Assembly: GCA_015061945.1 (NCBI GenBank)
Contig: SUVP01000008.1
Coordinates: 1-64,000, forward strand
Origin: Opitutales bacterium
GTDB taxonomy: Bacteria; Verrucomicrobiota; Verrucomicrobiia; Opitutales; Intestinicryptomonadaceae
Reading direction: 5' to 3'
DNA length: 64,000 nucleotides
The notes below the pieces were generated by a model. It worked only from the letters and a program-made list of their open reading frames with translations, ran no database searches and had not been told where the DNA came from. The translations under genes and the position numbers were made by a program. Below are positions 1 through 64,000 of this stretch, piece by piece; within the stretch, counting starts at the first letter, position 1; each line of letters begins with the position of its first letter.

Positions 1-475
1 CTCTATCGCCGTAGCGTTCTTCCATGTGGTTGACATACGCTTTAATCATTTTCTCGGTGAGATCACGCCATTCTTTTATGCAGAGCGAATTTGATGGTTC
101 GGCGTAGCTATCGCCACCCATACCATATTTTCTATCGAGGCGACGTGCCAACCAAAGTGGGCTATTGACATCAATCATCACGATAAATTTTGCTCTTGGA
201 TTTTGTCTGATAACAAGGTCGAATTGTTCATCGACAATATTCCACAGATATGTTTCGTCCCAAACCCAGAATGGTGGGAATTTGCAGTATGGTTCACCGA
301 GAGTATTAAACGAGTTAGACGGCATAACGGCGTATGTATCAATTCCAGCTTCGCCGAACGCACGCATAGCGGCACTTTCGGGCCAAAATGAACGATATGC
401 AAAAAATGTTTCTTTTTTTGCACCATACAACGACAATGAGAGCATTGCCAAGAATAGAATAGTTAATCTTTTCAT
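1..475 (-). CDS. Secreted glycoside hydrolase-like protein, N-terminal part (cut by window edge)
   Basis: The reading frame runs from ATG at 475 leftward past the window edge, so only about 158 N-terminal residues are visible. It begins with a signal peptide (MKRLTILFLAMLSLSLYGA). The mature part reads like the first strands of a TIM-barrel glycosidase: an FAYRSFWPES opening, then KFIVMIDVNSPLWLARR, where substrate-binding residues often lie. This resembles GH42-type or related catalytic domains, but no catalytic acid is in view, so the family is unassigned. It starts 9 bp after the GH43-like gene on the same strand and is probably co-transcribed with it. A secreted glycan-degrading role is inference from the signal peptide and the neighbour. 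Confidence 0.6.
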   Translation of the reverse strand, partial: MKRLTILFLAMLSLSLYGAKKETFFAYRSFWPESAAMRAFGEAGIDTYAVMPSNSFNTLGEPYCKFPPFWVWDETYLWNIVDEQFDLVIRQNPRAKFIVMIDVNSPLWLARRLDRKYGMGGDSYAEPSNSLCIKEWRDLTEKMIKAYVNHMEERYGDR

Positions 476-484
476 GATGATTTT

Positions 485-1744
485 TTATTTGTTTTTATTG
501 AAAATTGATAAATCCCATTTGTCGTACCATTTGATTATTGGGAGGTTGTTTTCCCACTCGACAGGCAAGAAAATATATCGACCATCGATTGCATCATCGG
601 GCAACCATCTATCGCCGACATAAATGAAAGCATCTTTCATTCCTTGTACTTTTATAACGTATGTACTTTGCGAACGGAACGTGGTATCGGCTTTTGCGTC
701 GGGATAAGTTCTGTTTTTCTTTTGTCCGTCGCCACGGCAAGGATTGTAAATTTCTTTCCACTCGCCCAAGATTGAATCCGACACGCTCAAGCGTCCAGCA
801 TTTGGAGCCCAGCCTGTGCAGTGCGATGAGAACATAAAATATTTCCCGTCCTTTTTAAATACTGCTGGAGCTTCATGATGTTGGTTTCGCAGAACACGAA
901 CAAACTTGCCAGTGAAATCGAGATAATCATCTGTCAACTCATGGATATGCAAAGTTGCATTGCATTCAGACGAAGTGAAAACGTATGCTTTGTCATCATC
1001 ATCAACAAACACAGTCATATCGCGAGACATTTGACCTTTGTCGTAGCAAAACCAAAACGCGTGTCCTTTAATTTTTTCTTGGTACGACGAGTGAATATAA
1101 TTTTTGTCCCAGCCGTAATAGCAGTTATCGAGTTGATTTTTTACTGCAATGAGTTTACCAGCATCATTGACTGGAAGCTTTTTTGCATTTATGCGAGTTG
1201 AACGCAAAAATTTGTATGGACCAGTGATTTTATCGGCGACTGCAAACGCTATTTTTGCGGCACTATAATTGGCTTTTTCTTTGTAGATATCTTCAACTTT
1301 TGTAGATTTTTTTGTGTCGCCAAAACGTTCTTCGAGATGCATTAGCATCACATATTTTTTTGTCTTTTTGTTGTAGACAACTTTGGGGCGTTCGAGGATT
1401 GTCCCAACGATAATTGGCGAGTTTGGATCTTGCGACATTTTCAAGGCAATGCCTTCATCTCGCCAGTTGTAGAGGTCGTCAGACGAGTAGCAGTGAACTC
1501 CTACAAGTGCTTTATTTCCTAAACTTCCGCCGAGCTTATGTTCGCCGAACATATAATATCTACCGTTGTCGTAGATAAAACCAGCTCCGTGAGCATTGAC
1601 CATTCTGCCATTGTTATCGAGCAAAACTTTGCCGACATTAAACTCATTATATTTCACATAGTCGGTCGAGTTAACGCCCTTATCTACAGATGTGCAACTG
1701 CACAAAACTGCAGATATTCCCAAGAGCATATATAGCTTTTTCAT
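485..1744 (-). CDS. GH43-like glycosidase, probable lipoprotein
   Basis: Protein of 419 residues with a lipoprotein-type leader (MKKLYMLLGISAVLCSC), so probably anchored to a membrane. The segment NAHGAGFIYDNGRYYMFGEH matches the opening blade of five-bladed beta-propeller GH43 enzymes; my memory is that the closest relatives are the exo-beta-1,3-galactanase-like subfamily (GH43_24), but this is not verified. Further blades carry YSSDDLYNW, ERPKVVYN and MFSSHCTGWAPN. The start lies 2 bp after the pssA stop codon, so translation is probably coupled to a phospholipid gene, an odd partnership. Substrate is inferred: a galactan or arabinogalactan side chain is plausible. Confidence 0.75.
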   Translation of the reverse strand: MKKLYMLLGISAVLCSCTSVDKGVNSTDYVKYNEFNVGKVLLDNNGRMVNAHGAGFIYDNGRYYMFGEHKLGGSLGNKALVGVHCYSSDDLYNWRDEGIALKMSQDPNSPIIVGTILERPKVVYNKKTKKYVMLMHLEERFGDTKKSTKVEDIYKEKANYSAAKIAFAVADKITGPYKFLRSTRINAKKLPVNDAGKLIAVKNQLDNCYYGWDKNYIHSSYQEKIKGHAFWFCYDKGQMSRDMTVFVDDDDKAYVFTSSECNATLHIHELTDDYLDFTGKFVRVLRNQHHEAPAVFKKDGKYFMFSSHCTGWAPNAGRLSVSDSILGEWKEIYNPCRGDGQKKNRTYPDAKADTTFRSQSTYVIKVQGMKDAFIYVGDRWLPDDAIDGRYIFLPVEWENNLPIIKWYDKWDLSIFNKNK

Positions 1745-1746
1745 TT

Positions 1747-2655
1747 TTATTTTTGTCGAATTTTCTTTGCTTTATAAGAGAGAATTTTTATTGCACGCGG
1801 TAAATATTTTATTGGTGCGTAGAAAATATAAAGTAAGAAAATTATCGCAAAACTATATTCTCGCAGAACGACAATCAGCAAGATGCCGATAATCAATGCT
1901 ACGAAAGAACGGAAACGCATACTTGTTGTCCAGTTAATATGTTTAAATGACGGATACGGAATATTGCTAATCATAAACCATGCAATCATCAACATAAGAG
2001 GGATTAGTAAAATCGGGATAATCCCTTGTAAATTTAAGCTCAACATTGTTAGTGCGATTGACGCAACTGCCCCCGCTGCAGCTGGAGCAGGCAGACCTGA
2101 AAAGTAATCGCCGTGTTCATACTTTTCGTATCCTGCAATGTATGGATTTGTGAGAATGTTAAAGCGTGCCAAGCGGATTGTCGCACAAAGCATATAAATA
2201 AACCCAATCAACCAACCAGTATTTTCGAGAAGGCTTGCGTACGATTCTTTCATACCATCGAGTGGTTGAAGTACCAAGAAATACATCAACATACATGGAG
2301 CAATGCCGAACGATACACTGTCGGCGAGCGAGTCAAACTCTTTTCCGAAAAGCGATGTTTTACCACTCATTCTTGCAACACGTCCGTCGAGTGCGTCGCA
2401 AAAAAACGATGCCAGTATACAGAGGATTGCCAAGAGATAATATCCTGTACTATTTGAGATTGTCGCACTGCTTGGTGTGATGAGTTCTGCAACTTTTGTG
2501 ATAGATTCACCTGCCTTGTCAGCGTTGAATTTCCCTTGTATACAAAGGATTATCGCAAGGAATCCGAAAAACAGGTTTCCAGCTGTAAAAGTGTTTGGTA
2601 AGATATATATCTTACTTTCTTGGTGTACGTTTTTAGGTTGATATGTATGTTTCAT
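1747..2655 (-). CDS. pssA: CDP-diacylglycerol--serine O-phosphatidyltransferase
   Basis: Inner-membrane enzyme of 302 residues that makes phosphatidylserine, the precursor of phosphatidylethanolamine, from CDP-diacylglycerol and serine. The CDP-alcohol phosphatidyltransferase signature is complete: D90-G91, A94-R95, G104, D108 and D112, with the exact family spacing. Several hydrophobic segments follow, including one near residues 215-235 and a tightly packed pair near 245-285. Length and layout fit the bacterial type II PssA. It overlaps the upstream RelE-like gene by 4 bp (ATGA), so the two are probably translationally coupled, and it is followed 2 bp later by the GH43-like gene. No decarboxylase gene (psd) is in the window. 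Confidence 0.9.
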   Translation of the reverse strand: MKHTYQPKNVHQESKIYILPNTFTAGNLFFGFLAIILCIQGKFNADKAGESITKVAELITPSSATISNSTGYYLLAILCILASFFCDALDGRVARMSGKTSLFGKEFDSLADSVSFGIAPCMLMYFLVLQPLDGMKESYASLLENTGWLIGFIYMLCATIRLARFNILTNPYIAGYEKYEHGDYFSGLPAPAAAGAVASIALTMLSLNLQGIIPILLIPLMLMIAWFMISNIPYPSFKHINWTTSMRFRSFVALIIGILLIVVLREYSFAIIFLLYIFYAPIKYLPRAIKILSYKAKKIRQK

Positions 2656-3008
2656 TTTTTCAAAGATTCAAGGTAGTGCCAAAAGTTATCCTCTTGTTCA
2701 AACATAGTTTCTTCTTTGAATGGAAGTTTGAATCTGAAGACGAAGTCTGCAAGCGTGTGTTGTTGCAAAATGTAATGGGCGTGTAGTGTTCGCTTATCTT
2801 CTATGACTTCAAAATATATGCGGAAATCGCCTGTACGCAGACGATAATAAACTTTTTTTCCTCTGTGAATTTTTCCTATTTCGGGCAGACCACTTTCGAG
2901 CTTTTCATCTGTCAACGAGCTGAACGCTTCCATAACCTCGAGTTGCGAAAGCTTATCGAGCTTATTTAGTTCTGCCATACTTTGTTTGCTGAACGTAACT
3001 TGGTACAT
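2652..3008 (-). CDS. RelE/ParE-fold protein, orphan, coupled to pssA
   Basis: Small basic protein of 118 residues starting MYQVTFSKQSMAELNKLDK, typical of the RelE/ParE toxin fold, with the central strand block KKVYYRLRTGDFRIYFEVIE. The C-terminal 30 residues (to HYLESLKK) extend beyond a usual RelE toxin. There is no antitoxin gene on either side: upstream is a 121-bp divergent spacer and the EF-hand gene, downstream pssA overlaps by 4 bp. A solitary RelE-like gene fused into a phospholipid-synthesis operon suggests a domesticated role rather than a plasmid-style addiction pair, but that is inference. It could still be an mRNA interferase. Confidence 0.65.
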   Translation of the reverse strand: MYQVTFSKQSMAELNKLDKLSQLEVMEAFSSLTDEKLESGLPEIGKIHRGKKVYYRLRTGDFRIYFEVIEDKRTLHAHYILQQHTLADFVFRFKLPFKEETMFEQEDNFWHYLESLKK

Positions 3009-3129
3009 AATTTTATCTAAAAATCTTTCTCTAATTTACAGACTCGCTTTTTTTTTTCAAACAAAATATATTTTTTTGAAACTTTATAAAAAAGTGAGCG
3101 TTGTACATAATCGGAAAGGACATTAAAAA

Positions 3130-3726
3130 ATGAAAAAAATTACAGTTCTATTATCTATTGCCCTCGCGTTTTCAGCGTATGCACAAAACACACCAAGACC
3201 TGAAGTTCCAAAGCCTCAAATTGATATTCAGTCGAAAATTCAACTGATGAAACAATTTGATAAAGACGGCGATGGTCGCCTAAATGCCGAAGAACGTAAG
3301 TTGGCGATGGAAGCAATAAAAAATAAGAGCGTAAATCTCAATGAGCTTCGTCAAAAACACGTTGATGATATTATGCAGAAATTCGATAAGGATGGCGACT
3401 CAAAGCTTGATAAAACCGAGTTGGCAACATTCCTTGAAGAACAACGCAAGATTCTCGAAAAACGTAGAATGGGACCACGCCGAAACTTCAGAGTTCCCAA
3501 AGAAGTTCTCGCTGAATTCGACAAAGACGGCGACGGAAAACTCAATACAGAAGAACGCAAAGCTATGTTCAAACAAGCTCGCGAAAAACGTGAAGCTCTT
3601 TTGAAAAAGTATGATACCGATGGCGATGGCGTACTCAATGAATCAGAACGCGACAAGCTCATTGAAGACCCAGAAGTCAAAAAGCAAATGCGTCGTATGT
3701 TTTCAAGACCTATTGAAAGACGATAA
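3130..3726 (+). CDS. Secreted four-EF-hand calcium-binding protein
   Basis: Protein of 198 residues with a signal peptide (MKKITVLLSIALAFSAYAQ), then four canonical 12-residue EF-hand loops at D44-E55, D86-E97, D131-E142 and D162-E173. All have D-x-D-G-D at the metal positions and Glu at position 12. The linkers are long charged helices, giving a calmodulin-like pair-of-pairs outside the cytoplasm. Similar secreted EF-hand proteins are common in Planctomycetes and Verrucomicrobia, but their function is mostly unknown; calcium buffering or structural binding of surface polymers is a guess. A Shine-Dalgarno-like GGAAAGGA precedes the start. It is a single-gene unit ending in the terminator at 3741-3779. 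Confidence 0.85.
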   Translation: MKKITVLLSIALAFSAYAQNTPRPEVPKPQIDIQSKIQLMKQFDKDGDGRLNAEERKLAMEAIKNKSVNLNELRQKHVDDIMQKFDKDGDSKLDKTELATFLEEQRKILEKRRMGPRRNFRVPKEVLAEFDKDGDGKLNTEERKAMFKQAREKREALLKKYDTDGDGVLNESERDKLIEDPEVKKQMRRMFSRPIERR

Positions 3727-3740
3727 GAAATAAACAATCA

Positions 3741-3779
3741 AAAAAATGGGAGGCTCCGCTTGGAAACCTCCCATTTTTT
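3741..3779. terminator. Bidirectional Rho-independent terminator
   Basis: A 13-bp perfect stem (AAAAAATGGGAGG with CCTCCCATTTTTT) around a 13-nt loop gives an A-tract on one side and a T-tract on the other. It can therefore stop both the EF-hand gene (+) and the converging oxidoreductase gene (-). Confidence 0.9.
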
Positions 3780-3795
3780 ATTGTTTTGATAATTA

Positions 3796-5106
3796 TTATA
3801 CCAACTTGAATTTGCCAGGAACTGGAACGCCTGTGAGTGGGTACTTGCCGAACTTCCATTCCTTTGGAGCAAGGCTTTCCTTCGACTTTGCCAAGACCCA
3901 ACCATACTTGAATTTTTGTCCAGAGTATGCACTCATTCTACCTGCGATTGCAAGCATTGTCGAACCGATAAGCTCGTCGAGACGATTTACGCGTTGACCT
4001 GTTCTGATTGCATTGAGCAGATATTTGTGTTCTGCAACGTAAGCATTCAATGCTGGCTTTTTGTTAATATAAGTTACATTGCCTTTAAGGTCAGTCAACT
4101 TGCATCCACCAGTTGTGTACATAATACCTTTTGTACCGATGAGACGTTCGCCAACTTCGCCAGATGTCTTGCGTTCTTGTTGGCAATAGCTTTGCAGACG
4201 GAGCCCTTCGCCCATATCGAAGTCGACAATAAAGTGCGAGAAACGGTCGCCAAAGTGTGGGTAAGGCAAGTCAGGGTCGGCACTTCTGCCACCCCATGCA
4301 CGAACTTCTTTTGGGAAACGCTTGTCGCCCAATGCCCACATAATAACGTCGAGATTGTGAACGTGTTGTTCAACGATATGGTCGCCTGATGGCCAAATGA
4401 ACGAACTCCATTTACGGATTTGATATTCCATTGTATCGAAGCCGAGGTCTTCAAACCCTTTCCATCCACCGACATAGTATGCTCCATTCCAGTAGCATTG
4501 TGCTGAAACAATTTCACCAATTTCACCATCTTGAACACGTTTGATAATATCTTGATAGTGTTCCGAGTGTCTGCGTTGATTTCCGCAAACTACGCACAAA
4601 CCTTTTTGTGTTGCTTTCTTTGAAAGCTCCATCATTTCACGAGCTTGTGTAACGTCGACACATGCTGGTTTTTCAAGGAATGCGTGTTTACCTGCTTCAA
4701 CGATTTTTGCATAGTGAGGTGTACGGAAGATTGGTGGAGTTGCTTCGATAACAACGTCGACATCTTCTTTCAAAAGCTTATCACAGCAGTCCCAGCCGTC
4801 GAAAGTTTTTACTGTGTTTTCGTCGAAAATATCTTTTGCTTTGTTTGGATATTTTTTTGCAACAAAGTCGGCAATCTTCTTTTTTGAGCCAGCAAACTGA
4901 CTTTTAAACAAGTCAGCCATTGCGACGATTTTTATGTTTTGGTCGGCTTCAATCATATTGCAGACTGCACCTGTACCACGGCCACCACAGCCTACGAGAC
5001 CCACTTTGATAACATCGCTACCTTTTACTTGAGCGTAGCTGAAACGTGGCAACGCAACGCCAGCGCCGAGTAATGTTGATGATTTTACAAAATCACGTCT
5101 TTGCAT
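3796..5106 (-). CDS. Tat-exported Gfo/Idh/MocA family oxidoreductase (paralogue 1)
   Basis: Protein of 436 residues with a twin-arginine leader (MQRRDFVKSSTLLGAG...ALPRFSYA). It then has a Rossmann NAD(P)-binding motif (VGLVGCGGRGTGA), the conserved EKPACVDVTQ that supplies the catalytic-site Lys of the family, and a C-terminal Gfo/Idh/MocA beta-sheet domain with HIVEQHVHNLDVIMWALG. Export through Tat implies that it folds with its nicotinamide cofactor before crossing the membrane. Substrate is unknown; a sugar or inositol derivative is likely, and a cofactor-dependent glycosidase of the GH109 type is an alternative. It lies 20 bp behind a close paralogue (5127-6446), so the pair arose by tandem duplication and is probably one operon. 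Confidence 0.85.
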   Translation of the reverse strand: MQRRDFVKSSTLLGAGVALPRFSYAQVKGSDVIKVGLVGCGGRGTGAVCNMIEADQNIKIVAMADLFKSQFAGSKKKIADFVAKKYPNKAKDIFDENTVKTFDGWDCCDKLLKEDVDVVIEATPPIFRTPHYAKIVEAGKHAFLEKPACVDVTQAREMMELSKKATQKGLCVVCGNQRRHSEHYQDIIKRVQDGEIGEIVSAQCYWNGAYYVGGWKGFEDLGFDTMEYQIRKWSSFIWPSGDHIVEQHVHNLDVIMWALGDKRFPKEVRAWGGRSADPDLPYPHFGDRFSHFIVDFDMGEGLRLQSYCQQERKTSGEVGERLIGTKGIMYTTGGCKLTDLKGNVTYINKKPALNAYVAEHKYLLNAIRTGQRVNRLDELIGSTMLAIAGRMSAYSGQKFKYGWVLAKSKESLAPKEWKFGKYPLTGVPVPGKFKLV

Positions 5107-5126
5107 ATATTTCCTTTGTTATTTAA

Positions 5127-6446
5127 TTAGATAAGTTGAAATTTACCTGGAACTGGAACACCATTCCATTGCATCTTCTTTGCGAACTCGATTTTTTCTG
5201 GGCAAAGATTTTCTTTCGACTTTGCCAAAACCCAATCGAATTTAAATTTCTTACCCGAGAACGCACTCATTCTACCAGCGATTGCCAATAGTGTCGAGTT
5301 TACGAGTTGATCGACTTTGTTTACACGCTTACCTGAACGGATAGAATCGAGCAAGAATTTGTGTTCGCTGACAAGGCAAGGAACCTTAACTTCAGGAGCT
5401 TCCCAAAGGAGTTTTCCGCTCTTATCTGTGATATAAATTCTTCCACCGAGGCTTGAGTACATAATACCTTTTGTGCCGATGAGACGTTCGCCTTGTTCGC
5501 GAGCTGTCTTTGGATCTTGGTGGCAATAACTTTCCAAACGCAAGCCGTTGCCCATATCGAAATCTACTGCGAAGTGCGAGAAACGATCTCCATAATCAGG
5601 GATAGGCAAGTCAGTACTTCTGCCACCCCAGCCACGAACTTCTTTCGGGAAACGTTTGTCGCCCAACGCCCACATAATAACGTCGAGATTATGAACGTGT
5701 TGTTCTACAATATGGTCGCCCGAAGCCCAGATAAATGAGAACCAGTTGCGGATTTGGTATTCCATTGTGTCAGGTGCCAGATGCGTGTTGTTGCGTTGCG
5801 AGTGTCCGACATATCTGCCATCATTCCAATAGCATTGTGCCGAAACCAAGTCGCCAATTTGACCGTCTTGAATGCGATCAATCATTTCTTGGTATCCAGC
5901 GTGGTATCTGCGTTGAGTTCCGCATACAACGCTCAAACCTTTTTGTGTTGCGATTTTTGAAATCTCGAAGCATTGGCGTGCTTGAGTTGCGTCGATACAA
6001 GCTGGTTTTTCGAGGAATGCGTGTTTGCCCGCTGCCACGATTTTCGCAAAGTGTGGTGTACGGAAAACAGGTGAGCAAGCATCGATAACAACATCGACAT
6101 CTGTCGCCAAAAGACCGTCTTCGCAGTTGATTCCAACAAACTTCTTTACGCTATCTGGGTTGATAATATCGTTTGCTTGTTTGCCAAATTTTTTCGATTC
6201 CTTAACGATTCTTTGCAGCGCAGATTCAATCTTTTCAGGGAAAAGGTCTGCCAATGCGACAATCTCGATATTTTGGTCGGCATTCATCATATTGCATACG
6301 GCACCACGTCCACGACCACCGCAACCGATGAGCCCCACTTTGATTCTATCGCTACCTTTGACATTTGCGAACATTGAGCTACAGCCAGCCAATGCTGACG
6401 CAGACCCAAGGATTGCTGACGATTTTACAAAATCACGTCTTTGCAT
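5127..6446 (-). CDS. Tat-exported Gfo/Idh/MocA family oxidoreductase, lipoprotein form (paralogue 2)
   Basis: Protein of 439 residues, clearly duplicated with the next gene: the first ten residues are identical (MQRRDFVKSS), and the Rossmann motif (VGLIGCGGRGRGA), EKPACIDATQ and HIVEQHVHNLDVIMWALG blocks are shared. It differs in having a lipobox after the Tat region (ALAGCSS), so this copy is predicted to be a membrane-anchored Tat lipoprotein while the other is soluble. That split suggests related reactions in two locations. No dedicated regulator, transporter or sugar kinase is adjacent; upstream is mgtE, 30 bp away on the same strand. The substrate cannot be read from the sequence. Confidence 0.85.
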   Translation of the reverse strand: MQRRDFVKSSAILGSASALAGCSSMFANVKGSDRIKVGLIGCGGRGRGAVCNMMNADQNIEIVALADLFPEKIESALQRIVKESKKFGKQANDIINPDSVKKFVGINCEDGLLATDVDVVIDACSPVFRTPHFAKIVAAGKHAFLEKPACIDATQARQCFEISKIATQKGLSVVCGTQRRYHAGYQEMIDRIQDGQIGDLVSAQCYWNDGRYVGHSQRNNTHLAPDTMEYQIRNWFSFIWASGDHIVEQHVHNLDVIMWALGDKRFPKEVRGWGGRSTDLPIPDYGDRFSHFAVDFDMGNGLRLESYCHQDPKTAREQGERLIGTKGIMYSSLGGRIYITDKSGKLLWEAPEVKVPCLVSEHKFLLDSIRSGKRVNKVDQLVNSTLLAIAGRMSAFSGKKFKFDWVLAKSKENLCPEKIEFAKKMQWNGVPVPGKFQLI

Positions 6447-6476
6447 ATATTTCCTCCGTTTTTTTTGTGTTAAGTT

Positions 6477-7865
6477 TTATGTAAGAAAAATCGAGCCGAG
6501 ACCGAGGAAGATAAAGAATCCGCCAGAGTCGGTGAAGCACGTTGTGAATATCGACGAACCAGATGCAGGGTCGATATCAAAGCGTTTTAAAGTGAATGGA
6601 ATAAAACTTCCCATAAATCCGCCAAGCGACATATTTATGAGCATTGCGACCCATACGATAAGCGACAAGTCCCATCTAAATGTTGTAAGAAATGCGATTG
6701 TTGCCCCGAATAATCCGATAATAATACCGTTGAGAAAACCTTTAGTTGCTTCTCGAATACAGATGCGACGCATATCGAAAGTTCCTACTTCGCCAAGTGC
6801 TATCGAACGCACTGTAACCGCAAGAGTTTGTGCGCCAGTGTTGCCTCCGATACCAGCGATAATCGGCATAAATACTGCGAGCAATGGGAGCGTTGCAATG
6901 TTGCCGTCGAAAAGACCAACTACGCCCGAGGCGATATATGCAGTCATCAAATTGACAATCAACCAAGGTGAGCGTTGGCGTATGCTGAATAAAATAGGGT
7001 CGAAAAGACCTTCGTCGGCACCAGCACCAGCGAGTTTTTGGATATCTTCGGTACCTTCTTCTCGCATAATATCGATAACGTCGTCGTGTGTGATAATACC
7101 GAGAAGTTCGTTGTTTTCGCCCACTACTGGCAGTGTGTGATAATTTGTATCTGCCATTATATGAGCTACAACTTCTTTGTCCATATTTGGAGCTAAAAGC
7201 CCAATCAAATTTGTTTCCATAATGTCGCCGACAAGATCGCCTTTTTGCGACAACAATAGCTCGCGAATAGATACTACACCAGCGAGTTCATCATCATCTC
7301 CCAACACATAAAGATAGTAGATATTTTCGTATTCATCACGCATTTTGCGAACTGCACTGATTGCGTTGTCAATCGTCATACTCGGTTTGAGAGTTGCGAC
7401 GTGCGGGTTCATTATCGCACCAGCGGTATCAGCAGGATATTCCAAAAGCTCTGTAACATTTTCGGCTGCTTCTGGGTCTTCGTACTGCATCCCTTTAAGA
7501 ATGCGATCTCTGTCTTCTTCTTCGAGTTCGCGGACGATATCGGCGGCGTCGTCAGGTTCCATTTCGTTAAGAACCGAGACTGCCCTATGTTCACGCATTT
7601 CCGAGACGAGTTCCGCAGATGCTTCAGGATCCATTTCTGAAACGACCTCAGAAATATCGGCTGGTTCGAGTTTGCGGAGAATCTGCCGTTGGGTATCTAC
7701 ATCAAGACGCTCCAAGAAAACCGACAACGTATGTGGGCTCGTTTCAAGAAGAGCTTGTGTGTCGATTTTATCCAGCTCGCCCTTATTCTGCATTACGACA
7801 AGATCGTAAAGAGAATAACCGCGTTCGCTGTGAGCTTCTAAAATGTCGTCCTCGTGTTTCGGCAT
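6477..7865 (-). CDS. mgtE: Magnesium transporter MgtE
   Basis: Protein of 462 residues with the full MgtE architecture. An acidic N-terminal superhelical domain (to about residue 140) is rich in repeats such as LEPADISEVVSEMDPE; two CBS domains (about 145-265) follow; then a C-terminal five-helix channel carries the conserved PIIAGIGGNTGAQ and DPASGSSIFTTCFTDSGG segments, whose Asp lines the ion path. It imports Mg2+ and closes when the cytoplasmic domains bind Mg2+. The 210-bp upstream spacer shows no recognisable M-box, so control is probably at protein level. It lies just ahead of the Gfo/Idh pair, with no obvious functional link. Confidence 0.93.
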   Translation of the reverse strand: MPKHEDDILEAHSERGYSLYDLVVMQNKGELDKIDTQALLETSPHTLSVFLERLDVDTQRQILRKLEPADISEVVSEMDPEASAELVSEMREHRAVSVLNEMEPDDAADIVRELEEEDRDRILKGMQYEDPEAAENVTELLEYPADTAGAIMNPHVATLKPSMTIDNAISAVRKMRDEYENIYYLYVLGDDDELAGVVSIRELLLSQKGDLVGDIMETNLIGLLAPNMDKEVVAHIMADTNYHTLPVVGENNELLGIITHDDVIDIMREEGTEDIQKLAGAGADEGLFDPILFSIRQRSPWLIVNLMTAYIASGVVGLFDGNIATLPLLAVFMPIIAGIGGNTGAQTLAVTVRSIALGEVGTFDMRRICIREATKGFLNGIIIGLFGATIAFLTTFRWDLSLIVWVAMLINMSLGGFMGSFIPFTLKRFDIDPASGSSIFTTCFTDSGGFFIFLGLGSIFLT

Positions 7866-8075
7866 AGTTGGGAAAAAACTTCTTACAAGTTTCTATTTTA
7901 TCCAAAATATCGCAAGTCTTTTCGACCATATATTAAAATTTTTTTTCAGAGATTAAGATTTCAATCTTGTTTTAAAAAAAACTTGCAAAATTAATCCGAT
8001 AGGTAATGATACTAACAAGAACGCAACAATTGCGTTTCCCCTTGAATTTTTCTACTTTCAATAAAATAAAAAACT

Positions 8076-8777
8076 ATGAAAAACATAAAAAAATCAAAAG
8101 GTTTCACACTCGTTGAATTGCTTATCGTTATTGCGATTATCGGTATTCTTGCCGCTATGATTATGCCTAACTTGGGCTCGGTTATGGGCAAGGGTAGCCA
8201 AATGAAAGCACAAAATGCTGCTCGCAGTATCGCACAAGCATGGATTCAAGCATCAAAATCAAGCGCAAAACCACGTATGATTGTTGCTCCAGATATTTAT
8301 GGTTGGGCTGTAAAGCTCGCAAAATGGGGCGATATGAATGAACCTTCAATGTGGCTCTTGGACTTCGACGAAGCTGTTATGATGAAACAGGGCGAAGGAG
8401 CACCAATGCCTCTTTCAGTTTTGGAAAAACAAGGCAACATCGAAAGACTCAATCCAGAATTTAAAGCATATCCTATTTCATGGGAAGTTGCAAATATGAC
8501 ACCAAATGCTCCTAACGGCACACCATTGGTATGGACACGTGGTCTCAAGCCAAACGGATATTGGGATACAACAAATATGCCAGTATTTAAAGACGGTGGC
8601 ATTATGGCATTTACTGACGGACACGTTCAATGGCTCACAAGCCTTATCGACGAAAACTCGACAGACCAACAACGTGGTATCTTGAAAGTGTTCAACGGTA
8701 CAAACAGAACATTCAATATTGCACAAGCAGTTGGCGGTTCTGCAAAGATTTTGAGAAGCAATCTCGCTACAGAATAA
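8076..8777 (+). CDS. Type II secretion-type pseudopilin with C-terminal DG motif
   Basis: Protein of 233 residues with a type III signal sequence: a short basic leader, the prepilin peptidase site before Phe in GFTLVELLIVIAIIGILAAM, and a hydrophobic N-terminal helix. The C-terminal half carries GGIMAFTDGHVQWL, matching the DG-containing domain of pseudopilins (often annotated H-X9-DG) that are greatly expanded in Verrucomicrobia, Lentisphaerae and Planctomycetes. It is solitary here: no other secretion or pilus gene is adjacent. A role in a type II-like export apparatus or surface fibre is inferred. It is monocistronic and ends in a terminator at 8795-8832. Confidence 0.85.
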   Translation: MKNIKKSKGFTLVELLIVIAIIGILAAMIMPNLGSVMGKGSQMKAQNAARSIAQAWIQASKSSAKPRMIVAPDIYGWAVKLAKWGDMNEPSMWLLDFDEAVMMKQGEGAPMPLSVLEKQGNIERLNPEFKAYPISWEVANMTPNAPNGTPLVWTRGLKPNGYWDTTNMPVFKDGGIMAFTDGHVQWLTSLIDENSTDQQRGILKVFNGTNRTFNIAQAVGGSAKILRSNLATE

Positions 8778-8794
8778 TTTGTAGTTAGATTTCT

Positions 8795-8832
8795 AAAAGA
8801 GGCAGTCGCAAATGCGGTTGCCTCTTTTTTTT
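8795..8832 (+). terminator. Rho-independent terminator after pseudopilin gene
   Basis: AAGAGGCA (8797-8804) pairs with TGCCTCTT (8819-8826) and is followed by an eight-T run. It isolates the pseudopilin gene from recQ. Confidence 0.85.
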
Positions 8833-8885
8833 GATGTTGTTTTTTCTCGGCGTATATTTATAGATAAATTTGATAATTTTTAAGG

Positions 8886-11135
8886 ATGGAATTTGCTGAG
8901 ATAGAGTCGGCTTTAAAACGCTATTTTTCGCACGATACTTTTCGTAAACCGCAAGACGAAATAATATCGTCGATTGTGAGTGGTAAGGACACTTTGGCGA
9001 TTATGCCAACTGGTGGAGGCAAAAGTTTGTGCTATCAATTGCCCGCAATGTTGCTCGACGGCATAACGCTTGTCATCTCGCCATTGATTGCATTGATGAA
9101 AGACCAAGTTGACGCTCTCATTGCAAAAGGTATTCCAGCTGGAATGATTAACAGCTCGCAGACATGGGAACAGCAACTCGATGTTTTGAATCGTCTGCAA
9201 AATGGTGAATTGAAACTTGCGTATGTTGCCCCAGAGCGTTTTCGCTCGCAGTCGTTTATGCGTGCTTTGAGGGGCGTAAAAATCGGATTATTTGCAGTCG
9301 ACGAAGCTCATTGTATCAGCCAGTGGGGACACGATTTCCGTCCCGATTATATGCGTCTTGGCGAAGTTTTAGATAAACTCGGACGCCCAGTATGCTCTGC
9401 TTTTACTGCAACTGCAACGCCCGAAGTAAAAAGCGATATCATACAGCAGTTGAGACTCCGTCAGCCGTCAGTTTTTGTGTCGGGGTTTGCCCGAAAAAAT
9501 TTGTCGTTCAATGTTTGTGAAGTGTCGAGCAAGTCGGAAAAATACTCTCGAATATACGAGTTAATCGACAAATACAAGACTGGTATAATTTATTGTGCGA
9601 CTCGCAAAAGTGTCGAAAGCGTATCAGAACAACTTTGGAAAGATGGCGTGCGACACATAATTTATCATGGTGCAATGACACCTTCCGACCGTGATTCAGC
9701 ACAAGACGCATTCATCGGTAAACGAGAAAATATCGCAGTTGCGACAAACGCTTTTGGTATGGGAATAGATCGTCCCGATATCCGATTTGTTTGCCATTAT
9801 GAGTTGACCGGTAGTATTGAAGCGTTGTATCAAGAGTCGGGCAGAGCTGGTCGAGACGGTGCAGAATCGTATTGTGAAATGCTTTTGATGTATGCTGACA
9901 AACGTGTGCAAGAATTTTTTATTGAAGGTGCTAATCCCGACGCAAATTTTATCCGAAATGTTTATCGTGTTGTCCGTGATAATTCAGATAACTCGAATGA
10001 GTGCGTAATGCCGATTGATTCAATCGCAGAAGAAGTGGCAGATTATGCACGTTTTGCGAGTGGATATCGCTCATCAAATAGAGGTTTTGGGAAGCGTAAA
10101 TTTGGCGGAGGTGGAACAAATCCGATGGCAGTGTCGAGTGCGATTTCAATTTTGCGACGCTTTGGATATTTGGAAAGGTTTGATGTCCCATCGTCGCGAG
10201 TGCGTGGCACACGCTTGCTCAATCCCGATTTATCTGCTGACGATTTAATTTTTCCCGACGGACTTCTCGAAGAAAAACGACGTCGAGACGAAGCAAAATT
10301 GCGAGATGTTCTCAAGTACGCTTACGCAAAAGAATGTCGTCAGCGTTGGATTTTAAATTATTTTGGCGAACAGGTATCTTCGACTTGCCAAAAGTGCGAT
10401 GTCTGTTTGCAATCTCCACAAGTTGAAACTTTTGACGCCATTGCTGAAGACGAATTGACCGAAGTACGCAAGGCATTAAGCGGAGTTGCTCGAATGTCGT
10501 TTAGGGTAAGTCAACGAGAATGGCGAGCACGTTTTGGGCGAGAAAAAATAGTGAAAGCACTCGCCGGTAGCCGAGATGAAAAACTGTTGCAATCGGGTAT
10601 CGATAATCTTTCAACATATGGAATTTTGAAACCTCACGGAGCAAAATTTTGTTCAGAATTATTTACATCAATGCTCGATGCAAATCTCGTAGAAATTATC
10701 GACGGCGATTATCCCCTTGTCGCAATTACCGACTATGGCGTATCGGTGATGTTGGGAGAAGTGTCGGAATTGAGAATGCGATATCCACGTTGGGCATCGA
10801 AAATTTGGAAAGAAAACGCAAAGCCTAAAAAAGAAAAAAAGGGTTCGGCAAAATCTTCAAATAGTCCTAAAAAAATCGAAAGTAGCGAATCTGAAGAATT
10901 GTCCGAAGTCGACCAAGCATTGTATGATAAGCTCGCAAAACTTCGCCTGACAATGAGTAGAATTAGGCACGTTAAACCATTTCAAATTTTCACAAATGCG
11001 ACTTTGCGAGAGCTCGCAATTCACAAGCCACGCACGGCTGAAGACGCGTTGCAATTAAAGGGAATTGGCGAAAATAACGCTAAAAAATTTTTACCAAGAT
11101 TTCTTGAAATTATAAACAATTTGTACGATGATTAA
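8886..11135 (+). CDS. recQ: ATP-dependent DNA helicase RecQ
   Basis: 3'-to-5' helicase of recombination repair, 749 residues against about 610 in E. coli. Walker A is PTGGGKS (41-47), the Walker B DEAH box is at 139-142, and the RecQ aromatic loop follows (AHCISQWGHDFRPDY). Zinc-binding cysteines appear in ECRQRWILNYF...CQKCDVC, followed by the winged-helix RQC region. A basic, low-complexity linker (about 640-665) leads to an HRDC domain (about 675-745) that includes LKGIGENNAKKF. The extra length lies mainly between RQC and HRDC. A ribosome-binding AAGGA sits 5 bp upstream of the start. It is followed 39 bp later by the rubredoxin gene, with no terminator between. Confidence 0.93.
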   Translation: MEFAEIESALKRYFSHDTFRKPQDEIISSIVSGKDTLAIMPTGGGKSLCYQLPAMLLDGITLVISPLIALMKDQVDALIAKGIPAGMINSSQTWEQQLDVLNRLQNGELKLAYVAPERFRSQSFMRALRGVKIGLFAVDEAHCISQWGHDFRPDYMRLGEVLDKLGRPVCSAFTATATPEVKSDIIQQLRLRQPSVFVSGFARKNLSFNVCEVSSKSEKYSRIYELIDKYKTGIIYCATRKSVESVSEQLWKDGVRHIIYHGAMTPSDRDSAQDAFIGKRENIAVATNAFGMGIDRPDIRFVCHYELTGSIEALYQESGRAGRDGAESYCEMLLMYADKRVQEFFIEGANPDANFIRNVYRVVRDNSDNSNECVMPIDSIAEEVADYARFASGYRSSNRGFGKRKFGGGGTNPMAVSSAISILRRFGYLERFDVPSSRVRGTRLLNPDLSADDLIFPDGLLEEKRRRDEAKLRDVLKYAYAKECRQRWILNYFGEQVSSTCQKCDVCLQSPQVETFDAIAEDELTEVRKALSGVARMSFRVSQREWRARFGREKIVKALAGSRDEKLLQSGIDNLSTYGILKPHGAKFCSELFTSMLDANLVEIIDGDYPLVAITDYGVSVMLGEVSELRMRYPRWASKIWKENAKPKKEKKGSAKSSNSPKKIESSESEELSEVDQALYDKLAKLRLTMSRIRHVKPFQIFTNATLRELAIHKPRTAEDALQLKGIGENNAKKFLPRFLEIINNLYDD

Positions 11136-11174
11136 CTTGTAAAAGACAACTATCAAAAAACAAAAGGTATAAAT

Positions 11175-11339
11175 ATGAAAAAATATAAATGCGAAGTTTG
11201 TGGATATGTTTACAATCCAGAAGAAGGCGATCAAGACAACAACATCCCAGCAGGTACAGCATTTGAAGACTTGCCAGAAGAATGGGTTTGCCCACTTTGC
11301 AGTGTAGGTAAAGATCAATTTGTAGAAGAAGAGGAATAA
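11175..11339 (+). CDS. Rubredoxin
   Basis: Small redox protein of 54 residues. Its single iron is held by two cysteine knuckles, [11 protein letters not shown] near the N-terminus and [10 protein letters not shown] near the C-terminus, with the family's [20 protein letters not shown] loop between them. It is placed 6 bp before the flavodiiron gene, which is the classical arrangement: rubredoxin passes electrons to FprA for reduction of O2 or NO to harmless products. A Shine-Dalgarno-like AAAGG precedes the ATG. The two genes form an oxygen/NO defence unit of an anaerobe; the rubredoxin reductase is not in the window. Confidence 0.95.
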
Positions 11340-11345
11340 TCGGAA

Positions 11346-12509
11346 ATGAAACAAATTTCCGACGGAATTTTTTTCTGCGGTCTTCACGACAAAACACGCA
11401 AAGTTTTCGACCAACTTGTTCCTCTTCCACAGGGGACAACATACAACTCGTATTTAGTTAAGGGTGCAGAAAAGACTGCTCTCATAGATACGATGTACAT
11501 TAAATTTGCCGACAAGTATATGGATATGCTTACGGCAAATAATGTCCACGTTGATTATATTGTGTCGAACCACGCAGAACCCGACCATAGCGGAATGATT
11601 CCAACATTGCTCGAGAAGTTTCCAAACGCAGTGGTGTATTGTTCGCCAAAGTGTGCAGAGAATCTCAAGAACATGTTGGGCGTTGCCGACGATAAAATGC
11701 ACGTCGTAGCAGATGGCGAAGAATTGTCGCTTGGCGGACGCACACTCAAGTTTATTCTCACTCCATGGGTGCATTGGCCAGACACAATGTTTACTCAAGT
11801 TGTGGAAGACAACATTCTCTTTACTTGCGATTTCTTCGGTGCTCACTACACCGCAAATGAACTTTGGGCAGATTGCTCGCCAGAGTTGGCATTATCGGCT
11901 AAACGTTATTATGCCGAAATTATGATGCCATTTGCAAAATTTTGTGTAAAGTATCTCGCAAAAGTTAAGGAGATTTCTCCAAAGATGATATTGCCAAGTC
12001 ATGGTCCAATTTACGATGAAAACGGCGTAAGTTTTATCGAAAATCTGTATGCCGATTGGACATCTGATAGCGTCGCAAAGAAAGTAATTTTGGGATATGT
12101 ATCAATGTACGATAACACGACCTTGATGGTAAATTATCTCGAAAACGCACTTGCGTCGCGTGGGGTTGAAGTTGTAAAGGCAGACCTTATGGAAACCGAT
12201 GAAGGCGAGCTTGCAATGGAGTTGATTGACTCGGCTGGTATCGTTTTTGGTACATCAATGGTTTTGACTGGTCCACATCCTAAATCAATTTACACAGCAT
12301 ATTTGGCGAACATTTTACGACCAAAGCTCAAGTTCAGTGCGATAATTGGTTCATTCGGCTGGGGTGGAAATCTCACAGCTCCGATTGACGCAATGTTTAC
12401 ATTGACAAAGCCAAAGAAGCTCGAAAACGTAATTGCGAAAGGGCGACCCAAGCCCGAAGACTTCCAAAAGCTCGATGCCCTCGCCGATGCGATTGTAGCA
12501 GAGTTTTAA
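11346..12509 (+). CDS. fprA: A-type flavodiiron protein (rubredoxin:oxygen/NO oxidoreductase)
   Basis: Cytoplasmic protein of 387 residues. The metallo-beta-lactamase-like domain binds a di-iron centre through H76-x-E78-x-D80-H81 (NHAEPDHSG), H143 and D162. It is followed from about residue 245 by a flavodoxin domain (VSMYDNTTLMVNYLENAL, then SFGWGGNL). The length fits the two-domain FprA class. It reduces O2 to water, or NO to N2O, using electrons from the rubredoxin encoded immediately upstream. Expected role: scavenging oxygen in a strict or near-strict anaerobe. The gene ends in a bidirectional terminator shared with the converging subtilase gene. Confidence 0.95.
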   Translation: MKQISDGIFFCGLHDKTRKVFDQLVPLPQGTTYNSYLVKGAEKTALIDTMYIKFADKYMDMLTANNVHVDYIVSNHAEPDHSGMIPTLLEKFPNAVVYCSPKCAENLKNMLGVADDKMHVVADGEELSLGGRTLKFILTPWVHWPDTMFTQVVEDNILFTCDFFGAHYTANELWADCSPELALSAKRYYAEIMMPFAKFCVKYLAKVKEISPKMILPSHGPIYDENGVSFIENLYADWTSDSVAKKVILGYVSMYDNTTLMVNYLENALASRGVEVVKADLMETDEGELAMELIDSAGIVFGTSMVLTGPHPKSIYTAYLANILRPKLKFSAIIGSFGWGGNLTAPIDAMFTLTKPKKLENVIAKGRPKPEDFQKLDALADAIVAEF

Positions 12510-12514
12510 AAAAC

Positions 12515-12547
12515 AAAAAATCCTCCAAATAATTTTGGAGGATTTTT
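12515..12547. terminator. Bidirectional Rho-independent terminator
   Basis: AAAAAATCCTCCAAA and TTTGGAGGATTTTTT form a long A/T-flanked hairpin between the converging fprA (+) and subtilase (-) genes, able to stop both. Confidence 0.9.
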
Positions 12548-12559
12548 TTGTAAAATGCC

Positions 12560-14323
12560 TTACTTGCGTTTGCGACGAATTACAAACAACAACGCTACTC
12601 CACCGAGAATCATTGCCCATTCGGCTGGTTCTGGTACTGCTGTTAGGATATTCCATGCAAGTGCGTATGTTTCTGTCGGGATGTCTTCGCCGTATGACAT
12701 ATCGAAATATGCCACTCTTGCGTAGCAATCGGCAACGCCAGCGAGCGTAACAGACAAGTGTTCTACATTATTATATTTTGTATCTGAAATTGCAACTGGT
12801 GCAAATGTACCGTCGGCAAGTTGAATCCAAAGTTCAAGCGACAAATCTGTAAGGGCAGGGTTGGTGATTGATTCTGTCGTGTTGCCGTTTTCATCTGTTT
12901 CTTCAAAAAACTCGTAGATAGCTTGCCAAACGAGTGTCATTGTAAGCGTTGCACCGGCATCGACCTCACCGATATGATACAAGTTCGACGCAGTGAAATT
13001 CACTTCATCGAGAAGCCAAACATTATTTGCTGTGCCTGTCGTATAAAGCCCGACATATTGGTTGAGTGCTTTCTCAGCATTGAGCATACCAGCACCATAA
13101 TTGAAATCGAGACCTTGCGTTGTCTTGATTACACCGTCGAAAGATTGTGTAGAGTATGCTCCTTGTATGCCTTCAAATTCAATTTTAAATTCAACGCCGT
13201 CTTGAACAGATTGTCCGTTATCCCAATCTTTTGGCTTGTCGGCAGAATTTAAGAGTACTGCCTTTATCACACGCGAATCTCTTGCATCTGCATTCCAGCC
13301 TGCCGATGAAAAATCTTCTCGAGTTTCGAGTTCTTTACTCAAGCTTGACATCAAGGCGATTGTTCCCGCTACTATCGGAGCCGAGAAACTTGTTCCACTC
13401 ATTGTGTAATAATCGTTTTTTACGCTTGTGTTGGCAGAGTCGTAGTATGCACCGAAAATATCGACTCCAGCAGTGCAAATATCGACTGCTGTACGGACAT
13501 TCTCAATATACTCTTGTGTTATCGGATTGTAAAAGTCTGACGGCGATGTAACGCTGAATTCTGCAAGTCCGTCGTAATCGGGAGGATTATCGAGTGCACC
13601 AACCGAGATTGCGTTAAACGATTGTGCGAGTTCTGTCGGGCGATTTAGCGATATCGATTCCTCATTGATTTTGTTGCCAGCGGAAATCACCATCGATGTA
13701 TATTTGTTCTCGTATGCGAGTGTGTCGATAAATTTCGAGTAGTATGTGCCAGCTGTTTCGCTGACGGGACCCCAACTACTACTTATTACGTCTTGAGAAT
13801 TTTCTCTGAAAAAATATCTATATGCCGATTCAAAGTTTGCCATAGTTGCATCAGCCGAGCCGTCGGCATATAATTTTGAGGCGATACCACCTGCCGACAA
13901 TGTCGCATGTGGGGCAATACCGCATGCAGCGTATGCGTACACATCTTGATTTTCAGACGATGTATCGAATTCTTTGAATCCTGCAATTACTCCGGCAGTT
14001 GCAGTTGCGTGTCCGTCGTAAAGCGATGTTTTATCGACTCCTTCGGGGGTAAATATCGAGCCTTTATTTGTATCAGTAAAAGCTTCGTGTTCTTCCCAAT
14101 ATACCCCAAGTTCGACATTAGCGACATTTGCACCATTGCCAAGAACGCCAACTTCATACCACGCACCCGCACCAACTAAATCATTTGTAAAATAGTAATC
14201 CTTATCTTTTCCGTATGATATAATCGTCGGAATTGGTTGTTTAATTGTGTCTACAAAATTGACTTGTGCAGTTGCCGAAAATGTCAATAAAAGTAGAGAA
14301 ACTGTTAAGATAAAACGCAACAT
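12560..14323 (-). CDS. Subtilisin-like (S8) serine protease with PEP-CTERM sorting signal
   Basis: Protein of 587 residues: signal peptide (to about A19), S8 peptidase domain (about 60-425), and a beta-rich C-terminal domain. It ends in the PEP-CTERM signature VPEPAEWAMILGGVALLFVI followed by RRKRK, which exosortase systems recognise to anchor proteins at the surface. Visible catalytic residues are His105 (DGHATATAG), oxyanion Asn217 (ISAGN) and Ser312 (GTSFSAPIVAG). At the place of the catalytic Asp the sequence is VANVELGV, so Glu71 appears to sit there. Some subtilases have a comparable Glu, so activity is possible but not certain. No exosortase gene is in the window. The gene stands alone, divergent from the DUF4091 gene. 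Confidence 0.85.
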   Translation of the reverse strand: MLRFILTVSLLLLTFSATAQVNFVDTIKQPIPTIISYGKDKDYYFTNDLVGAGAWYEVGVLGNGANVANVELGVYWEEHEAFTDTNKGSIFTPEGVDKTSLYDGHATATAGVIAGFKEFDTSSENQDVYAYAACGIAPHATLSAGGIASKLYADGSADATMANFESAYRYFFRENSQDVISSSWGPVSETAGTYYSKFIDTLAYENKYTSMVISAGNKINEESISLNRPTELAQSFNAISVGALDNPPDYDGLAEFSVTSPSDFYNPITQEYIENVRTAVDICTAGVDIFGAYYDSANTSVKNDYYTMSGTSFSAPIVAGTIALMSSLSKELETREDFSSAGWNADARDSRVIKAVLLNSADKPKDWDNGQSVQDGVEFKIEFEGIQGAYSTQSFDGVIKTTQGLDFNYGAGMLNAEKALNQYVGLYTTGTANNVWLLDEVNFTASNLYHIGEVDAGATLTMTLVWQAIYEFFEETDENGNTTESITNPALTDLSLELWIQLADGTFAPVAISDTKYNNVEHLSVTLAGVADCYARVAYFDMSYGEDIPTETYALAWNILTAVPEPAEWAMILGGVALLFVIRRKRK

Positions 14324-14464
14324 ACTGGAGACAAGTTATGCCACAACTTTTGCGATATTTCAACAACTAAAAGACAAAAAAGAGTTTTCTTTATGGTTGC
14401 TTTATCTGTTTGAATTTGCAATAAACTTAACTCTAATCAAACACACATAGATTTTGGAGGATAT

Positions 14465-17400
14465 ATGAAAAGAATTATAGCATCCGCAATTTTTGCGGTA
14501 TTTTCACTTGGTGCATATGCGTCGCTTTGGCATTTCCCGCTTTATCTCGACGGTGGTACACCAGCAAAAAACCGACTTCAAGTTGAAGTCTCTAACATCG
14601 GTGAAATCGACGCTGTGGGCGGAGAGTTCAAGATTTCTGCGAAAGAGCTTGGGCTTGTCGGCAAAAATATAAAGTCGATTCGCATCTTATCTGAAAACAA
14701 TAGAGAGCTATTGTGGTCGGTTCAGCCCGAAACAAAAAAGCTCAAGAAGAACTCGCAATTTATAATTCCAGTAGATTGCAAAGTTGGCAAAACTACAAAA
14801 ATTTGGGTTTATTACAACAATCCAACTGCGTACGAAGTTCCCGACTACTATGTGTCGACAAAAAATTTTTCTGACTCTTTTGAAAAATATGATTCAGTAG
14901 AAGATTCATTGTGGGAACAAAAAGACGTGGATGAAAACCACAAAAATCTCCTTACAAAAAAACATTCTCGCACTGGTAAAAAATGCGTCCATACGCACGT
15001 TGAACCAAATTCCAAGCCGAGTTGGATTGCTGTAAAAAAACAATTCAATGTAAGTGGAGGTTTGTCTGGTACGGTTTCGATGTATGTAAAAGGCGAAAAT
15101 ATCCAAGCCAAAGGAAAGCATCAGGGAGTCGGGTTTTACGTCGCATTGTTTGGCAAGAAAAAGCCTACAAAATTTATTTTCTCGGAGCGTCCAAAAGAAG
15201 TTCCTGAATGGACAAAGTTTTCGGTAGACGTAAAGATTCCAGAAGGTTATACACGTATGAACGTTGGTACAATCGCTTACATCAATGGTGGCGATGCGTA
15301 CTTTGATGATATCGACGTATCTTTGAATGACGGCACAAAATTTTCTTACGTTGTAAAAAAACCAGAAAAATTGACATTAAAGAAAGAAAGCGAAAATGCC
15401 GAGTGGGACGTTTCTCCGCAAGAATATGATGTCCGCTTTACAACATCAATTTACAATTTGAGAAAAGATATTGCAGGAGCAAGCTTGGGGTATATCCCGA
15501 TTAAACGCATCGTTGCAGGTAATTTTTCGCAAGACGATTTTGCTCTATTCAGAGGCGGTAAAAAAGTTCCGTTTATGTTGCTCGACGACATCCTTCTCTT
15601 TACGGGTGAAGAAATGCAACCACGCACAGAATACGAGTATTCACTTTATCTCAAACGAGACAGAAAAAATCAGATTGTCAAAACTGGTGGTACAAAACAA
15701 GCCAGCTACATTATGAGCGACCAAAAAGCTGACACACGTTCGGTTGTCGATTTTAAGGCGTTTGAACGTATGTTGAACTCGCCATCAAATATGGTGAAAA
15801 ACTCAAGCTTTGAAGAAGATCTCAATGGTTGGTACAAAAGATATACCACAAAAGATGAAGCCAATGTTGTCGACGGCGGTATTTATGGCAAAAAAGCTTT
15901 ATCGGTTAAAATCGACAAAGACAAAGACTGGTTCGGAATCCATAAGGATATAAAAAATATCCAATACGGCAAAAATTATATTTGTGCAGTTGCGGTAAAT
16001 GTTAAAAGTGGTGTCAAGGTAAATATACCTCGTGTGCGTTTGACTCAAAAAGGCAAAAAAGATTCTACATATTTTTCAAAAAATGTGATGCCTTCAAATG
16101 AATGGCAGATTCACGCAGTAACATTGAATAATAATGTTAAAGATGGATATGTATCGCTCGGGTTAATCAACCATGGCGTGAGTGAATTCCTTGTCGACGG
16201 CGTGTTGTTCGCAGAATGTTATCGTTGCGAAAAGTACAAGGCTCAAACAGCATTTGATTTGCAAGCCGAAAAGAAACTCACTTCTTGGCAAGTCAATTCT
16301 GTCGTAAAAGTATTCCCATTCTATGCTCCACCGTTGAACAAGAAATCTGCAGAAATTTCGTTGGCAAAAAATGAAGCAGAAAATCTTCAAATAGCAGTCA
16401 GAGCAACTGAATCGATGGACGATGTTCAGATAAATGTGTCTGACGCTGTTGCCGAAAATGGTGCGACACTAAATGCTCAAGATGTGGGCGTTGCAAAGTA
16501 TGTTATTGTGGACTCGAAGAGTAATTATCACCTCTTCTCGCACTTCCAATTCCATGAACGTTGCATTCCGCCAAATTCAATGGCTGAATTGTATCCCGAC
16601 CCGATTATTCCACAAAAGAATATCGATTTAAAAGCTAACAAAACAGAATCGGTATGGCTTACATTCCAGACGAACGAGAATACAAAAGCTGGCGTTTACA
16701 AAGGCAAAGTGGAATTTGTACTCGATGGTAAAGTTGTAGAAACAATCCCATATTCAGTTCGAGTATTCGATTTTGCACTTCCAAAACAAACAAGCTTGTT
16801 GGCGATTTTCGACAAACGTAGCGACGGTAGTTTTGGTGGTTGGCGCGCACGAAAAATCGAAAAAGGAATCCATACAAAATTCTACAATCGTTTTGACTTG
16901 CAAAAATATTTAGCTACAAAACGTGTAACAGTCAATAAACCGACAAACCTTAAGCTCGTATGGAAAGACGGCAAATACGAAACAGATTTTACCGAGTTCG
17001 ACGAATTCTGCAAATTGTCGTTTGAAGAGCTTGGTGTGCCGATGATGTACTTGAATATGATTCCTGGCCATGCCTTTGCACTCCCATTGCCGATTGTCGA
17101 TAAAGAAAAACCATATGTTGGCGAATGGCCATATTCAAATGTAAAAGATTATACTGTTTTGCGTCCTGAATATATCGAACGTGTGAAAGCAAGAATCAAG
17201 CTCATCTACGACCATATCCGTGAGAAAGGCTGGCAACACAAGTTCATCTTGTTTATGTCTGACGAGCCATACTACTGGCAAAAAAATATCGCTGATATGC
17301 TCAACACATACTTCAAGTTGATTCACTCTGTCGCCCCTGAAGCGAAGATTTATACAAGCACTTGGGGCTATGCTGAACCAATCGAAAAAGATGTAGACAT

Positions 17401-17989
17401 TTGGGGCTTAAGTATGTCTTCGGCAAAAACTGCTGGTGAAATCGAAAAGATAACCAAACAGAAGAAATATAAAGTCTTCACAACCGACGGCAACTATTGT
17501 ATCGACACTCCATACAACGCACAAGAACGTATTATGGCAGCATTCTGCTATGCTGGCGGATTCCTCGGCTACGAATATTGGGGCGTTGACTGGCATATGC
17601 GTAATCACTTGATTTGGGGTATTCACAAAGATAGATTGAGTACACCAGTGCCGAATGTAGTACGCCGTAATCGCTTCCCACACGGCGACGGATATTTCAT
17701 CTATTCAGGCGAAGTTATCGGACGCAAAGAAATATTCTCATCTGTGAGAATGGAAGTTGTACGCGATGGACAAGAAGACTATGAATATTTCATCTTGCTC
17801 GAAAAACTCGCAAAAGAAAAGAACGATAAGCTCGCACTTGCGACTCTCGAAAAGGTGAAATCGTACGCAGTTTATCCAAACCCTGGTGCGAGAAATTCAA
17901 CCGAGTTGCTCCCGAATCCAGACGCATATACAATCGAACTTCGCAACGAGATTGCTTCGCACATCACTCGCCTATTGAAAAATAAATAG
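14465..17989 (+). CDS. Large secreted multidomain DUF4091 glycoside hydrolase-like protein
   Basis: Protein of 1174 residues with a signal peptide (MKRIIASAIFAVFSLGAYA). An N-terminal beta domain (KNRLQVEVSNIGEID...) is followed by jelly-roll, carbohydrate-binding-like modules, one opening NSSFEEDLNGWYKRY (about 443-580). Then comes a TIM-barrel-like region with PFYAPPLNKKSAEISLAKNE, FILFMSDEPYYWQ (about 930-942, a candidate catalytic acid) and YWGVDWH. The C-terminal DUF4091 module ends RDGQEDYEYFILLEKLAK. DUF4091 proteins are found in polysaccharide loci and presumed glycosidases, but their activity is generally unassigned. RBS GGAGG lies 5 bp upstream. It is monocistronic, ended by the hairpin at 18025-18054. 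Substrate unknown. Confidence 0.75.
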   Translation: MKRIIASAIFAVFSLGAYASLWHFPLYLDGGTPAKNRLQVEVSNIGEIDAVGGEFKISAKELGLVGKNIKSIRILSENNRELLWSVQPETKKLKKNSQFIIPVDCKVGKTTKIWVYYNNPTAYEVPDYYVSTKNFSDSFEKYDSVEDSLWEQKDVDENHKNLLTKKHSRTGKKCVHTHVEPNSKPSWIAVKKQFNVSGGLSGTVSMYVKGENIQAKGKHQGVGFYVALFGKKKPTKFIFSERPKEVPEWTKFSVDVKIPEGYTRMNVGTIAYINGGDAYFDDIDVSLNDGTKFSYVVKKPEKLTLKKESENAEWDVSPQEYDVRFTTSIYNLRKDIAGASLGYIPIKRIVAGNFSQDDFALFRGGKKVPFMLLDDILLFTGEEMQPRTEYEYSLYLKRDRKNQIVKTGGTKQASYIMSDQKADTRSVVDFKAFERMLNSPSNMVKNSSFEEDLNGWYKRYTTKDEANVVDGGIYGKKALSVKIDKDKDWFGIHKDIKNIQYGKNYICAVAVNVKSGVKVNIPRVRLTQKGKKDSTYFSKNVMPSNEWQIHAVTLNNNVKDGYVSLGLINHGVSEFLVDGVLFAECYRCEKYKAQTAFDLQAEKKLTSWQVNSVVKVFPFYAPPLNKKSAEISLAKNEAENLQIAVRATESMDDVQINVSDAVAENGATLNAQDVGVAKYVIVDSKSNYHLFSHFQFHERCIPPNSMAELYPDPIIPQKNIDLKANKTESVWLTFQTNENTKAGVYKGKVEFVLDGKVVETIPYSVRVFDFALPKQTSLLAIFDKRSDGSFGGWRARKIEKGIHTKFYNRFDLQKYLATKRVTVNKPTNLKLVWKDGKYETDFTEFDEFCKLSFEELGVPMMYLNMIPGHAFALPLPIVDKEKPYVGEWPYSNVKDYTVLRPEYIERVKARIKLIYDHIREKGWQHKFILFMSDEPYYWQKNIADMLNTYFKLIHSVAPEAKIYTSTWGYAEPIEKDVDIWGLSMSSAKTAGEIEKITKQKKYKVFTTDGNYCIDTPYNAQERIMAAFCYAGGFLGYEYWGVDWHMRNHLIWGIHKDRLSTPVPNVVRRNRFPHGDGYFIYSGEVIGRKEIFSSVRMEVVRDGQEDYEYFILLEKLAKEKNDKLALATLEKVKSYAVYPNPGARNSTELLPNPDAYTIELRNEIASHITRLLKNK

Positions 17990-18024
17990 TGCGAAGATCG
18001 CTCGAAGTAAGTTATCAAAATACA

Positions 18025-18054
18025 AAAAACTCTCCAAGAGATTGGAGAGTTTTT
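18025..18054. terminator. Bidirectional Rho-independent terminator
   Basis: AAAAACTCTCCAA (18025-18037) pairs with TTGGAGAGTTTTT (18042-18054) around a 4-nt loop, with A and T tracts on opposite sides. It separates the converging DUF4091 and beta-mannosidase genes. The ACTCTCCAA stem is the same as in the terminators at 43805-43834 and 49250-49279. Confidence 0.9.
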
Positions 18055-18076
18055 GTTTTATTAGAAAGATTGTCGA

Positions 18077-20551
18077 TTAAAGCTCGATAGCCTTATACCA
18101 TTTCTTGTAGTCTGCAAGTTTGAATGGCGGTTTGCCGTACATGTAGTGGTTGAGTTGCTTCTTGCCGTCTTCAAGTTCGTATTCAATTAAGAACATTCCT
18201 TGACCTTCTGGAGCGTCAATTTTCCCGACGAGCGTTTTTGCGTTTTCGGCAACTTCAAACTTTCCAGAGAATACTTCTTTCTTGGAATCGACATCGATAA
18301 CACGAACTTTGCCAGTTGATTTTTTTGGAGTATCGTTTGCAACGATAACTTCAAAAGAATCGTTTATCATTACACAGACATCAGTTTGAACACGTTTGAT
18401 ATAATGGTAGGCGAGCTTTTTCGAGTTGTAATAATCGACAATAGCGTCGGAGAGGATTGGCCAAGCGTCGCGTAAATTCCACCAAAGGATACCAGTTTTT
18501 GGCTCGAATTTCTGCGTACGCCACATCTCGATGAAGTATTTTTTCGCTTCGGCTTGCACCGCTTGCGATGCGAAAATAAAATCATCCAAGTCGCGAGGGT
18601 AGTCGCCGAAAATGATTGTCGCTTGTTTTGTCATCAACTTATTGCGATTTATTTCAATTGGTGCATTTGCGTAAGGCATAACTGCCTTTGCTTGCCATAG
18701 CTTGTTGAAGTTGCCTTTTTCATCCCACGGATAGACATATTTTTTGTCCATCATCTTTTCGAGACTTTCTCGATTCGGGCAACCGTGGTATCCAATCTCG
18801 CTGACGAAAACTGCAACGGCTTCAGTGTAGAACGGGGCTTTGTAATATCCACGGGGACCCCACATATGAACTTCTGGAGGTGCATATTTTTGCGGGTAGA
18901 GGCGAGTTTTTTCTGTTAGATATGGCGAGCTTGGGATGTATGGGCGTTCCCAGTCGTATTCACGAATAACCGAAGGTATAACTTCACGCGAGAGTTTGTC
19001 GTGCGTAGCACCATGTTGGTCGCTTTCGCCTTGAACCCAAGAATACGATTGGTCGTTTTCATTGTTGCCAGCCCAAAGAGCAATACAAGTGCGACTTCTC
19101 AAACGCTTCACAATCGACGCAATTTCTTCACGAATTTTATCGTGGAAGACTTGTGTTTGTGGATAGACAGAACAGCCCATCGAGAAGTCTTGCCAAACGA
19201 GAATTCCGTATTTGTCGCAGAGGTCGTAGAATAAATCGTTTTCGTAAGTGTTGCCACCCCACAGGCGAATCATATTACAGTTGAGGTCGGCGAGCATATC
19301 CACTGCTGGCTTGATGTGTTCGATATCTCTGCTATGTGATGCGTCGAGTGGAACCCAATTTGTACCTTTCATAAAAATCGGTACGCCGTTAACAAAGAAT
19401 TTAAATTCACCTTCAATCTTTGTTCCTTTTGGTGCTTTGCCCGATACATTGCCAGCGTACGATACTTTTAAATCGGTTCCTTCTGGAATTTCGAGTTCTT
19501 TAAATTCTAATTTAATAGTGCGGAATCCGACAGTCTTTTTCTTTTGGTCGAGAAGTTTTCCGTCTTTATCATGAACCAACAAAACAACATCGTATAGCTT
19601 TTGTTCGCCATATCCACGAGGCCACCAAAGCTTGATATTATTGAGAGTTTTTGTCGTTTTAATGACATTTGATACCGACCAAACCTTGTCTGCATATATA
19701 ATTTTTTCGCCGTCGTAAACTCGCAAAACTGTTTTCAATTCATCGAGTTTTTTATGTGGAGCGTTGATTGTTGCTTCTACAAAAAAGCTCGCTGAATTTT
19801 TCTTTGTGTCGACCTTTTTTGTGAGAACGGCAAAGTCTTTTATGAAAACATCGTTGCGGACTTCAAGCGATACTGGACGCCAAAGTCCAGCAGTAACAAG
19901 GCGAGGGTGAATATCCCAACCAAAGCTCGCTGGTGCTTTTCTGATGTGAACAAGCTCCGAGCGATTCATTGTTCCACCGCCATAAATAGCGTCGTATTTT
20001 GTGGATTCAATCGGTGCCGAACGCAAAATTACATCGAGTTTATTCTTTCCTTTTTTCGACAAGAAATCGGTAATGTCGTATTCAAAAACAAGGAACATAT
20101 TTTCGGGACTGGCGACCAGATTATCGTTCACAAAAATATCGGCAAGAGTGTCGATACCTTCAAATTTAAGATATGCACGTTGACTTTTTTCTAATTTTGG
20201 CGAATCAAATTCCTTTGAATACATCCATTGATAAGATTCATACTTTCTGAATTTATAAACGTTGTCGCCTTTTCTTGGGTCTGGCTCAAGACCTTCTCGC
20301 ACGAGGTCGAGCTCTACATTCCCTGGGACTTTTGCAGGGATTGTCTTTAGCCCTTCGAGTGCTTTGAAATCTTTTGGCGTTCTTGCTGGTTTTAGTGGTT
20401 GTTCGGCGTATGAAAGTTGCCAGTCTCCGCACAAATTACCCGTATGAACGCATTGAGCTTGTTGTGTTTCGGCTGGATTAACTGCAAACCGTGCGATTAA
20501 AAACATCGCAATAATTATAACTGAAAGTGTGATTAGTTTTCCCTTATTCAT
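18077..20551 (-). CDS. Beta-mannosidase, glycoside hydrolase family 2
   Basis: Protein of 824 residues with an N-terminal membrane or signal segment (ITLSVIIIAMFLIARF), so probably exported or anchored in the periplasm. Architecture: jelly-roll sugar-binding domain (GNLCGDWQLSY...), immunoglobulin-like domain, and a TIM barrel. The barrel begins FFVNGVPIFMKGTNWVPLDA and carries the acid/base Glu in LWAGNNENDQS and the nucleophile Glu in FVSEIGYHGCP, both typical of GH2 mannosidases. It removes terminal beta-mannose from mannans or N-glycan cores. It is alone on its strand between a terminator and a 134-bp spacer ahead of the GH50-like gene, and belongs with the surrounding secreted glycosidases. 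Confidence 0.88.
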   Translation of the reverse strand: MNKGKLITLSVIIIAMFLIARFAVNPAETQQAQCVHTGNLCGDWQLSYAEQPLKPARTPKDFKALEGLKTIPAKVPGNVELDLVREGLEPDPRKGDNVYKFRKYESYQWMYSKEFDSPKLEKSQRAYLKFEGIDTLADIFVNDNLVASPENMFLVFEYDITDFLSKKGKNKLDVILRSAPIESTKYDAIYGGGTMNRSELVHIRKAPASFGWDIHPRLVTAGLWRPVSLEVRNDVFIKDFAVLTKKVDTKKNSASFFVEATINAPHKKLDELKTVLRVYDGEKIIYADKVWSVSNVIKTTKTLNNIKLWWPRGYGEQKLYDVVLLVHDKDGKLLDQKKKTVGFRTIKLEFKELEIPEGTDLKVSYAGNVSGKAPKGTKIEGEFKFFVNGVPIFMKGTNWVPLDASHSRDIEHIKPAVDMLADLNCNMIRLWGGNTYENDLFYDLCDKYGILVWQDFSMGCSVYPQTQVFHDKIREEIASIVKRLRSRTCIALWAGNNENDQSYSWVQGESDQHGATHDKLSREVIPSVIREYDWERPYIPSSPYLTEKTRLYPQKYAPPEVHMWGPRGYYKAPFYTEAVAVFVSEIGYHGCPNRESLEKMMDKKYVYPWDEKGNFNKLWQAKAVMPYANAPIEINRNKLMTKQATIIFGDYPRDLDDFIFASQAVQAEAKKYFIEMWRTQKFEPKTGILWWNLRDAWPILSDAIVDYYNSKKLAYHYIKRVQTDVCVMINDSFEVIVANDTPKKSTGKVRVIDVDSKKEVFSGKFEVAENAKTLVGKIDAPEGQGMFLIEYELEDGKKQLNHYMYGKPPFKLADYKKWYKAIEL

Positions 20552-20685
20552 ATAAATTTACTTGGTTTAGGGCTAAAATAAACAGATTTTAGTTAATCGG
20601 TCAACTGATTTTTAGACCTTATAATAAAAAGTGCGTTTGAGAATATCAAACACACTAAAAGAAAACGTTTTTTTGTGGAAGTTGA

Positions 20686-22884
20686 TTAATTGCTTTTCTT
20701 CCCAAATCGTACATCAAACATATTTTGCGATATATTTCTGAATGCTTCGATGAGGTCGTAGTGTGGAGTATCGCAAACATCGACGACACCGAATGCCGCG
20801 TTTTCGCCGTCTGGACGTCCGGCAGTATCTTGGTCGCCATAAGTGAACCAACATGCACCAACTACATTTGGATGTGTTAATGCCGATTCCATAAAGTTAT
20901 TTAATAATGTTATTTGGTCTTCTCCGTTCACTGCTTGGCGTGGACCTTTCCAGAAATGTCCGTAGTCGGAGCGTGAAAAACTGAACTCGCCAATGATGAT
21001 TGGTTTTGTTTTTACTTCATCGAAACCTCTTACATCAAGAGCGTAGCGATTAAAACTTACAACATCGCAATGTTTTTCTGCCGCCTTCACTGCATACTTA
21101 TTTCTCCATGCGAAACGCGAGCCAAAGTAGAGTACATCGGGCGATGCTTTTTTAACTTCTTCGCGACAAATTCTGTAATATCTATCGTGGAATTTTTCGT
21201 CGAAAGAATGAATGTCTTTTTTTGCACTTTCTGTTGTCGGGATAAATTTGCGTTCGGTCAAGACATTGTTCCAGTCGGTATATTTTGAATTCCAACTTTC
21301 ATTGAGTTTTGCGATATCTTTATATTTTGCTTTGAGCATATCACGGAATGCGATTTTTGCTTTTTGTGTTTTCGGGCAAGTTAAAATTGCTTCGGTTGTG
21401 TAGCCTTCTTTTCTTTCCCACGTTACTTCGTTATCGACAAATACGCCAACGCAGAGTTCGTGATTCAACTCTTTCTTCATTCGCTTGAGTCCATTTGCGA
21501 CAAACGTACGGAAGCGAGGGTCGTAGACATCGGGAACCATTCTGAATAATTTACGCAAAGATTTATCTGCATCTATGTAAACTTTGTGTGCCGAGCAGGG
21601 GAGTTTTGGGGCATCTGTTAGCAAAATATATGGGTGTACTGGTTTACGATGGATATGTAGTCCAGACCACGCACCATACGCAGAAATTCCCCAATTTTTC
21701 ATACGCCAATCGCAAATTTCTTTCGATTTATCGAGTGCTTCTTTGATTGTTTTCAAATTGTGTTTCCACATATATGTACGCAAGCGTAGGTTGAAAACAT
21801 TCATACGCCAATCTTTTGGATAGTGTAATATCGGACGCGACACACGGCGTATATAAATCCCTTCTGAGTCAATGAGGTCGTCAAAGAAATGTTCACGGCC
21901 ATCTATAATTGTTGATGAGCTTGGTAGTCCGACAGAATTCAACCCGAACGCCCAAAATATATTGCCATTTGGTGCACGCAGTGTCCATTTTCCGTCGACT
22001 TTATCGAGGCAGAAACGTCCTGTTGGCTTAAAATTCCCACACGAGTTTTCGAGAGCTCCGTACTTATCGCGATTTTTTATTGCACCAAACTTTTTGTACA
22101 CTTCTTGTTCTTTTGCGTGAGCATTTTTCAAATCATCATCTGATTTAATTTTATTTGGCCAATCGGAATATTTGTATTGTCCCCACTTGTCGATAAATGG
22201 GAAGAATTTTTCCTTTGGCATATCGAGAATAGGAGAGTCGGGCGACAAGAAAGAGTATGCTGTCGGCGAGTAATACATCCCTGGGAAAACCTTATCGAAA
22301 AGGACGTCGAACTTATCGTGATTTTCGCAGAACAGATATGAATTTGTTTCGTCGGGAACAATGCGAGTGATGCGAATGTTATCGATATAAATTTCAGCAC
22401 CTTTAGAAACAGTCATTTTAAAATGATAGAATCCATCAATTTTGGGGATTCTGTATCCTTCTTTGATATGCAAGGTTTTGTTGAGAATCGGCAAAGATTG
22501 ATGATAATTTGTTGTCGGTGCCGACCTGCCTATTTTGTCCGATACGCTGAAAGAAAGTGCAACTTTTGAATTTGTCGGAAGTTTTTTTATTCTGTAAGCT
22601 ACCTCGAAAAGATAGACATCGCCAGTCTTAACTTTGGGGACTAATACGACATTTTTTCTTTTGTCTTTTCCGTCGATGAAAAGAGCATAGTTGCCTTTGA
22701 TTGCCTCTTTACCAGAAACAAGTTTGACATTTTCTTTCGAGAAAAATTGGTTAGAAAACGACGGCGAATTTTCGCCTTTTTCAAAGTCGTCTTTTACGAG
22801 GTCAACAACGTTGGCTCCGAATAAAAAAGAAGTGGCAGATGCAACCGCAAATGCCACCGAAGTGAAAGTTTTAAAATTTAACAT
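20686..22884 (-). CDS. Secreted GH50-like (beta-agarase type) glycoside hydrolase
   Basis: Protein of 732 residues: signal peptide (VAFAVASATSFLFGA), a beta-sandwich domain ending near EIYIDNIRITRI (probably carbohydrate-binding), then a TIM barrel. The barrel starts CLDKVDGKWTLRAPNGNIFW, reminiscent of beta-agarases and related enzymes. Candidate catalytic Glu residues are in VGVFVDNEVTWE and PIIIGEFSFSR, the usual positions of acid/base and nucleophile in this clan; CWFTYGDQDTAGRPDG lies near the end. I call it GH50-like from remembered motifs, and a related GH5/GH86 branch cannot be excluded. Agarose is not necessarily the substrate. The gene precedes the beta-mannosidase gene on the same strand and follows the GH30 gene by 13 bp. 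Confidence 0.65.
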   Translation of the reverse strand: MLNFKTFTSVAFAVASATSFLFGANVVDLVKDDFEKGENSPSFSNQFFSKENVKLVSGKEAIKGNYALFIDGKDKRKNVVLVPKVKTGDVYLFEVAYRIKKLPTNSKVALSFSVSDKIGRSAPTTNYHQSLPILNKTLHIKEGYRIPKIDGFYHFKMTVSKGAEIYIDNIRITRIVPDETNSYLFCENHDKFDVLFDKVFPGMYYSPTAYSFLSPDSPILDMPKEKFFPFIDKWGQYKYSDWPNKIKSDDDLKNAHAKEQEVYKKFGAIKNRDKYGALENSCGNFKPTGRFCLDKVDGKWTLRAPNGNIFWAFGLNSVGLPSSSTIIDGREHFFDDLIDSEGIYIRRVSRPILHYPKDWRMNVFNLRLRTYMWKHNLKTIKEALDKSKEICDWRMKNWGISAYGAWSGLHIHRKPVHPYILLTDAPKLPCSAHKVYIDADKSLRKLFRMVPDVYDPRFRTFVANGLKRMKKELNHELCVGVFVDNEVTWERKEGYTTEAILTCPKTQKAKIAFRDMLKAKYKDIAKLNESWNSKYTDWNNVLTERKFIPTTESAKKDIHSFDEKFHDRYYRICREEVKKASPDVLYFGSRFAWRNKYAVKAAEKHCDVVSFNRYALDVRGFDEVKTKPIIIGEFSFSRSDYGHFWKGPRQAVNGEDQITLLNNFMESALTHPNVVGACWFTYGDQDTAGRPDGENAAFGVVDVCDTPHYDLIEAFRNISQNMFDVRFGKKSN

Positions 22885-22897
22885 AGTTGCGATTTTT

Positions 22898-24484
22898 TTA
22901 CAAATCGAATACTATCGTAGTTATTGAGCGAGGAGCAAGCATAAACTCGTTTGCATTTTCGTCGACCCAAAGGTTTGCCAAGTCCATATTGGCGTCGGTA
23001 CGGAATGCACGTGCTTTTGCATTTTTGTATTTTGCAGGTAAGTCGAGTTCAGCACCCTTTGCATCGTGCGACGAATTCACAAATACAGCGACAATTCTCT
23101 TGCCGTCGGGCGATGCGAATGCGACTCCAGCAACGTTGTTGAGGTCGTCAGCACCGACCATATCGATACGTTTGAATCCTGGGCGAACGAAGAAGCTGAA
23201 GTTGCCCAAGCCCCAAAGGATTTTATTTGCAACTGCAACGCCACCGTCTTCAAGACGACCTGTTTTTACAGGATATACGCCAACGAGTGCGTGGTCGCCT
23301 TTAATTTCCATACCTTTCCAATAGCCCCATGCGAGCGAATTTGCGTTCACAAAATCCGAGTATGCGATGCGTCCGATAAGCAATGCTGTTTGAATATCCC
23401 CACGATTGTGGCTGTACCAATCTTCTGTAAAATTATCCATTCTCTTCCATGTGAAGTGTGGGAGCAAGCACCATTCTGATTGATGATAATCTATACCATA
23501 TTTCTTTGCTTCTTGGGCGATTTTCTTATGTGCTGTTTCCATATCTGGATTTCTCAAGTGTGCGTGATAGCTGTGTCCAGCGATGAATTTTGGCATATGC
23601 TTGAGGTCGCCGATATAAAATTTGCTCTTCGGATCGAAGAAATTTTTAATCATAAAGTTTGGATGTTCTTCGGCTGGATCGTCTTTCCAACGCTTGTTTG
23701 GTACACCTTCTTTTGTGCTTTCAGCAAAGATATATCGAGGGTGAGCAGCTTCGCCAAAGTAAATGAGTGTATCGAGATTTTTTTCTGTCAAAGCTCTGTC
23801 GAGTTCAACAACGAGCTTTTTCATTTCCGAATTGTACCATGGCGAACCTTCTTGACGGTTGCTGTCCCAGTTAACTTGTGGTTCGTTGATTGGGCTGATG
23901 TAGTCGACCTTATAGCCCATTTCGCCGAATTTTTTTGCGACAGTTGCCATATAGTCAGCAAACTTTCCGTAGCAATCTGGCTTGATGTTTGCTCTGTCAT
24001 CGTTCTTTTCGCCATAGCCCTGTCCGTTGCGAGTGTATTGTACAGGCGGAGTGTTCGAGAAAAGGAGCAACTTTTCGCAACCGTATTCCTTTGCCTTTTT
24101 TACGAAATACATTTGACCAGCACATTTACCCCAGTCGTATGCTTGTCCGTCTTTGGTCAAGAACGATTCTGCTCTGCGTTGATATGGGATAATGTTCGCA
24201 CCGTCTTGTTCGAGGGAGCCTCCACCGATATTGAATCGCCAAAGCGAAAGCCCGATACCTTCAGGGTTGCCGTCTTTGCCGATTTTTTGTGAAAAGAGCC
24301 ATTTTGCAACTTGTCCCTTTTGTGCTTCATCAAAATATTGACCGACAAAGTTTCCGCTCCAAGCGTCAGCTGCCGCAAAGTTATCAATAGTTTGATATTG
24401 TTTTTCTGGATTGATTGAAATCTTAAGCTCCCCAGCGATAGCAGTGCTTATCGCTAACAACGATATTAGTATAGTTCTTTTCAT
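22898..24484 (-). CDS. Secreted GH30 family glycosidase
   Basis: Protein of 528 residues with a signal peptide (MKRTILISLLAISTAIA). Its opening, YQTIDNFAAADAWSG, is typical of GH30, followed by a (beta/alpha)8 barrel with LSLWRFNIGGGS and LLFSNTPPVQYTRNG. The acid/base is Glu201 (ISPINEPQ) and the nucleophile Glu336 (YHQSEWCL). A small beta domain closes the protein. The opening resembles the endo-beta-1,6-galactanase subfamily, which would fit the GH43-like exo-galactanase candidate at 485-1744, but xylanase or glucosidase activity is possible. It lies 13 bp ahead of the GH50-like gene and is probably the first gene of that two-gene operon. Confidence 0.82.
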   Translation of the reverse strand: MKRTILISLLAISTAIAGELKISINPEKQYQTIDNFAAADAWSGNFVGQYFDEAQKGQVAKWLFSQKIGKDGNPEGIGLSLWRFNIGGGSLEQDGANIIPYQRRAESFLTKDGQAYDWGKCAGQMYFVKKAKEYGCEKLLLFSNTPPVQYTRNGQGYGEKNDDRANIKPDCYGKFADYMATVAKKFGEMGYKVDYISPINEPQVNWDSNRQEGSPWYNSEMKKLVVELDRALTEKNLDTLIYFGEAAHPRYIFAESTKEGVPNKRWKDDPAEEHPNFMIKNFFDPKSKFYIGDLKHMPKFIAGHSYHAHLRNPDMETAHKKIAQEAKKYGIDYHQSEWCLLPHFTWKRMDNFTEDWYSHNRGDIQTALLIGRIAYSDFVNANSLAWGYWKGMEIKGDHALVGVYPVKTGRLEDGGVAVANKILWGLGNFSFFVRPGFKRIDMVGADDLNNVAGVAFASPDGKRIVAVFVNSSHDAKGAELDLPAKYKNAKARAFRTDANMDLANLWVDENANEFMLAPRSITTIVFDL

Positions 24485-24558
24485 AGTTAGTTATATTGTA
24501 TACAAAAAAACCTTAAGTTAACTTAAGGTGTTAGTCAAAAAAATTTTTAGTGGACAGT

Positions 24559-25044
24559 TTAGCTCGGGCGAGTGATTTGTCGCATAGCTTCGTATGAGGC
24601 GATGCCAGCACTTGTCGACAAATTCAACGAACGCAAATTTGGTGCGAATTGTGGGATTTTTATGCGTTTCTCGCCGATATCATCGTGTACATATTGTGGG
24701 CAACCGCAATCTTCGGCACCAAAGAGGAGTCCGTCGCCGTGTTGGAATGTTGCGTCCCAGTGCAATTTCGTTGCTTTTGTTGTCAAAAGCCAAATTCTGT
24801 CGAGCTTTGGTGCGAGTGGCGAAGTTTTGAATGCTTCCCAATCTCTATGATGAACGATATCGAGTTCGTACCAATAGTCCATTCCACTTCGCTTAAGTTT
24901 TGAATCGGTAATGATAAATCCGAGTGGGTGGATTAAGTGAAGTCTCGCACCGAGTATTGAGCACATTCTGCCGATATTCCCAGTGTTTTGTGGAATTTTC
25001 GGATTGTGTAAAATTACATGGACTGGCGGATTATCGTTTTTCAT
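24559..25044 (-). CDS. trmL: tRNA (cytidine/uridine(34)-2'-O)-methyltransferase
   Basis: SPOUT-class methyltransferase of 161 residues that methylates the wobble ribose of certain leucine tRNAs using S-adenosylmethionine. Family motifs are clear: VILHNPKIPQNTGNIGRMC at the start, LLFGAEDCGCP (the knot's SAM loop), and IPQFAPNLRSLNLSTSAGIASYEA at the end. Its length equals that of TrmL (about 155-160), which excludes the longer TrmH/RlmB enzymes. Its ATG overlaps the smpB stop codon by one base (TAATG), so the two are translated from one message. Confidence 0.92.
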   Translation of the reverse strand: MKNDNPPVHVILHNPKIPQNTGNIGRMCSILGARLHLIHPLGFIITDSKLKRSGMDYWYELDIVHHRDWEAFKTSPLAPKLDRIWLLTTKATKLHWDATFQHGDGLLFGAEDCGCPQYVHDDIGEKRIKIPQFAPNLRSLNLSTSAGIASYEAMRQITRPS

Positions 25045-25520
25045 TATCTACGATTGAAGTTCGACATAGCCCTGCGAGCTTCTCGCATTGCTTCGTTCTT
25101 CTTAAGGTCTTCACGTTTATCGTAAAGTTTTTTACCCGTGCAAATAGCAATCAAAACTTTTGCGAGCGATTTTTTCAGATATACTTTGAGCGGGATAATC
25201 GCAGTCCCACCTGAATCTGTCGCCGATTTTAATTTGAGAATTTCTTTTTTATGAAGAAGGAGTTTGCGTGGTCGAGTTGGGGTATGGTTGTTAATGTTGC
25301 CAAAATCGTATTCAGAAATATGCGATTGGTACATTATTGCTTCGCCTCTATCGACTCTTATAAACGCATCGTTAATTTGGGCGTGTCCGGCACGCAGACT
25401 TTTGATTTCTGTGCCAGTTAAAACTATACCTGCTTCAAAAGTTTCGCCCACAAAAAAATCACGACTCGCTTTGCGATTGCGAATCTCCAGAGGTGGTTTT
25501 TTTGTGTCTTTCTTTGCCAT
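25044..25520 (-). CDS. smpB: SsrA-binding protein SmpB
   Basis: Protein that delivers tmRNA to stalled ribosomes, 158 residues from the chosen start. It has the SmpB core (NRKASRDFFVGETFEAGIVL, then LTGTEIKSLRAGHAQINDAF) and the basic C-terminal tail that enters the decoding centre (KLYDKREDLKKNEAMREA). The frame is open upstream to a GTG at 25541, but I prefer the ATG at 25520 (MAKKDTKK) because SmpB proteins usually begin this way; neither start has a strong ribosome-binding site. It is followed by trmL with a one-base overlap. The tmRNA gene itself is not in this window. Confidence 0.93.
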   Translation of the reverse strand: MAKKDTKKPPLEIRNRKASRDFFVGETFEAGIVLTGTEIKSLRAGHAQINDAFIRVDRGEAIMYQSHISEYDFGNINNHTPTRPRKLLLHKKEILKLKSATDSGGTAIIPLKVYLKKSLAKVLIAICTGKKLYDKREDLKKNEAMREARRAMSNFNRR

Positions 25521-25589
25521 TTTGAGAATAAAAAACCGCACCGCAAAATTATGCCGTGCGGCAAATGCCGTTAATGTATATCAGCCTTA

Positions 25590-25805
25590 TTATTCTTGTT
25601 CAGAATGCGGTGCAAAAAGCTCGTAAGTTACGTTGCCTTTGATGATTTCGAGCAATGCGATGTCTTCAAGTGCGAGCTTTTCAAGCGATTCTACTGTTGG
25701 TTCACTGCCCGATTTAAGCTGTTTAACACGGCGTGAAACAACGTTGATTAGAATATTAGGGTCTGTAATGACTTTCTGTGCTTCTTTGATATAATCGTCT
25801 CTCAA
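25590..25805 (-). CDS. rpoZ: RNA polymerase omega subunit
   Basis: Protein of 71 residues from an unusual TTG start. The core DPNILINVVSRRVKQLKSG matches the omega motif that clamps the beta-prime subunit, and ALEDIALLEIIKGNVTYEL is the usual C-terminal part. The start is fixed by a strong Shine-Dalgarno sequence, AAGGAGG, six bases before the TTG at 25805. The upstream ATG (25856) would add 17 unrelated residues and has no such site. It lies just upstream of smpB and trmL on the same strand, a common housekeeping grouping. Confidence 0.88.
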   Translation of the reverse strand: MRDDYIKEAQKVITDPNILINVVSRRVKQLKSGSEPTVESLEKLALEDIALLEIIKGNVTYELFAPHSEQE

Positions 25806-25811
25806 GGTAGT

Positions 25812-25818
25812 CCTCCTT
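25812..25818 (-). promoter_or_regulatory. Strong ribosome-binding site fixing the rpoZ TTG start
   Basis: Read on the minus strand, AAGGAGG stands six bases ahead of the TTG. It is one of the few full-consensus Shine-Dalgarno sequences in the window, so it decides the start. Confidence 0.8.
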
Positions 25819-25898
25819 GTTTTTTTATTAAACTGAAAGGATTGCAAAAACGTCAACGCTTTGCAACAAAAAAATTATACAAAAGATTTTCTGTTAAA

Positions 25899-27563
25899 TT
25901 AGAAAACTCCGCCTTTTGCGATTTTGTTGATTTTGCCAAGGTCGAGTTTTCCCGAACCCAAAAGTGGTATTGCTTCAACTTTTACAACATTTTTAGGAAT
26001 CCAAAGATTTGGCAAGCCAGCTTCTGTCAAGAGCTTACGCAGTTGCGATATATCTATATCAATAGTCGAAAGCAATACGAGTGCTTCGCCTTTTGCAGCG
26101 TCCACTCTCGACCCGATTGCAACCGTTGGCAATTCTGATTCTTGCAATCCCAATGCACGCACAATTGCTTCTTCTACACCAGAATGTGGTACCATTTCTC
26201 CGCCGATTTTTGAGAAACGCGAGAGTCTGCCCTTGATAAAGATAAATCCGTCTTCGTCGAGCATAGCCAAGTCGCCTGTCTTTAGCCAGCCATCGTTGAG
26301 TTTTTCTGCATTTTCTTCTGGTTGATTTAAGTATCCGCCAAAGATATTTGGTCCTTTAAGTTCGAGTATACCAGTTTCGCCAACTGGGAGAATTTCATTC
26401 GTTTCAGGGTCCGACACTCTTGCTTTCATCCCTGGGAAAATTTCACCGACCGATTCTGCTTTTGTCGCACTTGGTTGTGGGCAATGTTTTCCACGTTTCA
26501 ATCCTTCAGGTAGATTTACGCATACAACTGGCGATGCTTCTGTCAAGCCATAGCCCTCAAGATATTTGACTTTTGGGAACTTTGCATTCCAAGCGTCGAT
26601 AAATCCGTCAGGGGTTTTTTCTGCCCCACCGATGACGTGTTTGAGGGCGGGGAAGTCTTCAGGTGTTCCTTTTTTATAATATGAACGCAAGAAAGTTGGG
26701 GTAGAAATCATAATTGTCGACTTGCCCTTTTTTGAAGCCGAGAGATTTGCTTGAACTTCGAGTGGGCTTTGTACCATAACTTCGCGTACGCCAAAAATCA
26801 TAGTGAACCACACTTGGATTGTCTGCCCGAACGAGTGGAACAATGGCAAGTTTGCATGCAAAGAATCGGAGTCTGTAATGATACCAATTTCACGCATTTG
26901 TCGAGCGTTCGCTATAAGGTTGCGGTGTGTCAAAACTGCTGCTTTTGGTGCGGCTTCTGAACCCGATGTAAATATTATAGACGCTTCTTTGTCTCCGCCT
27001 TCTTTGGGGATTCCATAAAGTTTGCAGAGTGCTTTCCCTGAAATTGTGCGAACTGCCAACAACTTTGGCAAAATACCTTTTTTACCGATTTTCTTTAAGA
27101 TTTCTCCAACATCGTAGAATTGGTCTGTCCAAGGGAAGTCTGGTGCGTGTTCAGATACTTTTTGTTTTACTTTATTTGAGCCGATTACGCATTTGATTCC
27201 AGCTTTTTCATAGCAAGCTTTTGCCGAATCAGAGCCGGCAGTAAAATTGATATTTACGCTCGACTTACCTGCCATTTGCACAGCGAGATTCAACGCTACC
27301 CCAGGGAAACACGACGGCAACGCAATGCCGATTCTTTTTTCGTCCGGAAACTTCTTTTGGATAAATTCTTTTAAGGCGAGTGCGACTGCTAAAGTTGTGC
27401 CTCTGTCGAGGTGGCGATTGAGTGAGTAATCGTAAATATACTCTTTCTTTGTATCTTTTGCCAATGCACACGTCGCAGCATACGCAAGATTAGTGTTCAG
27501 GAATTCAAGCGAATTAAAATCCGAATATCCGCTGTCGATGGTGGTTTTGTCAATAATCTTCAT
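25899..27563 (-). CDS. AMP-dependent acyl-CoA/acyl-ACP synthetase (ANL superfamily)
   Basis: Protein of 554 residues that activates a carboxylic acid, probably a long-chain fatty acid, as acyl-AMP. Motifs: the ATP loop IIFTSGSEAAPKAAVLTH (in the Aas style rather than TSGTTGxPKG), EGYGLTEASPVV, LKTGDLAMLDEDGFIFIKGR for the hinge, and LGSGKLDLGKI with the catalytic C-terminal Lys. The sequence recalls the ligase half of Aas (acyl-ACP synthetase/2-acylglycerophosphoethanolamine acyltransferase), here without an acyltransferase domain. A role in recycling exogenous or membrane fatty acids fits the FadL/TetR pair at 60.7-62.7 kb, but they are not linked. It is monocistronic on the minus strand. 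Confidence 0.82.
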   Translation of the reverse strand: MKIIDKTTIDSGYSDFNSLEFLNTNLAYAATCALAKDTKKEYIYDYSLNRHLDRGTTLAVALALKEFIQKKFPDEKRIGIALPSCFPGVALNLAVQMAGKSSVNINFTAGSDSAKACYEKAGIKCVIGSNKVKQKVSEHAPDFPWTDQFYDVGEILKKIGKKGILPKLLAVRTISGKALCKLYGIPKEGGDKEASIIFTSGSEAAPKAAVLTHRNLIANARQMREIGIITDSDSLHANLPLFHSFGQTIQVWFTMIFGVREVMVQSPLEVQANLSASKKGKSTIMISTPTFLRSYYKKGTPEDFPALKHVIGGAEKTPDGFIDAWNAKFPKVKYLEGYGLTEASPVVCVNLPEGLKRGKHCPQPSATKAESVGEIFPGMKARVSDPETNEILPVGETGILELKGPNIFGGYLNQPEENAEKLNDGWLKTGDLAMLDEDGFIFIKGRLSRFSKIGGEMVPHSGVEEAIVRALGLQESELPTVAIGSRVDAAKGEALVLLSTIDIDISQLRKLLTEAGLPNLWIPKNVVKVEAIPLLGSGKLDLGKINKIAKGGVF

Positions 27564-27859
27564 ATTTGATTTTTCCTATAATTCCCGACGATGAAAAAAC
27601 ACATCGCCATCATAAACAAGTCTTACAAAAAAATCGTCAACGTCAACATTTAAACATAGCGTTTTTTGCAAACGATTTTCAAAAAAAATAAGTAATATAC
27701 AAAAAAAATAGAATAAGCTTGCTCGCATAGATTCTGTGTATAGTCTTTTTGAGGTTTTTTATTTGGTGATATTATGCCCAAATGAAATTCTATTGCAAAA
27801 AATAGAGAGAGTTTGAACTCTTTACGATACTCAAACTTTCCGATGTATTTAAAATAAAG

Positions 27860-28249
27860 ATGCGAAAATTTCAAAAGACATTAGAGTCGATACTAAAAGA
27901 CGACAAGCGATATGCCGTTGGTGCATATGTCTTTGTGCGTATGGCTCTTGATTATACCGTAAAGCGAGTGTGCGAGGCAGACCCAAACAGAAAACAACGC
28001 CACGTTTCTACACAGGAATTGCTCGACGGCATAAAGGATTTTGCACTCGAAACTTTTGGACCAATGGCGTTTACGCTTTTTGAAGAGTGGGGCGTGCATA
28101 AAACAGAAGATTTTGGTGAAATAGTTTTTAATATGATACAAGCACAAGCGTTGCGAAAAACAGAAGAAGATAAAATCGAAGACTTCGCCGGCGTTTTCGA
28201 TTTTCATGAGGCGTTTGTTGCTCCATTTTTGCCAGCGAGAAAGAAATAA
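27860..28249 (+). CDS. Minf_1886-like conserved protein (PVC-restricted family)
   Basis: Protein of 129 residues, cytoplasmic, without signal or membrane segments. The motifs RYAVGAYVFVRMALDYTVKRV, HVSTQELLDGIKDFALETFGPMA and EDFGEIVFNMIQAQALRKTEEDKIEDF match what I remember as the Minf_1886 family, largely confined to Verrucomicrobia and Planctomycetes. Function is unknown. It sits 3 bp before sufC in an apparent operon with sufB and sufD, so a link to Fe-S cluster assembly or its regulation is a reasonable guess but only from position. It is a useful lineage marker for this window. Confidence 0.75.
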   Translation: MRKFQKTLESILKDDKRYAVGAYVFVRMALDYTVKRVCEADPNRKQRHVSTQELLDGIKDFALETFGPMAFTLFEEWGVHKTEDFGEIVFNMIQAQALRKTEEDKIEDFAGVFDFHEAFVAPFLPARKK

Positions 28250-28252
28250 GAT

Positions 28253-28996
28253 ATGCGTGGTTTAGAAATAAAAAATCTCGTTGTTTCTGTCGCCGATAAG
28301 AGAGTTGTCGACGGAATGAATTTGACTGTTTCAGCTGGAGAAGTCCATGCAATTATGGGACCTAACGGAACAGGTAAAACAAGTCTTTCAAAAGCGATTG
28401 CAGGACATCCCGATTATAAAATCGAGTCGGGCGAAGTTCTGCTCAATGGCGAAAATATTGTCGGGCTTCAGCCAGATGAGATTGCACGCAAAGGATTCTT
28501 TTTGGCATTCCAATATCCTGTTGCAATCACAGGTGTTAGCATTGCAAACTTTATCAGAGCGTGCTTGAGTGCACGTTTACCAAAGGGCGAAACACTTAAT
28601 CCGGTAGAGTATTACAAAGAACTCTACGCAAAAATGGATGAGCTGAAAATCCCACGCAATTTCACAACAAGAAGTGTCAACGACGGCTTTAGTGGCGGTG
28701 AAAAGAAGCGTTGCGATATTTTGCAAATGTTGATGCTTAAACCGTCGTTCGCAATTCTCGACGAAACCGATAGTGGTTTGGATATCGACGCATTGCGAAT
28801 CGTCAGCGAAGGCGTAAATACCGCTCGAGGCGAGAATATCGGTATGCTTTTGATTACTCACTATCATCGCTTGCTTGAATACATCAAGCCCGACAAGGTA
28901 CACGTTATGAGTGGTGGAAAAATCGTAAAGAGTGGTGGTGCAGAACTCGCACTTGAACTCGAAGAAAAAGGTTACGATTGGCTCAAGGAAATGTAA
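28253..28996 (+). CDS. sufC: Fe-S cluster assembly ATPase SufC
   Basis: Cytoplasmic ABC-type ATPase of 247 residues that powers the SufBCD scaffold. Walker A is GPNGTGKT (36-43), the Q-loop region [15 protein letters not shown] is characteristic of SufC, the signature is [16 protein letters not shown], and Walker B is [16 protein letters not shown], where the Glu-Thr-Asp-Ser-Gly order is diagnostic for SufC. RBS is weak. The stop codon overlaps the sufB start (TAATG). It builds Fe-S clusters for the window's many Fe-S enzymes, such as PflA. Confidence 0.95.
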
Positions 28997-30417
28997 TGGA
29001 AAACCCGTCGGACAATACAAAAGAGGCGTTGAATCTCGACAGAAGTGTCGGCGATTTCAAGTTTGCCGAAGATTATGCTTACGACGCTGGCGTAGGGCTT
29101 ACGCCTGAAGTTATCAAGTATATTTCAAAAGTAAAAGAAGAGGACGAGTGGATAACTGATTTCCGATTGAAAGCTCTTGAAACATTTGAAAAAATGCCGT
29201 TGCCAACACACTGGGCATCGAAACGGCTCGAAGAGTTGGACTTCTCGAAAATCCGTTATTATCTCGCAAAAGGTGCAAAGAAAAAACGCTCGTGGGACGA
29301 AGTGCCAGACGACGTAAAACGTACCTTTGAAAAGCTTGGTGTGCCTGAACAAGAACGAGCATTTCTCGCTGGGGTAGAAGCTCAATTCGACTCAGAGTCG
29401 GCATACTCAAATATGAAAGAATATTTGGAAAAAGACGGAGTAATATTTGTCGATTCCACAGAGGGATTGAAAAAATATCCTGAAATATTCCGCAAATATT
29501 TTGGCAAGGTAATCCCGACAAGCGACAACAAATTTAGTGCATTAAATAGTGCAGTATTTTCGGGTGGAAGTTTTATTTACGTTCCAAAAGGCGTGAAAGT
29601 GCAACAGCCACTTCAAGCGTATTTCCGTATCAATGCTGAAAACTTTGGTCAGTTTGAAAGAACTCTTATTATCGCAGATGAGGGTGCCGAATTGATGTAT
29701 ATGGAAGGTTGCACAGCACCACGTTTTGAAACTGGTACATTGCATAGCGCAGTCGTTGAACTTGTAGCATTGAAAGGTGCAAAGATTCAATATGTAACAG
29801 TGCAGAATTGGTCGGACAACGTTTTCAATTTGGTTACAAAGCGAGGTCTCGCTGAAGAGGGAGCACAAATACGTTGGGTTGATTGCAATATCGGTAGCGG
29901 TATTACAATGAAATATCCAGCAGTTGTTCTCAAAGGCAAACAGGCAAAAGGCGAAGTTATTTCAATCGCACTTGCAAACAATAAACAACATCAAGATACA
30001 GGTGCAAAGATGATCCATTTGGCAGACGAAACATCGTCGAATGTATTGTCGAAATCGGTAAGTATTGGCGATGGTAGGGCGTCGTATAGAGGGCTTGTTT
30101 ATATGCCTGAAAATGTCAGCAACTGCAAAAACAATACCGAGTGCGATGCACTTTTGATTAACTCGAACTCGCGTACAGATACATATCCAGCAGTGATATG
30201 TGCAGGCCATAACAATAGTGTTCAACACGAAGCAAGCGTATCAAAACTCAGCGAAGAACAGATTTTCTATATGCGTCAACGTGGACTCCCTGAAGCCGAT
30301 GCCGTCAGTCTTTCGGTCAACGGGTTTGTCAACGATCTTGTCAAAGAATTCCCAATGGAATATTCAGTCGAATTGAAGCGTTTGATTGAATTGCAAATGG
30401 AAGGAGCGGTAGGATAA
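28996..30417 (+). CDS. sufB: Fe-S cluster assembly scaffold SufB
   Basis: Protein of 473 residues forming, with SufC and SufD, the SUF scaffold that assembles Fe-S clusters. Conserved blocks: [47 protein letters not shown] and [18 protein letters not shown]. The C-terminal half forms the right-handed beta-helix. The ATG overlapping the sufC stop is preferred over an earlier in-frame ATG at 28978 that would extend into sufC. The stop overlaps the sufD start by one base. No sufS desulfurase or sufE/sufU gene follows, so the sulfur donor must be encoded elsewhere. Confidence 0.95.
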
Positions 30418-31577
30418 TGGATTGTAATCTAATAAATATCGCTGAAAACGCAAAAGCACGTTTCCCCGAAATTCCGTTCCCGCATAAAAAGGACGAATAT
30501 TGGCGTTTTGCCGATTTAAACGCATGGAATACAGATGCACTCTTCCCGCACTTTTCAATCGGTGTGCCAGAATCGAATCCGACAGGCAAATTGCTCGAAG
30601 CACAAGAGGGAATCGACGCACCGAATACTGTCGCAATTTTCGATGGACAGGGCGTGTCGGCAAATCTTTCTTCGGGATTGTCGATTATGCCGATAACGCA
30701 AGCTGTTGAAAAATATCCGAACGAAGTTGCAAAATTTTACGAAAGTGCAATCGGGAAATTTGATACACTTGTGTCGACTCGTGCGACAGGCGGAATCGTC
30801 TTTGTTTTAGATAACGACACTTCTGCAAAATTAAATCTGAAAGTAATATCAAAGTTGGGGCTTTCTGTATCGTCGATTTTGTTTATCATTGGCAATGGTG
30901 CAAAGCTTGAACTAATGCGTACGTTTGCAACAAATGCTGGTTCGTTCTCTTTGACGAGAATGAAGTTTATTCTTGCAGAAAATGCGACTGTCGAGCTTGC
31001 AACTTTCAAATATTCCGATGTCAACGCACACACATATTTGCGTGATGACTTCGACCTTGCAAATAGTTCAACTGTCCGTGATGGCTTGGCTGAACTTGGA
31101 ATTTCGCCTTCTCGCACAGAACGTAATTTTGAAGTTTTGGGAAATGATGTGAATGTAGATTCTCGTGCATTTGTAAAATCGTCGGGGTCGCTCACTCATG
31201 ATTTACGAACATCGCAAATGCACAGAGTTGGTGGTTCGCATAGTAATCTTTCGGTAAAGTCGGTTGTGGGCGATACTGCAAGACTTGCGTTTATGGGCGT
31301 GATTAGAGTCGAAGAAGACGCACAACAGACAAAGGCGTATCAAAGTTGCAACTCGCTTTCTTTGTCGGACAGTGCAAAGACACAAGCGTCGCCAATTCTC
31401 GAGATTATGGCGAATGATGTCGAATGCTCGCACGGTTGCACCGTTTCAAAACCGGACGCCGAAGAGGTGTTCTATATGAATCAAAGAGGTCTGTCTGAAG
31501 CCGACGCACTCGAGCTTATCACAGAAGGTTTTGCTCGCACAACATTCGAGCATTTGCCGTTTGTTGAAAACATTTAA
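30417..31577 (+). CDS. sufD: Fe-S cluster assembly protein SufD
   Basis: Protein of 386 residues, partner of SufB in the SufBCD scaffold. It begins with the usual helical N-terminus (FPHKKDEYWRFADL). The beta-helix has TRMKFILAENATVELATFKYSD, and the conserved C-terminal motif is VECSHGCTVSKPDAEEVFYMNQRGLSE (catalytic-site Cys and His). One-base overlap with sufB. The operon Minf_1886-like-sufC-sufB-sufD ends in a Rho-independent terminator at 31585-31620. Confidence 0.93.
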   Translation: MDCNLINIAENAKARFPEIPFPHKKDEYWRFADLNAWNTDALFPHFSIGVPESNPTGKLLEAQEGIDAPNTVAIFDGQGVSANLSSGLSIMPITQAVEKYPNEVAKFYESAIGKFDTLVSTRATGGIVFVLDNDTSAKLNLKVISKLGLSVSSILFIIGNGAKLELMRTFATNAGSFSLTRMKFILAENATVELATFKYSDVNAHTYLRDDFDLANSSTVRDGLAELGISPSRTERNFEVLGNDVNVDSRAFVKSSGSLTHDLRTSQMHRVGGSHSNLSVKSVVGDTARLAFMGVIRVEEDAQQTKAYQSCNSLSLSDSAKTQASPILEIMANDVECSHGCTVSKPDAEEVFYMNQRGLSEADALELITEGFARTTFEHLPFVENI

Positions 31578-31584
31578 TCGAATA

Positions 31585-31620
31585 AAAAAAGGCGAGAGTA
31601 AAATTGCTCTCGCCCTTTTT
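31585..31620 (+). terminator. Rho-independent terminator after sufD
   Basis: GGCGAGAG (31591-31598) pairs with CTCTCGCC (31607-31614), flanked by A6 and CT5. The flanking A-tract means it may also act for the converging beta-helix gene. Confidence 0.9.
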
Positions 31621-31637
31621 ATGCGTGGAAATATTGA

Positions 31638-33044
31638 TTACTTCAGAAAGTCCGAGTCAAACTTACAACTTTTTTCTTTATTTAAAATTGTAGGTTGTTT
31701 GCCCGTTAGGATTGTTCCGTTTGAATAGAAGTCAATCACCTTGTTGCCGATTCTGTTTTCGATAAAATTGAAAGGCTTTGGCGAGTTGATTGTGCAACCA
31801 TACATTCTGATGAAAGTTTTGCCGTAGTCTTTCATTTTTGCTCTATCGACAAAGCGAATGGAATTTTCTTTAAGTACACAATTCTTCATTATGATTGAGT
31901 CTATTGGCGTGAGAACTGTGATGAACGATTTGTTTGAATTGTGCATAACACGGATATTATCCATAACGATATTTTCTTGCAGAACAAATTGTGCGTTCGG
32001 GTAGTACGAACGGCAATAGTTGTCGTTCTCAAAGCTGAAAAGGAAAGCTGTACGAGGTTTATAAAGGAAGATATCTCGATAAACAACATTGCGTACACCA
32101 GCAGTGTAAACTACATCGTTTTGGCACATCACCCAAATGATATCGTCAACTTTCTTGACACCTTCTTTGTGTGTCGGACGAGTTTTTGAAATGTAAACTT
32201 TACCGTCGGGAGCATTTGAACAACGATAGAGTCTGCCATCGGAAACGACCGTATCCGAGCGACGTATTTCCATTCCTTCTTTCCAATCTGTCCACGAGCC
32301 AGCGAGGATACGGCTAAAAAAGCCAGTTGTGTCGAATTGATTAAGGTCGGTAATATTTTCTACAACACCGTCTTCAATCCAACCAAGTTCAGGGTTTGAT
32401 GTTGAATAGTCGTGTGCGTTCAGGGCGATAGCGTCGTCAAAAGTCATAAACTCGCCATTTGAAACTTTGAATCTTTTGCCACGTCCGAGGTGAACACCAT
32501 CTTTTAGTCCATGGATAATTACGTCATCAATTAGCAAGTTTTCAAAAGTGCAAATTTGCATACAAAATTGAGCTTTTGCGACGTCATAACATCTGAATTT
32601 TTCTATTCTGATATTTTTGACATGGAAGAATGAGAGGTGCCCGCAAAGCCCAGTTATACGAGGGTCTTTATAGTCTACGCCATTAACGATAAGGTTTAAT
32701 CCTTCAATGCGAATGTTCGAGTTTGTCTGGCGTTTGAATGCACCACGATTGATAAATACAAACGAAAATCTGTTTGGTTGTTTTACTTTTTTGATAAACA
32801 CATTTGCGTCAAAAATAAGTTCTGTGTTGTCGTCGAGCAGAACTTCTTTTGCGATTTCATAAACACCTGCTTTTGTAATACGAATTGTACCACCACCGTC
32901 GACAGCTTTTTGCAATGCTTTTGCATTTGTTATACCATCGTTTTCGGGGAGAAATCCGAAATCAAAAGCGTTTTTGCAATTTGACTTTGCGAGAACTGCT
33001 AACGGCAATAACAATGCGAGAACAATAAATTTAAAATACTTCAT
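31638..33044 (-). CDS. Secreted right-handed beta-helix protein, pectinase-like
   Basis: Protein of 468 residues with a signal peptide (FIVLALLLPLAVLA). The opening DGITNAKALQKAVDGGGTIRITKAGVYEI is the pectate-lyase/polygalacturonase-superfamily start, and the body shows regular beta-helix coils such as IRIEGLNLIVNGVDY and RIEKFRCYDVAKA. Asp- and His-rich turns (HGLKDGVHLGRGKRF, FMTFDDAIALNAHDYS) resemble the GH28 active-site loops, although I cannot assign the classical NTD/DD/GHG motifs with confidence. Cleavage of a pectic or other uronic polysaccharide is plausible, beside the window's GH43, GH78 and GH30 enzymes. Divergent from the histidine kinase, with 126 bp between them. Confidence 0.7.
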   Translation of the reverse strand: MKYFKFIVLALLLPLAVLAKSNCKNAFDFGFLPENDGITNAKALQKAVDGGGTIRITKAGVYEIAKEVLLDDNTELIFDANVFIKKVKQPNRFSFVFINRGAFKRQTNSNIRIEGLNLIVNGVDYKDPRITGLCGHLSFFHVKNIRIEKFRCYDVAKAQFCMQICTFENLLIDDVIIHGLKDGVHLGRGKRFKVSNGEFMTFDDAIALNAHDYSTSNPELGWIEDGVVENITDLNQFDTTGFFSRILAGSWTDWKEGMEIRRSDTVVSDGRLYRCSNAPDGKVYISKTRPTHKEGVKKVDDIIWVMCQNDVVYTAGVRNVVYRDIFLYKPRTAFLFSFENDNYCRSYYPNAQFVLQENIVMDNIRVMHNSNKSFITVLTPIDSIIMKNCVLKENSIRFVDRAKMKDYGKTFIRMYGCTINSPKPFNFIENRIGNKVIDFYSNGTILTGKQPTILNKEKSCKFDSDFLK

Positions 33045-33170
33045 AGATGAAATATTATTTAGAAGAAAAAATAATGGTCAAGTTTAATAAAAATTTACGA
33101 TATAATAAAAGTTGATATAATTTGAAAATACCCTTGCTAAAAAAGGGGATAATTATTTATAACACTACCT

Positions 33171-36100
33171 ATGAGATTGCTTTCGTATTTGAAGATAATA
33201 GTACTTTTATTGTCTCTTATTTTCGCATCTTTCGAGATTGCGTATGCGGGGAAAGATAGTCGCCCACAAAAGAATGTTTTGCTTTTGGTTTCATATGATG
33301 TTGTTCACCCATGGTCAGAAACATTTGTCAATGCAGTGATGCAACAATCAAAGAATCTTCCATACAATATTAGGTTTGATGTTCTCGAATTGAACACGAT
33401 GCGTTCGCCTGATGAGAACGAATATCAGAAGCGATTAGAATCACGCCTTTTTAATATCTCGAATAATAAGTACGATGCAATTATAACGCTCGACGACCCC
33501 GCACTCGATTTGCTTTTGCAAAACAAAAACAAGTTGAATTTATCTGCACCAGTCGTGTTTGCTGGTTATGAAAAAGATTCTTCAAGCTTACGCCAAAAAT
33601 ATAAAAATCTGACAGGCGTGCGTCAAATAAGCGATGTTGAAAAAACAATTCAGCAAGGGATAAAATTTTATCCTAAAACAAGAAGAATTCTTGTCGTTTG
33701 CGACTCATCAAAAAGTAGTCAAGAGTTTGAAGAAAATATCTCGAAGCTGAAAATAAACGGTGTTAAAATAGAGACTGTCAATACGACTGATAAAACAATT
33801 TTTGAAATCAGTAATATGATAAGTACTCTCGACAGCAACACGCTTGTACTCGTTTGCCCATGGCGTGGAATTAGAGAAAACGATTACCAAAGCACGCCAG
33901 CGTTTGGGATGGATATCGGTAGACTTTCCAAAAAACCATATCTTATTGCCGACATTTCAATGTTGGGGTTTGGTGCATTGGGCGGTTGGGTAACCGATCC
34001 AGTCGAACACGGTAAACACACAGTGTGGCTTCTCGAAAAAACGTTAGATAAGAAATCTGCCACAGATATTCGGATTATGGCGACAAAAGCACGTCCGTTT
34101 TTCGATTGGAACGTGATGAATCAATTTGATCTCGAGTCCGAAAAATTACCTGCTTATTCATTTTTAAAAAATCGTCCGATTGGCTATTGGGAACACTACA
34201 AGACACAGATAATATCGTTTATAATTGCGTTTATAGCGTTGGGTGGAGCGTTGTTTAGCCATATGTATACGTCGTTGCGTACAAGTAAAAAAACGATGGA
34301 GCTAATTGAATCGTTCCCTGGTCGAATTGGTGTTTTTGATGAAGAAGGAAACATTCTTTACTTGAGTTCTGAAAATGCGTCGGAAGTGCGATTAGCAAAA
34401 CATCTCAAAGAACTTCCAAATTTGAATTACGATTTATTCTCGGCTGAAGCAAAAAAGACTTTTGAAAATGGACAACGCCGAACTTATGAGTACGACACAA
34501 ATGGCGAACATCGTTTTGTTATAATCTCTCCACTTTCTGAAAGTTTGTTTGGTAAGCCCACTGCAATGTGGTTTTCAACCGATAATACCGAGCTTTTTAC
34601 AGCTCGCCAAAATGCAGAAAAAGCCGAGCTTGAAAAGTTTGAAAGTCAGCAAAAATACATTCAGGCGATGCGTCTTTGGGACATCGTTATAAACACACTC
34701 CCCACAATGTTCTTTGCAAAAGATGCCGACGATAACTTCAGATACTTACTCTGCAACGACGCTTTTGCAGAGTTTATCGGCAAAGAAAGAAAAGATATTA
34801 TCGGCAAAACAGATTTAGAAATTTTTGGCGATGAAGAGTTGGCAATGCCTTTTGTCGAAAGGGACAGATTCGCGATTGAGTCAGATAACGGACTCGAGTT
34901 TGAAGAATTCTGTTTAGACTCAAACGGGATGCAACGTTGTTATAAGACGATAAAAGTGCCTTATACCGACGCAGGTAAACGTATGCTTATCGGTGTATCG
35001 ACCGATATTACCGAACTCAACGCACTCTATAAAATGCAAAAAGCAATGACTGCTTGTATGGAATTTATCTTTGCAAAAGATGACCCACAAGGAAGTATAT
35101 CGTTTGCATTGAAAACGCTGGGAGAACAAACCGATGCTTCGAGATGTGTAATATTTAAACTCGAAGACGACCACAAATATTTGCATTCACACAGCGAGTT
35201 TGTCGCAAACGGACGCGAAAAAATCTTCGATAGAATAGAACTTCCCGAAGACGAAATTTACACAGAAGACAATAAAGTGTGGACAGCTTATGAAGACCTT
35301 TCTGAACAAGCAAAATCCTTCGGCTCAAAATGGGAAACGTTAATTAAAGAGAACAAAATCTCGGCAATGTATGTGAACAGAATTTCAATCAAAGAAAAAT
35401 TCTGGGGCTACATTGTTCTATTTTACGAAAACGAAATTCCCGACGAATCTCGCAAACAAACAATGCGTTCGTTCTCTCGATTTATCGAGGTAATTATCGA
35501 AAGAGAATTTTCTCAAATGCAAATTCTTTCTGCACTGGAACAAGCTCGCGAAGCTAATAGGGCAAAGAGTTATTTTATTGCGTCGGTCAGCCACGAAATT
35601 AGAACTCCGCTCAACACAGTAATCGGGTTGTCGGAATTACTACGCAACTCGACAGTTTCAGAGGAGGAACAAAAACAATATTTGGAATCAATCGTCTATG
35701 GTGGTAATGCACTACTGCAGTTGATAAACGATGTTCTCGACTTGTCGAAACTTGAAGCAGGGCAGATGAATATTGTATCGGAGTTTTGCAATTTATTGGA
35801 AATCGCAGACGGAGTAAGACGACTTTTCCAACACAAAGCATCGGAGAAAAATATCGAGTTGCAAATTGATATTCCAACCGATATGCCAATGCTACTTTTC
35901 GACAGAATGCGTATACGCCAAATCCTCCTAAATTTGCTGGGTAATGCAGTGAAATTTACATCGAAAGGATTTATAAAAATCTGGGCGAAATTTGAAAAAA
36001 TCGACGAACAATTTTGCACGCTAACTTTTGCAGTTAGCGATACTGGCACAGGGATTGCTCAAGAAGATATCGCAAACCTAATGAATCCATTTGTGCAACT

Positions 36101-36716
36101 TGGCAATGGTCGGGGTAATGACGACTTCAACCGAGGCACAGGTTTGGGTCTGCCGATTAGTAAACGCCTTGCTGAAAAAATGGGTGGCGAATTGTGGATT
36201 AAAAGTCGAGTCGGCGAGGGTAGTACATTTGGTGTAACTATAAATAGTATTCGCTACTCGCCTAAAAAACAAATAACGGCAATTTCGGAATCGAGCGTGG
36301 TGGCGTCGGGCGTCGATAAGAATATATCGTTGCTTATCGTTGATGACGTGGATATGAACAGAAAAGTTCTCAAGGCGATGTGTGCAAAGATGGGCGTTGT
36401 CGATATCGAAACAGCGTCGAGTGCAAAAGAAGCGTTGGCGATTTTGCAAACCCGTAAGTTCTCGCTTGTGCTTACTGATATTTGGATGCCAGAAATGTCG
36501 GGCGAAGATTTTGCACGAGAAATCCGAAAAGTTCGCAATTACGACGATATCCCGATTGTCGCCGTAACTGCCGATATCGAAGCACGTGGAAACTTTGATG
36601 TAAACGTATTTTCAGGAATTTTGCTCAAGCCAATTACGATAGCAAAAATCAACAAAATTATCGCATATGCACAGAATCCGACACAAGCAAACCTCGTAAA
36701 CGAATTAGAAAAATAA
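33171..36716 (+). CDS. Membrane-bound hybrid sensor histidine kinase
   Basis: Protein of 1181 residues: N-terminal transmembrane segment (about 5-25), a large periplasmic region resembling an ABC-transporter substrate-binding domain (KNVLLLVSYDVVHPWSETFV...), a second transmembrane helix (about 345-365), PAS-type domains, a GAF-like domain (about 640-770), HisKA with phosphorylated His808 (VSHEIRTPLN), and HATPase with LLNLLGNAVKF, DTGTGI and GTGLGLPISK. A C-terminal receiver has phospho-acceptor Asp1103 (LTDIWMPEMSG). The extracytoplasmic solute-binding-like sensor suggests detection of a small molecule or sugar, unidentified here. No separate response regulator lies beside it, so output may be a phosphorelay to a distant partner. 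It is followed 59 bp later by the MscS-type channel gene. Confidence 0.9.
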   Translation: MRLLSYLKIIVLLLSLIFASFEIAYAGKDSRPQKNVLLLVSYDVVHPWSETFVNAVMQQSKNLPYNIRFDVLELNTMRSPDENEYQKRLESRLFNISNNKYDAIITLDDPALDLLLQNKNKLNLSAPVVFAGYEKDSSSLRQKYKNLTGVRQISDVEKTIQQGIKFYPKTRRILVVCDSSKSSQEFEENISKLKINGVKIETVNTTDKTIFEISNMISTLDSNTLVLVCPWRGIRENDYQSTPAFGMDIGRLSKKPYLIADISMLGFGALGGWVTDPVEHGKHTVWLLEKTLDKKSATDIRIMATKARPFFDWNVMNQFDLESEKLPAYSFLKNRPIGYWEHYKTQIISFIIAFIALGGALFSHMYTSLRTSKKTMELIESFPGRIGVFDEEGNILYLSSENASEVRLAKHLKELPNLNYDLFSAEAKKTFENGQRRTYEYDTNGEHRFVIISPLSESLFGKPTAMWFSTDNTELFTARQNAEKAELEKFESQQKYIQAMRLWDIVINTLPTMFFAKDADDNFRYLLCNDAFAEFIGKERKDIIGKTDLEIFGDEELAMPFVERDRFAIESDNGLEFEEFCLDSNGMQRCYKTIKVPYTDAGKRMLIGVSTDITELNALYKMQKAMTACMEFIFAKDDPQGSISFALKTLGEQTDASRCVIFKLEDDHKYLHSHSEFVANGREKIFDRIELPEDEIYTEDNKVWTAYEDLSEQAKSFGSKWETLIKENKISAMYVNRISIKEKFWGYIVLFYENEIPDESRKQTMRSFSRFIEVIIEREFSQMQILSALEQAREANRAKSYFIASVSHEIRTPLNTVIGLSELLRNSTVSEEEQKQYLESIVYGGNALLQLINDVLDLSKLEAGQMNIVSEFCNLLEIADGVRRLFQHKASEKNIELQIDIPTDMPMLLFDRMRIRQILLNLLGNAVKFTSKGFIKIWAKFEKIDEQFCTLTFAVSDTGTGIAQEDIANLMNPFVQLGNGRGNDDFNRGTGLGLPISKRLAEKMGGELWIKSRVGEGSTFGVTINSIRYSPKKQITAISESSVVASGVDKNISLLIVDDVDMNRKVLKAMCAKMGVVDIETASSAKEALAILQTRKFSLVLTDIWMPEMSGEDFAREIRKVRNYDDIPIVAVTADIEARGNFDVNVFSGILLKPITIAKINKIIAYAQNPTQANLVNELEK

Positions 36717-36775
36717 AACTTTACAGAAGAATTGGGATTATAAAAAATAATCGAATAAACAAAAAATATAAAATT

Positions 36776-38077
36776 ATGAAAATGCTAAAATATATTTTGA
36801 TTGCGTCAATTTTCACGATGACATCGCTTGTCGGATACAGTGCGTCTGAAGCAACTACAACGCCGACGGCAACAGAACAAAAAGGATTGACCGAAGAAGA
36901 ACTTTACCAAAAACAACAAGCCGAACTCGATAAGCAAATGGTCGAGAAAGTCGACGAAATACGTGGTAGGCTCAAGAAGTTTGTTCGTGAAGTTCGCAAG
37001 GTTTCGCCCGCAACTGCCGACCTGTTGCTGAAAGAATATTTTGGTATAAAAGTGATTCAATATCTGATTTCTCTTTTTATCTTGGGTACAGTTTTTTCAA
37101 TCACAAAATATGTTATAAATTTTATTTTCGGACGATTGCTGTCGCTTTTTGAGAAGACAGGAAAATACTCGTTTGCAACTTTGTTCATCTCGAAAATAAG
37201 AAACCCAATTAGTGTTGTCGCATGGGTTGTTGCATTTTACTATATGATTGCATTTCTTATTAAAGATCCAGTAGCAATTGCGATGTTAGCTCGATTGCTC
37301 GGTATAATCTTCTGGGGTTCGGCTTGCTGGGGAGCTATGATTGTTAGCGACTCTCTCTTCGGTTCTCTCGAAGCAAAACTCCGCAAAAAATCGTCAGGTG
37401 CAACAGCAAGTTTGCTTGCTTTTATCAACCGTGTCGTGAAGATTGCAATCATCATTATAGCGATTCTTTCGGCGTTGGCACATTGCGGAATTAACGTCAA
37501 CACGATAATCGCATCTCTCGGTATTGGTGGTATGGCATTGGCATTTGCGTCGCAAGATACAATCGCAAACTTTTTTGGTTCGGTTTCGATTATCCTCGAC
37601 CGCCCATTTATCGTTGGCGATTGGATTAAGACACCGTCAGTAGAAGGTAATGTTGAAGCAATCGGATTCCGTTCAACAAGAGTCAGAACATTTAATAAGA
37701 CAGTAGTTACTATCCCGAACTCGATTATGGCAAAAGAGACAATCGAGAATTTCTCGAAGATGCCAGTTCGCAAAGTGTCGCAAACACTTGGGTTTACATA
37801 CGATTCAACACCAGAACAACTCGATGCAGTGTTGCCAGTATTTCGTGAAAGAATCGGGAAAATCGAAGGAGTATCGGCAAAAGAAGGTATTGTTGCCGAG
37901 TTCGTAGAATTTGGTGCATCATCTTTAGATGTTCAAATTGTTTACTACACAAGACAAATAGATTACGCCTTCTTTATCGCAACAAAACGACGAGTAAACC
38001 TCGAAATAATGCGAATCGCCCAAGAAAACGGACTCTCATTCGCATTCCCATCAGTCTCCGTTTATACTGAAAAATAG
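36776..38077 (+). CDS. MscS-family mechanosensitive channel
   Basis: Protein of 433 residues with a signal peptide (KYILIASIFTMTSLVGYSA), an acidic coiled-coil periplasmic segment (about 30-85), several transmembrane helices, and the MscS pore and beta domain. The pore helix reads IIASLGIGGMALAFASQDTIANFFG, with the Gly/Ala packing of MscS, then RPFIVGDWIKTPSVEGNVEAIGFRSTRVRTFN for the beta domain. It releases solutes on hypo-osmotic shock. It is longer than E. coli MscS (286 residues) because of the extra N-terminal region. Co-oriented with the kinase 59 bp upstream. Confidence 0.92.
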   Translation: MKMLKYILIASIFTMTSLVGYSASEATTTPTATEQKGLTEEELYQKQQAELDKQMVEKVDEIRGRLKKFVREVRKVSPATADLLLKEYFGIKVIQYLISLFILGTVFSITKYVINFIFGRLLSLFEKTGKYSFATLFISKIRNPISVVAWVVAFYYMIAFLIKDPVAIAMLARLLGIIFWGSACWGAMIVSDSLFGSLEAKLRKKSSGATASLLAFINRVVKIAIIIIAILSALAHCGINVNTIIASLGIGGMALAFASQDTIANFFGSVSIILDRPFIVGDWIKTPSVEGNVEAIGFRSTRVRTFNKTVVTIPNSIMAKETIENFSKMPVRKVSQTLGFTYDSTPEQLDAVLPVFRERIGKIEGVSAKEGIVAEFVEFGASSLDVQIVYYTRQIDYAFFIATKRRVNLEIMRIAQENGLSFAFPSVSVYTEK

Positions 38078-38142
38078 TATAATTGCGAGAATGTAATATT
38101 CTTCTATTTCCAAATTTTATAAATCCATTGATAAAAGAAGAA

Positions 38143-38171
38143 AGCCCCAAGAGATTAAATCTCTTGGGGCT
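38143..38171. terminator. Hairpin between MscS and autotransporter genes
   Basis: AGCCCCAAGAGATT and AATCTCTTGGGGCT form a 14-bp perfect inverted repeat in the spacer of two converging genes. The flanking T-tract is weak, so it may terminate less efficiently or protect 3' ends. Confidence 0.75.
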
Positions 38172-38202
38172 GATTTGTGTGTTTCAATAGAACAAATATA
38201 CT

Positions 38203-41200
38203 TTAGAACTTAAACTTTACGCCAAGATCAAGTCCATGTGCTGTGAAATCGTCTCGGAGTGTTGCAGAATAATCGAGGAATGCCGATACTCTGTCCGAGA
38301 AGTTGTAGTTGAGACCTAATCCCAAGAGAGCAGCGTCTTCAGATGCGTCAATTCCACGATATTTTGCAGAGTTCATAAATGAATTGCCTGCATTGATTTT
38401 GTAATTTGCATCATATGATGTGTCGCAGAATTCATGTACCCAGAAAGCACGAGCCATTACTGCAAAACTTGCATCAATATCATACTTAACTTCAAGACCG
38501 ATTAATGTTCTTACATTGATGTAATCATTGCTTGATACATTAGCATTGTAGAAACCTGCACCTTCTTCAGTTGCTGAATCATCGTTTAGGTAAACGATGT
38601 TGTACATTGCCATAGGTTTAATTGTCAAACCGTCAACGCCAACTTTCTTGAATGTATATGCTACACCGCCGAGAGTATTGAATGCGTTTGAATCATAATC
38701 AATCGATGCAGTTCCATCTGGAGTTGAACGTGAAGCTTCGTTCCAGCTGTGTGCATATCCGAAGTTTGCAAAGATATCCAAAGGCATATCTTTCATTGTG
38801 TAGACTGCGTAAACATCAGCTAAGAAGCTTGTAGAATTAGAATCACAAATGTTATCGCCTTCAATTTTGTTATAGATACCACCCAATGAAATACCTGCAA
38901 GGAGGTTTTCCGAGAAGTCTCTTTCAATTGCAGCCAATGCACCTGCTGACCAGAAGTCAAAACCTTCAGCCATACCTTGTCCGTCTTGCGAGCCGAGCAT
39001 ATTGATGCTAATGAGTTCAGCTGCATTATTTGTGGTTGATGGTCTTAAGCTCTTGTTTCTCTTTGAATCTGCAACAGATGTCATTCTGTAAGCTTTTGCA
39101 AGGTTTACATTCATGAGCATTTCTGAATTGATTTGTGCCAACTGTGTATTTGCTTGTGGCATAAAATCATTCAAGTTGCGAGTATCAACGTTTGCTTTGA
39201 AATCGCGACGTGATTGAATTGCTGCTTCGCGTGCCGATATTTCTTCTGCAGTTTCTTTTTCTGCTGCTTCGATTGTTGTAATCGAGTCGAGAGCTTTAGC
39301 CAATGAACGTTGGTCATCTGAAACAGCTTTCGATTGGAAATATGAAAGCTTATTAACTTTTACACCACCAATTTGAGCTGCTTTAACATTGCCGTCAGCG
39401 TCAGCTTCTTGATTAGCAGCAAGTGTATAGTCAAAGTTGACCATATTACCGTCGATATTTTTCAAATCAGCTTCCTTCAATGAATCTTCTGGAGTGCCAT
39501 CTGCCTTATAGGTTTTGAATGCAGCGTTATCGCTTACATCAATTCCTTCATATTTGTCATTTACAAGAGCTGTTGCAGAACCTGCAATAAATTGTGCTCT
39601 CTTAGATGATGCCATTGCATTCGCACTCGATGTTGATTTATTTCCTGCGGCTGCGTCAGCGGCTTGAGCAAGCTGAATTGCTTCAAACTCAACTTTTCCA
39701 TCAACTTTAGCAAGTTTACCATCGTAGCCTGCTGCAAGCGAGAGATCTGCATCTTTACCGATTGTAATGACATCGCCAGTAATAGTACCACCTTCAACAA
39801 TCAATGTACCTTTGCCATTGATATTTAATGGTGAATTTGCCTCTACATTACCTTTTGCAGTTGCTGTACCTGCAACTTCAACAGTAAGACCTTTATTTGG
39901 ATTTGCTTGATCATGAACGTTTGTTATTGCAAGACCATAACCATCGTTTTTGAGCTCAACACCGAGAACTTTACCATCAGCGTCAATGAGTTTTTCAAAG
40001 ACATATTGTCTTGCTGAAACAATCGCACCATCGCCAAGTTTTACATTACCATCTGTTGATTTGATAGCTGTTGCTTCTCCAGAAGAAGTTTTGACTCTTG
40101 AAACTTCTTTTCCATCTTTATCAAGAGTGACATCTTCTGTATTGTAAACTTCAGCAGTTACCTTACCATTTATAACAGCATTTTCTGTGCCAGCTTCAAT
40201 AGCAGTTGCATTACCTGTTCTTGCGATAGCTGTAATGTTGCCGTTTACATTTGCTTCGATTTCAGAAGCCTTGATGCCAGTTGCATTTATACCTTCTGCA
40301 TAAACATCTGCATTGAAGTCGCCTCTAAATTCTTTGTCAACAATTGGACCATTTGTATCATCTAGAATTACAGGATTTCCTTCTGCATTAACTTCAATTT
40401 CTGGTTTTCCATTTTTGTCGAGCTTAATTTGCTGAACAACGTTACCATCTGCATCGAGAACTTTATTTCCTTCTTCGTCAAGGACGTCTTCCATTACATA
40501 CTTATATTGCGATGTAATTTCAACTTCAGAACCAATTTCCAACTCACCTGCAAGGTCGATAGCAACAGCGTCGCCACCAAGAGCCTTTGCAACAAACGAA
40601 CCATTAAGTTCTGTCTTTGATGGAGTAATTGTATTGAGGTCGATAATTGGCATTTCTTTTGCTTTTGCCATTTTGGCTTCAGCATCGTCTTTGTCAGCAT
40701 CTTCTACAGTGTTGACAATTTCGACTTCATTACCAACGCGAAGCTCAACGCCTTTATACGCAGTAGCATTGCCACCTTTTGTTTTTCCGTCTACATCAAC
40801 ATATGAACCTGCAGTTGCACTTGCGTTAATTGTACGAGAAACGTCCTTAAGGATATCTGCTGGCAATTTCTTATCTGCAAAATCAGCAACAGAAACTTCC
40901 GTTTCAAAACCTGTTTCAATTTTATTTGCTTCAATAGCAGTTGCGTCGCCGACTGTATATTTTTCAACAAAGGATTCTACCTTTTTGCCGTCGATAGTTT
41001 CTGTTTTAACCTCTGTGATTTCTTTTATAACTGCAGTTTCTGCGACAGCGTTGATTGTTAGCTCAGATGCACGAATGTATGCAGGACGATCAGGATCTTT
41101 AGTAGTAGATTCAAGAGCTGTCGCATCGTCACCTTCTGCATATGCTGAAGTGTCAATAGAAACTTTTTTTGCATCGATTACGTCGACATCAACACCCTCT

Positions 41201-41982
41201 GCATCACCAAACAAAGCTTTTGTTGTTTTATCTTCGTTTTCAGTAAAGGTAGCTTTTGAAACTGCCGAAGATTTAATTTCTACATTTTCTTCAGAATAAA
41301 TAGCATCAACATCAATGGCTTCGGCTTTTCCTCCGAAAGCATTTGCTGTTGCTTTAAGATTTATATTGCCGGCGTTGATTTTGGTTTTAACATCAATACC
41401 AACAGCTTCTTTGCCATTTGCTACAGCATTAATATCAACGCTACCTGGTTTGGATTTAATTTCTTCTATAACTTTTTCATTTGCGTCTTTAATCAGAATC
41501 TCGTTTTCATCTGCAGAAATTAAATTAACAGAAAGGGCAGTTGCTGTACCTTTTTCAGCATTAGCCTCAAAAGTTCCTTTAAAACTACCGCCGTCAGAAA
41601 GAGCGATTGCTTCTGGATTCTTGTACTGATCTTTTTCAATCGAAATAACGTTGTCTAACTTTACGTCTCCAGCTTGGAATGCAGTTGCAACATTACCTTC
41701 TGTTGAAGTTGCCTTTATCGTCAAATCGATAGATTCAGATGCAATACCACCTTCGGTGATTACATTCGCTTCTGTTCCAGAAGTTTTGATTTCTGTAACA
41801 GTTGTTCTATCGATATTGGCATCAGGATCAATGTTTGCTTTCAATGATGAACCTACAACATCGCCTTTGTCGCTTACTTCAAATGTGCCAGTGTAGATTG
41901 GATCATCTGCATATGCAAATGCAGCAGAACCCAATGCAGCAAAGGCAATTATTTGTTTTATAGATGGTTTTTTTGTTTTCAT
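38203..41982 (-). CDS. Large repeat-rich autotransporter (type V secretion, surface protein)
   Basis: Protein of 1259 residues from the ATG at 41982 (MKTKKPSIKQIIAFAALGSAAFAYA), preferred because it starts a signal peptide; the frame is open 13 codons further upstream. The very acidic passenger (about 25-950) is built of degenerate units carrying G-x-A-T-A-(I/L/V/F), for example GNVATAFQAGDV, EGDDATALEST, VGDATAIEANKI, GGNATAYKGVEL and RTGNATAIEAGTE, each followed by beta strands. This suggests a long beta-helix on the cell surface. The C-terminal about 275 residues form a beta-barrel (DFWSAGALAAIERDFSENLLAG...) ending in KFKF, as autotransporters do. Function unknown; adhesion or surface-layer role is inferred. 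The divergent tyrosine recombinase may control it. Confidence 0.85.
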   Translation of the reverse strand: MKTKKPSIKQIIAFAALGSAAFAYADDPIYTGTFEVSDKGDVVGSSLKANIDPDANIDRTTVTEIKTSGTEANVITEGGIASESIDLTIKATSTEGNVATAFQAGDVKLDNVISIEKDQYKNPEAIALSDGGSFKGTFEANAEKGTATALSVNLISADENEILIKDANEKVIEEIKSKPGSVDINAVANGKEAVGIDVKTKINAGNINLKATANAFGGKAEAIDVDAIYSEENVEIKSSAVSKATFTENEDKTTKALFGDAEGVDVDVIDAKKVSIDTSAYAEGDDATALESTTKDPDRPAYIRASELTINAVAETAVIKEITEVKTETIDGKKVESFVEKYTVGDATAIEANKIETGFETEVSVADFADKKLPADILKDVSRTINASATAGSYVDVDGKTKGGNATAYKGVELRVGNEVEIVNTVEDADKDDAEAKMAKAKEMPIIDLNTITPSKTELNGSFVAKALGGDAVAIDLAGELEIGSEVEITSQYKYVMEDVLDEEGNKVLDADGNVVQQIKLDKNGKPEIEVNAEGNPVILDDTNGPIVDKEFRGDFNADVYAEGINATGIKASEIEANVNGNITAIARTGNATAIEAGTENAVINGKVTAEVYNTEDVTLDKDGKEVSRVKTSSGEATAIKSTDGNVKLGDGAIVSARQYVFEKLIDADGKVLGVELKNDGYGLAITNVHDQANPNKGLTVEVAGTATAKGNVEANSPLNINGKGTLIVEGGTITGDVITIGKDADLSLAAGYDGKLAKVDGKVEFEAIQLAQAADAAAGNKSTSSANAMASSKRAQFIAGSATALVNDKYEGIDVSDNAAFKTYKADGTPEDSLKEADLKNIDGNMVNFDYTLAANQEADADGNVKAAQIGGVKVNKLSYFQSKAVSDDQRSLAKALDSITTIEAAEKETAEEISAREAAIQSRRDFKANVDTRNLNDFMPQANTQLAQINSEMLMNVNLAKAYRMTSVADSKRNKSLRPSTTNNAAELISINMLGSQDGQGMAEGFDFWSAGALAAIERDFSENLLAGISLGGIYNKIEGDNICDSNSTSFLADVYAVYTMKDMPLDIFANFGYAHSWNEASRSTPDGTASIDYDSNAFNTLGGVAYTFKKVGVDGLTIKPMAMYNIVYLNDDSATEEGAGFYNANVSSNDYINVRTLIGLEVKYDIDASFAVMARAFWVHEFCDTSYDANYKINAGNSFMNSAKYRGIDASEDAALLGLGLNYNFSDRVSAFLDYSATLRDDFTAHGLDLGVKFKF

Positions 41983-42021
41983 ATTTTTATTTGTTGTTAC
42001 GATTTTTATTGTAAAACGCAT

Positions 42022-42224
42022 CTATAAATAGAGTATTTATAATACTATTATATTATTAATATTTGTAATAAGCTTATTATTATTTAGTTAATCAAAACAG
42101 CTTGTTTTAAAATCTTATTTATAACGCTAATTTTTATTTTAGCTTATTCATTACTTTCTTCGTCTTTTTCAAATATTTCAAAAGTTTTTTTGAAATTTTA
42201 TTTGACAGTAGTATTATAAATACG
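42022..42224. promoter_or_regulatory. Palindrome-dense AT-rich spacer between autotransporter and recombinase
   Basis: This 203-bp divergent spacer is almost all A and T. A 15-bp perfect inverted repeat sits near its two ends: 42033-42047 (GTATTTATAATACTA) and 42209-42223 (TAGTATTATAAATAC, one base before the recombinase ATG). Each arm is itself a near-palindrome. Between them lie a 14-bp palindrome at 42066-42079 (TAATAAGCTTATTA), a hairpin at 42094-42108 and a dyad at 42170-42204. A perfect TTGACA at 42202-42207 points at the recombinase but is too close to its ATG to act as its -35. An invertible promoter or operator cluster is a hypothesis only. Confidence 0.5.
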
Positions 42225-43220
42225 ATGAACAAAGAAATTATCTCTGCATTGGAATTGTTGAAGGGGACTGGTGTGTCGGTGCTCGATGCTTGCCGTTTCG
42301 TTCGGAATATTTTAGACTCGAAAAATTCAGAGTTTAATTTGAGTAATGTTCAATATTGTGCAAAGGTCATATCGGTCGGTATGCGTAATGTTCGCTCAGC
42401 GGAAATGTCGTTCGCAGAGGGGTTCGATTTATATTACAAAACTAAATCGCATCTTCGCCCCGATTCTCTTCGAGACATTCGCACTATCGGTAAGCGGTTA
42501 ATCCGCACTAACCCCAATTTCGCAAAGCTCAATTTTTCAGACCTAACACGCAACATTTGCGAAGACTGGCTGAATTCAGCGTTCACAACGCCATCGCAAT
42601 TTAACAAAGCCCGTATGATGTTGCACGGACTCTTTCAATTTGCCTTTCGCAAAGAATGGTGCGACAAAAACCCAATTAAGCTAATCGAACGCAAAAAAGT
42701 TATCGAAAAAGAAATCGTCCCGCTAACTTTAGAACAAATAAAAACTCTCTTAAAAAATGCAAAAAAATACAAGGGCTGTCTCGCTCCAGTCGGGCTGTTA
42801 ATCTTTGCAGGAATACGTCCACGAGAGGCAAAGCGTCTCAACTGGGACGATATCGACCTTGACGAAAACTCGATAACAATACGTTCGATATGTTCCAAAA
42901 CTGGCGGGACAAGGCATGTCGAGGTCTGCCCAAACTTAAAACATATTTTGACAGAAACCGATAAATCAGGACAAAAGATATGTCCAAAAAATTGGGACAA
43001 CAAGTGGCGTGGAATCCGCAATAATTCGGGCTTTTACGGACACTGGCAACAAGATGTACTCCGCCATACCTACGCAAGCTATCACGCAAAATACTATCGC
43101 AACCTCCCGCAACTTCAGCTAAATATGGGGCATCACGACCTCTCGCTACTTCGCACCCGATACATCAATATGGGCAACATCTCAACCTACACCGCAAAAG
43201 CTTTTTTTATTTATAATTGA
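42225..43220 (+). CDS. Tyrosine recombinase / site-specific integrase
   Basis: Protein of 331 residues. An N-terminal helical region (about 1-60) and a SAM-like core-binding domain (about 61-150) precede the catalytic domain. Catalytic residues: Arg198 (FAGIRPRE), Lys225 (SKTGGTRH), Arg280 (QDVLRHTYAS), His303 (MGHHD) and the Tyr313 nucleophile (RTRYIN). The position three before Arg280, normally His in HxxR, is Asp277, which I think is normal in some relatives. It is not clearly XerC or XerD, and no phage genes adjoin it. It stands between a surface-protein gene and a 690-bp block of structured DNA, so it may be a phase-variation invertase or the integrase of a small element. Start at 42225 is at the right arm of the spacer's inverted repeat. 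Confidence 0.85.
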   Translation: MNKEIISALELLKGTGVSVLDACRFVRNILDSKNSEFNLSNVQYCAKVISVGMRNVRSAEMSFAEGFDLYYKTKSHLRPDSLRDIRTIGKRLIRTNPNFAKLNFSDLTRNICEDWLNSAFTTPSQFNKARMMLHGLFQFAFRKEWCDKNPIKLIERKKVIEKEIVPLTLEQIKTLLKNAKKYKGCLAPVGLLIFAGIRPREAKRLNWDDIDLDENSITIRSICSKTGGTRHVEVCPNLKHILTETDKSGQKICPKNWDNKWRGIRNNSGFYGHWQQDVLRHTYASYHAKYYRNLPQLQLNMGHHDLSLLRTRYINMGNISTYTAKAFFIYN

Positions 43221-43392
43221 TGGGGAGGGCTGGTTGCGCCCTCCCCAAACCCCACTGCAAGCAGGTGAGCCACCTGCACATCGTTGAAGGGGCTTTGCCC
43301 CTTACGGAGATTGCATTTGCAATGCTCCTATCCCTGTTTGGATTTTTATTTTGTGTTTATAGTTATTTTAATGATTTATTTTTTTTAGAATA
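43216..43392 (+). repeat. Structured 177-bp element, copy A (tandem repeat unit)
   Basis: First of two tandem copies directly behind the recombinase stop codon. It contains four successive hairpins: 43221-43247 (TGGGGAGGGC / GCCCTCCCCA, 7-nt loop), 43261-43277 (GCAGGTG / CACCTGC), 43287-43303 (AAGGGGC / GCCCCTT) and 43306-43328 (GGAG and ATTGC paired with GCAAT and CTCC, one-base bulge). The remainder is T-rich. About 90% identical to copy B. No convincing reading frame runs through it. It could be a structured RNA, an attachment or folded recombination site, or a dispersed REP-like element. Confidence 0.85.
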
Positions 43393-43409
43393 GATACATT
43401 TGGATTTAA

Positions 43410-43585
43410 ATTGATGGGGAGGGTTGGTTGCACCCTCCCCAAACCCCACTGCAAGCAGGTGAGCCACCTGCACATCGTTGAAGGGGCGTTGCCCCTTACG
43501 GAGATTGCTTTCGCAATACTCCTATCCCTGTTCGGATTTTTATTTGATGTGTGTTGCTATTTTAATGGTTTATTTTTTTAGAATA
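43410..43585 (+). repeat. Structured 176-bp element, copy B (tandem repeat unit)
   Basis: Second copy, starting 194 bp after copy A with a 17-bp spacer. The four hairpins recur at 43415-43441, 43455-43471, 43481-43497 and 43500-43522. The first stem closes with T-A instead of C-G (both partners changed); the other changes in the folded part are in loops or at the bulge. This compensatory pattern argues that the fold is maintained rather than incidental. Confidence 0.85.
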
Positions 43586-43795
43586 ATAAAAAGAGGATGA
43601 ACCGGTGCTTTTATTCTACCACTTTGATATTCTATTGCCGTTATTGCCAGTGTAGTATGGCAATAACTAAAAATGTTGCACATTTTTACAATAGAATATC
43701 GGGGGAATTGCACCTACGCTTCCAGTCGATGTTTTACGGAGTAGAATGCGATGAATCGCAAGTTCCCACGCTTTTAAAAAATACACCATTAAAAA
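43586..43795. other. Non-coding remainder of the 690-bp structured spacer
   Basis: Between the repeats and the pflB 3' element I see no supportable gene. It holds the three-way junction at 43626-43700. A further stem follows: GGGAA-TTGC at 43703-43711 pairs with GCAA-GTTCCC at 43758-43767, one bulge. A 101-codon frame at 43597-43902 crosses all these palindromes and the terminator, has no ribosome-binding site and no recognisable domain, so I treat it as chance. The stretch may be the rest of a degraded mobile element or regulatory RNA. Confidence 0.5.
43626..43700 (+). repeat. Three-way-junction inverted repeat (possible structured RNA or DNA)
   Basis: The 75-bp segment is closed by a perfect 12-bp stem (GATATTCTATTG at 43626-43637 with CAATAGAATATC at 43689-43700). 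It contains two further perfect hairpins: GTTATTGCCA / TGGCAATAAC (43640-43649 with 43658-43667) and AAAAATG / CATTTTT (43669-43675 with 43681-43687). The result is a three-way junction with few unpaired bases. It does not fit a tRNA: there are only two arms and no usable anticodon or T-loop. Confidence 0.7.
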
Positions 43796-43899
43796 AACTA
43801 AAACGAAAACTCTCCAACGCCTTGGAGAGTTTTCTGTATAATTCGGCAACCTGTTTCAAAGGACATATTGTCGTTAGACAATGTCCGCCGGTGCCCGTC
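43796..43899 (-). repeat. 104-bp shared 3' element, pflB copy (left, inverted)
   Basis: Lies 10 bp past the pflB stop codon. Read along pflB transcription, it begins GACGGGCACCGGCGG, then a hairpin (GGAC-ATTGTC-TAAC-GACAAT-AT-GTCC, two-base bulge), then a terminator hairpin and T-tract. The copy at 49185-49288 is also exactly 104 bp, differs at about 7 positions and is in inverted orientation, so both genes carry the same 3' end. It may be a regulatory or stabilising 3' UTR, or ends of a mobile unit. Confidence 0.8.
43805..43834. terminator. Rho-independent terminator within the 104-bp element (pflB)
   Basis: GAAAACTCTCCAA (43805-43817) pairs with TTGGAGAGTTTTC (43822-43834), a 13-bp perfect stem with a four-base loop. 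On the minus strand it is followed by GTTTTAGTTTTTTT, which serves pflB. Confidence 0.88.
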
Positions 43900-43909
43900 T
43901 AATAAAAAA

Positions 43910-46156
43910 TTAGAATTTGGTGTGGAATGTTCTGGAGATGACGTCTTCTTGTTGTGGGCGTGTAAGCTTTACGAAGTTGACGGCATAGCCAGACACTCTG
44001 ATTGTAAGTTGTGGGTATTTTTCTGGATGTTCCATTGCGTCCAAGAGAACTTCGCGTTGGAGGACATTGACATTGAGGTGTTGACCATGTTTTGCCATAT
44101 ATCCGTCGATAAGTCCAGTGAGGTTTGCGACTTTTTCTCTATCCGATTTTCCGAGTGAGTTTGGAAGAATCGAGAACGTGTTAGAGATACCGTCTTTTGC
44201 GTGTTCAAAAGGAAGTTTTGCGACTGAGCAAAGCGATGCCAACGCACCGCAAGTATCGCGACCATGGAATGGGTTTGCACCGGGTGCAAATGGGACGCCA
44301 GCTTTTCTACCGTCAGGGGTATTGCCAGTTTTCTTTCCGTAGACGACATTCGATGTGATTGTAAGAATCGATTGTGTTTGGATTGCATTGCGGTAAGTTG
44401 GCAACTTACGGATTTTATCCATAAAGCGTTTTACCAAGCTTGTTGCGATAGCGTCGACACGGTCGTCGTTATTGCCGTATTTAGGGAAGTCGCCTTCGAT
44501 TTCAAAATCGACTGCCAAGCCTTGTTCATTGCGGATAGCTTTAACTTTTGCGTATTTGATAGCCGAGAGCGAGTCTGTAACAACTGAGAACCCTGCAATA
44601 CCACAACCGAGCTTGCGAACGACATCACGAGTCATAAATGCCATTTGAGCTTTTTCGTAGTAGTAGTGGTCGTGCATATAGTGGATAATATTCAGTGCGT
44701 TGACGTATGTGCGACTGAGCCAATCCATCATCTTATCGAACTGCTTATCGACTTCTTTGTAATCGAGATATTCTGAAGTAATTGGTTCGATTCCGTCGGC
44801 GACTTTCACGCCAGTGCGTTCGTCATAACCGCCATTGATAGCGTAGAGCAATGCTTTTGCGAGGTTTGCACGAGCCCCGAAGAATTGCATTTCTTTGCCG
44901 ATAATCATTGGCGATACGCAACATGCAATACCATAGTCGTCGCCAAATACTGGACGCATAAGGTCATCATTTTCGTATTGAATTGCCGATGTAGCAATCG
45001 ACATTTTCGAGCAAAATTCTTTCCAGCCTTCAGGCAAGCGAGCCGACCACAATACTGTAAGATTTGGTTCTGGAGCAGGACCGAGGTTTGAAAGGGTATG
45101 GAGCATTCTGAAGCAATTCTTTGTTACAAAAGTTCTGCCGTCGTCGTTCATACCGCCGATTGATTCAGTTACCCAAACTGGATCACCGCTGAAAAGGTCG
45201 TTATATTCAGGTGTGCGGAGGAAACGAACCATACGGAGCTTAATAACAAAGTCGTCAACAATTTCCTGAGCTTGTTCTTCAGTGAGAACGCCATTTTTGA
45301 TATCACGTTCAGCATAGATGTCGAGGAATGTAGTTGTTCTACCGAGCGACATCGCTGCACCATTTTGGTCTTTAACAGCTGCGAGATATGCGAAGTAGAG
45401 CCATTGTACTGCTTCTTTAAAGTTTGTTGCAGGCTTTGAAATATCGATACCATAGAAGCCAGCCATTCTTCTAATTGCTTCCAACGCTTCGATTTGTTCA
45501 GCGAGTTCTTCACGAATGCGGATGATATTAGCGTCCATGAGGGCATTATCCGATTCTGCCTTTTCACGCTTTTTATCTTCGATAAGAATATCGATACCAT
45601 AGAGAGCCAAGCGACGATAATCGCCGATGATTCTTCCGCGTCCGTATGCGTCGGGCAAGCCAGTGATAATTGCACTTTTTCTCGCAGCGAGAATATCGGG
45701 AGTGTACGCTTGGAACACTGCTGTATTATGTGTCTTGCGGTACTTTGTGAAGATTTCTTTTACGATAGGGTCTTCTTTCAAGCCGTAAGCTTCGCACGAG
45801 CCATGCACCATTCTGTATCCGCCAAATGGCATAATTGCACGCTTAAGTGGAGCGTCTGTTTGCAACCCGACAATAACTTCGTTATCTTTATCGATATACC
45901 CAGCCTTGTGCGAGTCTATTTGTGAAGGAGTTGAAACGTCAGCATCTAAACAGCCATTCATTTCAATTTCCTTTTTCATCAGGACCATTACTTTGTCCCA
46001 AAGGGCTTTTGTTCTTTCTGTCGCGGGTGCGAGGAACGAAGCGTCTCCTTCATAAGGAGTGTAGTTATTTTTTATGAAGTCGAGAACATCAACTGTTTCC
46101 GACCATTTTCCAGCTTTGAAGCCTTCCCAAGCTTGTTTTGTATTTTCAGTATTCAT
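43910..46156 (-). CDS. pflB: Pyruvate formate-lyase
   Basis: Glycyl-radical enzyme of 748 residues that converts pyruvate and CoA to acetyl-CoA and formate under anoxia. It has the paired cysteines C412-C413 (IACCVSP) and radical Gly723 (RVSGYAV), and the family's [14 protein letters not shown] and [15 protein letters not shown] blocks. Sequence and length match E. coli PflB (760) closely. The ATG at 46156 ([13 protein letters not shown]) is chosen because alignment begins there; the frame continues 21 codons upstream, including an adjacent ATG at 46159, and no clear ribosome-binding site decides it. Its activase, pflA, is at 51663-52400 on the other strand, separated by the GH78 gene and ligA. 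The gene ends in the 104-bp element. Confidence 0.96.
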
Positions 46157-46248
46157 CATGTATGCGAATTTGTTTTTCGGATAAATAAAATATAGTCTAA
46201 TTTTTTGCACCAAACGCATAATATTGTAAACAAAAAAAGAAGAAATTT

Positions 46249-46265
46249 AATTAAACAGTTTAATT
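46249..46265. promoter_or_regulatory. 17-bp perfect palindrome between divergent pflB and GH78 genes
   Basis: AATTAAAC-A-GTTTAATT is a perfect dyad, central in the 177-bp spacer between the two start codons. It is a candidate operator for a regulator acting on one or both genes. It does not match the FNR or CRP consensus I know. Confidence 0.45.
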
Positions 46266-46333
46266 GAGTTTAACCTTTTTGAAGTTGGGAAATATTCTTG
46301 AAAAAACGAGGGTTTTTGAGAAAATCGACTTTA

Positions 46334-49168
46334 ATGAAAAAAGTAATCACATCTATTTTTGCATTTTGTATTGTTTCAATCTGCCTTGCACAAAACGCAA
46401 AGCCTTTTGATACCACCGTTGGCGAGTTCTTTGCAAACCCACTCGGATATTCTCTCGACGACTTGTCGTTTTCGTGGAAGCTCCCAATTCTCAAAGATGA
46501 TAACGGTGCGGAACGTAAAAATATCAAGCAAAGTGCATATCAAATTGTGGTGGCAAAAACGCCCGAAGACTTTGAAAAATCGCCAGTTTGGGATACTGGC
46601 AAAGTCCTTTCGGATAAATCTGTACAAGTTGCTTATCAGGGCGAACCACTTGTCTCACGCGACAAACTCTACTGGAAAGTTCGCTATTGGGACGAAAATG
46701 GCGTCGTTTCAAATTGGTCGGATGTGAATTTTTTTGAAGCTGGACTATTACAAAATTCTGATTGGCAAGGCAAATGGATTTCTGCAACAGAACCACGCAC
46801 AAAATTGATGCGTAAAATAAATCGTCCAGCGTGGAAATCGGAATATCTTTCCGACTATGTTTCGCCTGCATATTTTCGCAAACAAGTTAACTTAAACAAA
46901 GCGATAAAATCGGCACGTCTCTATGTCGCATCAAAGGGCATTTTTGAATTTTATATCAACGGCAAAAAAGTTGGTAATGAGTTTTGGGGAACAGGTTGGA
47001 CAGACTTCAACAAACGTATCCAAACAAATACATACGATATCACAAAAATGTTTGAAAGTGGCGATAATACCATTGGGGCAATTATCGCTGATGGTTGGTA
47101 TAGTGGTAGAATTGCTTGGAAAATGGATGAACGCGGTTTCTACGGCGAACGACCAGAGCTTTTAGCTCAAGTTGAAATCACCTACAAAGACGGCTCAAAA
47201 GATGTTATCGCAACAGACCAATCGTGGAAATATTCTTTCGGTGGAATTATCACTTCTGACATTTACGACGGCGAAACTTTTGATGCTCGCAAAGAACCAA
47301 ATGGTTGGAACGAAAACGATTTTGACGATTCGCAATGGAAAACTCCTAACGCTAAAAATGTCGAAAAATTGCCACTTCTCGAGCCTCGACGCAATCAGCC
47401 AATCGTTGTAAAAGATGTCCTTTCTCCAATATCAATAACGAAAATCGGCGAAGGCAAATTTGTATTTGATATGGGACAAAATATGGTCGGTTGGGCAAAA
47501 ATTAAAGTACCTGCCGATAACGGCAGAATGTATAAAATCGCCTTTTCAGAAATGCTCAACAAAGATGGCACGCTTTATACTTGTGCTTACAGAAGTTGCC
47601 AAAGCGAAGATTTCTATACGAGTGCAGGCGGTAGACTTTACGATACTTGGTCGCCCAAATTTACTTACCATGGCTTCAGATATGTCGAAGTTAGCGGATT
47701 CGATAAAAACGTAAATCCAAAACCAGACTGGGTAGAAGGTATTGTTCTCTACAACGATATGCAGATGACAGGTTCGTTCTTCTGCAATAAACCTCTCGTA
47801 AATAAATTGCAAAGTTGCATTCAATGGGGACAACGAGGAAACTTTTTCTCTACTCCAACGGACTGTCCGCAACGCGATGAAAGACTCGGTTGGACTGGCG
47901 ACGCACAAATTTTCTGTCCGACAGCATCGTTCAATATGAATATTCTCGGCTTCTTCGCAAAGTGGACTCTCGATCTCGCCGATACTGCGAGTGCAGACGG
48001 ACAGATTGCTTACGTTGCACCAAAATGTATATCTGGCGTTTCAAGTCCAGCTTGGGCAGATGCAATGGTCATCTGCCCTTGGGAAATGTATATGGCTTAT
48101 GGCGACGAAAAAATTCTACGCAACAATTATCAAGCAATGAAAAATTGGATTAAATATATGAAGAATGAATCCAAAAATTTCATTCGTGCAAATCGTGGCT
48201 TTGGCGATTGGCTTCAACCCTCCATAACGCAACTCGACAAAAAAACAGTCAAAGAAAAATATAATATTCCCGATAACAAACTTGGTGCAACGCCACGTCA
48301 ACTTATCGGAACGGCATACTTTATCAGATGTGCCGACCTTATGGCAAAAATTGCAAACATTCTCGGCAATAACGACGATGAAAAATATTATCTGAACTTG
48401 GCAAAAGATGTTCGTGCGTCGTTTACAAACAATTTTGTTAAGCTCGACGGCACTGTAAAAGGCGATACCCAAACGGCATATTTGCTCACGCTTGCTTTCG
48501 ATTGTGCTCCAGAAAGTCTACGCAAAAAGATTTTTGAAAACTTTATCAAAACGCTCGAAAAAACAAATTATCATCTCGACACTGGTTTTGTCGGAACGCC
48601 TCTGCTTAATCCAGTACTCACACGTTTTGGCAGAAACGATTTAGCATATAAATTGATTAACAATACTACATATCCATCGTGGTTGTACCCAATCACTCAA
48701 GGTGCAACTACAATGTGGGAACGTTGGAATAGCTACTCGCACAAAGATGGATTCGGTGATGTCGGGATGAATTCCTTTAACCATTATAGCTACGGAGCAA
48801 TCGGACAATGGCTCTATCGTACTGTTGCTGGTATTTGGTACGATGAAAATCAAGCAGGCTACAAAAATATTCTCTTTGAACCAAAACCGTATGGCGACTT
48901 CAACTTCGCCGGAGCTACTCACGAAACACCATACGGCACCGCAACGTCATCTTGGAAAATTTCTGACGGCGTAATGGAATGGACTGTCATTATTCCACCA
49001 AATTCAACAGGCACCCTCACATTCCCGACTGACAAGCCAAAGACTATTCGTGTCAATGGAATGTCTGTTCCACCAAATATCTTCAAGACATCATCTACTG
49101 GGCTTCCTCAACTAAATCTTGGCAGTGGTACATATCAAATCCTCCTTCGCCCAATAGGTTTTTTATAA
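46334..49168 (+). CDS. Secreted alpha-L-rhamnosidase, glycoside hydrolase family 78
   Basis: Protein of 944 residues from the ATG at 46334, which starts a good signal peptide (MKKVITSIFAFCIVSICLAQ); the frame is open upstream to a TTG at 46298. Domains: Ig-like N-terminus (KPFDTTVGEFFANPLGYS...), beta domains with FYINGKKVGNEFWGTGWTDFNKR, and an (alpha/alpha)6 barrel with the GH78 catalytic region DCPQRDERLGWTGDAQIF. A final beta domain includes WKISDGVMEWTVIIPPNSTG. It removes alpha-linked rhamnose from rhamnogalacturonans or plant glycosides. It is divergent from pflB, sharing a 177-bp spacer, and ends in the 104-bp element also found behind pflB. Confidence 0.92.
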   Translation: MKKVITSIFAFCIVSICLAQNAKPFDTTVGEFFANPLGYSLDDLSFSWKLPILKDDNGAERKNIKQSAYQIVVAKTPEDFEKSPVWDTGKVLSDKSVQVAYQGEPLVSRDKLYWKVRYWDENGVVSNWSDVNFFEAGLLQNSDWQGKWISATEPRTKLMRKINRPAWKSEYLSDYVSPAYFRKQVNLNKAIKSARLYVASKGIFEFYINGKKVGNEFWGTGWTDFNKRIQTNTYDITKMFESGDNTIGAIIADGWYSGRIAWKMDERGFYGERPELLAQVEITYKDGSKDVIATDQSWKYSFGGIITSDIYDGETFDARKEPNGWNENDFDDSQWKTPNAKNVEKLPLLEPRRNQPIVVKDVLSPISITKIGEGKFVFDMGQNMVGWAKIKVPADNGRMYKIAFSEMLNKDGTLYTCAYRSCQSEDFYTSAGGRLYDTWSPKFTYHGFRYVEVSGFDKNVNPKPDWVEGIVLYNDMQMTGSFFCNKPLVNKLQSCIQWGQRGNFFSTPTDCPQRDERLGWTGDAQIFCPTASFNMNILGFFAKWTLDLADTASADGQIAYVAPKCISGVSSPAWADAMVICPWEMYMAYGDEKILRNNYQAMKNWIKYMKNESKNFIRANRGFGDWLQPSITQLDKKTVKEKYNIPDNKLGATPRQLIGTAYFIRCADLMAKIANILGNNDDEKYYLNLAKDVRASFTNNFVKLDGTVKGDTQTAYLLTLAFDCAPESLRKKIFENFIKTLEKTNYHLDTGFVGTPLLNPVLTRFGRNDLAYKLINNTTYPSWLYPITQGATTMWERWNSYSHKDGFGDVGMNSFNHYSYGAIGQWLYRTVAGIWYDENQAGYKNILFEPKPYGDFNFAGATHETPYGTATSSWKISDGVMEWTVIIPPNSTGTLTFPTDKPKTIRVNGMSVPPNIFKTSSTGLPQLNLGSGTYQILLRPIGFL

Positions 49169-49184
49169 GACGGGTTTTTTATAT

Positions 49185-49288
49185 GACGGGCACCGGCGGA
49201 CATTGTCTAACGACAATATGTCCTTTGAAACGGGTGGCACAATTATACAGAAAACTCTCCAATACGTTGGAGCGTTTTCGTTTTAGTT
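49185..49288 (+). repeat. 104-bp shared 3' element, GH78 copy (right)
   Basis: Begins 17 bp after the rhamnosidase stop. It is the inverted partner of 43796-43899, about 93% identical, with the same first hairpin and terminator. Differences cluster in the terminator loop, one terminator stem position and the linker at 49232-49241. Placed so that both transcripts have the same 3' end. Confidence 0.8.
49250..49279 (+). terminator. Rho-independent terminator within the 104-bp element (GH78)
   Basis: GAAAACTCTCCAA (49250-49262) pairs with TTGGAGCGTTTTC (49267-49279), one mismatch, then GTTTTAGTT. Terminates the rhamnosidase gene; the converging ligA may also use it. Confidence 0.85.
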
Positions 49289-49305
49289 AAATCGAGAAGT
49301 CTCTT

Positions 49306-51564
49306 TTAAAACAACGATAGTTGTTGAGGTTGTTCTGAGGTTTGTGGCGTTTCGGCTTGATTGATTCCTTTTGCAGAGTCCCTGTCTTCGTCTTGCTCGG
49401 CTTGATTTATCATTTGCAAGAAATCATCTTCAGATAGTATGGGAGTACCAAGTTTTTGGGCGGTTTGGGCTTTTGAGCCGTTCATTTCGCCATCAGAAAT
49501 TAAGTAGTTTGTTTTTGTTGTGACCGACGACGCAACTTTTCCGCCAAACTTTTCGATGATAGCTTTTGCTTTATCACGTCCCATAGACTTGAGCGTACCT
49601 GTGATAACAAAAATCTTTCCGCTAAATTGCGTGTTCAAATTATTTGTTTGTTCGGCTGTAAAATTAAGCCCTGCTGAGCGAAGTCTTTCGATTAACTCAA
49701 GGTTATGTTGATCGTCAAAAAATACACGCACCGACAACGCACGCACTGGCTGATTTAAGTTTTCGACAGAATCTGATTTTCTCTTTTTGGTAGATTTTGA
49801 ACCGAAACCTTCGAGCGATTTTATATCCTCAATATCGGCTTTTATAATTGCGTCGAGCGAGCCAAATTTTGATGCGAGATCTTTTGCGAATTGCTCGCCA
49901 ATCTCCAAAATACCAAGTCCAAAAATGAGTCTCCAGAGTTCTTGCGATTTTGATTTCTCGAGCGATTCAATTAAATTATCAGCACTCTTATCTTTGAATT
50001 TTTCGAGGCTCAAAAGCTTTTCTCGAGTGAGCGTGTAGAGGTCGGCTGGATCTTTTACGCCAAGCTTATCGACGAGTTCGCTGACGATTTTTTCACCAAG
50101 TCCACGAATATCCATACATCCACGCGATGCGAAGTGTTCGATACGTCCACGCACTTGCGGAGGGCAACTCATATTTGGGCAACGTGATAACATTTTTTCG
50201 CCATATTTTTTTAATGGTGAATTGCACTCTGGGCATATTGTCGGGAAGGCATAAGGGATGCTTTCAGGTGGTCGATTTTCCAAGACTACACCGAGAACAG
50301 CAGGGATAATTTCGCCAGCTTTTTCGACGATTACAGTGTCGCCAATACGAATATCTTTTTCGGCAATGTAGCTTTCGTTGTGGAGGGTTGCACGTCGGAC
50401 TTCTGTGCCAGAGAGATTTTCGATTGGCTCAAGTTCGGCTACTGGCGTGATTGCTCCAGTGCGTCCGACCTGAATTGTGATTGCATTAAGGCGTGTTTGT
50501 GCTCGTTCGGCTCTATATTTCCATGCTGTCGCCCATCGTGGTGCGTGGCTTGTCATACCAGCAATTTCGTGAAGTGTGCAATCGTCAAGCTTGATAACGG
50601 CACCGTCTGTGTTAAATGGAAAGTCTGCACGGATTTCTTCAAGCTCCGAGATTTTTTCAAATACTTGGCTTGCACCAGTTGCGGTAGCATACCAGTTGAC
50701 AGACGGTAGACCCCAATTTTTCAGGGTTTTAGGGAGGTCGAGCTGATGTTTGATTTCTGCACCTTCGATAGTTCCGATAGAATATAAAATAACTTTCAGT
50801 TCACGATTACGCAAAGTTTGTGCGTCGAGAAGTTTCATTGTGCCAGCGGTGAGATTGCGTGGATTTGCAGGCAATTTTTTCTCTATAATTGCGAGTTCTT
50901 CATCGGAGAGTGTGTCGCAATTTGACGCATTATTCAAAAGTTTTTCGGCTTCTTTTTGTTTTTTTGCGATAGCCTTTTCAATCAATTCTTGGCGTTGTTG
51001 ATTTTTTATTCTTTCAAATTCATCTCGCTCCATATATGCTTCGCCACGAATCTCGAGCAGGGTAGGGATGTTATCGCCAGTGAGTTTGCGTGGGAGATTT
51101 TTTATAGCAAAAGCGTTGCGTGTGATATCGTCGCCTTTTTCTCCATTGCCACGAGTGAGAAGGCGAACAAGCTTTCCATTTTCGTAAACAGCCGAGACGC
51201 CCGCACCGTCAATTTTCGGTTCAACGCAATATGTAAGTTCGCCTTGTACCCCCAAAACTTTTTTCAATCGAGAATCGAATTCTTCGAGTTCAGCGACGTT
51301 AAAAACGTTGTCGAGACTGAGCATCGGTGCAAGGTGATTGACTGCTACAAATGATTCAGAAAGGTCGTTGCCGACTCTCACCGACGGCGATGTTGCGTCG
51401 TAAAATTGTGGGAATTGTTTTTCCAACGTGCGAAGAGTGTGCATAAGCGAGTCAAACTCTTCATCGGAAATTTCTGGTGCGTTGTGGACGCGATAAAGTT
51501 CTTCGTGCTTTGCTATTTCTGCACGAAGTCTTAGTATTTCTTTTTGAGCGTCAATCTCGTTCAT
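49306..51564 (-). CDS. ligA: NAD-dependent DNA ligase LigA, with C-terminal clamp-binding motif
   Basis: Protein of 752 residues that seals DNA nicks using NAD+. It has SLDN (83-86), the AMP-accepting Lys117 in EPKIDG, the OB-fold, a four-cysteine zinc site (CPECNSPLKK...RCPNMSCPPQ), helix-hairpin-helix repeats (GLGEKIVSEL, GLGILEIGEQFA) and a BRCT domain (SGKIFVITGTLKSMGRDKA). E. coli LigA is 671 residues; here the insertions and a tail account for the rest. The disordered, acidic, Gln-rich tail ends exactly in QLSLF, the consensus pentapeptide that binds the DNA polymerase sliding clamp (DnaN). This suggests direct recruitment to replication forks. Divergent from pflA, with 98 bp between them. 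Confidence 0.94.
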   Translation of the reverse strand: MNEIDAQKEILRLRAEIAKHEELYRVHNAPEISDEEFDSLMHTLRTLEKQFPQFYDATSPSVRVGNDLSESFVAVNHLAPMLSLDNVFNVAELEEFDSRLKKVLGVQGELTYCVEPKIDGAGVSAVYENGKLVRLLTRGNGEKGDDITRNAFAIKNLPRKLTGDNIPTLLEIRGEAYMERDEFERIKNQQRQELIEKAIAKKQKEAEKLLNNASNCDTLSDEELAIIEKKLPANPRNLTAGTMKLLDAQTLRNRELKVILYSIGTIEGAEIKHQLDLPKTLKNWGLPSVNWYATATGASQVFEKISELEEIRADFPFNTDGAVIKLDDCTLHEIAGMTSHAPRWATAWKYRAERAQTRLNAITIQVGRTGAITPVAELEPIENLSGTEVRRATLHNESYIAEKDIRIGDTVIVEKAGEIIPAVLGVVLENRPPESIPYAFPTICPECNSPLKKYGEKMLSRCPNMSCPPQVRGRIEHFASRGCMDIRGLGEKIVSELVDKLGVKDPADLYTLTREKLLSLEKFKDKSADNLIESLEKSKSQELWRLIFGLGILEIGEQFAKDLASKFGSLDAIIKADIEDIKSLEGFGSKSTKKRKSDSVENLNQPVRALSVRVFFDDQHNLELIERLRSAGLNFTAEQTNNLNTQFSGKIFVITGTLKSMGRDKAKAIIEKFGGKVASSVTTKTNYLISDGEMNGSKAQTAQKLGTPILSEDDFLQMINQAEQDEDRDSAKGINQAETPQTSEQPQQLSLF

Positions 51565-51662
51565 TATTAAATTTATTTTTCTAATTTAGTAAGTTCGTTC
51601 AAGCTAAATGAAAGATTTATCTATTGCAAATTTTAAAAAAATAAAAAGCATATCATTTGAAA

Positions 51663-52400
51663 ATGGCGAAGGCAAAAATACATTCTTGCGAAACAATGGG
51701 AGCACTCGATGGCCCAGGGATAAGGTACGTCCTTTTTTTGAAAGGGTGTCCGTTGCGTTGTGCGTTCTGCCATAATCCTGATACATGGGCGACGTCTTCG
51801 GGTGAGGAAAAGTCGGCACGTGAAGTTGCCGATGATGTTATAAAGTATCGTGAATTTTTTAAGTCGAGCGGAGGTGGATTTACCGCATCGGGAGGAGAGC
51901 CTCTCTTGCATTCTGAATTTCTCGTCGAGCTTTTGCAGATTTTAAAAAGCGCGAATATTTCGTCGGCTATTGATACTTGTGGTTCTGTCGATATCACCGA
52001 AAATATCGAAAAAATCGTAGATTTAGCCGATTTATTTCTGCTCGATATAAAGCATCTCGATTCCGATTTGCACAAGAATCTGACAGGTAAAAGCAATGAA
52101 AAGATTTTAAAATTTCTCGAATATCTCGCATCGAAGAAAAAAGAAATACATATCAGAATTGTTTTACTCAATGGGATTTCTGCTGAAGAAAATTATATCG
52201 TCAATCTTGCAAAATTCTTAAAAAAATATTCAACAATTTCACGAATAGATTTATTGCCATATCATACGCTTGGCGTGAAAAAATGGGAAGCATTGAACTT
52301 GCCATATAAGCTTGATGACTCCGCATTGGTATCAACCGACAAAGCTGAACGCATAAAGAAAATTTTTGAGTCGGAAGGGTTCTTCACAACGCTTCAGTAA
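51663..52400 (+). CDS. pflA: Pyruvate formate-lyase activating enzyme
   Basis: Radical-SAM enzyme of 245 residues that installs the glycyl radical on PflB. It has a [4Fe-4S] site C29-x3-C33-x2-C36 (GCPLRCAFCHNP) and the family ETMGALDGPGIRYVLFLKGCP opening; SAM-binding motifs follow (SGGEPLL, IDTCG). I chose ATG at 51663; an in-frame TTG two codons upstream is possible, and neither has a clear ribosome-binding site. Its C-terminus overlaps the converging GNAT gene by 17 bp. The cluster probably comes from the Suf system at 28-31.6 kb. It is not next to pflB, unlike in many bacteria. Confidence 0.95.
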   Translation: MAKAKIHSCETMGALDGPGIRYVLFLKGCPLRCAFCHNPDTWATSSGEEKSAREVADDVIKYREFFKSSGGGFTASGGEPLLHSEFLVELLQILKSANISSAIDTCGSVDITENIEKIVDLADLFLLDIKHLDSDLHKNLTGKSNEKILKFLEYLASKKKEIHIRIVLLNGISAEENYIVNLAKFLKKYSTISRIDLLPYHTLGVKKWEALNLPYKLDDSALVSTDKAERIKKIFESEGFFTTLQ

Positions 52401-52812
52401 TGAAAAATCTGAAAGGGGTGTGTCCAGTCATCGCTGTGCCGATTTTCTTGTGGACGTTATATCCTTCTGGTGTGGAAATGCAGACGACCCACTCGATATT
52501 TTGTCCGTGCAAAAACGATACAATTTCTTTGCAAAGAGCAGTGGCAACACCTCTTTTGCGACAGCTTGAATCGACGATTAAATCGAGGAGATATGCGTCG
52601 GCAACACCATCTGAAAGTGCTCGAAAAATTCCTACAAGTTTACTTTCGTCAAATGCTCCAAATACACAAAAACTGTTTTTCAATGTTCGGCGAATTGATT
52701 GAAAATTAAATTCATTTTCGTCGAGAAATTTTTCCTGCTTGTAAAGGTTTGCTACTTGTTCAATCAGCGAATTATCGAATACGCAGAGTTGTTTGATTTT
52801 AATTTCTCGCAT
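52384..52812 (-). CDS. GNAT-family acetyltransferase
   Basis: Protein of 142 residues with the N-acetyltransferase fold: DAYLLDLIVDSSCRKRGVATALC supplies the acetyl-CoA pyrophosphate loop (R/Q-x-x-G-x-A/G), and VCISTPEGYNVHKKIG is typical of the later strand and helix. Substrate unknown. It overlaps the preceding DUF2156 gene by 14 bp on the same strand, so the two are co-translated, and runs tail-to-tail into pflA by 17 bp. The pairing with DUF2156, another acyl-transferring fold, suggests a shared modification pathway, but that is only positional. Confidence 0.75.
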   Translation of the reverse strand: MREIKIKQLCVFDNSLIEQVANLYKQEKFLDENEFNFQSIRRTLKNSFCVFGAFDESKLVGIFRALSDGVADAYLLDLIVDSSCRKRGVATALCKEIVSFLHGQNIEWVVCISTPEGYNVHKKIGTAMTGHTPFRFFITEAL

Positions 52813-53668
52813 AATTTTTGGGAACTAAAGAAACACGTTTGTATAGAAAAATTGGATCGAGCGATTTCTTGGCATGTCGCAGATTTGGCAGGTTTAAATC
52901 TTGTTCACGGTTGATTAGTTTTGCACCAAGTTCTCTCAATTTTTTTGCTTGTAGAACAACGAGCATTTGCGACGCACCTCGTGTGTGGTGGTCGGATTTT
53001 TCGATGAGAACATCGTATACACCATCAGCAATTTCTGTGAAGATTGATGTCCCAACGATAGTGCCATCGTTGTCCCGAAGAATTATTCCACTTAAGTTCA
53101 ATTCAAAAAAATTTTCAAAAGCAGTTTCTATTGCTTGCCTTTCAAAAGCAGTGCTTCTCGATTCTACAAAAAATTGTGCATCGTCCAAATTTTTTTGGGT
53201 TATATCGTCTTCACACCAGTTCGGATTTTCTTCGATAAAATGTTTTATGTGATTGCGTTTTTTTCGCAATAGCGAACCTTTCAATTCTGCGAGAGAATCG
53301 GGCTGGTAGATGTAATCGAACTCGCCTTCATTTTCAACGAGCGAAAAATATTTTTCGTAGTCAGGAAAATTTTTCGCAAAGTCGGGTGGAACATTGTAAA
53401 TATATTCAAATTTAAAACCAGAATTTGAAATATCCTCTGCATATTCAGCAAGCTCTTTCGCCGAAGTTTCCTCGCCTAACGGGTAGTACAAAAGATTAGG
53501 TGGTTTTGCAATCGCAATGCGGTTGTGCCAATTACCGATGTATGTCGGATAATCTTTTGCGTACAAGAAATTAACTGCAAACGAACTCTCGCATCCAATA
53601 TCTTTTGAGGGATGATGTTTTTCAAATTCCGTTTTGTCGGACAACAAAATTTTTCTCAATTTGACCAT
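52799..53668 (-). CDS. DUF2156-domain protein (LPG synthase C-terminal-like)
   Basis: Soluble protein of 289 residues with two GNAT-like halves, matching the DUF2156 family related to the catalytic domain of lysylphosphatidylglycerol synthase (MprF). Motifs: SFAVNFLYAKDYPTYIGNWH at the start, GEFDYIYQPDSLAELKGSLLRKKRNHIKHF in the middle, and RGASQMLVVLQAKKLRELGAKLINREQDLNLPNLRHAK at the end. No transmembrane helices, so it lacks the flippase half of MprF. Aminoacyl transfer to a lipid or other acceptor is the family expectation, not proven. It overlaps the GNAT gene downstream. Confidence 0.75.
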   Translation of the reverse strand: MVKLRKILLSDKTEFEKHHPSKDIGCESSFAVNFLYAKDYPTYIGNWHNRIAIAKPPNLLYYPLGEETSAKELAEYAEDISNSGFKFEYIYNVPPDFAKNFPDYEKYFSLVENEGEFDYIYQPDSLAELKGSLLRKKRNHIKHFIEENPNWCEDDITQKNLDDAQFFVESRSTAFERQAIETAFENFFELNLSGIILRDNDGTIVGTSIFTEIADGVYDVLIEKSDHHTRGASQMLVVLQAKKLRELGAKLINREQDLNLPNLRHAKKSLDPIFLYKRVSLVPKNYARN

Positions 53669-53715
53669 ATCTAACTTATCGTAAAAATCAGAAAAGTTAA
53701 TATGGAAAATTGATA

Positions 53716-56592
53716 TTATTTGATGAATTTTGCAGTTGGTGTTTTTGCCGATTTTAAATCGTTATAATTTCCTTCAAAGATTATATTACCGCCATTTGCA
53801 CCGCCTGTCGGACCAAGCTCTACGAGCCAGTCAGCGAGCTTAACAAAATCTGGATGATGTTCTATGACAATAATTGTGTTGCCAGCGTCTCGAAGTTTAA
53901 AAAGCAACTTCAGGAGTTTGTCGATATCGTCCCAGTGTAATCCCGTTGTTGGTTCGTCGAGAATATAGAGTGCACGTCCGTTTGTTCTTCGCGATAATTC
54001 AAGCGAAAGTTTTATGCGTTGTGCTTCGCCTCCAGAGAGCGTATTTGCAGGTTGCCCAAGCTTTATATATCCAAGCCCGACATCACTCAAAGTCTTTAAT
54101 TTTGCGACGATGCGTGGATATGCTTTGAAAACTTCGAGTGCTTCGTCAACTGTGAGGTTGAGTGCGTCGGCGATGTTTAAATCTTTATATCTAACTTCGA
54201 GCGTTTCACGGTTGTAGCGTTTGCCGTTGCACGATGGGCATGTTACAAAAACTTCACCGAGGAATTGCATATCTAAACAAATCGAGCCATCGCCACGGCA
54301 GTGTTCACAACGTCCGCCTTTGACATTAAAACTGAATCTACCAGCGGAGTATCCACGCATTTTTGCGAGTGCAGTTTGAGCGTAGAGTTCACGCAATAAA
54401 TCGAAAAGTTTTGTGTATGTTGCAGGATTCGAGCGTGGACTTTTCCCGATAGGAGATTGGTCGACACGAACGCAAGTGTCAAAATTTTCGAGTCCAGAAA
54501 TACCGCTGTGAGCACCACTGATTTCTTTTGCTCCGTTGAGTTTTACTGCCGATGCCTTTGCAAGAATATCGTTAACAAGTGTGCTTTTCCCCGAACCTGA
54601 AACCCCGCAAACGACGGTAAAAAGCCCGATTGGGAACTTTGCATTCACGTTTTTAAGATTGTTTTCTTTTGCACCTTTTACTGTCAGCCAGCCATTAGTC
54701 GCAGGGAGAATCGGGGCGGGGCGAGCGATACTCGCACGTCCAGAAAGGTACATTCCTGTTCTCGATTTATCCGACTTCATACAATCTTCGAGAGATCCGT
54801 TGAACATCAATTCTCCGCCGTTTTCGCCAGCTTGCGGACCAAGTTCTACAACCCAATCAGATGCACGCAGAGCCGATTCATCGTGTTCGACAAGTAGAAC
54901 AGAATTACCTTTTGCCTTTAGATTTTTCAACGCACCAATTAGCATATCATCATCGGACGGATGGAGTCCGATAGTTGGTTCGTCGAGAACATACGTTACG
55001 CCTGTTAGATTCATCCCCAGTTGCGTTGCAAGTCTTGCACGTTGGGCTTCTCCGCCTGAAAGAGTCGAGGCTTCACGGTCGAGACTGATGTATGAAAGCC
55101 CGACTGTATCGAGGAATCCCAATCGTTCGTACAGACCTTTTACAGCGTCGCAAACTGCCGAATATTTCGGATTGTCCAAAAGTGATTTTATAAAATCGAG
55201 CGAGTCTGAAACGCTCATCGCACAGAATTTGTCGTATGAAACGCCTTCGATAAACACGTTGCGTGTGCGTGCGGAAAATCTTGCACCATTACACTCGGGG
55301 CAAACAGAGGATATCTGAAAAACCGAGAGTCGAGCTCGCAAGCCGTCGCTAACTGTTTCGGCACAGAGTCTGTCAACTTCAGCGAGAACGCCATTAAAAT
55401 AAACTTCGCTTGGTTTGCAGTTGCCACGTTTCAATCGCAAGAAATATGTTCGGGATTTATCACCATACAAAAGAATTTTTCGTGTCTTTTCGGGAAGATC
55501 TCGCCAAGGTGTGTTGAGGTCGAACGGTATTTGTTCGGCGAGTTGACGCAAAATTCTATTGTGGGCAATGATTATACTTTTTGCACCAAGTCGCCACGCT
55601 TTAATTGCACCATCGCGGATAGATTTTGAATCTTCGGGGACGGCGAGTTTTTCGCTTGTTCGCATAACTCTACCTATCCCATCGCAGACAGGACACGCTC
55701 CGTCGGGGTGGTTGAACGAGAAATTTCTTACAGTCAATGGTGAGTAAACTTCGCCACATTTTTCGCACGAAAAGGCTGTGCTTAAAATCATTTCATTTTC
55801 AATTCCGTCGCTCGAATAAAATACAATAGCTTTGTCGTTGCCTTCTTTTAAAGCGAGTTCGAGTGAGTCGGCAACACGCCCACGAGATGTCGATGAGAGG
55901 GGGAATCGGTCTATGACAAGTTCGGTCTTAAATATTTTTTTTGCGGTGGCGTTTGCAAAAATTTCTTTTTCGGCAATGGGGTCGTCGAGATCAAAAATTT
56001 TGTTGTCGATTCTCGCACGTTGCCATGCACGTTGACGCAAGTTTTTGATTTCTGCTTTAGCTCCCGAAAGTTTTAATTCTCCACGTGGAGCAAGGATATA
56101 AATACGTGAATTGTTCGGCAATTTCATAACGGCATCCACGCATTCATCTATACTTCTTCGTGCGATTTTCCCGTTGTCTTTGGGGCAACGTTGTTCGCCT
56201 GCAATACTCCAAAGTAGACGTGCGTAGTCGGCAATTTCCGTCAGTGTAGCAAGTGTACTTCTCGGATTTGAACCAAGCGATTTTACTTGTTCGATTGCGA
56301 TAACAGGCGAGAGTCCACGTATAGATTCAACTGCTGGTTTGTCGATTTGGCTGAGAAGGCGTCGGGCATCAGCCGACAAACTTTCCATATATTTGCGATA
56401 ACCTTCGGCGTAAACTGTATCGAACGCCAGCGACGACTTCCCCGATCCACTTCGCCCAGTGAATGCGACAATTTTCCCACGTGGAATATCTAAATTTATA
56501 TTTTTAAGATTGTGTTGTTTTGCTCCACGTATCTCGATTTTATCAAAAGGGCAAATATCTAAATTTTTTTGACTGTCTGTTTTTGTTTGCAT
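53716..56592 (-). CDS. uvrA: Excinuclease ABC subunit A
   Basis: DNA damage sensor of nucleotide-excision repair, 958 residues. Two ABC ATPase modules: Walker A GRSGSGKSS (46-54) and a second, GVSGSGKST, near residue 660; both signatures (LSGGEAQR) are present. Zinc sites are CEKCGEVYSPLTVRNFSFN...CPVCDG and CEHCRGDGSICLDMQFLGEVFVTCPSCNG. The usual length for UvrA is about 940 residues. It acts with UvrB, not in the window. It stands alone on the minus strand, 47 bp upstream of the DUF2156 gene and divergent from the AI-2E transporter gene by 31 bp. Confidence 0.97.
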   Translation of the reverse strand: MQTKTDSQKNLDICPFDKIEIRGAKQHNLKNINLDIPRGKIVAFTGRSGSGKSSLAFDTVYAEGYRKYMESLSADARRLLSQIDKPAVESIRGLSPVIAIEQVKSLGSNPRSTLATLTEIADYARLLWSIAGEQRCPKDNGKIARRSIDECVDAVMKLPNNSRIYILAPRGELKLSGAKAEIKNLRQRAWQRARIDNKIFDLDDPIAEKEIFANATAKKIFKTELVIDRFPLSSTSRGRVADSLELALKEGNDKAIVFYSSDGIENEMILSTAFSCEKCGEVYSPLTVRNFSFNHPDGACPVCDGIGRVMRTSEKLAVPEDSKSIRDGAIKAWRLGAKSIIIAHNRILRQLAEQIPFDLNTPWRDLPEKTRKILLYGDKSRTYFLRLKRGNCKPSEVYFNGVLAEVDRLCAETVSDGLRARLSVFQISSVCPECNGARFSARTRNVFIEGVSYDKFCAMSVSDSLDFIKSLLDNPKYSAVCDAVKGLYERLGFLDTVGLSYISLDREASTLSGGEAQRARLATQLGMNLTGVTYVLDEPTIGLHPSDDDMLIGALKNLKAKGNSVLLVEHDESALRASDWVVELGPQAGENGGELMFNGSLEDCMKSDKSRTGMYLSGRASIARPAPILPATNGWLTVKGAKENNLKNVNAKFPIGLFTVVCGVSGSGKSTLVNDILAKASAVKLNGAKEISGAHSGISGLENFDTCVRVDQSPIGKSPRSNPATYTKLFDLLRELYAQTALAKMRGYSAGRFSFNVKGGRCEHCRGDGSICLDMQFLGEVFVTCPSCNGKRYNRETLEVRYKDLNIADALNLTVDEALEVFKAYPRIVAKLKTLSDVGLGYIKLGQPANTLSGGEAQRIKLSLELSRRTNGRALYILDEPTTGLHWDDIDKLLKLLFKLRDAGNTIIVIEHHPDFVKLADWLVELGPTGGANGGNIIFEGNYNDLKSAKTPTAKFIK

Positions 56593-56623
56593 TATTTCTA
56601 ATTTGACACGATATTTTTAGGAA

Positions 56624-57751
56624 ATGTTTACATCTTTTCAGAAAAAAGTTTTGGCGATAGCACTCACATGCATCGCAATATGTTTAATTGGTGCGTTTAT
56701 CGTACTTTTATTTAGTTTGTTCGCAAGCTTTCTTTCGATATTTTCAGCTGTCATAACTCCGCTTGTTTTTGCGTTAGTGTTATCGTTTATACTTTCGCCT
56801 CTTGTAAATATGTTATCGCAAAAGTGCAAAATTTCAAAAAGCATTTCTTGCGGAATTGTCGGAATTTTTGCGATGGCATTTGTTTCAATCGTGTGTGTTA
56901 TCGCAGTGCCAAAGGCGATTTCTGAAATTACCAGAATCGCACAAACGTTGCCACAAGCAGTGTACGACGGTGCACAATGGACAGCTCAAGAATTCCCAGA
57001 ATTTAGCGAAGCTATTAGGAAAAATGTGCCGAGAATCCGTGAATATTTTTCTGAAAATATGTCGGCTGAAAAAATTACAAACTTCGCAAAACGAGTTGTA
57101 AAAACGACACTTTCGGCGACAGGTGGATTAGTCTCATTCTTCTCATTTATTGCGGGGTTTGCAGTTGTGCCAATTTATTTGTATTATATGCTGACTGCAA
57201 ATTTTGACTTCTACACGCAACTCGAAAAAAATCTTTCCCGTATAGGATTTTTGTCGGAATCGAAACGTGAAGACATCATGTTTTTTGTGCGTCGATTTGT
57301 AGAAATTATGGTCGCATTCTTTAGAGGACAGTTGCTGATTGCCTTGATTATGGGGCTTCTTATCGGTTGCGGATTATGGATAGCAGGGGTGAAGTTCGGC
57401 TTTTTACTCGGCTTTTGTGCAGGAGTTTTAAATTTAATCCCATACTTGGGAACGATAATCGGGCTTGGTACAATTATTCCAGTTTCAATATTTCAGGATG
57501 GCGGTGGATGGTTGTTGGCGTCTATATCATTCGCAATATTTTGTGCGGTACAGTGCCTTGAGGGTTATGTGCTAACTCCACGAATTATGGGCGATAGAAC
57601 AGGACTCCATCCCACTGTAATTATATTCTCGGTTTTCTTTTGGGGCATTGCTCTTAACGGAATTTTAGGAATGATTTTTGCGATTCCATTTTCGGCATTC
57701 ATCGTATGTGCGTGGGATAGAATTTCAAATAGGTGGCTCGCAAAAGATTGA
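56624..57751 (+). CDS. AI-2E family transporter (TqsA/PerM-like membrane protein)
   Basis: Integral membrane protein of 375 residues with about eight hydrophobic segments: paired N-terminal helices (LTCIAICLIGAFIVLLFSLF, then AVITPLVFALVLSFILSP), a charged soluble loop (IAQTLPQAVYDGAQWTAQEFPEF), and a C-terminal block with GFLLGFCAGVLNLIPYLGTIIG, the family's hallmark. Members export quorum-sensing AI-2 or other small molecules, or move Na+/H+; substrate is unknown here. It is independent of the neighbouring genes. Confidence 0.85.
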   Translation: MFTSFQKKVLAIALTCIAICLIGAFIVLLFSLFASFLSIFSAVITPLVFALVLSFILSPLVNMLSQKCKISKSISCGIVGIFAMAFVSIVCVIAVPKAISEITRIAQTLPQAVYDGAQWTAQEFPEFSEAIRKNVPRIREYFSENMSAEKITNFAKRVVKTTLSATGGLVSFFSFIAGFAVVPIYLYYMLTANFDFYTQLEKNLSRIGFLSESKREDIMFFVRRFVEIMVAFFRGQLLIALIMGLLIGCGLWIAGVKFGFLLGFCAGVLNLIPYLGTIIGLGTIIPVSIFQDGGGWLLASISFAIFCAVQCLEGYVLTPRIMGDRTGLHPTVIIFSVFFWGIALNGILGMIFAIPFSAFIVCAWDRISNRWLAKD

Positions 57752-57877
57752 GCATATTTTCTAAAAAATTGAACTATATTGACTTTTCCCCAATGTCTTC
57801 AGATTTTTATTTGACGTAATCGGGGAATTTGAAAGCATTGTATCCGAAATTTTTTAACACTTTAACAACTACAAATT
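57752..57877. promoter_or_regulatory. Upstream region of murQ with imperfect inverted repeat
   Basis: This 126-bp spacer holds TTCCCC and GGGGAA arms about 30 bp apart and TTGAC-type hexamers near 57779 and 57812 that could be -35 boxes. No clear -10 element is visible. It is probably the promoter region of the murQ operon, with no recognised operator. Confidence 0.35.
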
Positions 57878-58693
57878 ATGAAAGTAACAGAACAATCCTC
57901 AAACTATTCTAACTTGGATAAAATGACAACTCGTGAACTTCTTTGCGGGATAAATGCAGAAGACAAAACCGTTGCGTATTCTGTCGAAAAAGCAATTCCA
58001 CAAATTGAAAAGCTTGTCGATGGTGTTGTCGAAAGAATGAAAAAAGGTGGTCGCCTTTTCTATATGGGTGCTGGTACAAGCGGACGTTTGGGTATTGTTG
58101 ATGCTTCGGAAATTCCACCAACATACGGTGTTGAACATGGTATTGTTGTCGGACTTATCGCAGGTGGCGATGGTGCAATCCGCAAGGCAGTTGAAAATGC
58201 TGAAGACGATATCGAACGTGGTTGGACAGACCTCTGTGCTTTTGAACCAAACGAAAATGATACACTTGTTGGTATTGCGTCGTCGGGTACAACACCTTAT
58301 GTGTTGGGTGCAATCAAGAATGCTCGTGCGAAAGGTTTGTTGACATCGTGCATAGTTTGCAATCCAGACTCTCCAATCGCAGAAGCTTGCGAAGTCCCGA
58401 TTGTTGCAGTTGTGGGTCCTGAATTTGTTACGGGTAGCACAAGAATGAAATCGGGTACAGCACAAAAGCTCATCTTGAATATGATTTCAACATCGATTAT
58501 GATTAAGCTCGGACGTGTAAAGGGCAATAAGATGGTCGATATGCAACTTTCAAACATCAAGCTTGTCGACCGTGGCACGAGAATGATTATGGGCGAAACC
58601 GATATTACCGATTATGAGTTCGCAAAATCACTCTTGCTCAAACACGGCTCCGTTCGCTCGGCAGTTGACGCTTACGAAAATTCAAAAAAATAA
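57878..58693 (+). CDS. murQ: N-acetylmuramic acid 6-phosphate etherase
   Basis: Cytoplasmic lyase-type etherase of 271 residues that cleaves the D-lactyl ether of MurNAc-6-phosphate, giving GlcNAc-6-phosphate for recycling of peptidoglycan. SIS domain motif GAGTSGRLGIVDASEIPP with catalytic Glu78, and a second Glu109 in KAVENAEDD, with the same spacing as in E. coli MurQ. It is shorter at the C-terminus than E. coli's 298 residues, as in many Bacteroidetes-type enzymes. It is followed 9 bp later by a sodium:solute symporter rather than the PTS MurP, suggesting a different uptake route. Confidence 0.95.
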   Translation: MKVTEQSSNYSNLDKMTTRELLCGINAEDKTVAYSVEKAIPQIEKLVDGVVERMKKGGRLFYMGAGTSGRLGIVDASEIPPTYGVEHGIVVGLIAGGDGAIRKAVENAEDDIERGWTDLCAFEPNENDTLVGIASSGTTPYVLGAIKNARAKGLLTSCIVCNPDSPIAEACEVPIVAVVGPEFVTGSTRMKSGTAQKLILNMISTSIMIKLGRVKGNKMVDMQLSNIKLVDRGTRMIMGETDITDYEFAKSLLLKHGSVRSAVDAYENSKK

Positions 58694-58702
58694 AAATTAG
58701 TT

Positions 58703-60217
58703 ATGCACCAATATCCACTTTGGCTTCTCATCACAGTTTTCACAACTTATATGGTTGTGATGTTCACAGTCTCTCGCTTGACATCGAGAAAACTTACAAG
58801 CAAGTCTTTCTTCTCTGGCGATAGAAAAGCACCTTGGGCGGTTGTCGCTTATGGTATGGTTGGCACAGTTATTTCTGGTGTGACATTTGTATCTGTCCCT
58901 GGAAATGTAATGAAGCAGAACTTTTACTATATGCCACTTGTATTCGGGTTTGTCGTCGGGTATATGGTGATAGCAAAAGTGTTGCTCCCTTTGTACTACC
59001 GAATGAACATTACATCGATTTACGCATACTTGGGCAAGCGATTTGGACCTGCAACACACAAGACAGGTTCGGCAGTATTCCTTGTATCTCGTGTGTTGGG
59101 TGCCGCTGTGAGAATCTTTGTTGTTACACTTGTTCTCTACACATTTGTTCCTAAAGGTGCAGGTTGGCAAGCACACTCATTGATAGATGTTTTAGTGTTC
59201 GCATTTGTAACGTTTGTGTTCCTCGCAGTACTCTACCTTTACACTTACAAAGGTGGCGTAAAAACTGTTATTTGGACAGACGTTTTGCAGACAACATTTA
59301 TGCTCTTGGCAGTGTTGATGACGATTGTTTTCATCTGTCAAAAAATGGATTGGGGCTTTGCCGATATGGTGTCGGCAGTGGCAAATGGAAAGAATCCAAA
59401 TGTTGAAGGCACTTGTTTTTGCGATCTCTTTGATATGCGTTGGGACTCGGCTACAAACGTGTTTAAACAACTTGTCGCAGGTGTGTTTATCTCGATTGCA
59501 ATGACTGGTCTCGACCAAGCTATGATGCAAAAATCTCTCGCTTGTGCGGACATTAAATCGGCTCAGAAAAATTTTTATTCATCGAGTGCAATTCAAATTT
59601 TTGTAAACTATTTCTTCCTTTTGCTCGGTGCATTGCTTTGTCTTTATGTCGATAAAATCGGCGGAATGGAAGCGTTGGGAATCACAAAAACTGACGAAAT
59701 TTTCCCAGCGGTTGCATCGCAATATATGGGGCTTTATGCGGGAACATTCTTCCTTGTCGGGTTGATTTCAGCATCGTATCCAAGTGCGGCAAATGCGTTG
59801 ACATCGCTGACAACATCATTCTGTGTCGACTTCCTCAAATTTGAAACGCGTGAAGATATTTCAGATGATCGCAAAGTAATTTTACGCAATCTTGTACATG
59901 GTGGTTTTGCAACTGCATTCTTCCTTATAATCGTGTTCCTTTACGTTGCAAGTAATGACGCTGTTGTTAATCTCGTTTACAAGTTAGTCGCTTATACATA
60001 TGGACCACTTTTGGGATTCTTCTTTTTTGGTATTCTTACAAAGTGGAAAATCCGCGACGGCGTTGCACCATACATTGCTATAATTGCTCCGCTTATGTGC
60101 TTGGGAATAAACATAGCTTCGAGCCAATTACTTGGTTTCGATTTAGGCTTTACGCTCTTGATTATAAATGGTGCATTGACCTGTTTCGGAATGTGGTTGT
60201 TCAGAGTTCGTGAGTAA
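58703..60217 (+). CDS. Sodium:solute symporter family transporter, possibly for muropeptide sugars
   Basis: Protein of 504 residues with about 13 transmembrane segments, of the SSS family (relatives of SGLT and the NanT-like sialic acid symporters). The typical FFSGDRKAPWAVVAYGMVGT opening, ISGVTFVSVPGNVM for helix 2 and SASYPSAANALTSLTTSF for helix 8-9 are visible, the last near the sodium site. Located 9 bp behind murQ, so a role in importing MurNAc, anhydro-MurNAc or related sugar is a natural inference; the substrate is unproven, and such a sugar would still need a kinase (MurK or AnmK), not seen here. The DUF2284 gene overlaps its end by 8 bp. Confidence 0.85.
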   Translation: MHQYPLWLLITVFTTYMVVMFTVSRLTSRKLTSKSFFSGDRKAPWAVVAYGMVGTVISGVTFVSVPGNVMKQNFYYMPLVFGFVVGYMVIAKVLLPLYYRMNITSIYAYLGKRFGPATHKTGSAVFLVSRVLGAAVRIFVVTLVLYTFVPKGAGWQAHSLIDVLVFAFVTFVFLAVLYLYTYKGGVKTVIWTDVLQTTFMLLAVLMTIVFICQKMDWGFADMVSAVANGKNPNVEGTCFCDLFDMRWDSATNVFKQLVAGVFISIAMTGLDQAMMQKSLACADIKSAQKNFYSSSAIQIFVNYFFLLLGALLCLYVDKIGGMEALGITKTDEIFPAVASQYMGLYAGTFFLVGLISASYPSAANALTSLTTSFCVDFLKFETREDISDDRKVILRNLVHGGFATAFFLIIVFLYVASNDAVVNLVYKLVAYTYGPLLGFFFFGILTKWKIRDGVAPYIAIIAPLMCLGINIASSQLLGFDLGFTLLIINGALTCFGMWLFRVRE

Positions 60218-60719
60218 TTTTCAACAACTTCAACAGACATTTAAAGTAGCCGATTTCATCGAGCAATTTCTCGATGAGTCGGTGTCGACAAAGCTTTGCA
60301 GGGGATGCGAAAATTATGGCTCAAAGTGGTCATGCCCCCCATTTGCAAAGGAATTCGACTTTCAAAAATATCAAAATATTTGTGTTTATTTGCGTCGCAT
60401 TGAAAGCATTGGCGAACTCGAGAAAACATATTATGATTCTCGAAAAAATTTTGATGAGTTTATGCTCTTGCAAGAATCGTCAATACAAGGAAGCCTCGCA
60501 CTTTTTGCGGGGTCGTGCGTAAATTGTCCACTCGAAAAATGTGCAAGAGTCGATAAAAAAGAATGTCCGTTTAAGGACAAAATGCGAACGAGTTTAGAAG
60601 CAATCGGGTTTGATGTTTCAAAGATTGCCAGAGAGGTTTTTAATACGGAAATTTTGTGGAGTAGCGATGGCTCACAGCCAAGTTATACGACACTTGTTGC
60701 GGGATTATTTTTTGATTAA
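60210..60719 (+). CDS. DUF2284 cysteine-rich metal-binding protein
   Basis: Protein of 169 residues starting with GTG inside the symporter gene (8-bp overlap). The family signature CRGCENYGSKWSCPPF is followed by CVNCPLEKCARVDKKECPF, so at least eight cysteines suggest one or two metal or Fe-S centres. DUF2284 members are found in anaerobes and are of unknown function; some occur beside redox or corrinoid enzymes. It is translated with the murQ-symporter unit. Its end overlaps the converging tetR gene by 15 bp. Confidence 0.85.
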   Translation: MSNFQQLQQTFKVADFIEQFLDESVSTKLCRGCENYGSKWSCPPFAKEFDFQKYQNICVYLRRIESIGELEKTYYDSRKNFDEFMLLQESSIQGSLALFAGSCVNCPLEKCARVDKKECPFKDKMRTSLEAIGFDVSKIAREVFNTEILWSSDGSQPSYTTLVAGLFFD

Positions 60720-61271
60720 ATCGTAAAAACGCATAATGTCTTCGGCTATTCTTGTGCGGACGTATGCGTCTGTTGGGGTAGCAGTGATATACGTTGTTCT
60801 GCCGAGAATCGAAAGGAGCGTTGCACCGATAAAATTATCGGGAATATCGTCTCTAATTTCATTTCTTTTTTTTGCGTTGCGAATAACAATAATTGCTTTC
60901 GCAAATTCAGAAAGTGCGTATTTTTTGAAACGAGGTTCACGCATAATTACTGTCGAATAAAGCGTGTTGTATTTCAAGATGTCTATCTTGTTTTTTCCAC
61001 AATAAGCAAGTTCTTCTTCGACTTTCAAAACGTGAATGATAAAATCTTTGAAAGATATATTTTCAAGGTCTATACTATTCAAATAACCGTCGAAAAAATA
61101 TTGCGTACACGACGCAAGAATTAAGTCTGATTTATTTTTGAAATAACAATACAGCAAACCTCTCGATATTCCCATCTTCTTCTGAATATCGCTGACAGAA
61201 ACGCCCTCGTAACCCTTTTTGATTAAGAGCATAAAAGTTGTCTCTAAAATTTTTTCTCTGGTATCTTTCAC
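60705..61271 (-). CDS. TetR-family transcriptional regulator
   Basis: Protein of 188 residues. The N-terminal helix-turn-helix (REKILETTFMLLIKKGYEGVS, then DIQKKMGISRGLLYCYFKNKSDL) is canonical TetR; the C-terminal helical ligand domain is unassigned. Its gene is divergent from the FadL-like porin gene with 182 bp between, where two copies of a TGAACG-N2-CGTTCA type dyad stand. It probably represses the porin gene and perhaps itself, releasing when it binds a fatty acid or other hydrophobic molecule; that is inferred from position. Confidence 0.88.
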   Translation of the reverse strand: MKDTREKILETTFMLLIKKGYEGVSVSDIQKKMGISRGLLYCYFKNKSDLILASCTQYFFDGYLNSIDLENISFKDFIIHVLKVEEELAYCGKNKIDILKYNTLYSTVIMREPRFKKYALSEFAKAIIVIRNAKKRNEIRDDIPDNFIGATLLSILGRTTYITATPTDAYVRTRIAEDIMRFYDLIKK

Positions 61272-61359
61272 AATTTTTAGAGTGCCAAATTTTTTGCGTA
61301 AATCAAGCCGAAATAGATTTTAAAAATTCTAAAGATAGAGGATTGATAAAGAATTAAAA

Positions 61360-61373
61360 TGAACGTTCGTTCA
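61360..61373. promoter_or_regulatory. Probable TetR operator, box 1
   Basis: TGAACGTTCGTTCA is a perfect 6-2-6 dyad (TGAACG / CGTTCA), in the TetR-fadL spacer. Box 2 lies 30 bp on, about three helical turns, with a TTGACA hexamer (61383-61388) between the two boxes. Confidence 0.65.
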
Positions 61374-61389
61374 GAAAATAGCTTGACAC

Positions 61390-61403
61390 TGAACGATTGT
61401 TCA
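61390..61403. promoter_or_regulatory. Probable TetR operator, box 2
   Basis: TGAACGATTGTTCA matches box 1 at most positions (one arm mismatch). Together the boxes flank a TTGACA, so bound repressor would block a promoter for the porin gene. Confidence 0.55.
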
Positions 61404-61453
61404 TTTTTTGTTTGAATATTTATTTCAATTTTTAACTCAACAAAAGATAGAAT

Positions 61454-62677
61454 ATGAAACTCGCAAAAACAGTAATTACAGCATCGGCACTTATGTTTGG
61501 TGTAGTCGCATTTGGAGCAGGTTTCCAAGTGCAAGAGCAGGGTGCATCAAATATGGGTACATCAATGGCTGGTGCAGTAACAAATGCTAATAACGACGCA
61601 TCGGCAGCATTCAACAACGCATCGGCATTTGCGTTCTCAGACCTCGAAGCAGGTAAGTCGATTGCATCTATCGGGATGTCGCTTGTCATCCCAACGCTTG
61701 GTTTGAATAAGGACGACGGCACAAATTATCCATGTGCAGTAAAATCTTTTGTTCCAAATTTCTTCTTTGGTCATAAATTCACAGAAGATCTTTCTGCTAT
61801 GCTTTCGATAACAGCTCCATTTGGTTTGGAATCTGATTACGAAGACAATTTTATTCCAGTTGGTGGTACACAAGGTATGAATAGCTACCTCTTGACAATG
61901 GATGTAAACCCAACTCTCGTTTACAAAGTAAATGATTGGTTCTCGATTAACGGCGGTATCAGTGCTCAATACGCATATTGCAAGCTCACAAGCGAGATTC
62001 CAATGGGTCCGATGGGAATGAATGAAATGAAGCTCAGTGGTCAAGGCTGGGGTGTTGGTGGCAACATCGGCTTTACTGTTCAATATATGGAAGGTGGACG
62101 TTTTGGTTTCCACTGGCGTAGTGCAGTTCAACAAGATTTGAGTGGAACAGCACGCTATGCAGGTAATGAGTTGGGCGATATCGACGCATCTGTTAAAATG
62201 CCTGATACATTTACATTCGGGGTATATCAACGTCTCCCAGGATGGTTTGATAACTTTGCAGTAATGGCAGACTACACATACACACGTTGGTCGACATTCC
62301 AAGAATTGCCAGTTAGTGGTGCAGTTAATATGGTATGTCCAGAAAACTGGAAAGACACATCTCGTGTATCGTTGGGCGTACACTATTATCCAGAAGATTT
62401 CAAGAAGCTCATTTTGCGTGCAGGTGTAGCGTTCGACGAAAGCCCTGTTCGCGATGCAATCAATCGCACGGTTCGCATTCCATGTTCGGATAGAGTTTGG
62501 TACTCGTTTGGCTTTGGCTACCAGCTCGCAGACAATATTTCGCTCGATATGTCGTATGTATATATTATGACAGTTGGCAACAGTGATATCAACAGAACAG
62601 AAAATGGTATGCATGTAGAAGGTTGGTATTACGGTCATATTCACGTAATTTCAGCTCAACTGAATTTCACATTCTAA
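61454..62677 (+). CDS. FadL/OmpP1-type outer membrane hydrophobic-compound transporter
   Basis: Protein of 407 residues with a signal peptide (AKTVITASALMFGVVAFGA), the FadL N-terminal hatch GFQVQEQGASNMGTSMAGAVTNA, alternating beta strands, and a terminal Phe (HVISAQLNFTF) as in outer-membrane barrels. It carries long-chain fatty acids or aromatic compounds across the outer membrane. Expression is probably controlled by the divergent TetR protein via the dyads at 61360-61403. It shows the cell has an outer membrane. Uptake could feed the acyl-CoA/ACP synthetase at 25.9-27.5 kb. Confidence 0.9.
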   Translation: MKLAKTVITASALMFGVVAFGAGFQVQEQGASNMGTSMAGAVTNANNDASAAFNNASAFAFSDLEAGKSIASIGMSLVIPTLGLNKDDGTNYPCAVKSFVPNFFFGHKFTEDLSAMLSITAPFGLESDYEDNFIPVGGTQGMNSYLLTMDVNPTLVYKVNDWFSINGGISAQYAYCKLTSEIPMGPMGMNEMKLSGQGWGVGGNIGFTVQYMEGGRFGFHWRSAVQQDLSGTARYAGNELGDIDASVKMPDTFTFGVYQRLPGWFDNFAVMADYTYTRWSTFQELPVSGAVNMVCPENWKDTSRVSLGVHYYPEDFKKLILRAGVAFDESPVRDAINRTVRIPCSDRVWYSFGFGYQLADNISLDMSYVYIMTVGNSDINRTENGMHVEGWYYGHIHVISAQLNFTF

Positions 62678-62718
62678 TTACGCTTTAAAAAAAGTGAATA
62701 AAAATTGAAAAAAATAGT

Positions 62719-62748
62719 TGACGAAAAAAAAGAGAAGTCCATAGTTTG
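62719..62748 (+). promoter_or_regulatory. Probable promoter for tRNA-Thr and tuf
   Basis: TTGACG at 62719-62724, an 18-bp spacer and TAGTTT (62743-62748) form the best visible promoter before the tRNA-tuf unit. The match to -35 is 5/6; the -10 is weaker. Confidence 0.4.
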
Positions 62749-62767
62749 ACTCTTACACAATTAAAAA

Positions 62768-62789
62768 CGCCAGACAACTGGCGGCTTTT
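62768..62789 (+). other. Small hairpin just before tRNA-Thr
   Basis: CGCCAG (62768-62773) pairs with CTGGCG (62778-62783), followed by a short GCTTTT run. Either a weak terminator or attenuator, or a processing signal in the tRNA leader. Confidence 0.4.
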
Positions 62790-62796
62790 AAGTGTC

Positions 62797-62869
62797 GCCT
62801 CGGTAGCTCAGTAGGTAGAGCACGTCCTTGGTAAGGACGGGGTCGGCGGTTCAAATCCGCTCTGAGGCT
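62797..62869 (+). tRNA. tRNA-Thr (anticodon GGT)
   Basis: 73 nt cloverleaf without encoded CCA. Acceptor stem GCCTCGG / CTGAGGC (one G-T pair), D-arm GCTCAGTAGGTAGAGC, anticodon stem CGTCC / GGACG with loop TTGGTAA giving anticodon GGT (reads ACC and ACU), variable loop GGTC, and T-arm GGCGGTTCAAATCCGCT with the TTCAA loop. Located 48 bp upstream of tuf, an arrangement (thrT-tuf) widespread in bacteria. Confidence 0.96.
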
Positions 62870-62917
62870 CGTTTAGAAGTCATCCACAAAAACCTAACAA
62901 TAAAAACCGAAAGAACC

Positions 62918-64000
62918 ATGTCGAAAGAATCATTCGTAAGAACGAAACCACACGTTAACGTAGGTACTATTGGTCACATTGACCATGGTAAAACTACACT
63001 CACGACCGCAATCTTGAAGGTTCAGTCGGACAAGGGCCTGGCTCAATTTAAGTCCTATAAGGACATTGCTAAGGGCGGTACTGTCCGTGACGAAACCAAG
63101 ACTGTTACAATTGCTGTCGCACACGTAGAATACGAAACACCTACACGTCACTATGCACACGTCGACTGCCCAGGACACGCAGACTTCGTTAAGAACATGA
63201 TCACAGGTGCTGCTCAAATGGACGGCGCGATCCTCGTTGTTAGCGCAGCTGACGGCCCTATGCCTCAGACACGCGAACACATCCTCTTGGCTCGCCAAGT
63301 TGGTGTTCCGAAGATTGTAGTATTCCTCAACAAGTGCGACCTCCTCGACGACGCAGAACTCCTCGAACTCGTTGAAATGGAAGTACGTGACCTCCTCAAC
63401 AAGTACCAATATCCTGGCGACGACACAATCATCGTACGCGGTTCAGCTCTTGGTGCTCTCGAAGGTACAGAATTTGGTGTAAACAGCATCGGTCAGCTCA
63501 TGGACGCTATCGATACTGAAATTCCAGAACCACAACGCCCAGTTGACCTCCCATTGATGATGAGTGTTGAAGACGTATTCTCGATCACAGGTCGTGGTAC
63601 AGTAGCAACAGGTCGTATCGAACGTGGCGTAATCAAGGTTGGTGAAGAAGTTGAAATCGTTGGTCTCGGCGAAACAAAGAAAACAACTGTAACAGGTGTT
63701 GAAATGTTCCGCAAGCTCCTCGACCAAGGTCAAGCAGGTGACAATGTTGGTCTCCTCCTCCGTGGTATCGAAAAGAGCGAAGTACAACGCGGTCAAGTTA
63801 TCGCAAAGCCAGGATCAATCACACCACACACAAAGGCAAAGGCAGAAATCTACGTTCTCACTAAGGACGAAGGTGGTCGTCACACACCATTCTTCACAAA
63901 CTATCGTCCTCAGTTCTTCTTCGGCACAGCTGACGTCACAGGCGTTTGCAAATTGCCAGAAGGCGTTGAAATGGTTATGCCAGGCGACAACCTTTCTATC
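62918..64000 (+). CDS. tuf: Elongation factor Tu, N-terminal 361 residues (cut by window edge)
   Basis: GTPase that delivers aminoacyl-tRNA to the ribosome; visible to about residue 361 of the expected 394 or so. G1 is GHIDHGKT, G3 DCPGH, G4 NKCD and G5 SAL. Domain 2 begins near [21 protein letters not shown]. Switch I reads [17 protein letters not shown] instead of the usual segment ending RGITI, keeping the Mg2+-linked Thr at position 64. This is a lineage marker rather than damage. It follows the tRNA-Thr gene; secE, nusG and ribosomal proteins would be expected next. Confidence 0.97.

What the first reader, a model, noticed from the sequence alone, without database searches (positions are those of the whole stretch)
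42022..42224. Candidate invertible promoter between a surface autotransporter and a tyrosine recombinase
A perfect 15-bp inverted repeat (42033-42047, 42209-42223) brackets most of the 203-bp divergent spacer; the recombinase is next to it. This is the layout of fim-type and Bacteroides/Akkermansia-type invertons. A perfect TTGACA (42202-42207) lies inside the bracket near its right end. In the present orientation it points to the recombinase only 17 bp from its ATG. If flipped, it would point at the autotransporter gene, 18 bp ahead of a TATTTA. Repeat-rich surface proteins are the usual targets of such switches. Caveat: the region is very AT-rich and each arm is itself palindromic, so the pair may be two operator sites.
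Basis: inference. Interest (0 to 1): 0.68.

Follow-up and report, generated by a model that had tools for sequence, protein, structure and literature searches.

The report
Recombinase-flipped promoter for surface protein
A short stretch of DNA between a surface-protein gene and a DNA-flipping enzyme gene is very probably an on/off switch: relatives show the same stretch flipped around exactly at its two mirror-image ends, so some cells would make the surface protein and others not, as is already known for the gut bacterium Akkermansia.

Summary
The perfect 15-bp inverted repeat at 42033-42047 / 42209-42223 exists. It belongs to a conserved element found next to related recombinases: arms GTATT-NNN-AATAC, total span usually 174-192 bp, and TTGACA exactly 3 bp inside one arm. 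The middle NNN varies from element to element, but the two arms of one element match in 37 of 37 cases. That is the signature of a recombination crossover, not of two operator sites. Inversion is seen directly: two class-mate genomes (L135, L136) have matching flanks (294/300 on the recombinase side), while the interior matches 142/144 inverted. Within the family, L048, L123 and L124 have the promoter end facing the target. One assembly breaks exactly at an arm, as expected if both orientations were present. In the window the promoter end faces the recombinase, so the autotransporter is probably OFF. Targets are often secreted proteins with PEP-CTERM-like tails; here it is the genome's only autotransporter. 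This is the same kind of switch as the read-verified Akkermansia 'group 138' invertons, now in another order of the class. No reads were available, so flipping at this exact locus is inferred. The -10 element is unresolved.

The parts
42033..42047 (+). left arm of the inverted repeat; 13-bp core GTATT-TAT-AATAC is 42033-42045, asymmetric centre TAT at 42038-42040
42209..42223 (+). right arm; core GTATT-ATA-AATAC is 42211-42223, centre ATA (reverse complement of TAT); 1 bp before the recombinase ATG
42046..42210 (.). invertible interior (165 bp between the two 13-bp cores)
   Evidence: conserved arm-to-arm geometry in 37 elements; interior found inverted in a related pair
42202..42207 (+). TTGACA, -35 element of the promoter end, exactly 3 bp inside the arm core; faces the recombinase in this assembly
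   Evidence: present exactly 3 bp from an arm in 36 of 37 elements when scored as TTGAC
42160..42201 (+). A/T-tract region upstream of TTGACA (TCAAATATTTCAAAAGTTTTTTTGAAATTTTAT), moderately conserved; possible UP element or accessory site
   Evidence: position-wise conservation at the promoter end; function is inference
42190..42217 (+). second candidate promoter: TTGAAA 42190-42195, 16 bp, TATTAT 42212-42217 inside the arm; would fire outward from the promoter end in both orientations
42025..42032 (-). candidate -10 for the autotransporter in the flipped state: TCTATT 42032-42027 at spacer 16 (4/6) or TATTTA 42030-42025 at spacer 18 (3/6)
42225..43220 (+). tyrosine recombinase, 331 aa, presumed invertase; R198, K225, D277, R280, H303, Y313 invariant in 24 aligned sequences
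38203..42021 (-). autotransporter, presumed target; likely start ATG 41982; only PF03797 protein in this genome

Best explanation
This is a phase-variation switch (inverton). The tyrosine recombinase encoded beside it recombines the two GTATT-TAT-AATAC arms and inverts the 165 bp between them. One end of the invertible piece, the promoter end, carries a fixed -35 (TTGACA) pointing outward through the nearer arm. As assembled, that end faces the recombinase gene, where the start codon directly follows the arm and there is no usable -10 for this hexamer, so the autotransporter is OFF. After inversion the promoter end faces the autotransporter; the -10 comes either from just outside the arm or from the arm itself, and the gene is ON. 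Shown in sequence: the arms, the identity of their centres across the family, the inverted interior in a related locus pair, both orientations among relatives, and an intact recombinase. Inferred: that this locus flips, that this recombinase does it, and that the flip controls the autotransporter.
For: (1) Arm pairs with fixed geometry and TTGACA 3 bp inside one arm sit directly before the start codon of most full-length relatives. Arm pairs occur in 13 of 19 genomes of the family and are absent from the reversed-pattern control. (2) The central trinucleotide varies between elements but is identical between the two arms of one element in 37 of 37; shuffled partners give a mean of 3.8 and a maximum of 14. 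(3) Direct inversion: G149:C64 against G354:C53, recombinase-side flank 294/300 and target-side flank 54/61 identical, interior 142/144 identical when inverted but only 90/166 columns when direct. (4) Opposite orientation in relatives: L048 with an intact recombinase, solo elements L123 and L124. L040 (the G000:C2 paralogue locus, cut by its contig end) and L072 (broken recombinase) look flipped too, by inspection. (5) Contig G018:C294 ends at the outermost base of an arm and overlaps the flank contig C347 by exactly 141 bp, the footprint expected from an assembly-graph branch if both orientations were present. (6) Three loci with broken recombinases (L071, L072, L073) each have a mutated or missing arm. 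(7) Of 35 predicted target genes, 16 end in a PEP-CTERM-like tail and one further, cut by its contig end, shows the motif. (8) Published read-based work shows such invertons flipping in Akkermansia beside PEP-CTERM and autotransporter genes, one spanning 191 bp like this one (PMC11892184; PMC13343947).
Against: There are no reads for this genome, so no direct proof of flipping here. The -10 in the flipped state is weak in this window. The window element lacks the IHF-like motif found at the far end of about half of its relatives. Assembled orientations are strongly biased to the parked state, about 27 of 28 elements next to a recombinase, so flipping may be rare. The direct inversion pair lies in a different order, with a recombinase only 35% identical.
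Confidence: 0.9

Rival explanations
1. The two arms are operator sites for a dimeric regulator that represses or activates the divergent genes; no DNA inversion takes place.
For: Each arm is nearly palindromic, the region is AT-rich, and the genes are divergent.
Against: Free central bases of operators would not need to match between two sites, yet they match in 37 of 37 elements while varying between elements. The interior is inverted between matching loci. The arms track a tyrosine recombinase.
Confidence: 0.04
2. A relic: the element once flipped but is now locked, and the recombinase acts elsewhere or not at all.
For: Parked orientation dominates. The -10 in the flipped state is weak. Locked, broken copies exist in relatives (L071, L072, L073).
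Against: Arms are perfect, the recombinase frame is intact with all catalytic residues, and broken relatives lose arm integrity while this one has not.
Confidence: 0.06
3. The recombinase is the integrase of a mobile element and the arms are its ends or attachment sites.
For: Tyrosine recombinase fold; the closest solved folds include the Tn1549 and lambda integrases. Several copies per genome.
Against: The recombinase gene lies outside the arm-bounded segment, which holds only 165 bp and no gene. The arms are inverted in every complete element and the interior is conserved. Solo elements without a recombinase lie in front of surface-protein genes.
Confidence: 0.02
4. A variant of the best explanation, not exclusive of it: the promoter end also controls the recombinase. 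In the parked state TTGAAA plus TATTAT inside the arm drives a leaderless recombinase transcript, and flipping turns the recombinase down while turning the autotransporter on.
For: Consensus scan 10/12 at 42190-42217. -35-like hexamers at this spacing across the family average 3.57 of 6 matches against 2.65 in shuffles, 0 of 1000 reaching it.
Against: Promoter-like sites in the region as a whole are not in excess over shuffles (2 found, 2.9 expected). The arm sequence is constrained by recombination, so its TATTNN is not independent evidence for a promoter.
Confidence: 0.25

Closest known systems
Akkermansia muciniphila invertons, 'group 138' (PMC11892184) and the cps1 inverton (PMC13343947)
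   Same: Short invertible intergenic segment between inverted repeats in the same phylum; beside PEP-CTERM and autotransporter genes; one published element spans 191 bp (2092093-2092283), the same as 42033-42223 here; inversion shown by reads.
   Different: The arm consensus given in PMC13343947 (citing Jiang et al. 2019) is CGGATT..AATCCG; here it is GTATT-NNN-AATAC. In this family a recombinase usually adjoins the element.
Bacteroides-type invertible promoters with cluster 3b tyrosine invertases (named in PMC11892184)
   Same: Tyrosine recombinase next to an invertible promoter of surface genes; recombinase oriented so that the promoter does not serve it.
   Different: Different arms and promoter sequence; whether the -10 lies inside the segment there was not tested here.
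E. coli fimS with FimB/FimE (own knowledge)
   Same: Promoter inversion by a tyrosine recombinase; IHF-like site inside the segment in about half of the relatives here.
   Different: fimS is 314 bp with 9-bp repeats and carries the whole promoter inside; no sequence relationship was tested or shown.

Membership tests
Tyrosine recombinase | Catalytic domain and residues R-K-H-R-H-Y | tested here: met
   PF00589 E=3e-11; R198, K225, R280, H303, Y313 invariant in 24 sequences, with Asp277 invariant where the second catalytic His usually is; fold matches Tn1549, lambda and Xer recombinases
Inverton (invertible promoter) | Inverted repeats flanking a short intergenic segment | tested here: met
Inverton (invertible promoter) | Both orientations exist | tested here: inconclusive
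   Not testable at this locus without reads. Seen in a related locus pair, among relatives and as an assembly break
Inverton (invertible promoter) | Outward promoter reaching the target only in one orientation | tested here: inconclusive
   -35 conserved 3 bp from the arm. The -10-like excess on the target flank is confounded by the recombinase half-site, and the match in the window is weak
Akkermansia group 138 invertons | Published inverted-repeat motif CGGATT..AATCCG | tested here: not met
   Arms here are GTATT-NNN-AATAC; shared are the ATT..AAT core, the span and the target classes. So: works like them and probably related, not filed as a member by motif
Akkermansia-type invertase | Relationship of the recombinase | tested here: inconclusive

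The most novel reading that the evidence does not exclude
A self-limiting two-way switch with a portable -35. One promoter end fires outward in both orientations, driving the recombinase from a -10 inside the arm when parked and the surface gene when flipped, so each flip to ON cuts further recombinase synthesis. Recombinase-less copies of the same element elsewhere (for example G000:C9) would be flipped in trans, with the variable central triplet of the arms keeping elements apart.
Probability: 0.2. Interest if true: 0.62.

Novelty: new member of a known kind. Interest (0 to 1): 0.45.

Why it matters
It extends Akkermansia-type phase variation to another order of the same class, with a sequence signature that makes further switches easy to find. 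The variable but paired centre of the arms marks the likely crossover and gives a simple genetic test of recombination. It also predicts that the only autotransporter of this bacterium is made by a subset of cells.

Tried and rejected
Two-operator reading: rejected on the paired central triplets and the inverted interior. Mobile-element integrase: no element ends or cargo, recombinase outside the arms. Looking for other assemblies of the same species: the IMG/VR contig 2914150438 matches G001 at 100% with the same orientation, so it adds nothing; a recombinase search of viral contigs found no relative. Most other viral-contig hits to the arm pattern fail the paired-centre test and look like chance. 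Testing whether the C2 contig end of this genome is also a graph-branch footprint: no overlapping contig end was found among those fetched, so it was dropped. A -10 in the target flank: excess found, but it overlaps what looks like the recombinase half-site, so it is not counted as proof. The idea that different elements of one genome always carry different central triplets: not so, some share one. Looking for earlier reports in other Verrucomicrobiota: two searches empty; the original motif paper (Jiang 2019) is not held.

Full report
Observation. The perfect 15-bp inverted repeat lies at 42033-42047 and 42209-42223, between an autotransporter on the minus strand (38203-42021) and a 331-aa tyrosine recombinase on the plus strand (42225-43220). 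No other perfect copy exists in the genome. Shuffles of the spacer give an inverted repeat this long in 1 of 1000. The likely true start of the autotransporter is 41982, where the signal peptide begins.

Family context. The recombinase has relatives at 45-71% identity through the same family of genomes, often several per genome, and at 31-39% in class mates. Upstream of nearly all full-length copies lies the same arrangement: arm GTATT-NNN-AATAC, about 150-165 bp, TTGACA, 3 bp, arm, then the recombinase start. A pattern search found arm pairs in 13 of 19 family genomes and none in the reversed control. In a 387-genome sample of the phylum, only this genome and four genomes of one genus in the same class had any. 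The own genome has three complete pairs and a fourth locus cut by a contig end. One of the three, G000:C9, has no recombinase beside it and lies 40 bp before a gene for a secreted protein with a PEP-CTERM-like tail. The gene beside the G009:C17 element, a relative with a public record (Verrucomicrobiaceae bacterium SIG74), encodes a protein kinase.

Why inversion and not operators. The three central bases of the arm differ between elements (14 types when read without regard to strand) but the two arms of one element agree in 37 of 37; with partners shuffled the mean is 3.8 and the maximum of 100,000 trials is 14. Site-specific recombination needs identity in the crossover; a regulator dimer does not. 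The outer GTATT/AATAC is then the pair of recombinase half-site cores, which explains why each arm is itself palindromic.

Direct evidence of flipping in relatives. Loci L135 (G149:C64) and L136 (G354:C53) match 294/300 on the recombinase side and 54/61 on the other, while the interior matches 142/144 only when inverted. Within the family, L048 has the promoter end facing the target, as do two solo elements, L123 and L124; L040 (this genome, contig C2) and the broken locus L072 look flipped by inspection. In G018 one contig ends at the last base of an arm and overlaps the flank contig by exactly 141 bp, which is what a short-read assembler leaves if the interior joins two different flanks; the assembler and its word length are not known, so this is an inference. 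Three loci with broken recombinases have a mutated or lost arm.

Promoter. TTGAC lies exactly 3 bp (counting a sixth base) from one arm in 36 of 37 elements, and conservation is much stronger there than anywhere else in the interior. The fixed distance puts a standard -10 for this hexamer outside the arm. On the target side of the element -10-like hexamers are in excess (3.67 against 3.19, sd 0.13; none of 500 shuffles reaches it), and on the other side they are depleted (2.28). This excess is confounded: a TRTA step just beyond the arm also occurs at the inner far end and may belong to the recombinase site. A second possibility uses a TTGAAA-like hexamer and TATTNN inside the arm. Both fire outward from the same end, so both predict the same ON state for the target. 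In this window the flipped -10 is weak, and the present orientation is OFF.

Accessory site. An IHF-like motif YAANNNNTTGATW sits 20-21 bp inside the far arm in about half of the elements (18 of 35 with at most one mismatch in a 26-bp interval; 2.4 expected, maximum 7); the window element lacks it. Binding of IHF or HU is inference.

Targets. Of 35 predicted targets, 16 end in a PEP-CTERM-like tail; others include other secreted proteins and a protein kinase. The window autotransporter is the only PF03797 protein in its genome. In class mate G354 three such elements also precede autotransporter-like genes (assigned by their ends, not by a profile search).

Recombinase. R198, K225, R280, H303 and Y313 are invariant in 24 sequences, and the second catalytic histidine is replaced by an invariant aspartate, D277. 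The model (pLDDT 89.8) matches Tn1549, lambda and Xer-type recombinases. NCBIfam names no specific family above its cut-off.

Known systems. Read-based studies found invertons in Akkermansia muciniphila flanked by a CGGATT..AATCCG motif, near PEP-CTERM and autotransporter genes, one of them 191 bp long and changing orientation over mouse generations (PMC11892184, PMC13343947). The present element works like these and shares span and target classes, but its arms differ, and the names of the unnamed class mates could not be checked. I therefore call it a new member of a known kind, with high confidence in the mechanism and with flipping at this locus still to be shown.

Noticed in passing
window 43209-43585: Two tandem copies (about 194 bp, 91% alike) of an intergenic repeat right after the recombinase; about 14 copies in this genome, some at contig starts (C8, C12).
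   Followed up: partly
G000:C14:307941-308121 (L006): A short recombinase remnant (28 aa, 79% identical) directly beside a copy of that same intergenic repeat, hinting that repeat and recombinase gene have moved or decayed together.
   Followed up: no
L039 6521-7024, L042 8198-8674, L049 7114-7614: A small P-loop protein (143-159 aa, with an SG-x4-GKT/S-type motif) is the first gene beyond the switch in three loci, in at least two of them followed by a secreted-protein gene; function unknown.
   Followed up: no
L122, L124, L125, L126, L128, L129: Solo invertons without an adjacent recombinase in front of secreted proteins with PEP-CTERM-like tails; G008 has two of them but no close relative of the recombinase.
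   Followed up: partly
L122 6535-6722 and L125 8211-8400: The solo element of this genome is 96% identical to one in G009 (SIG74), although the two neighbouring target proteins look different.
   Followed up: no
window 33171-36716: Hybrid histidine kinase with an ABC-transporter-substrate-binding-like sensor, PAS domains and receiver, not far from the switch.
   Followed up: no
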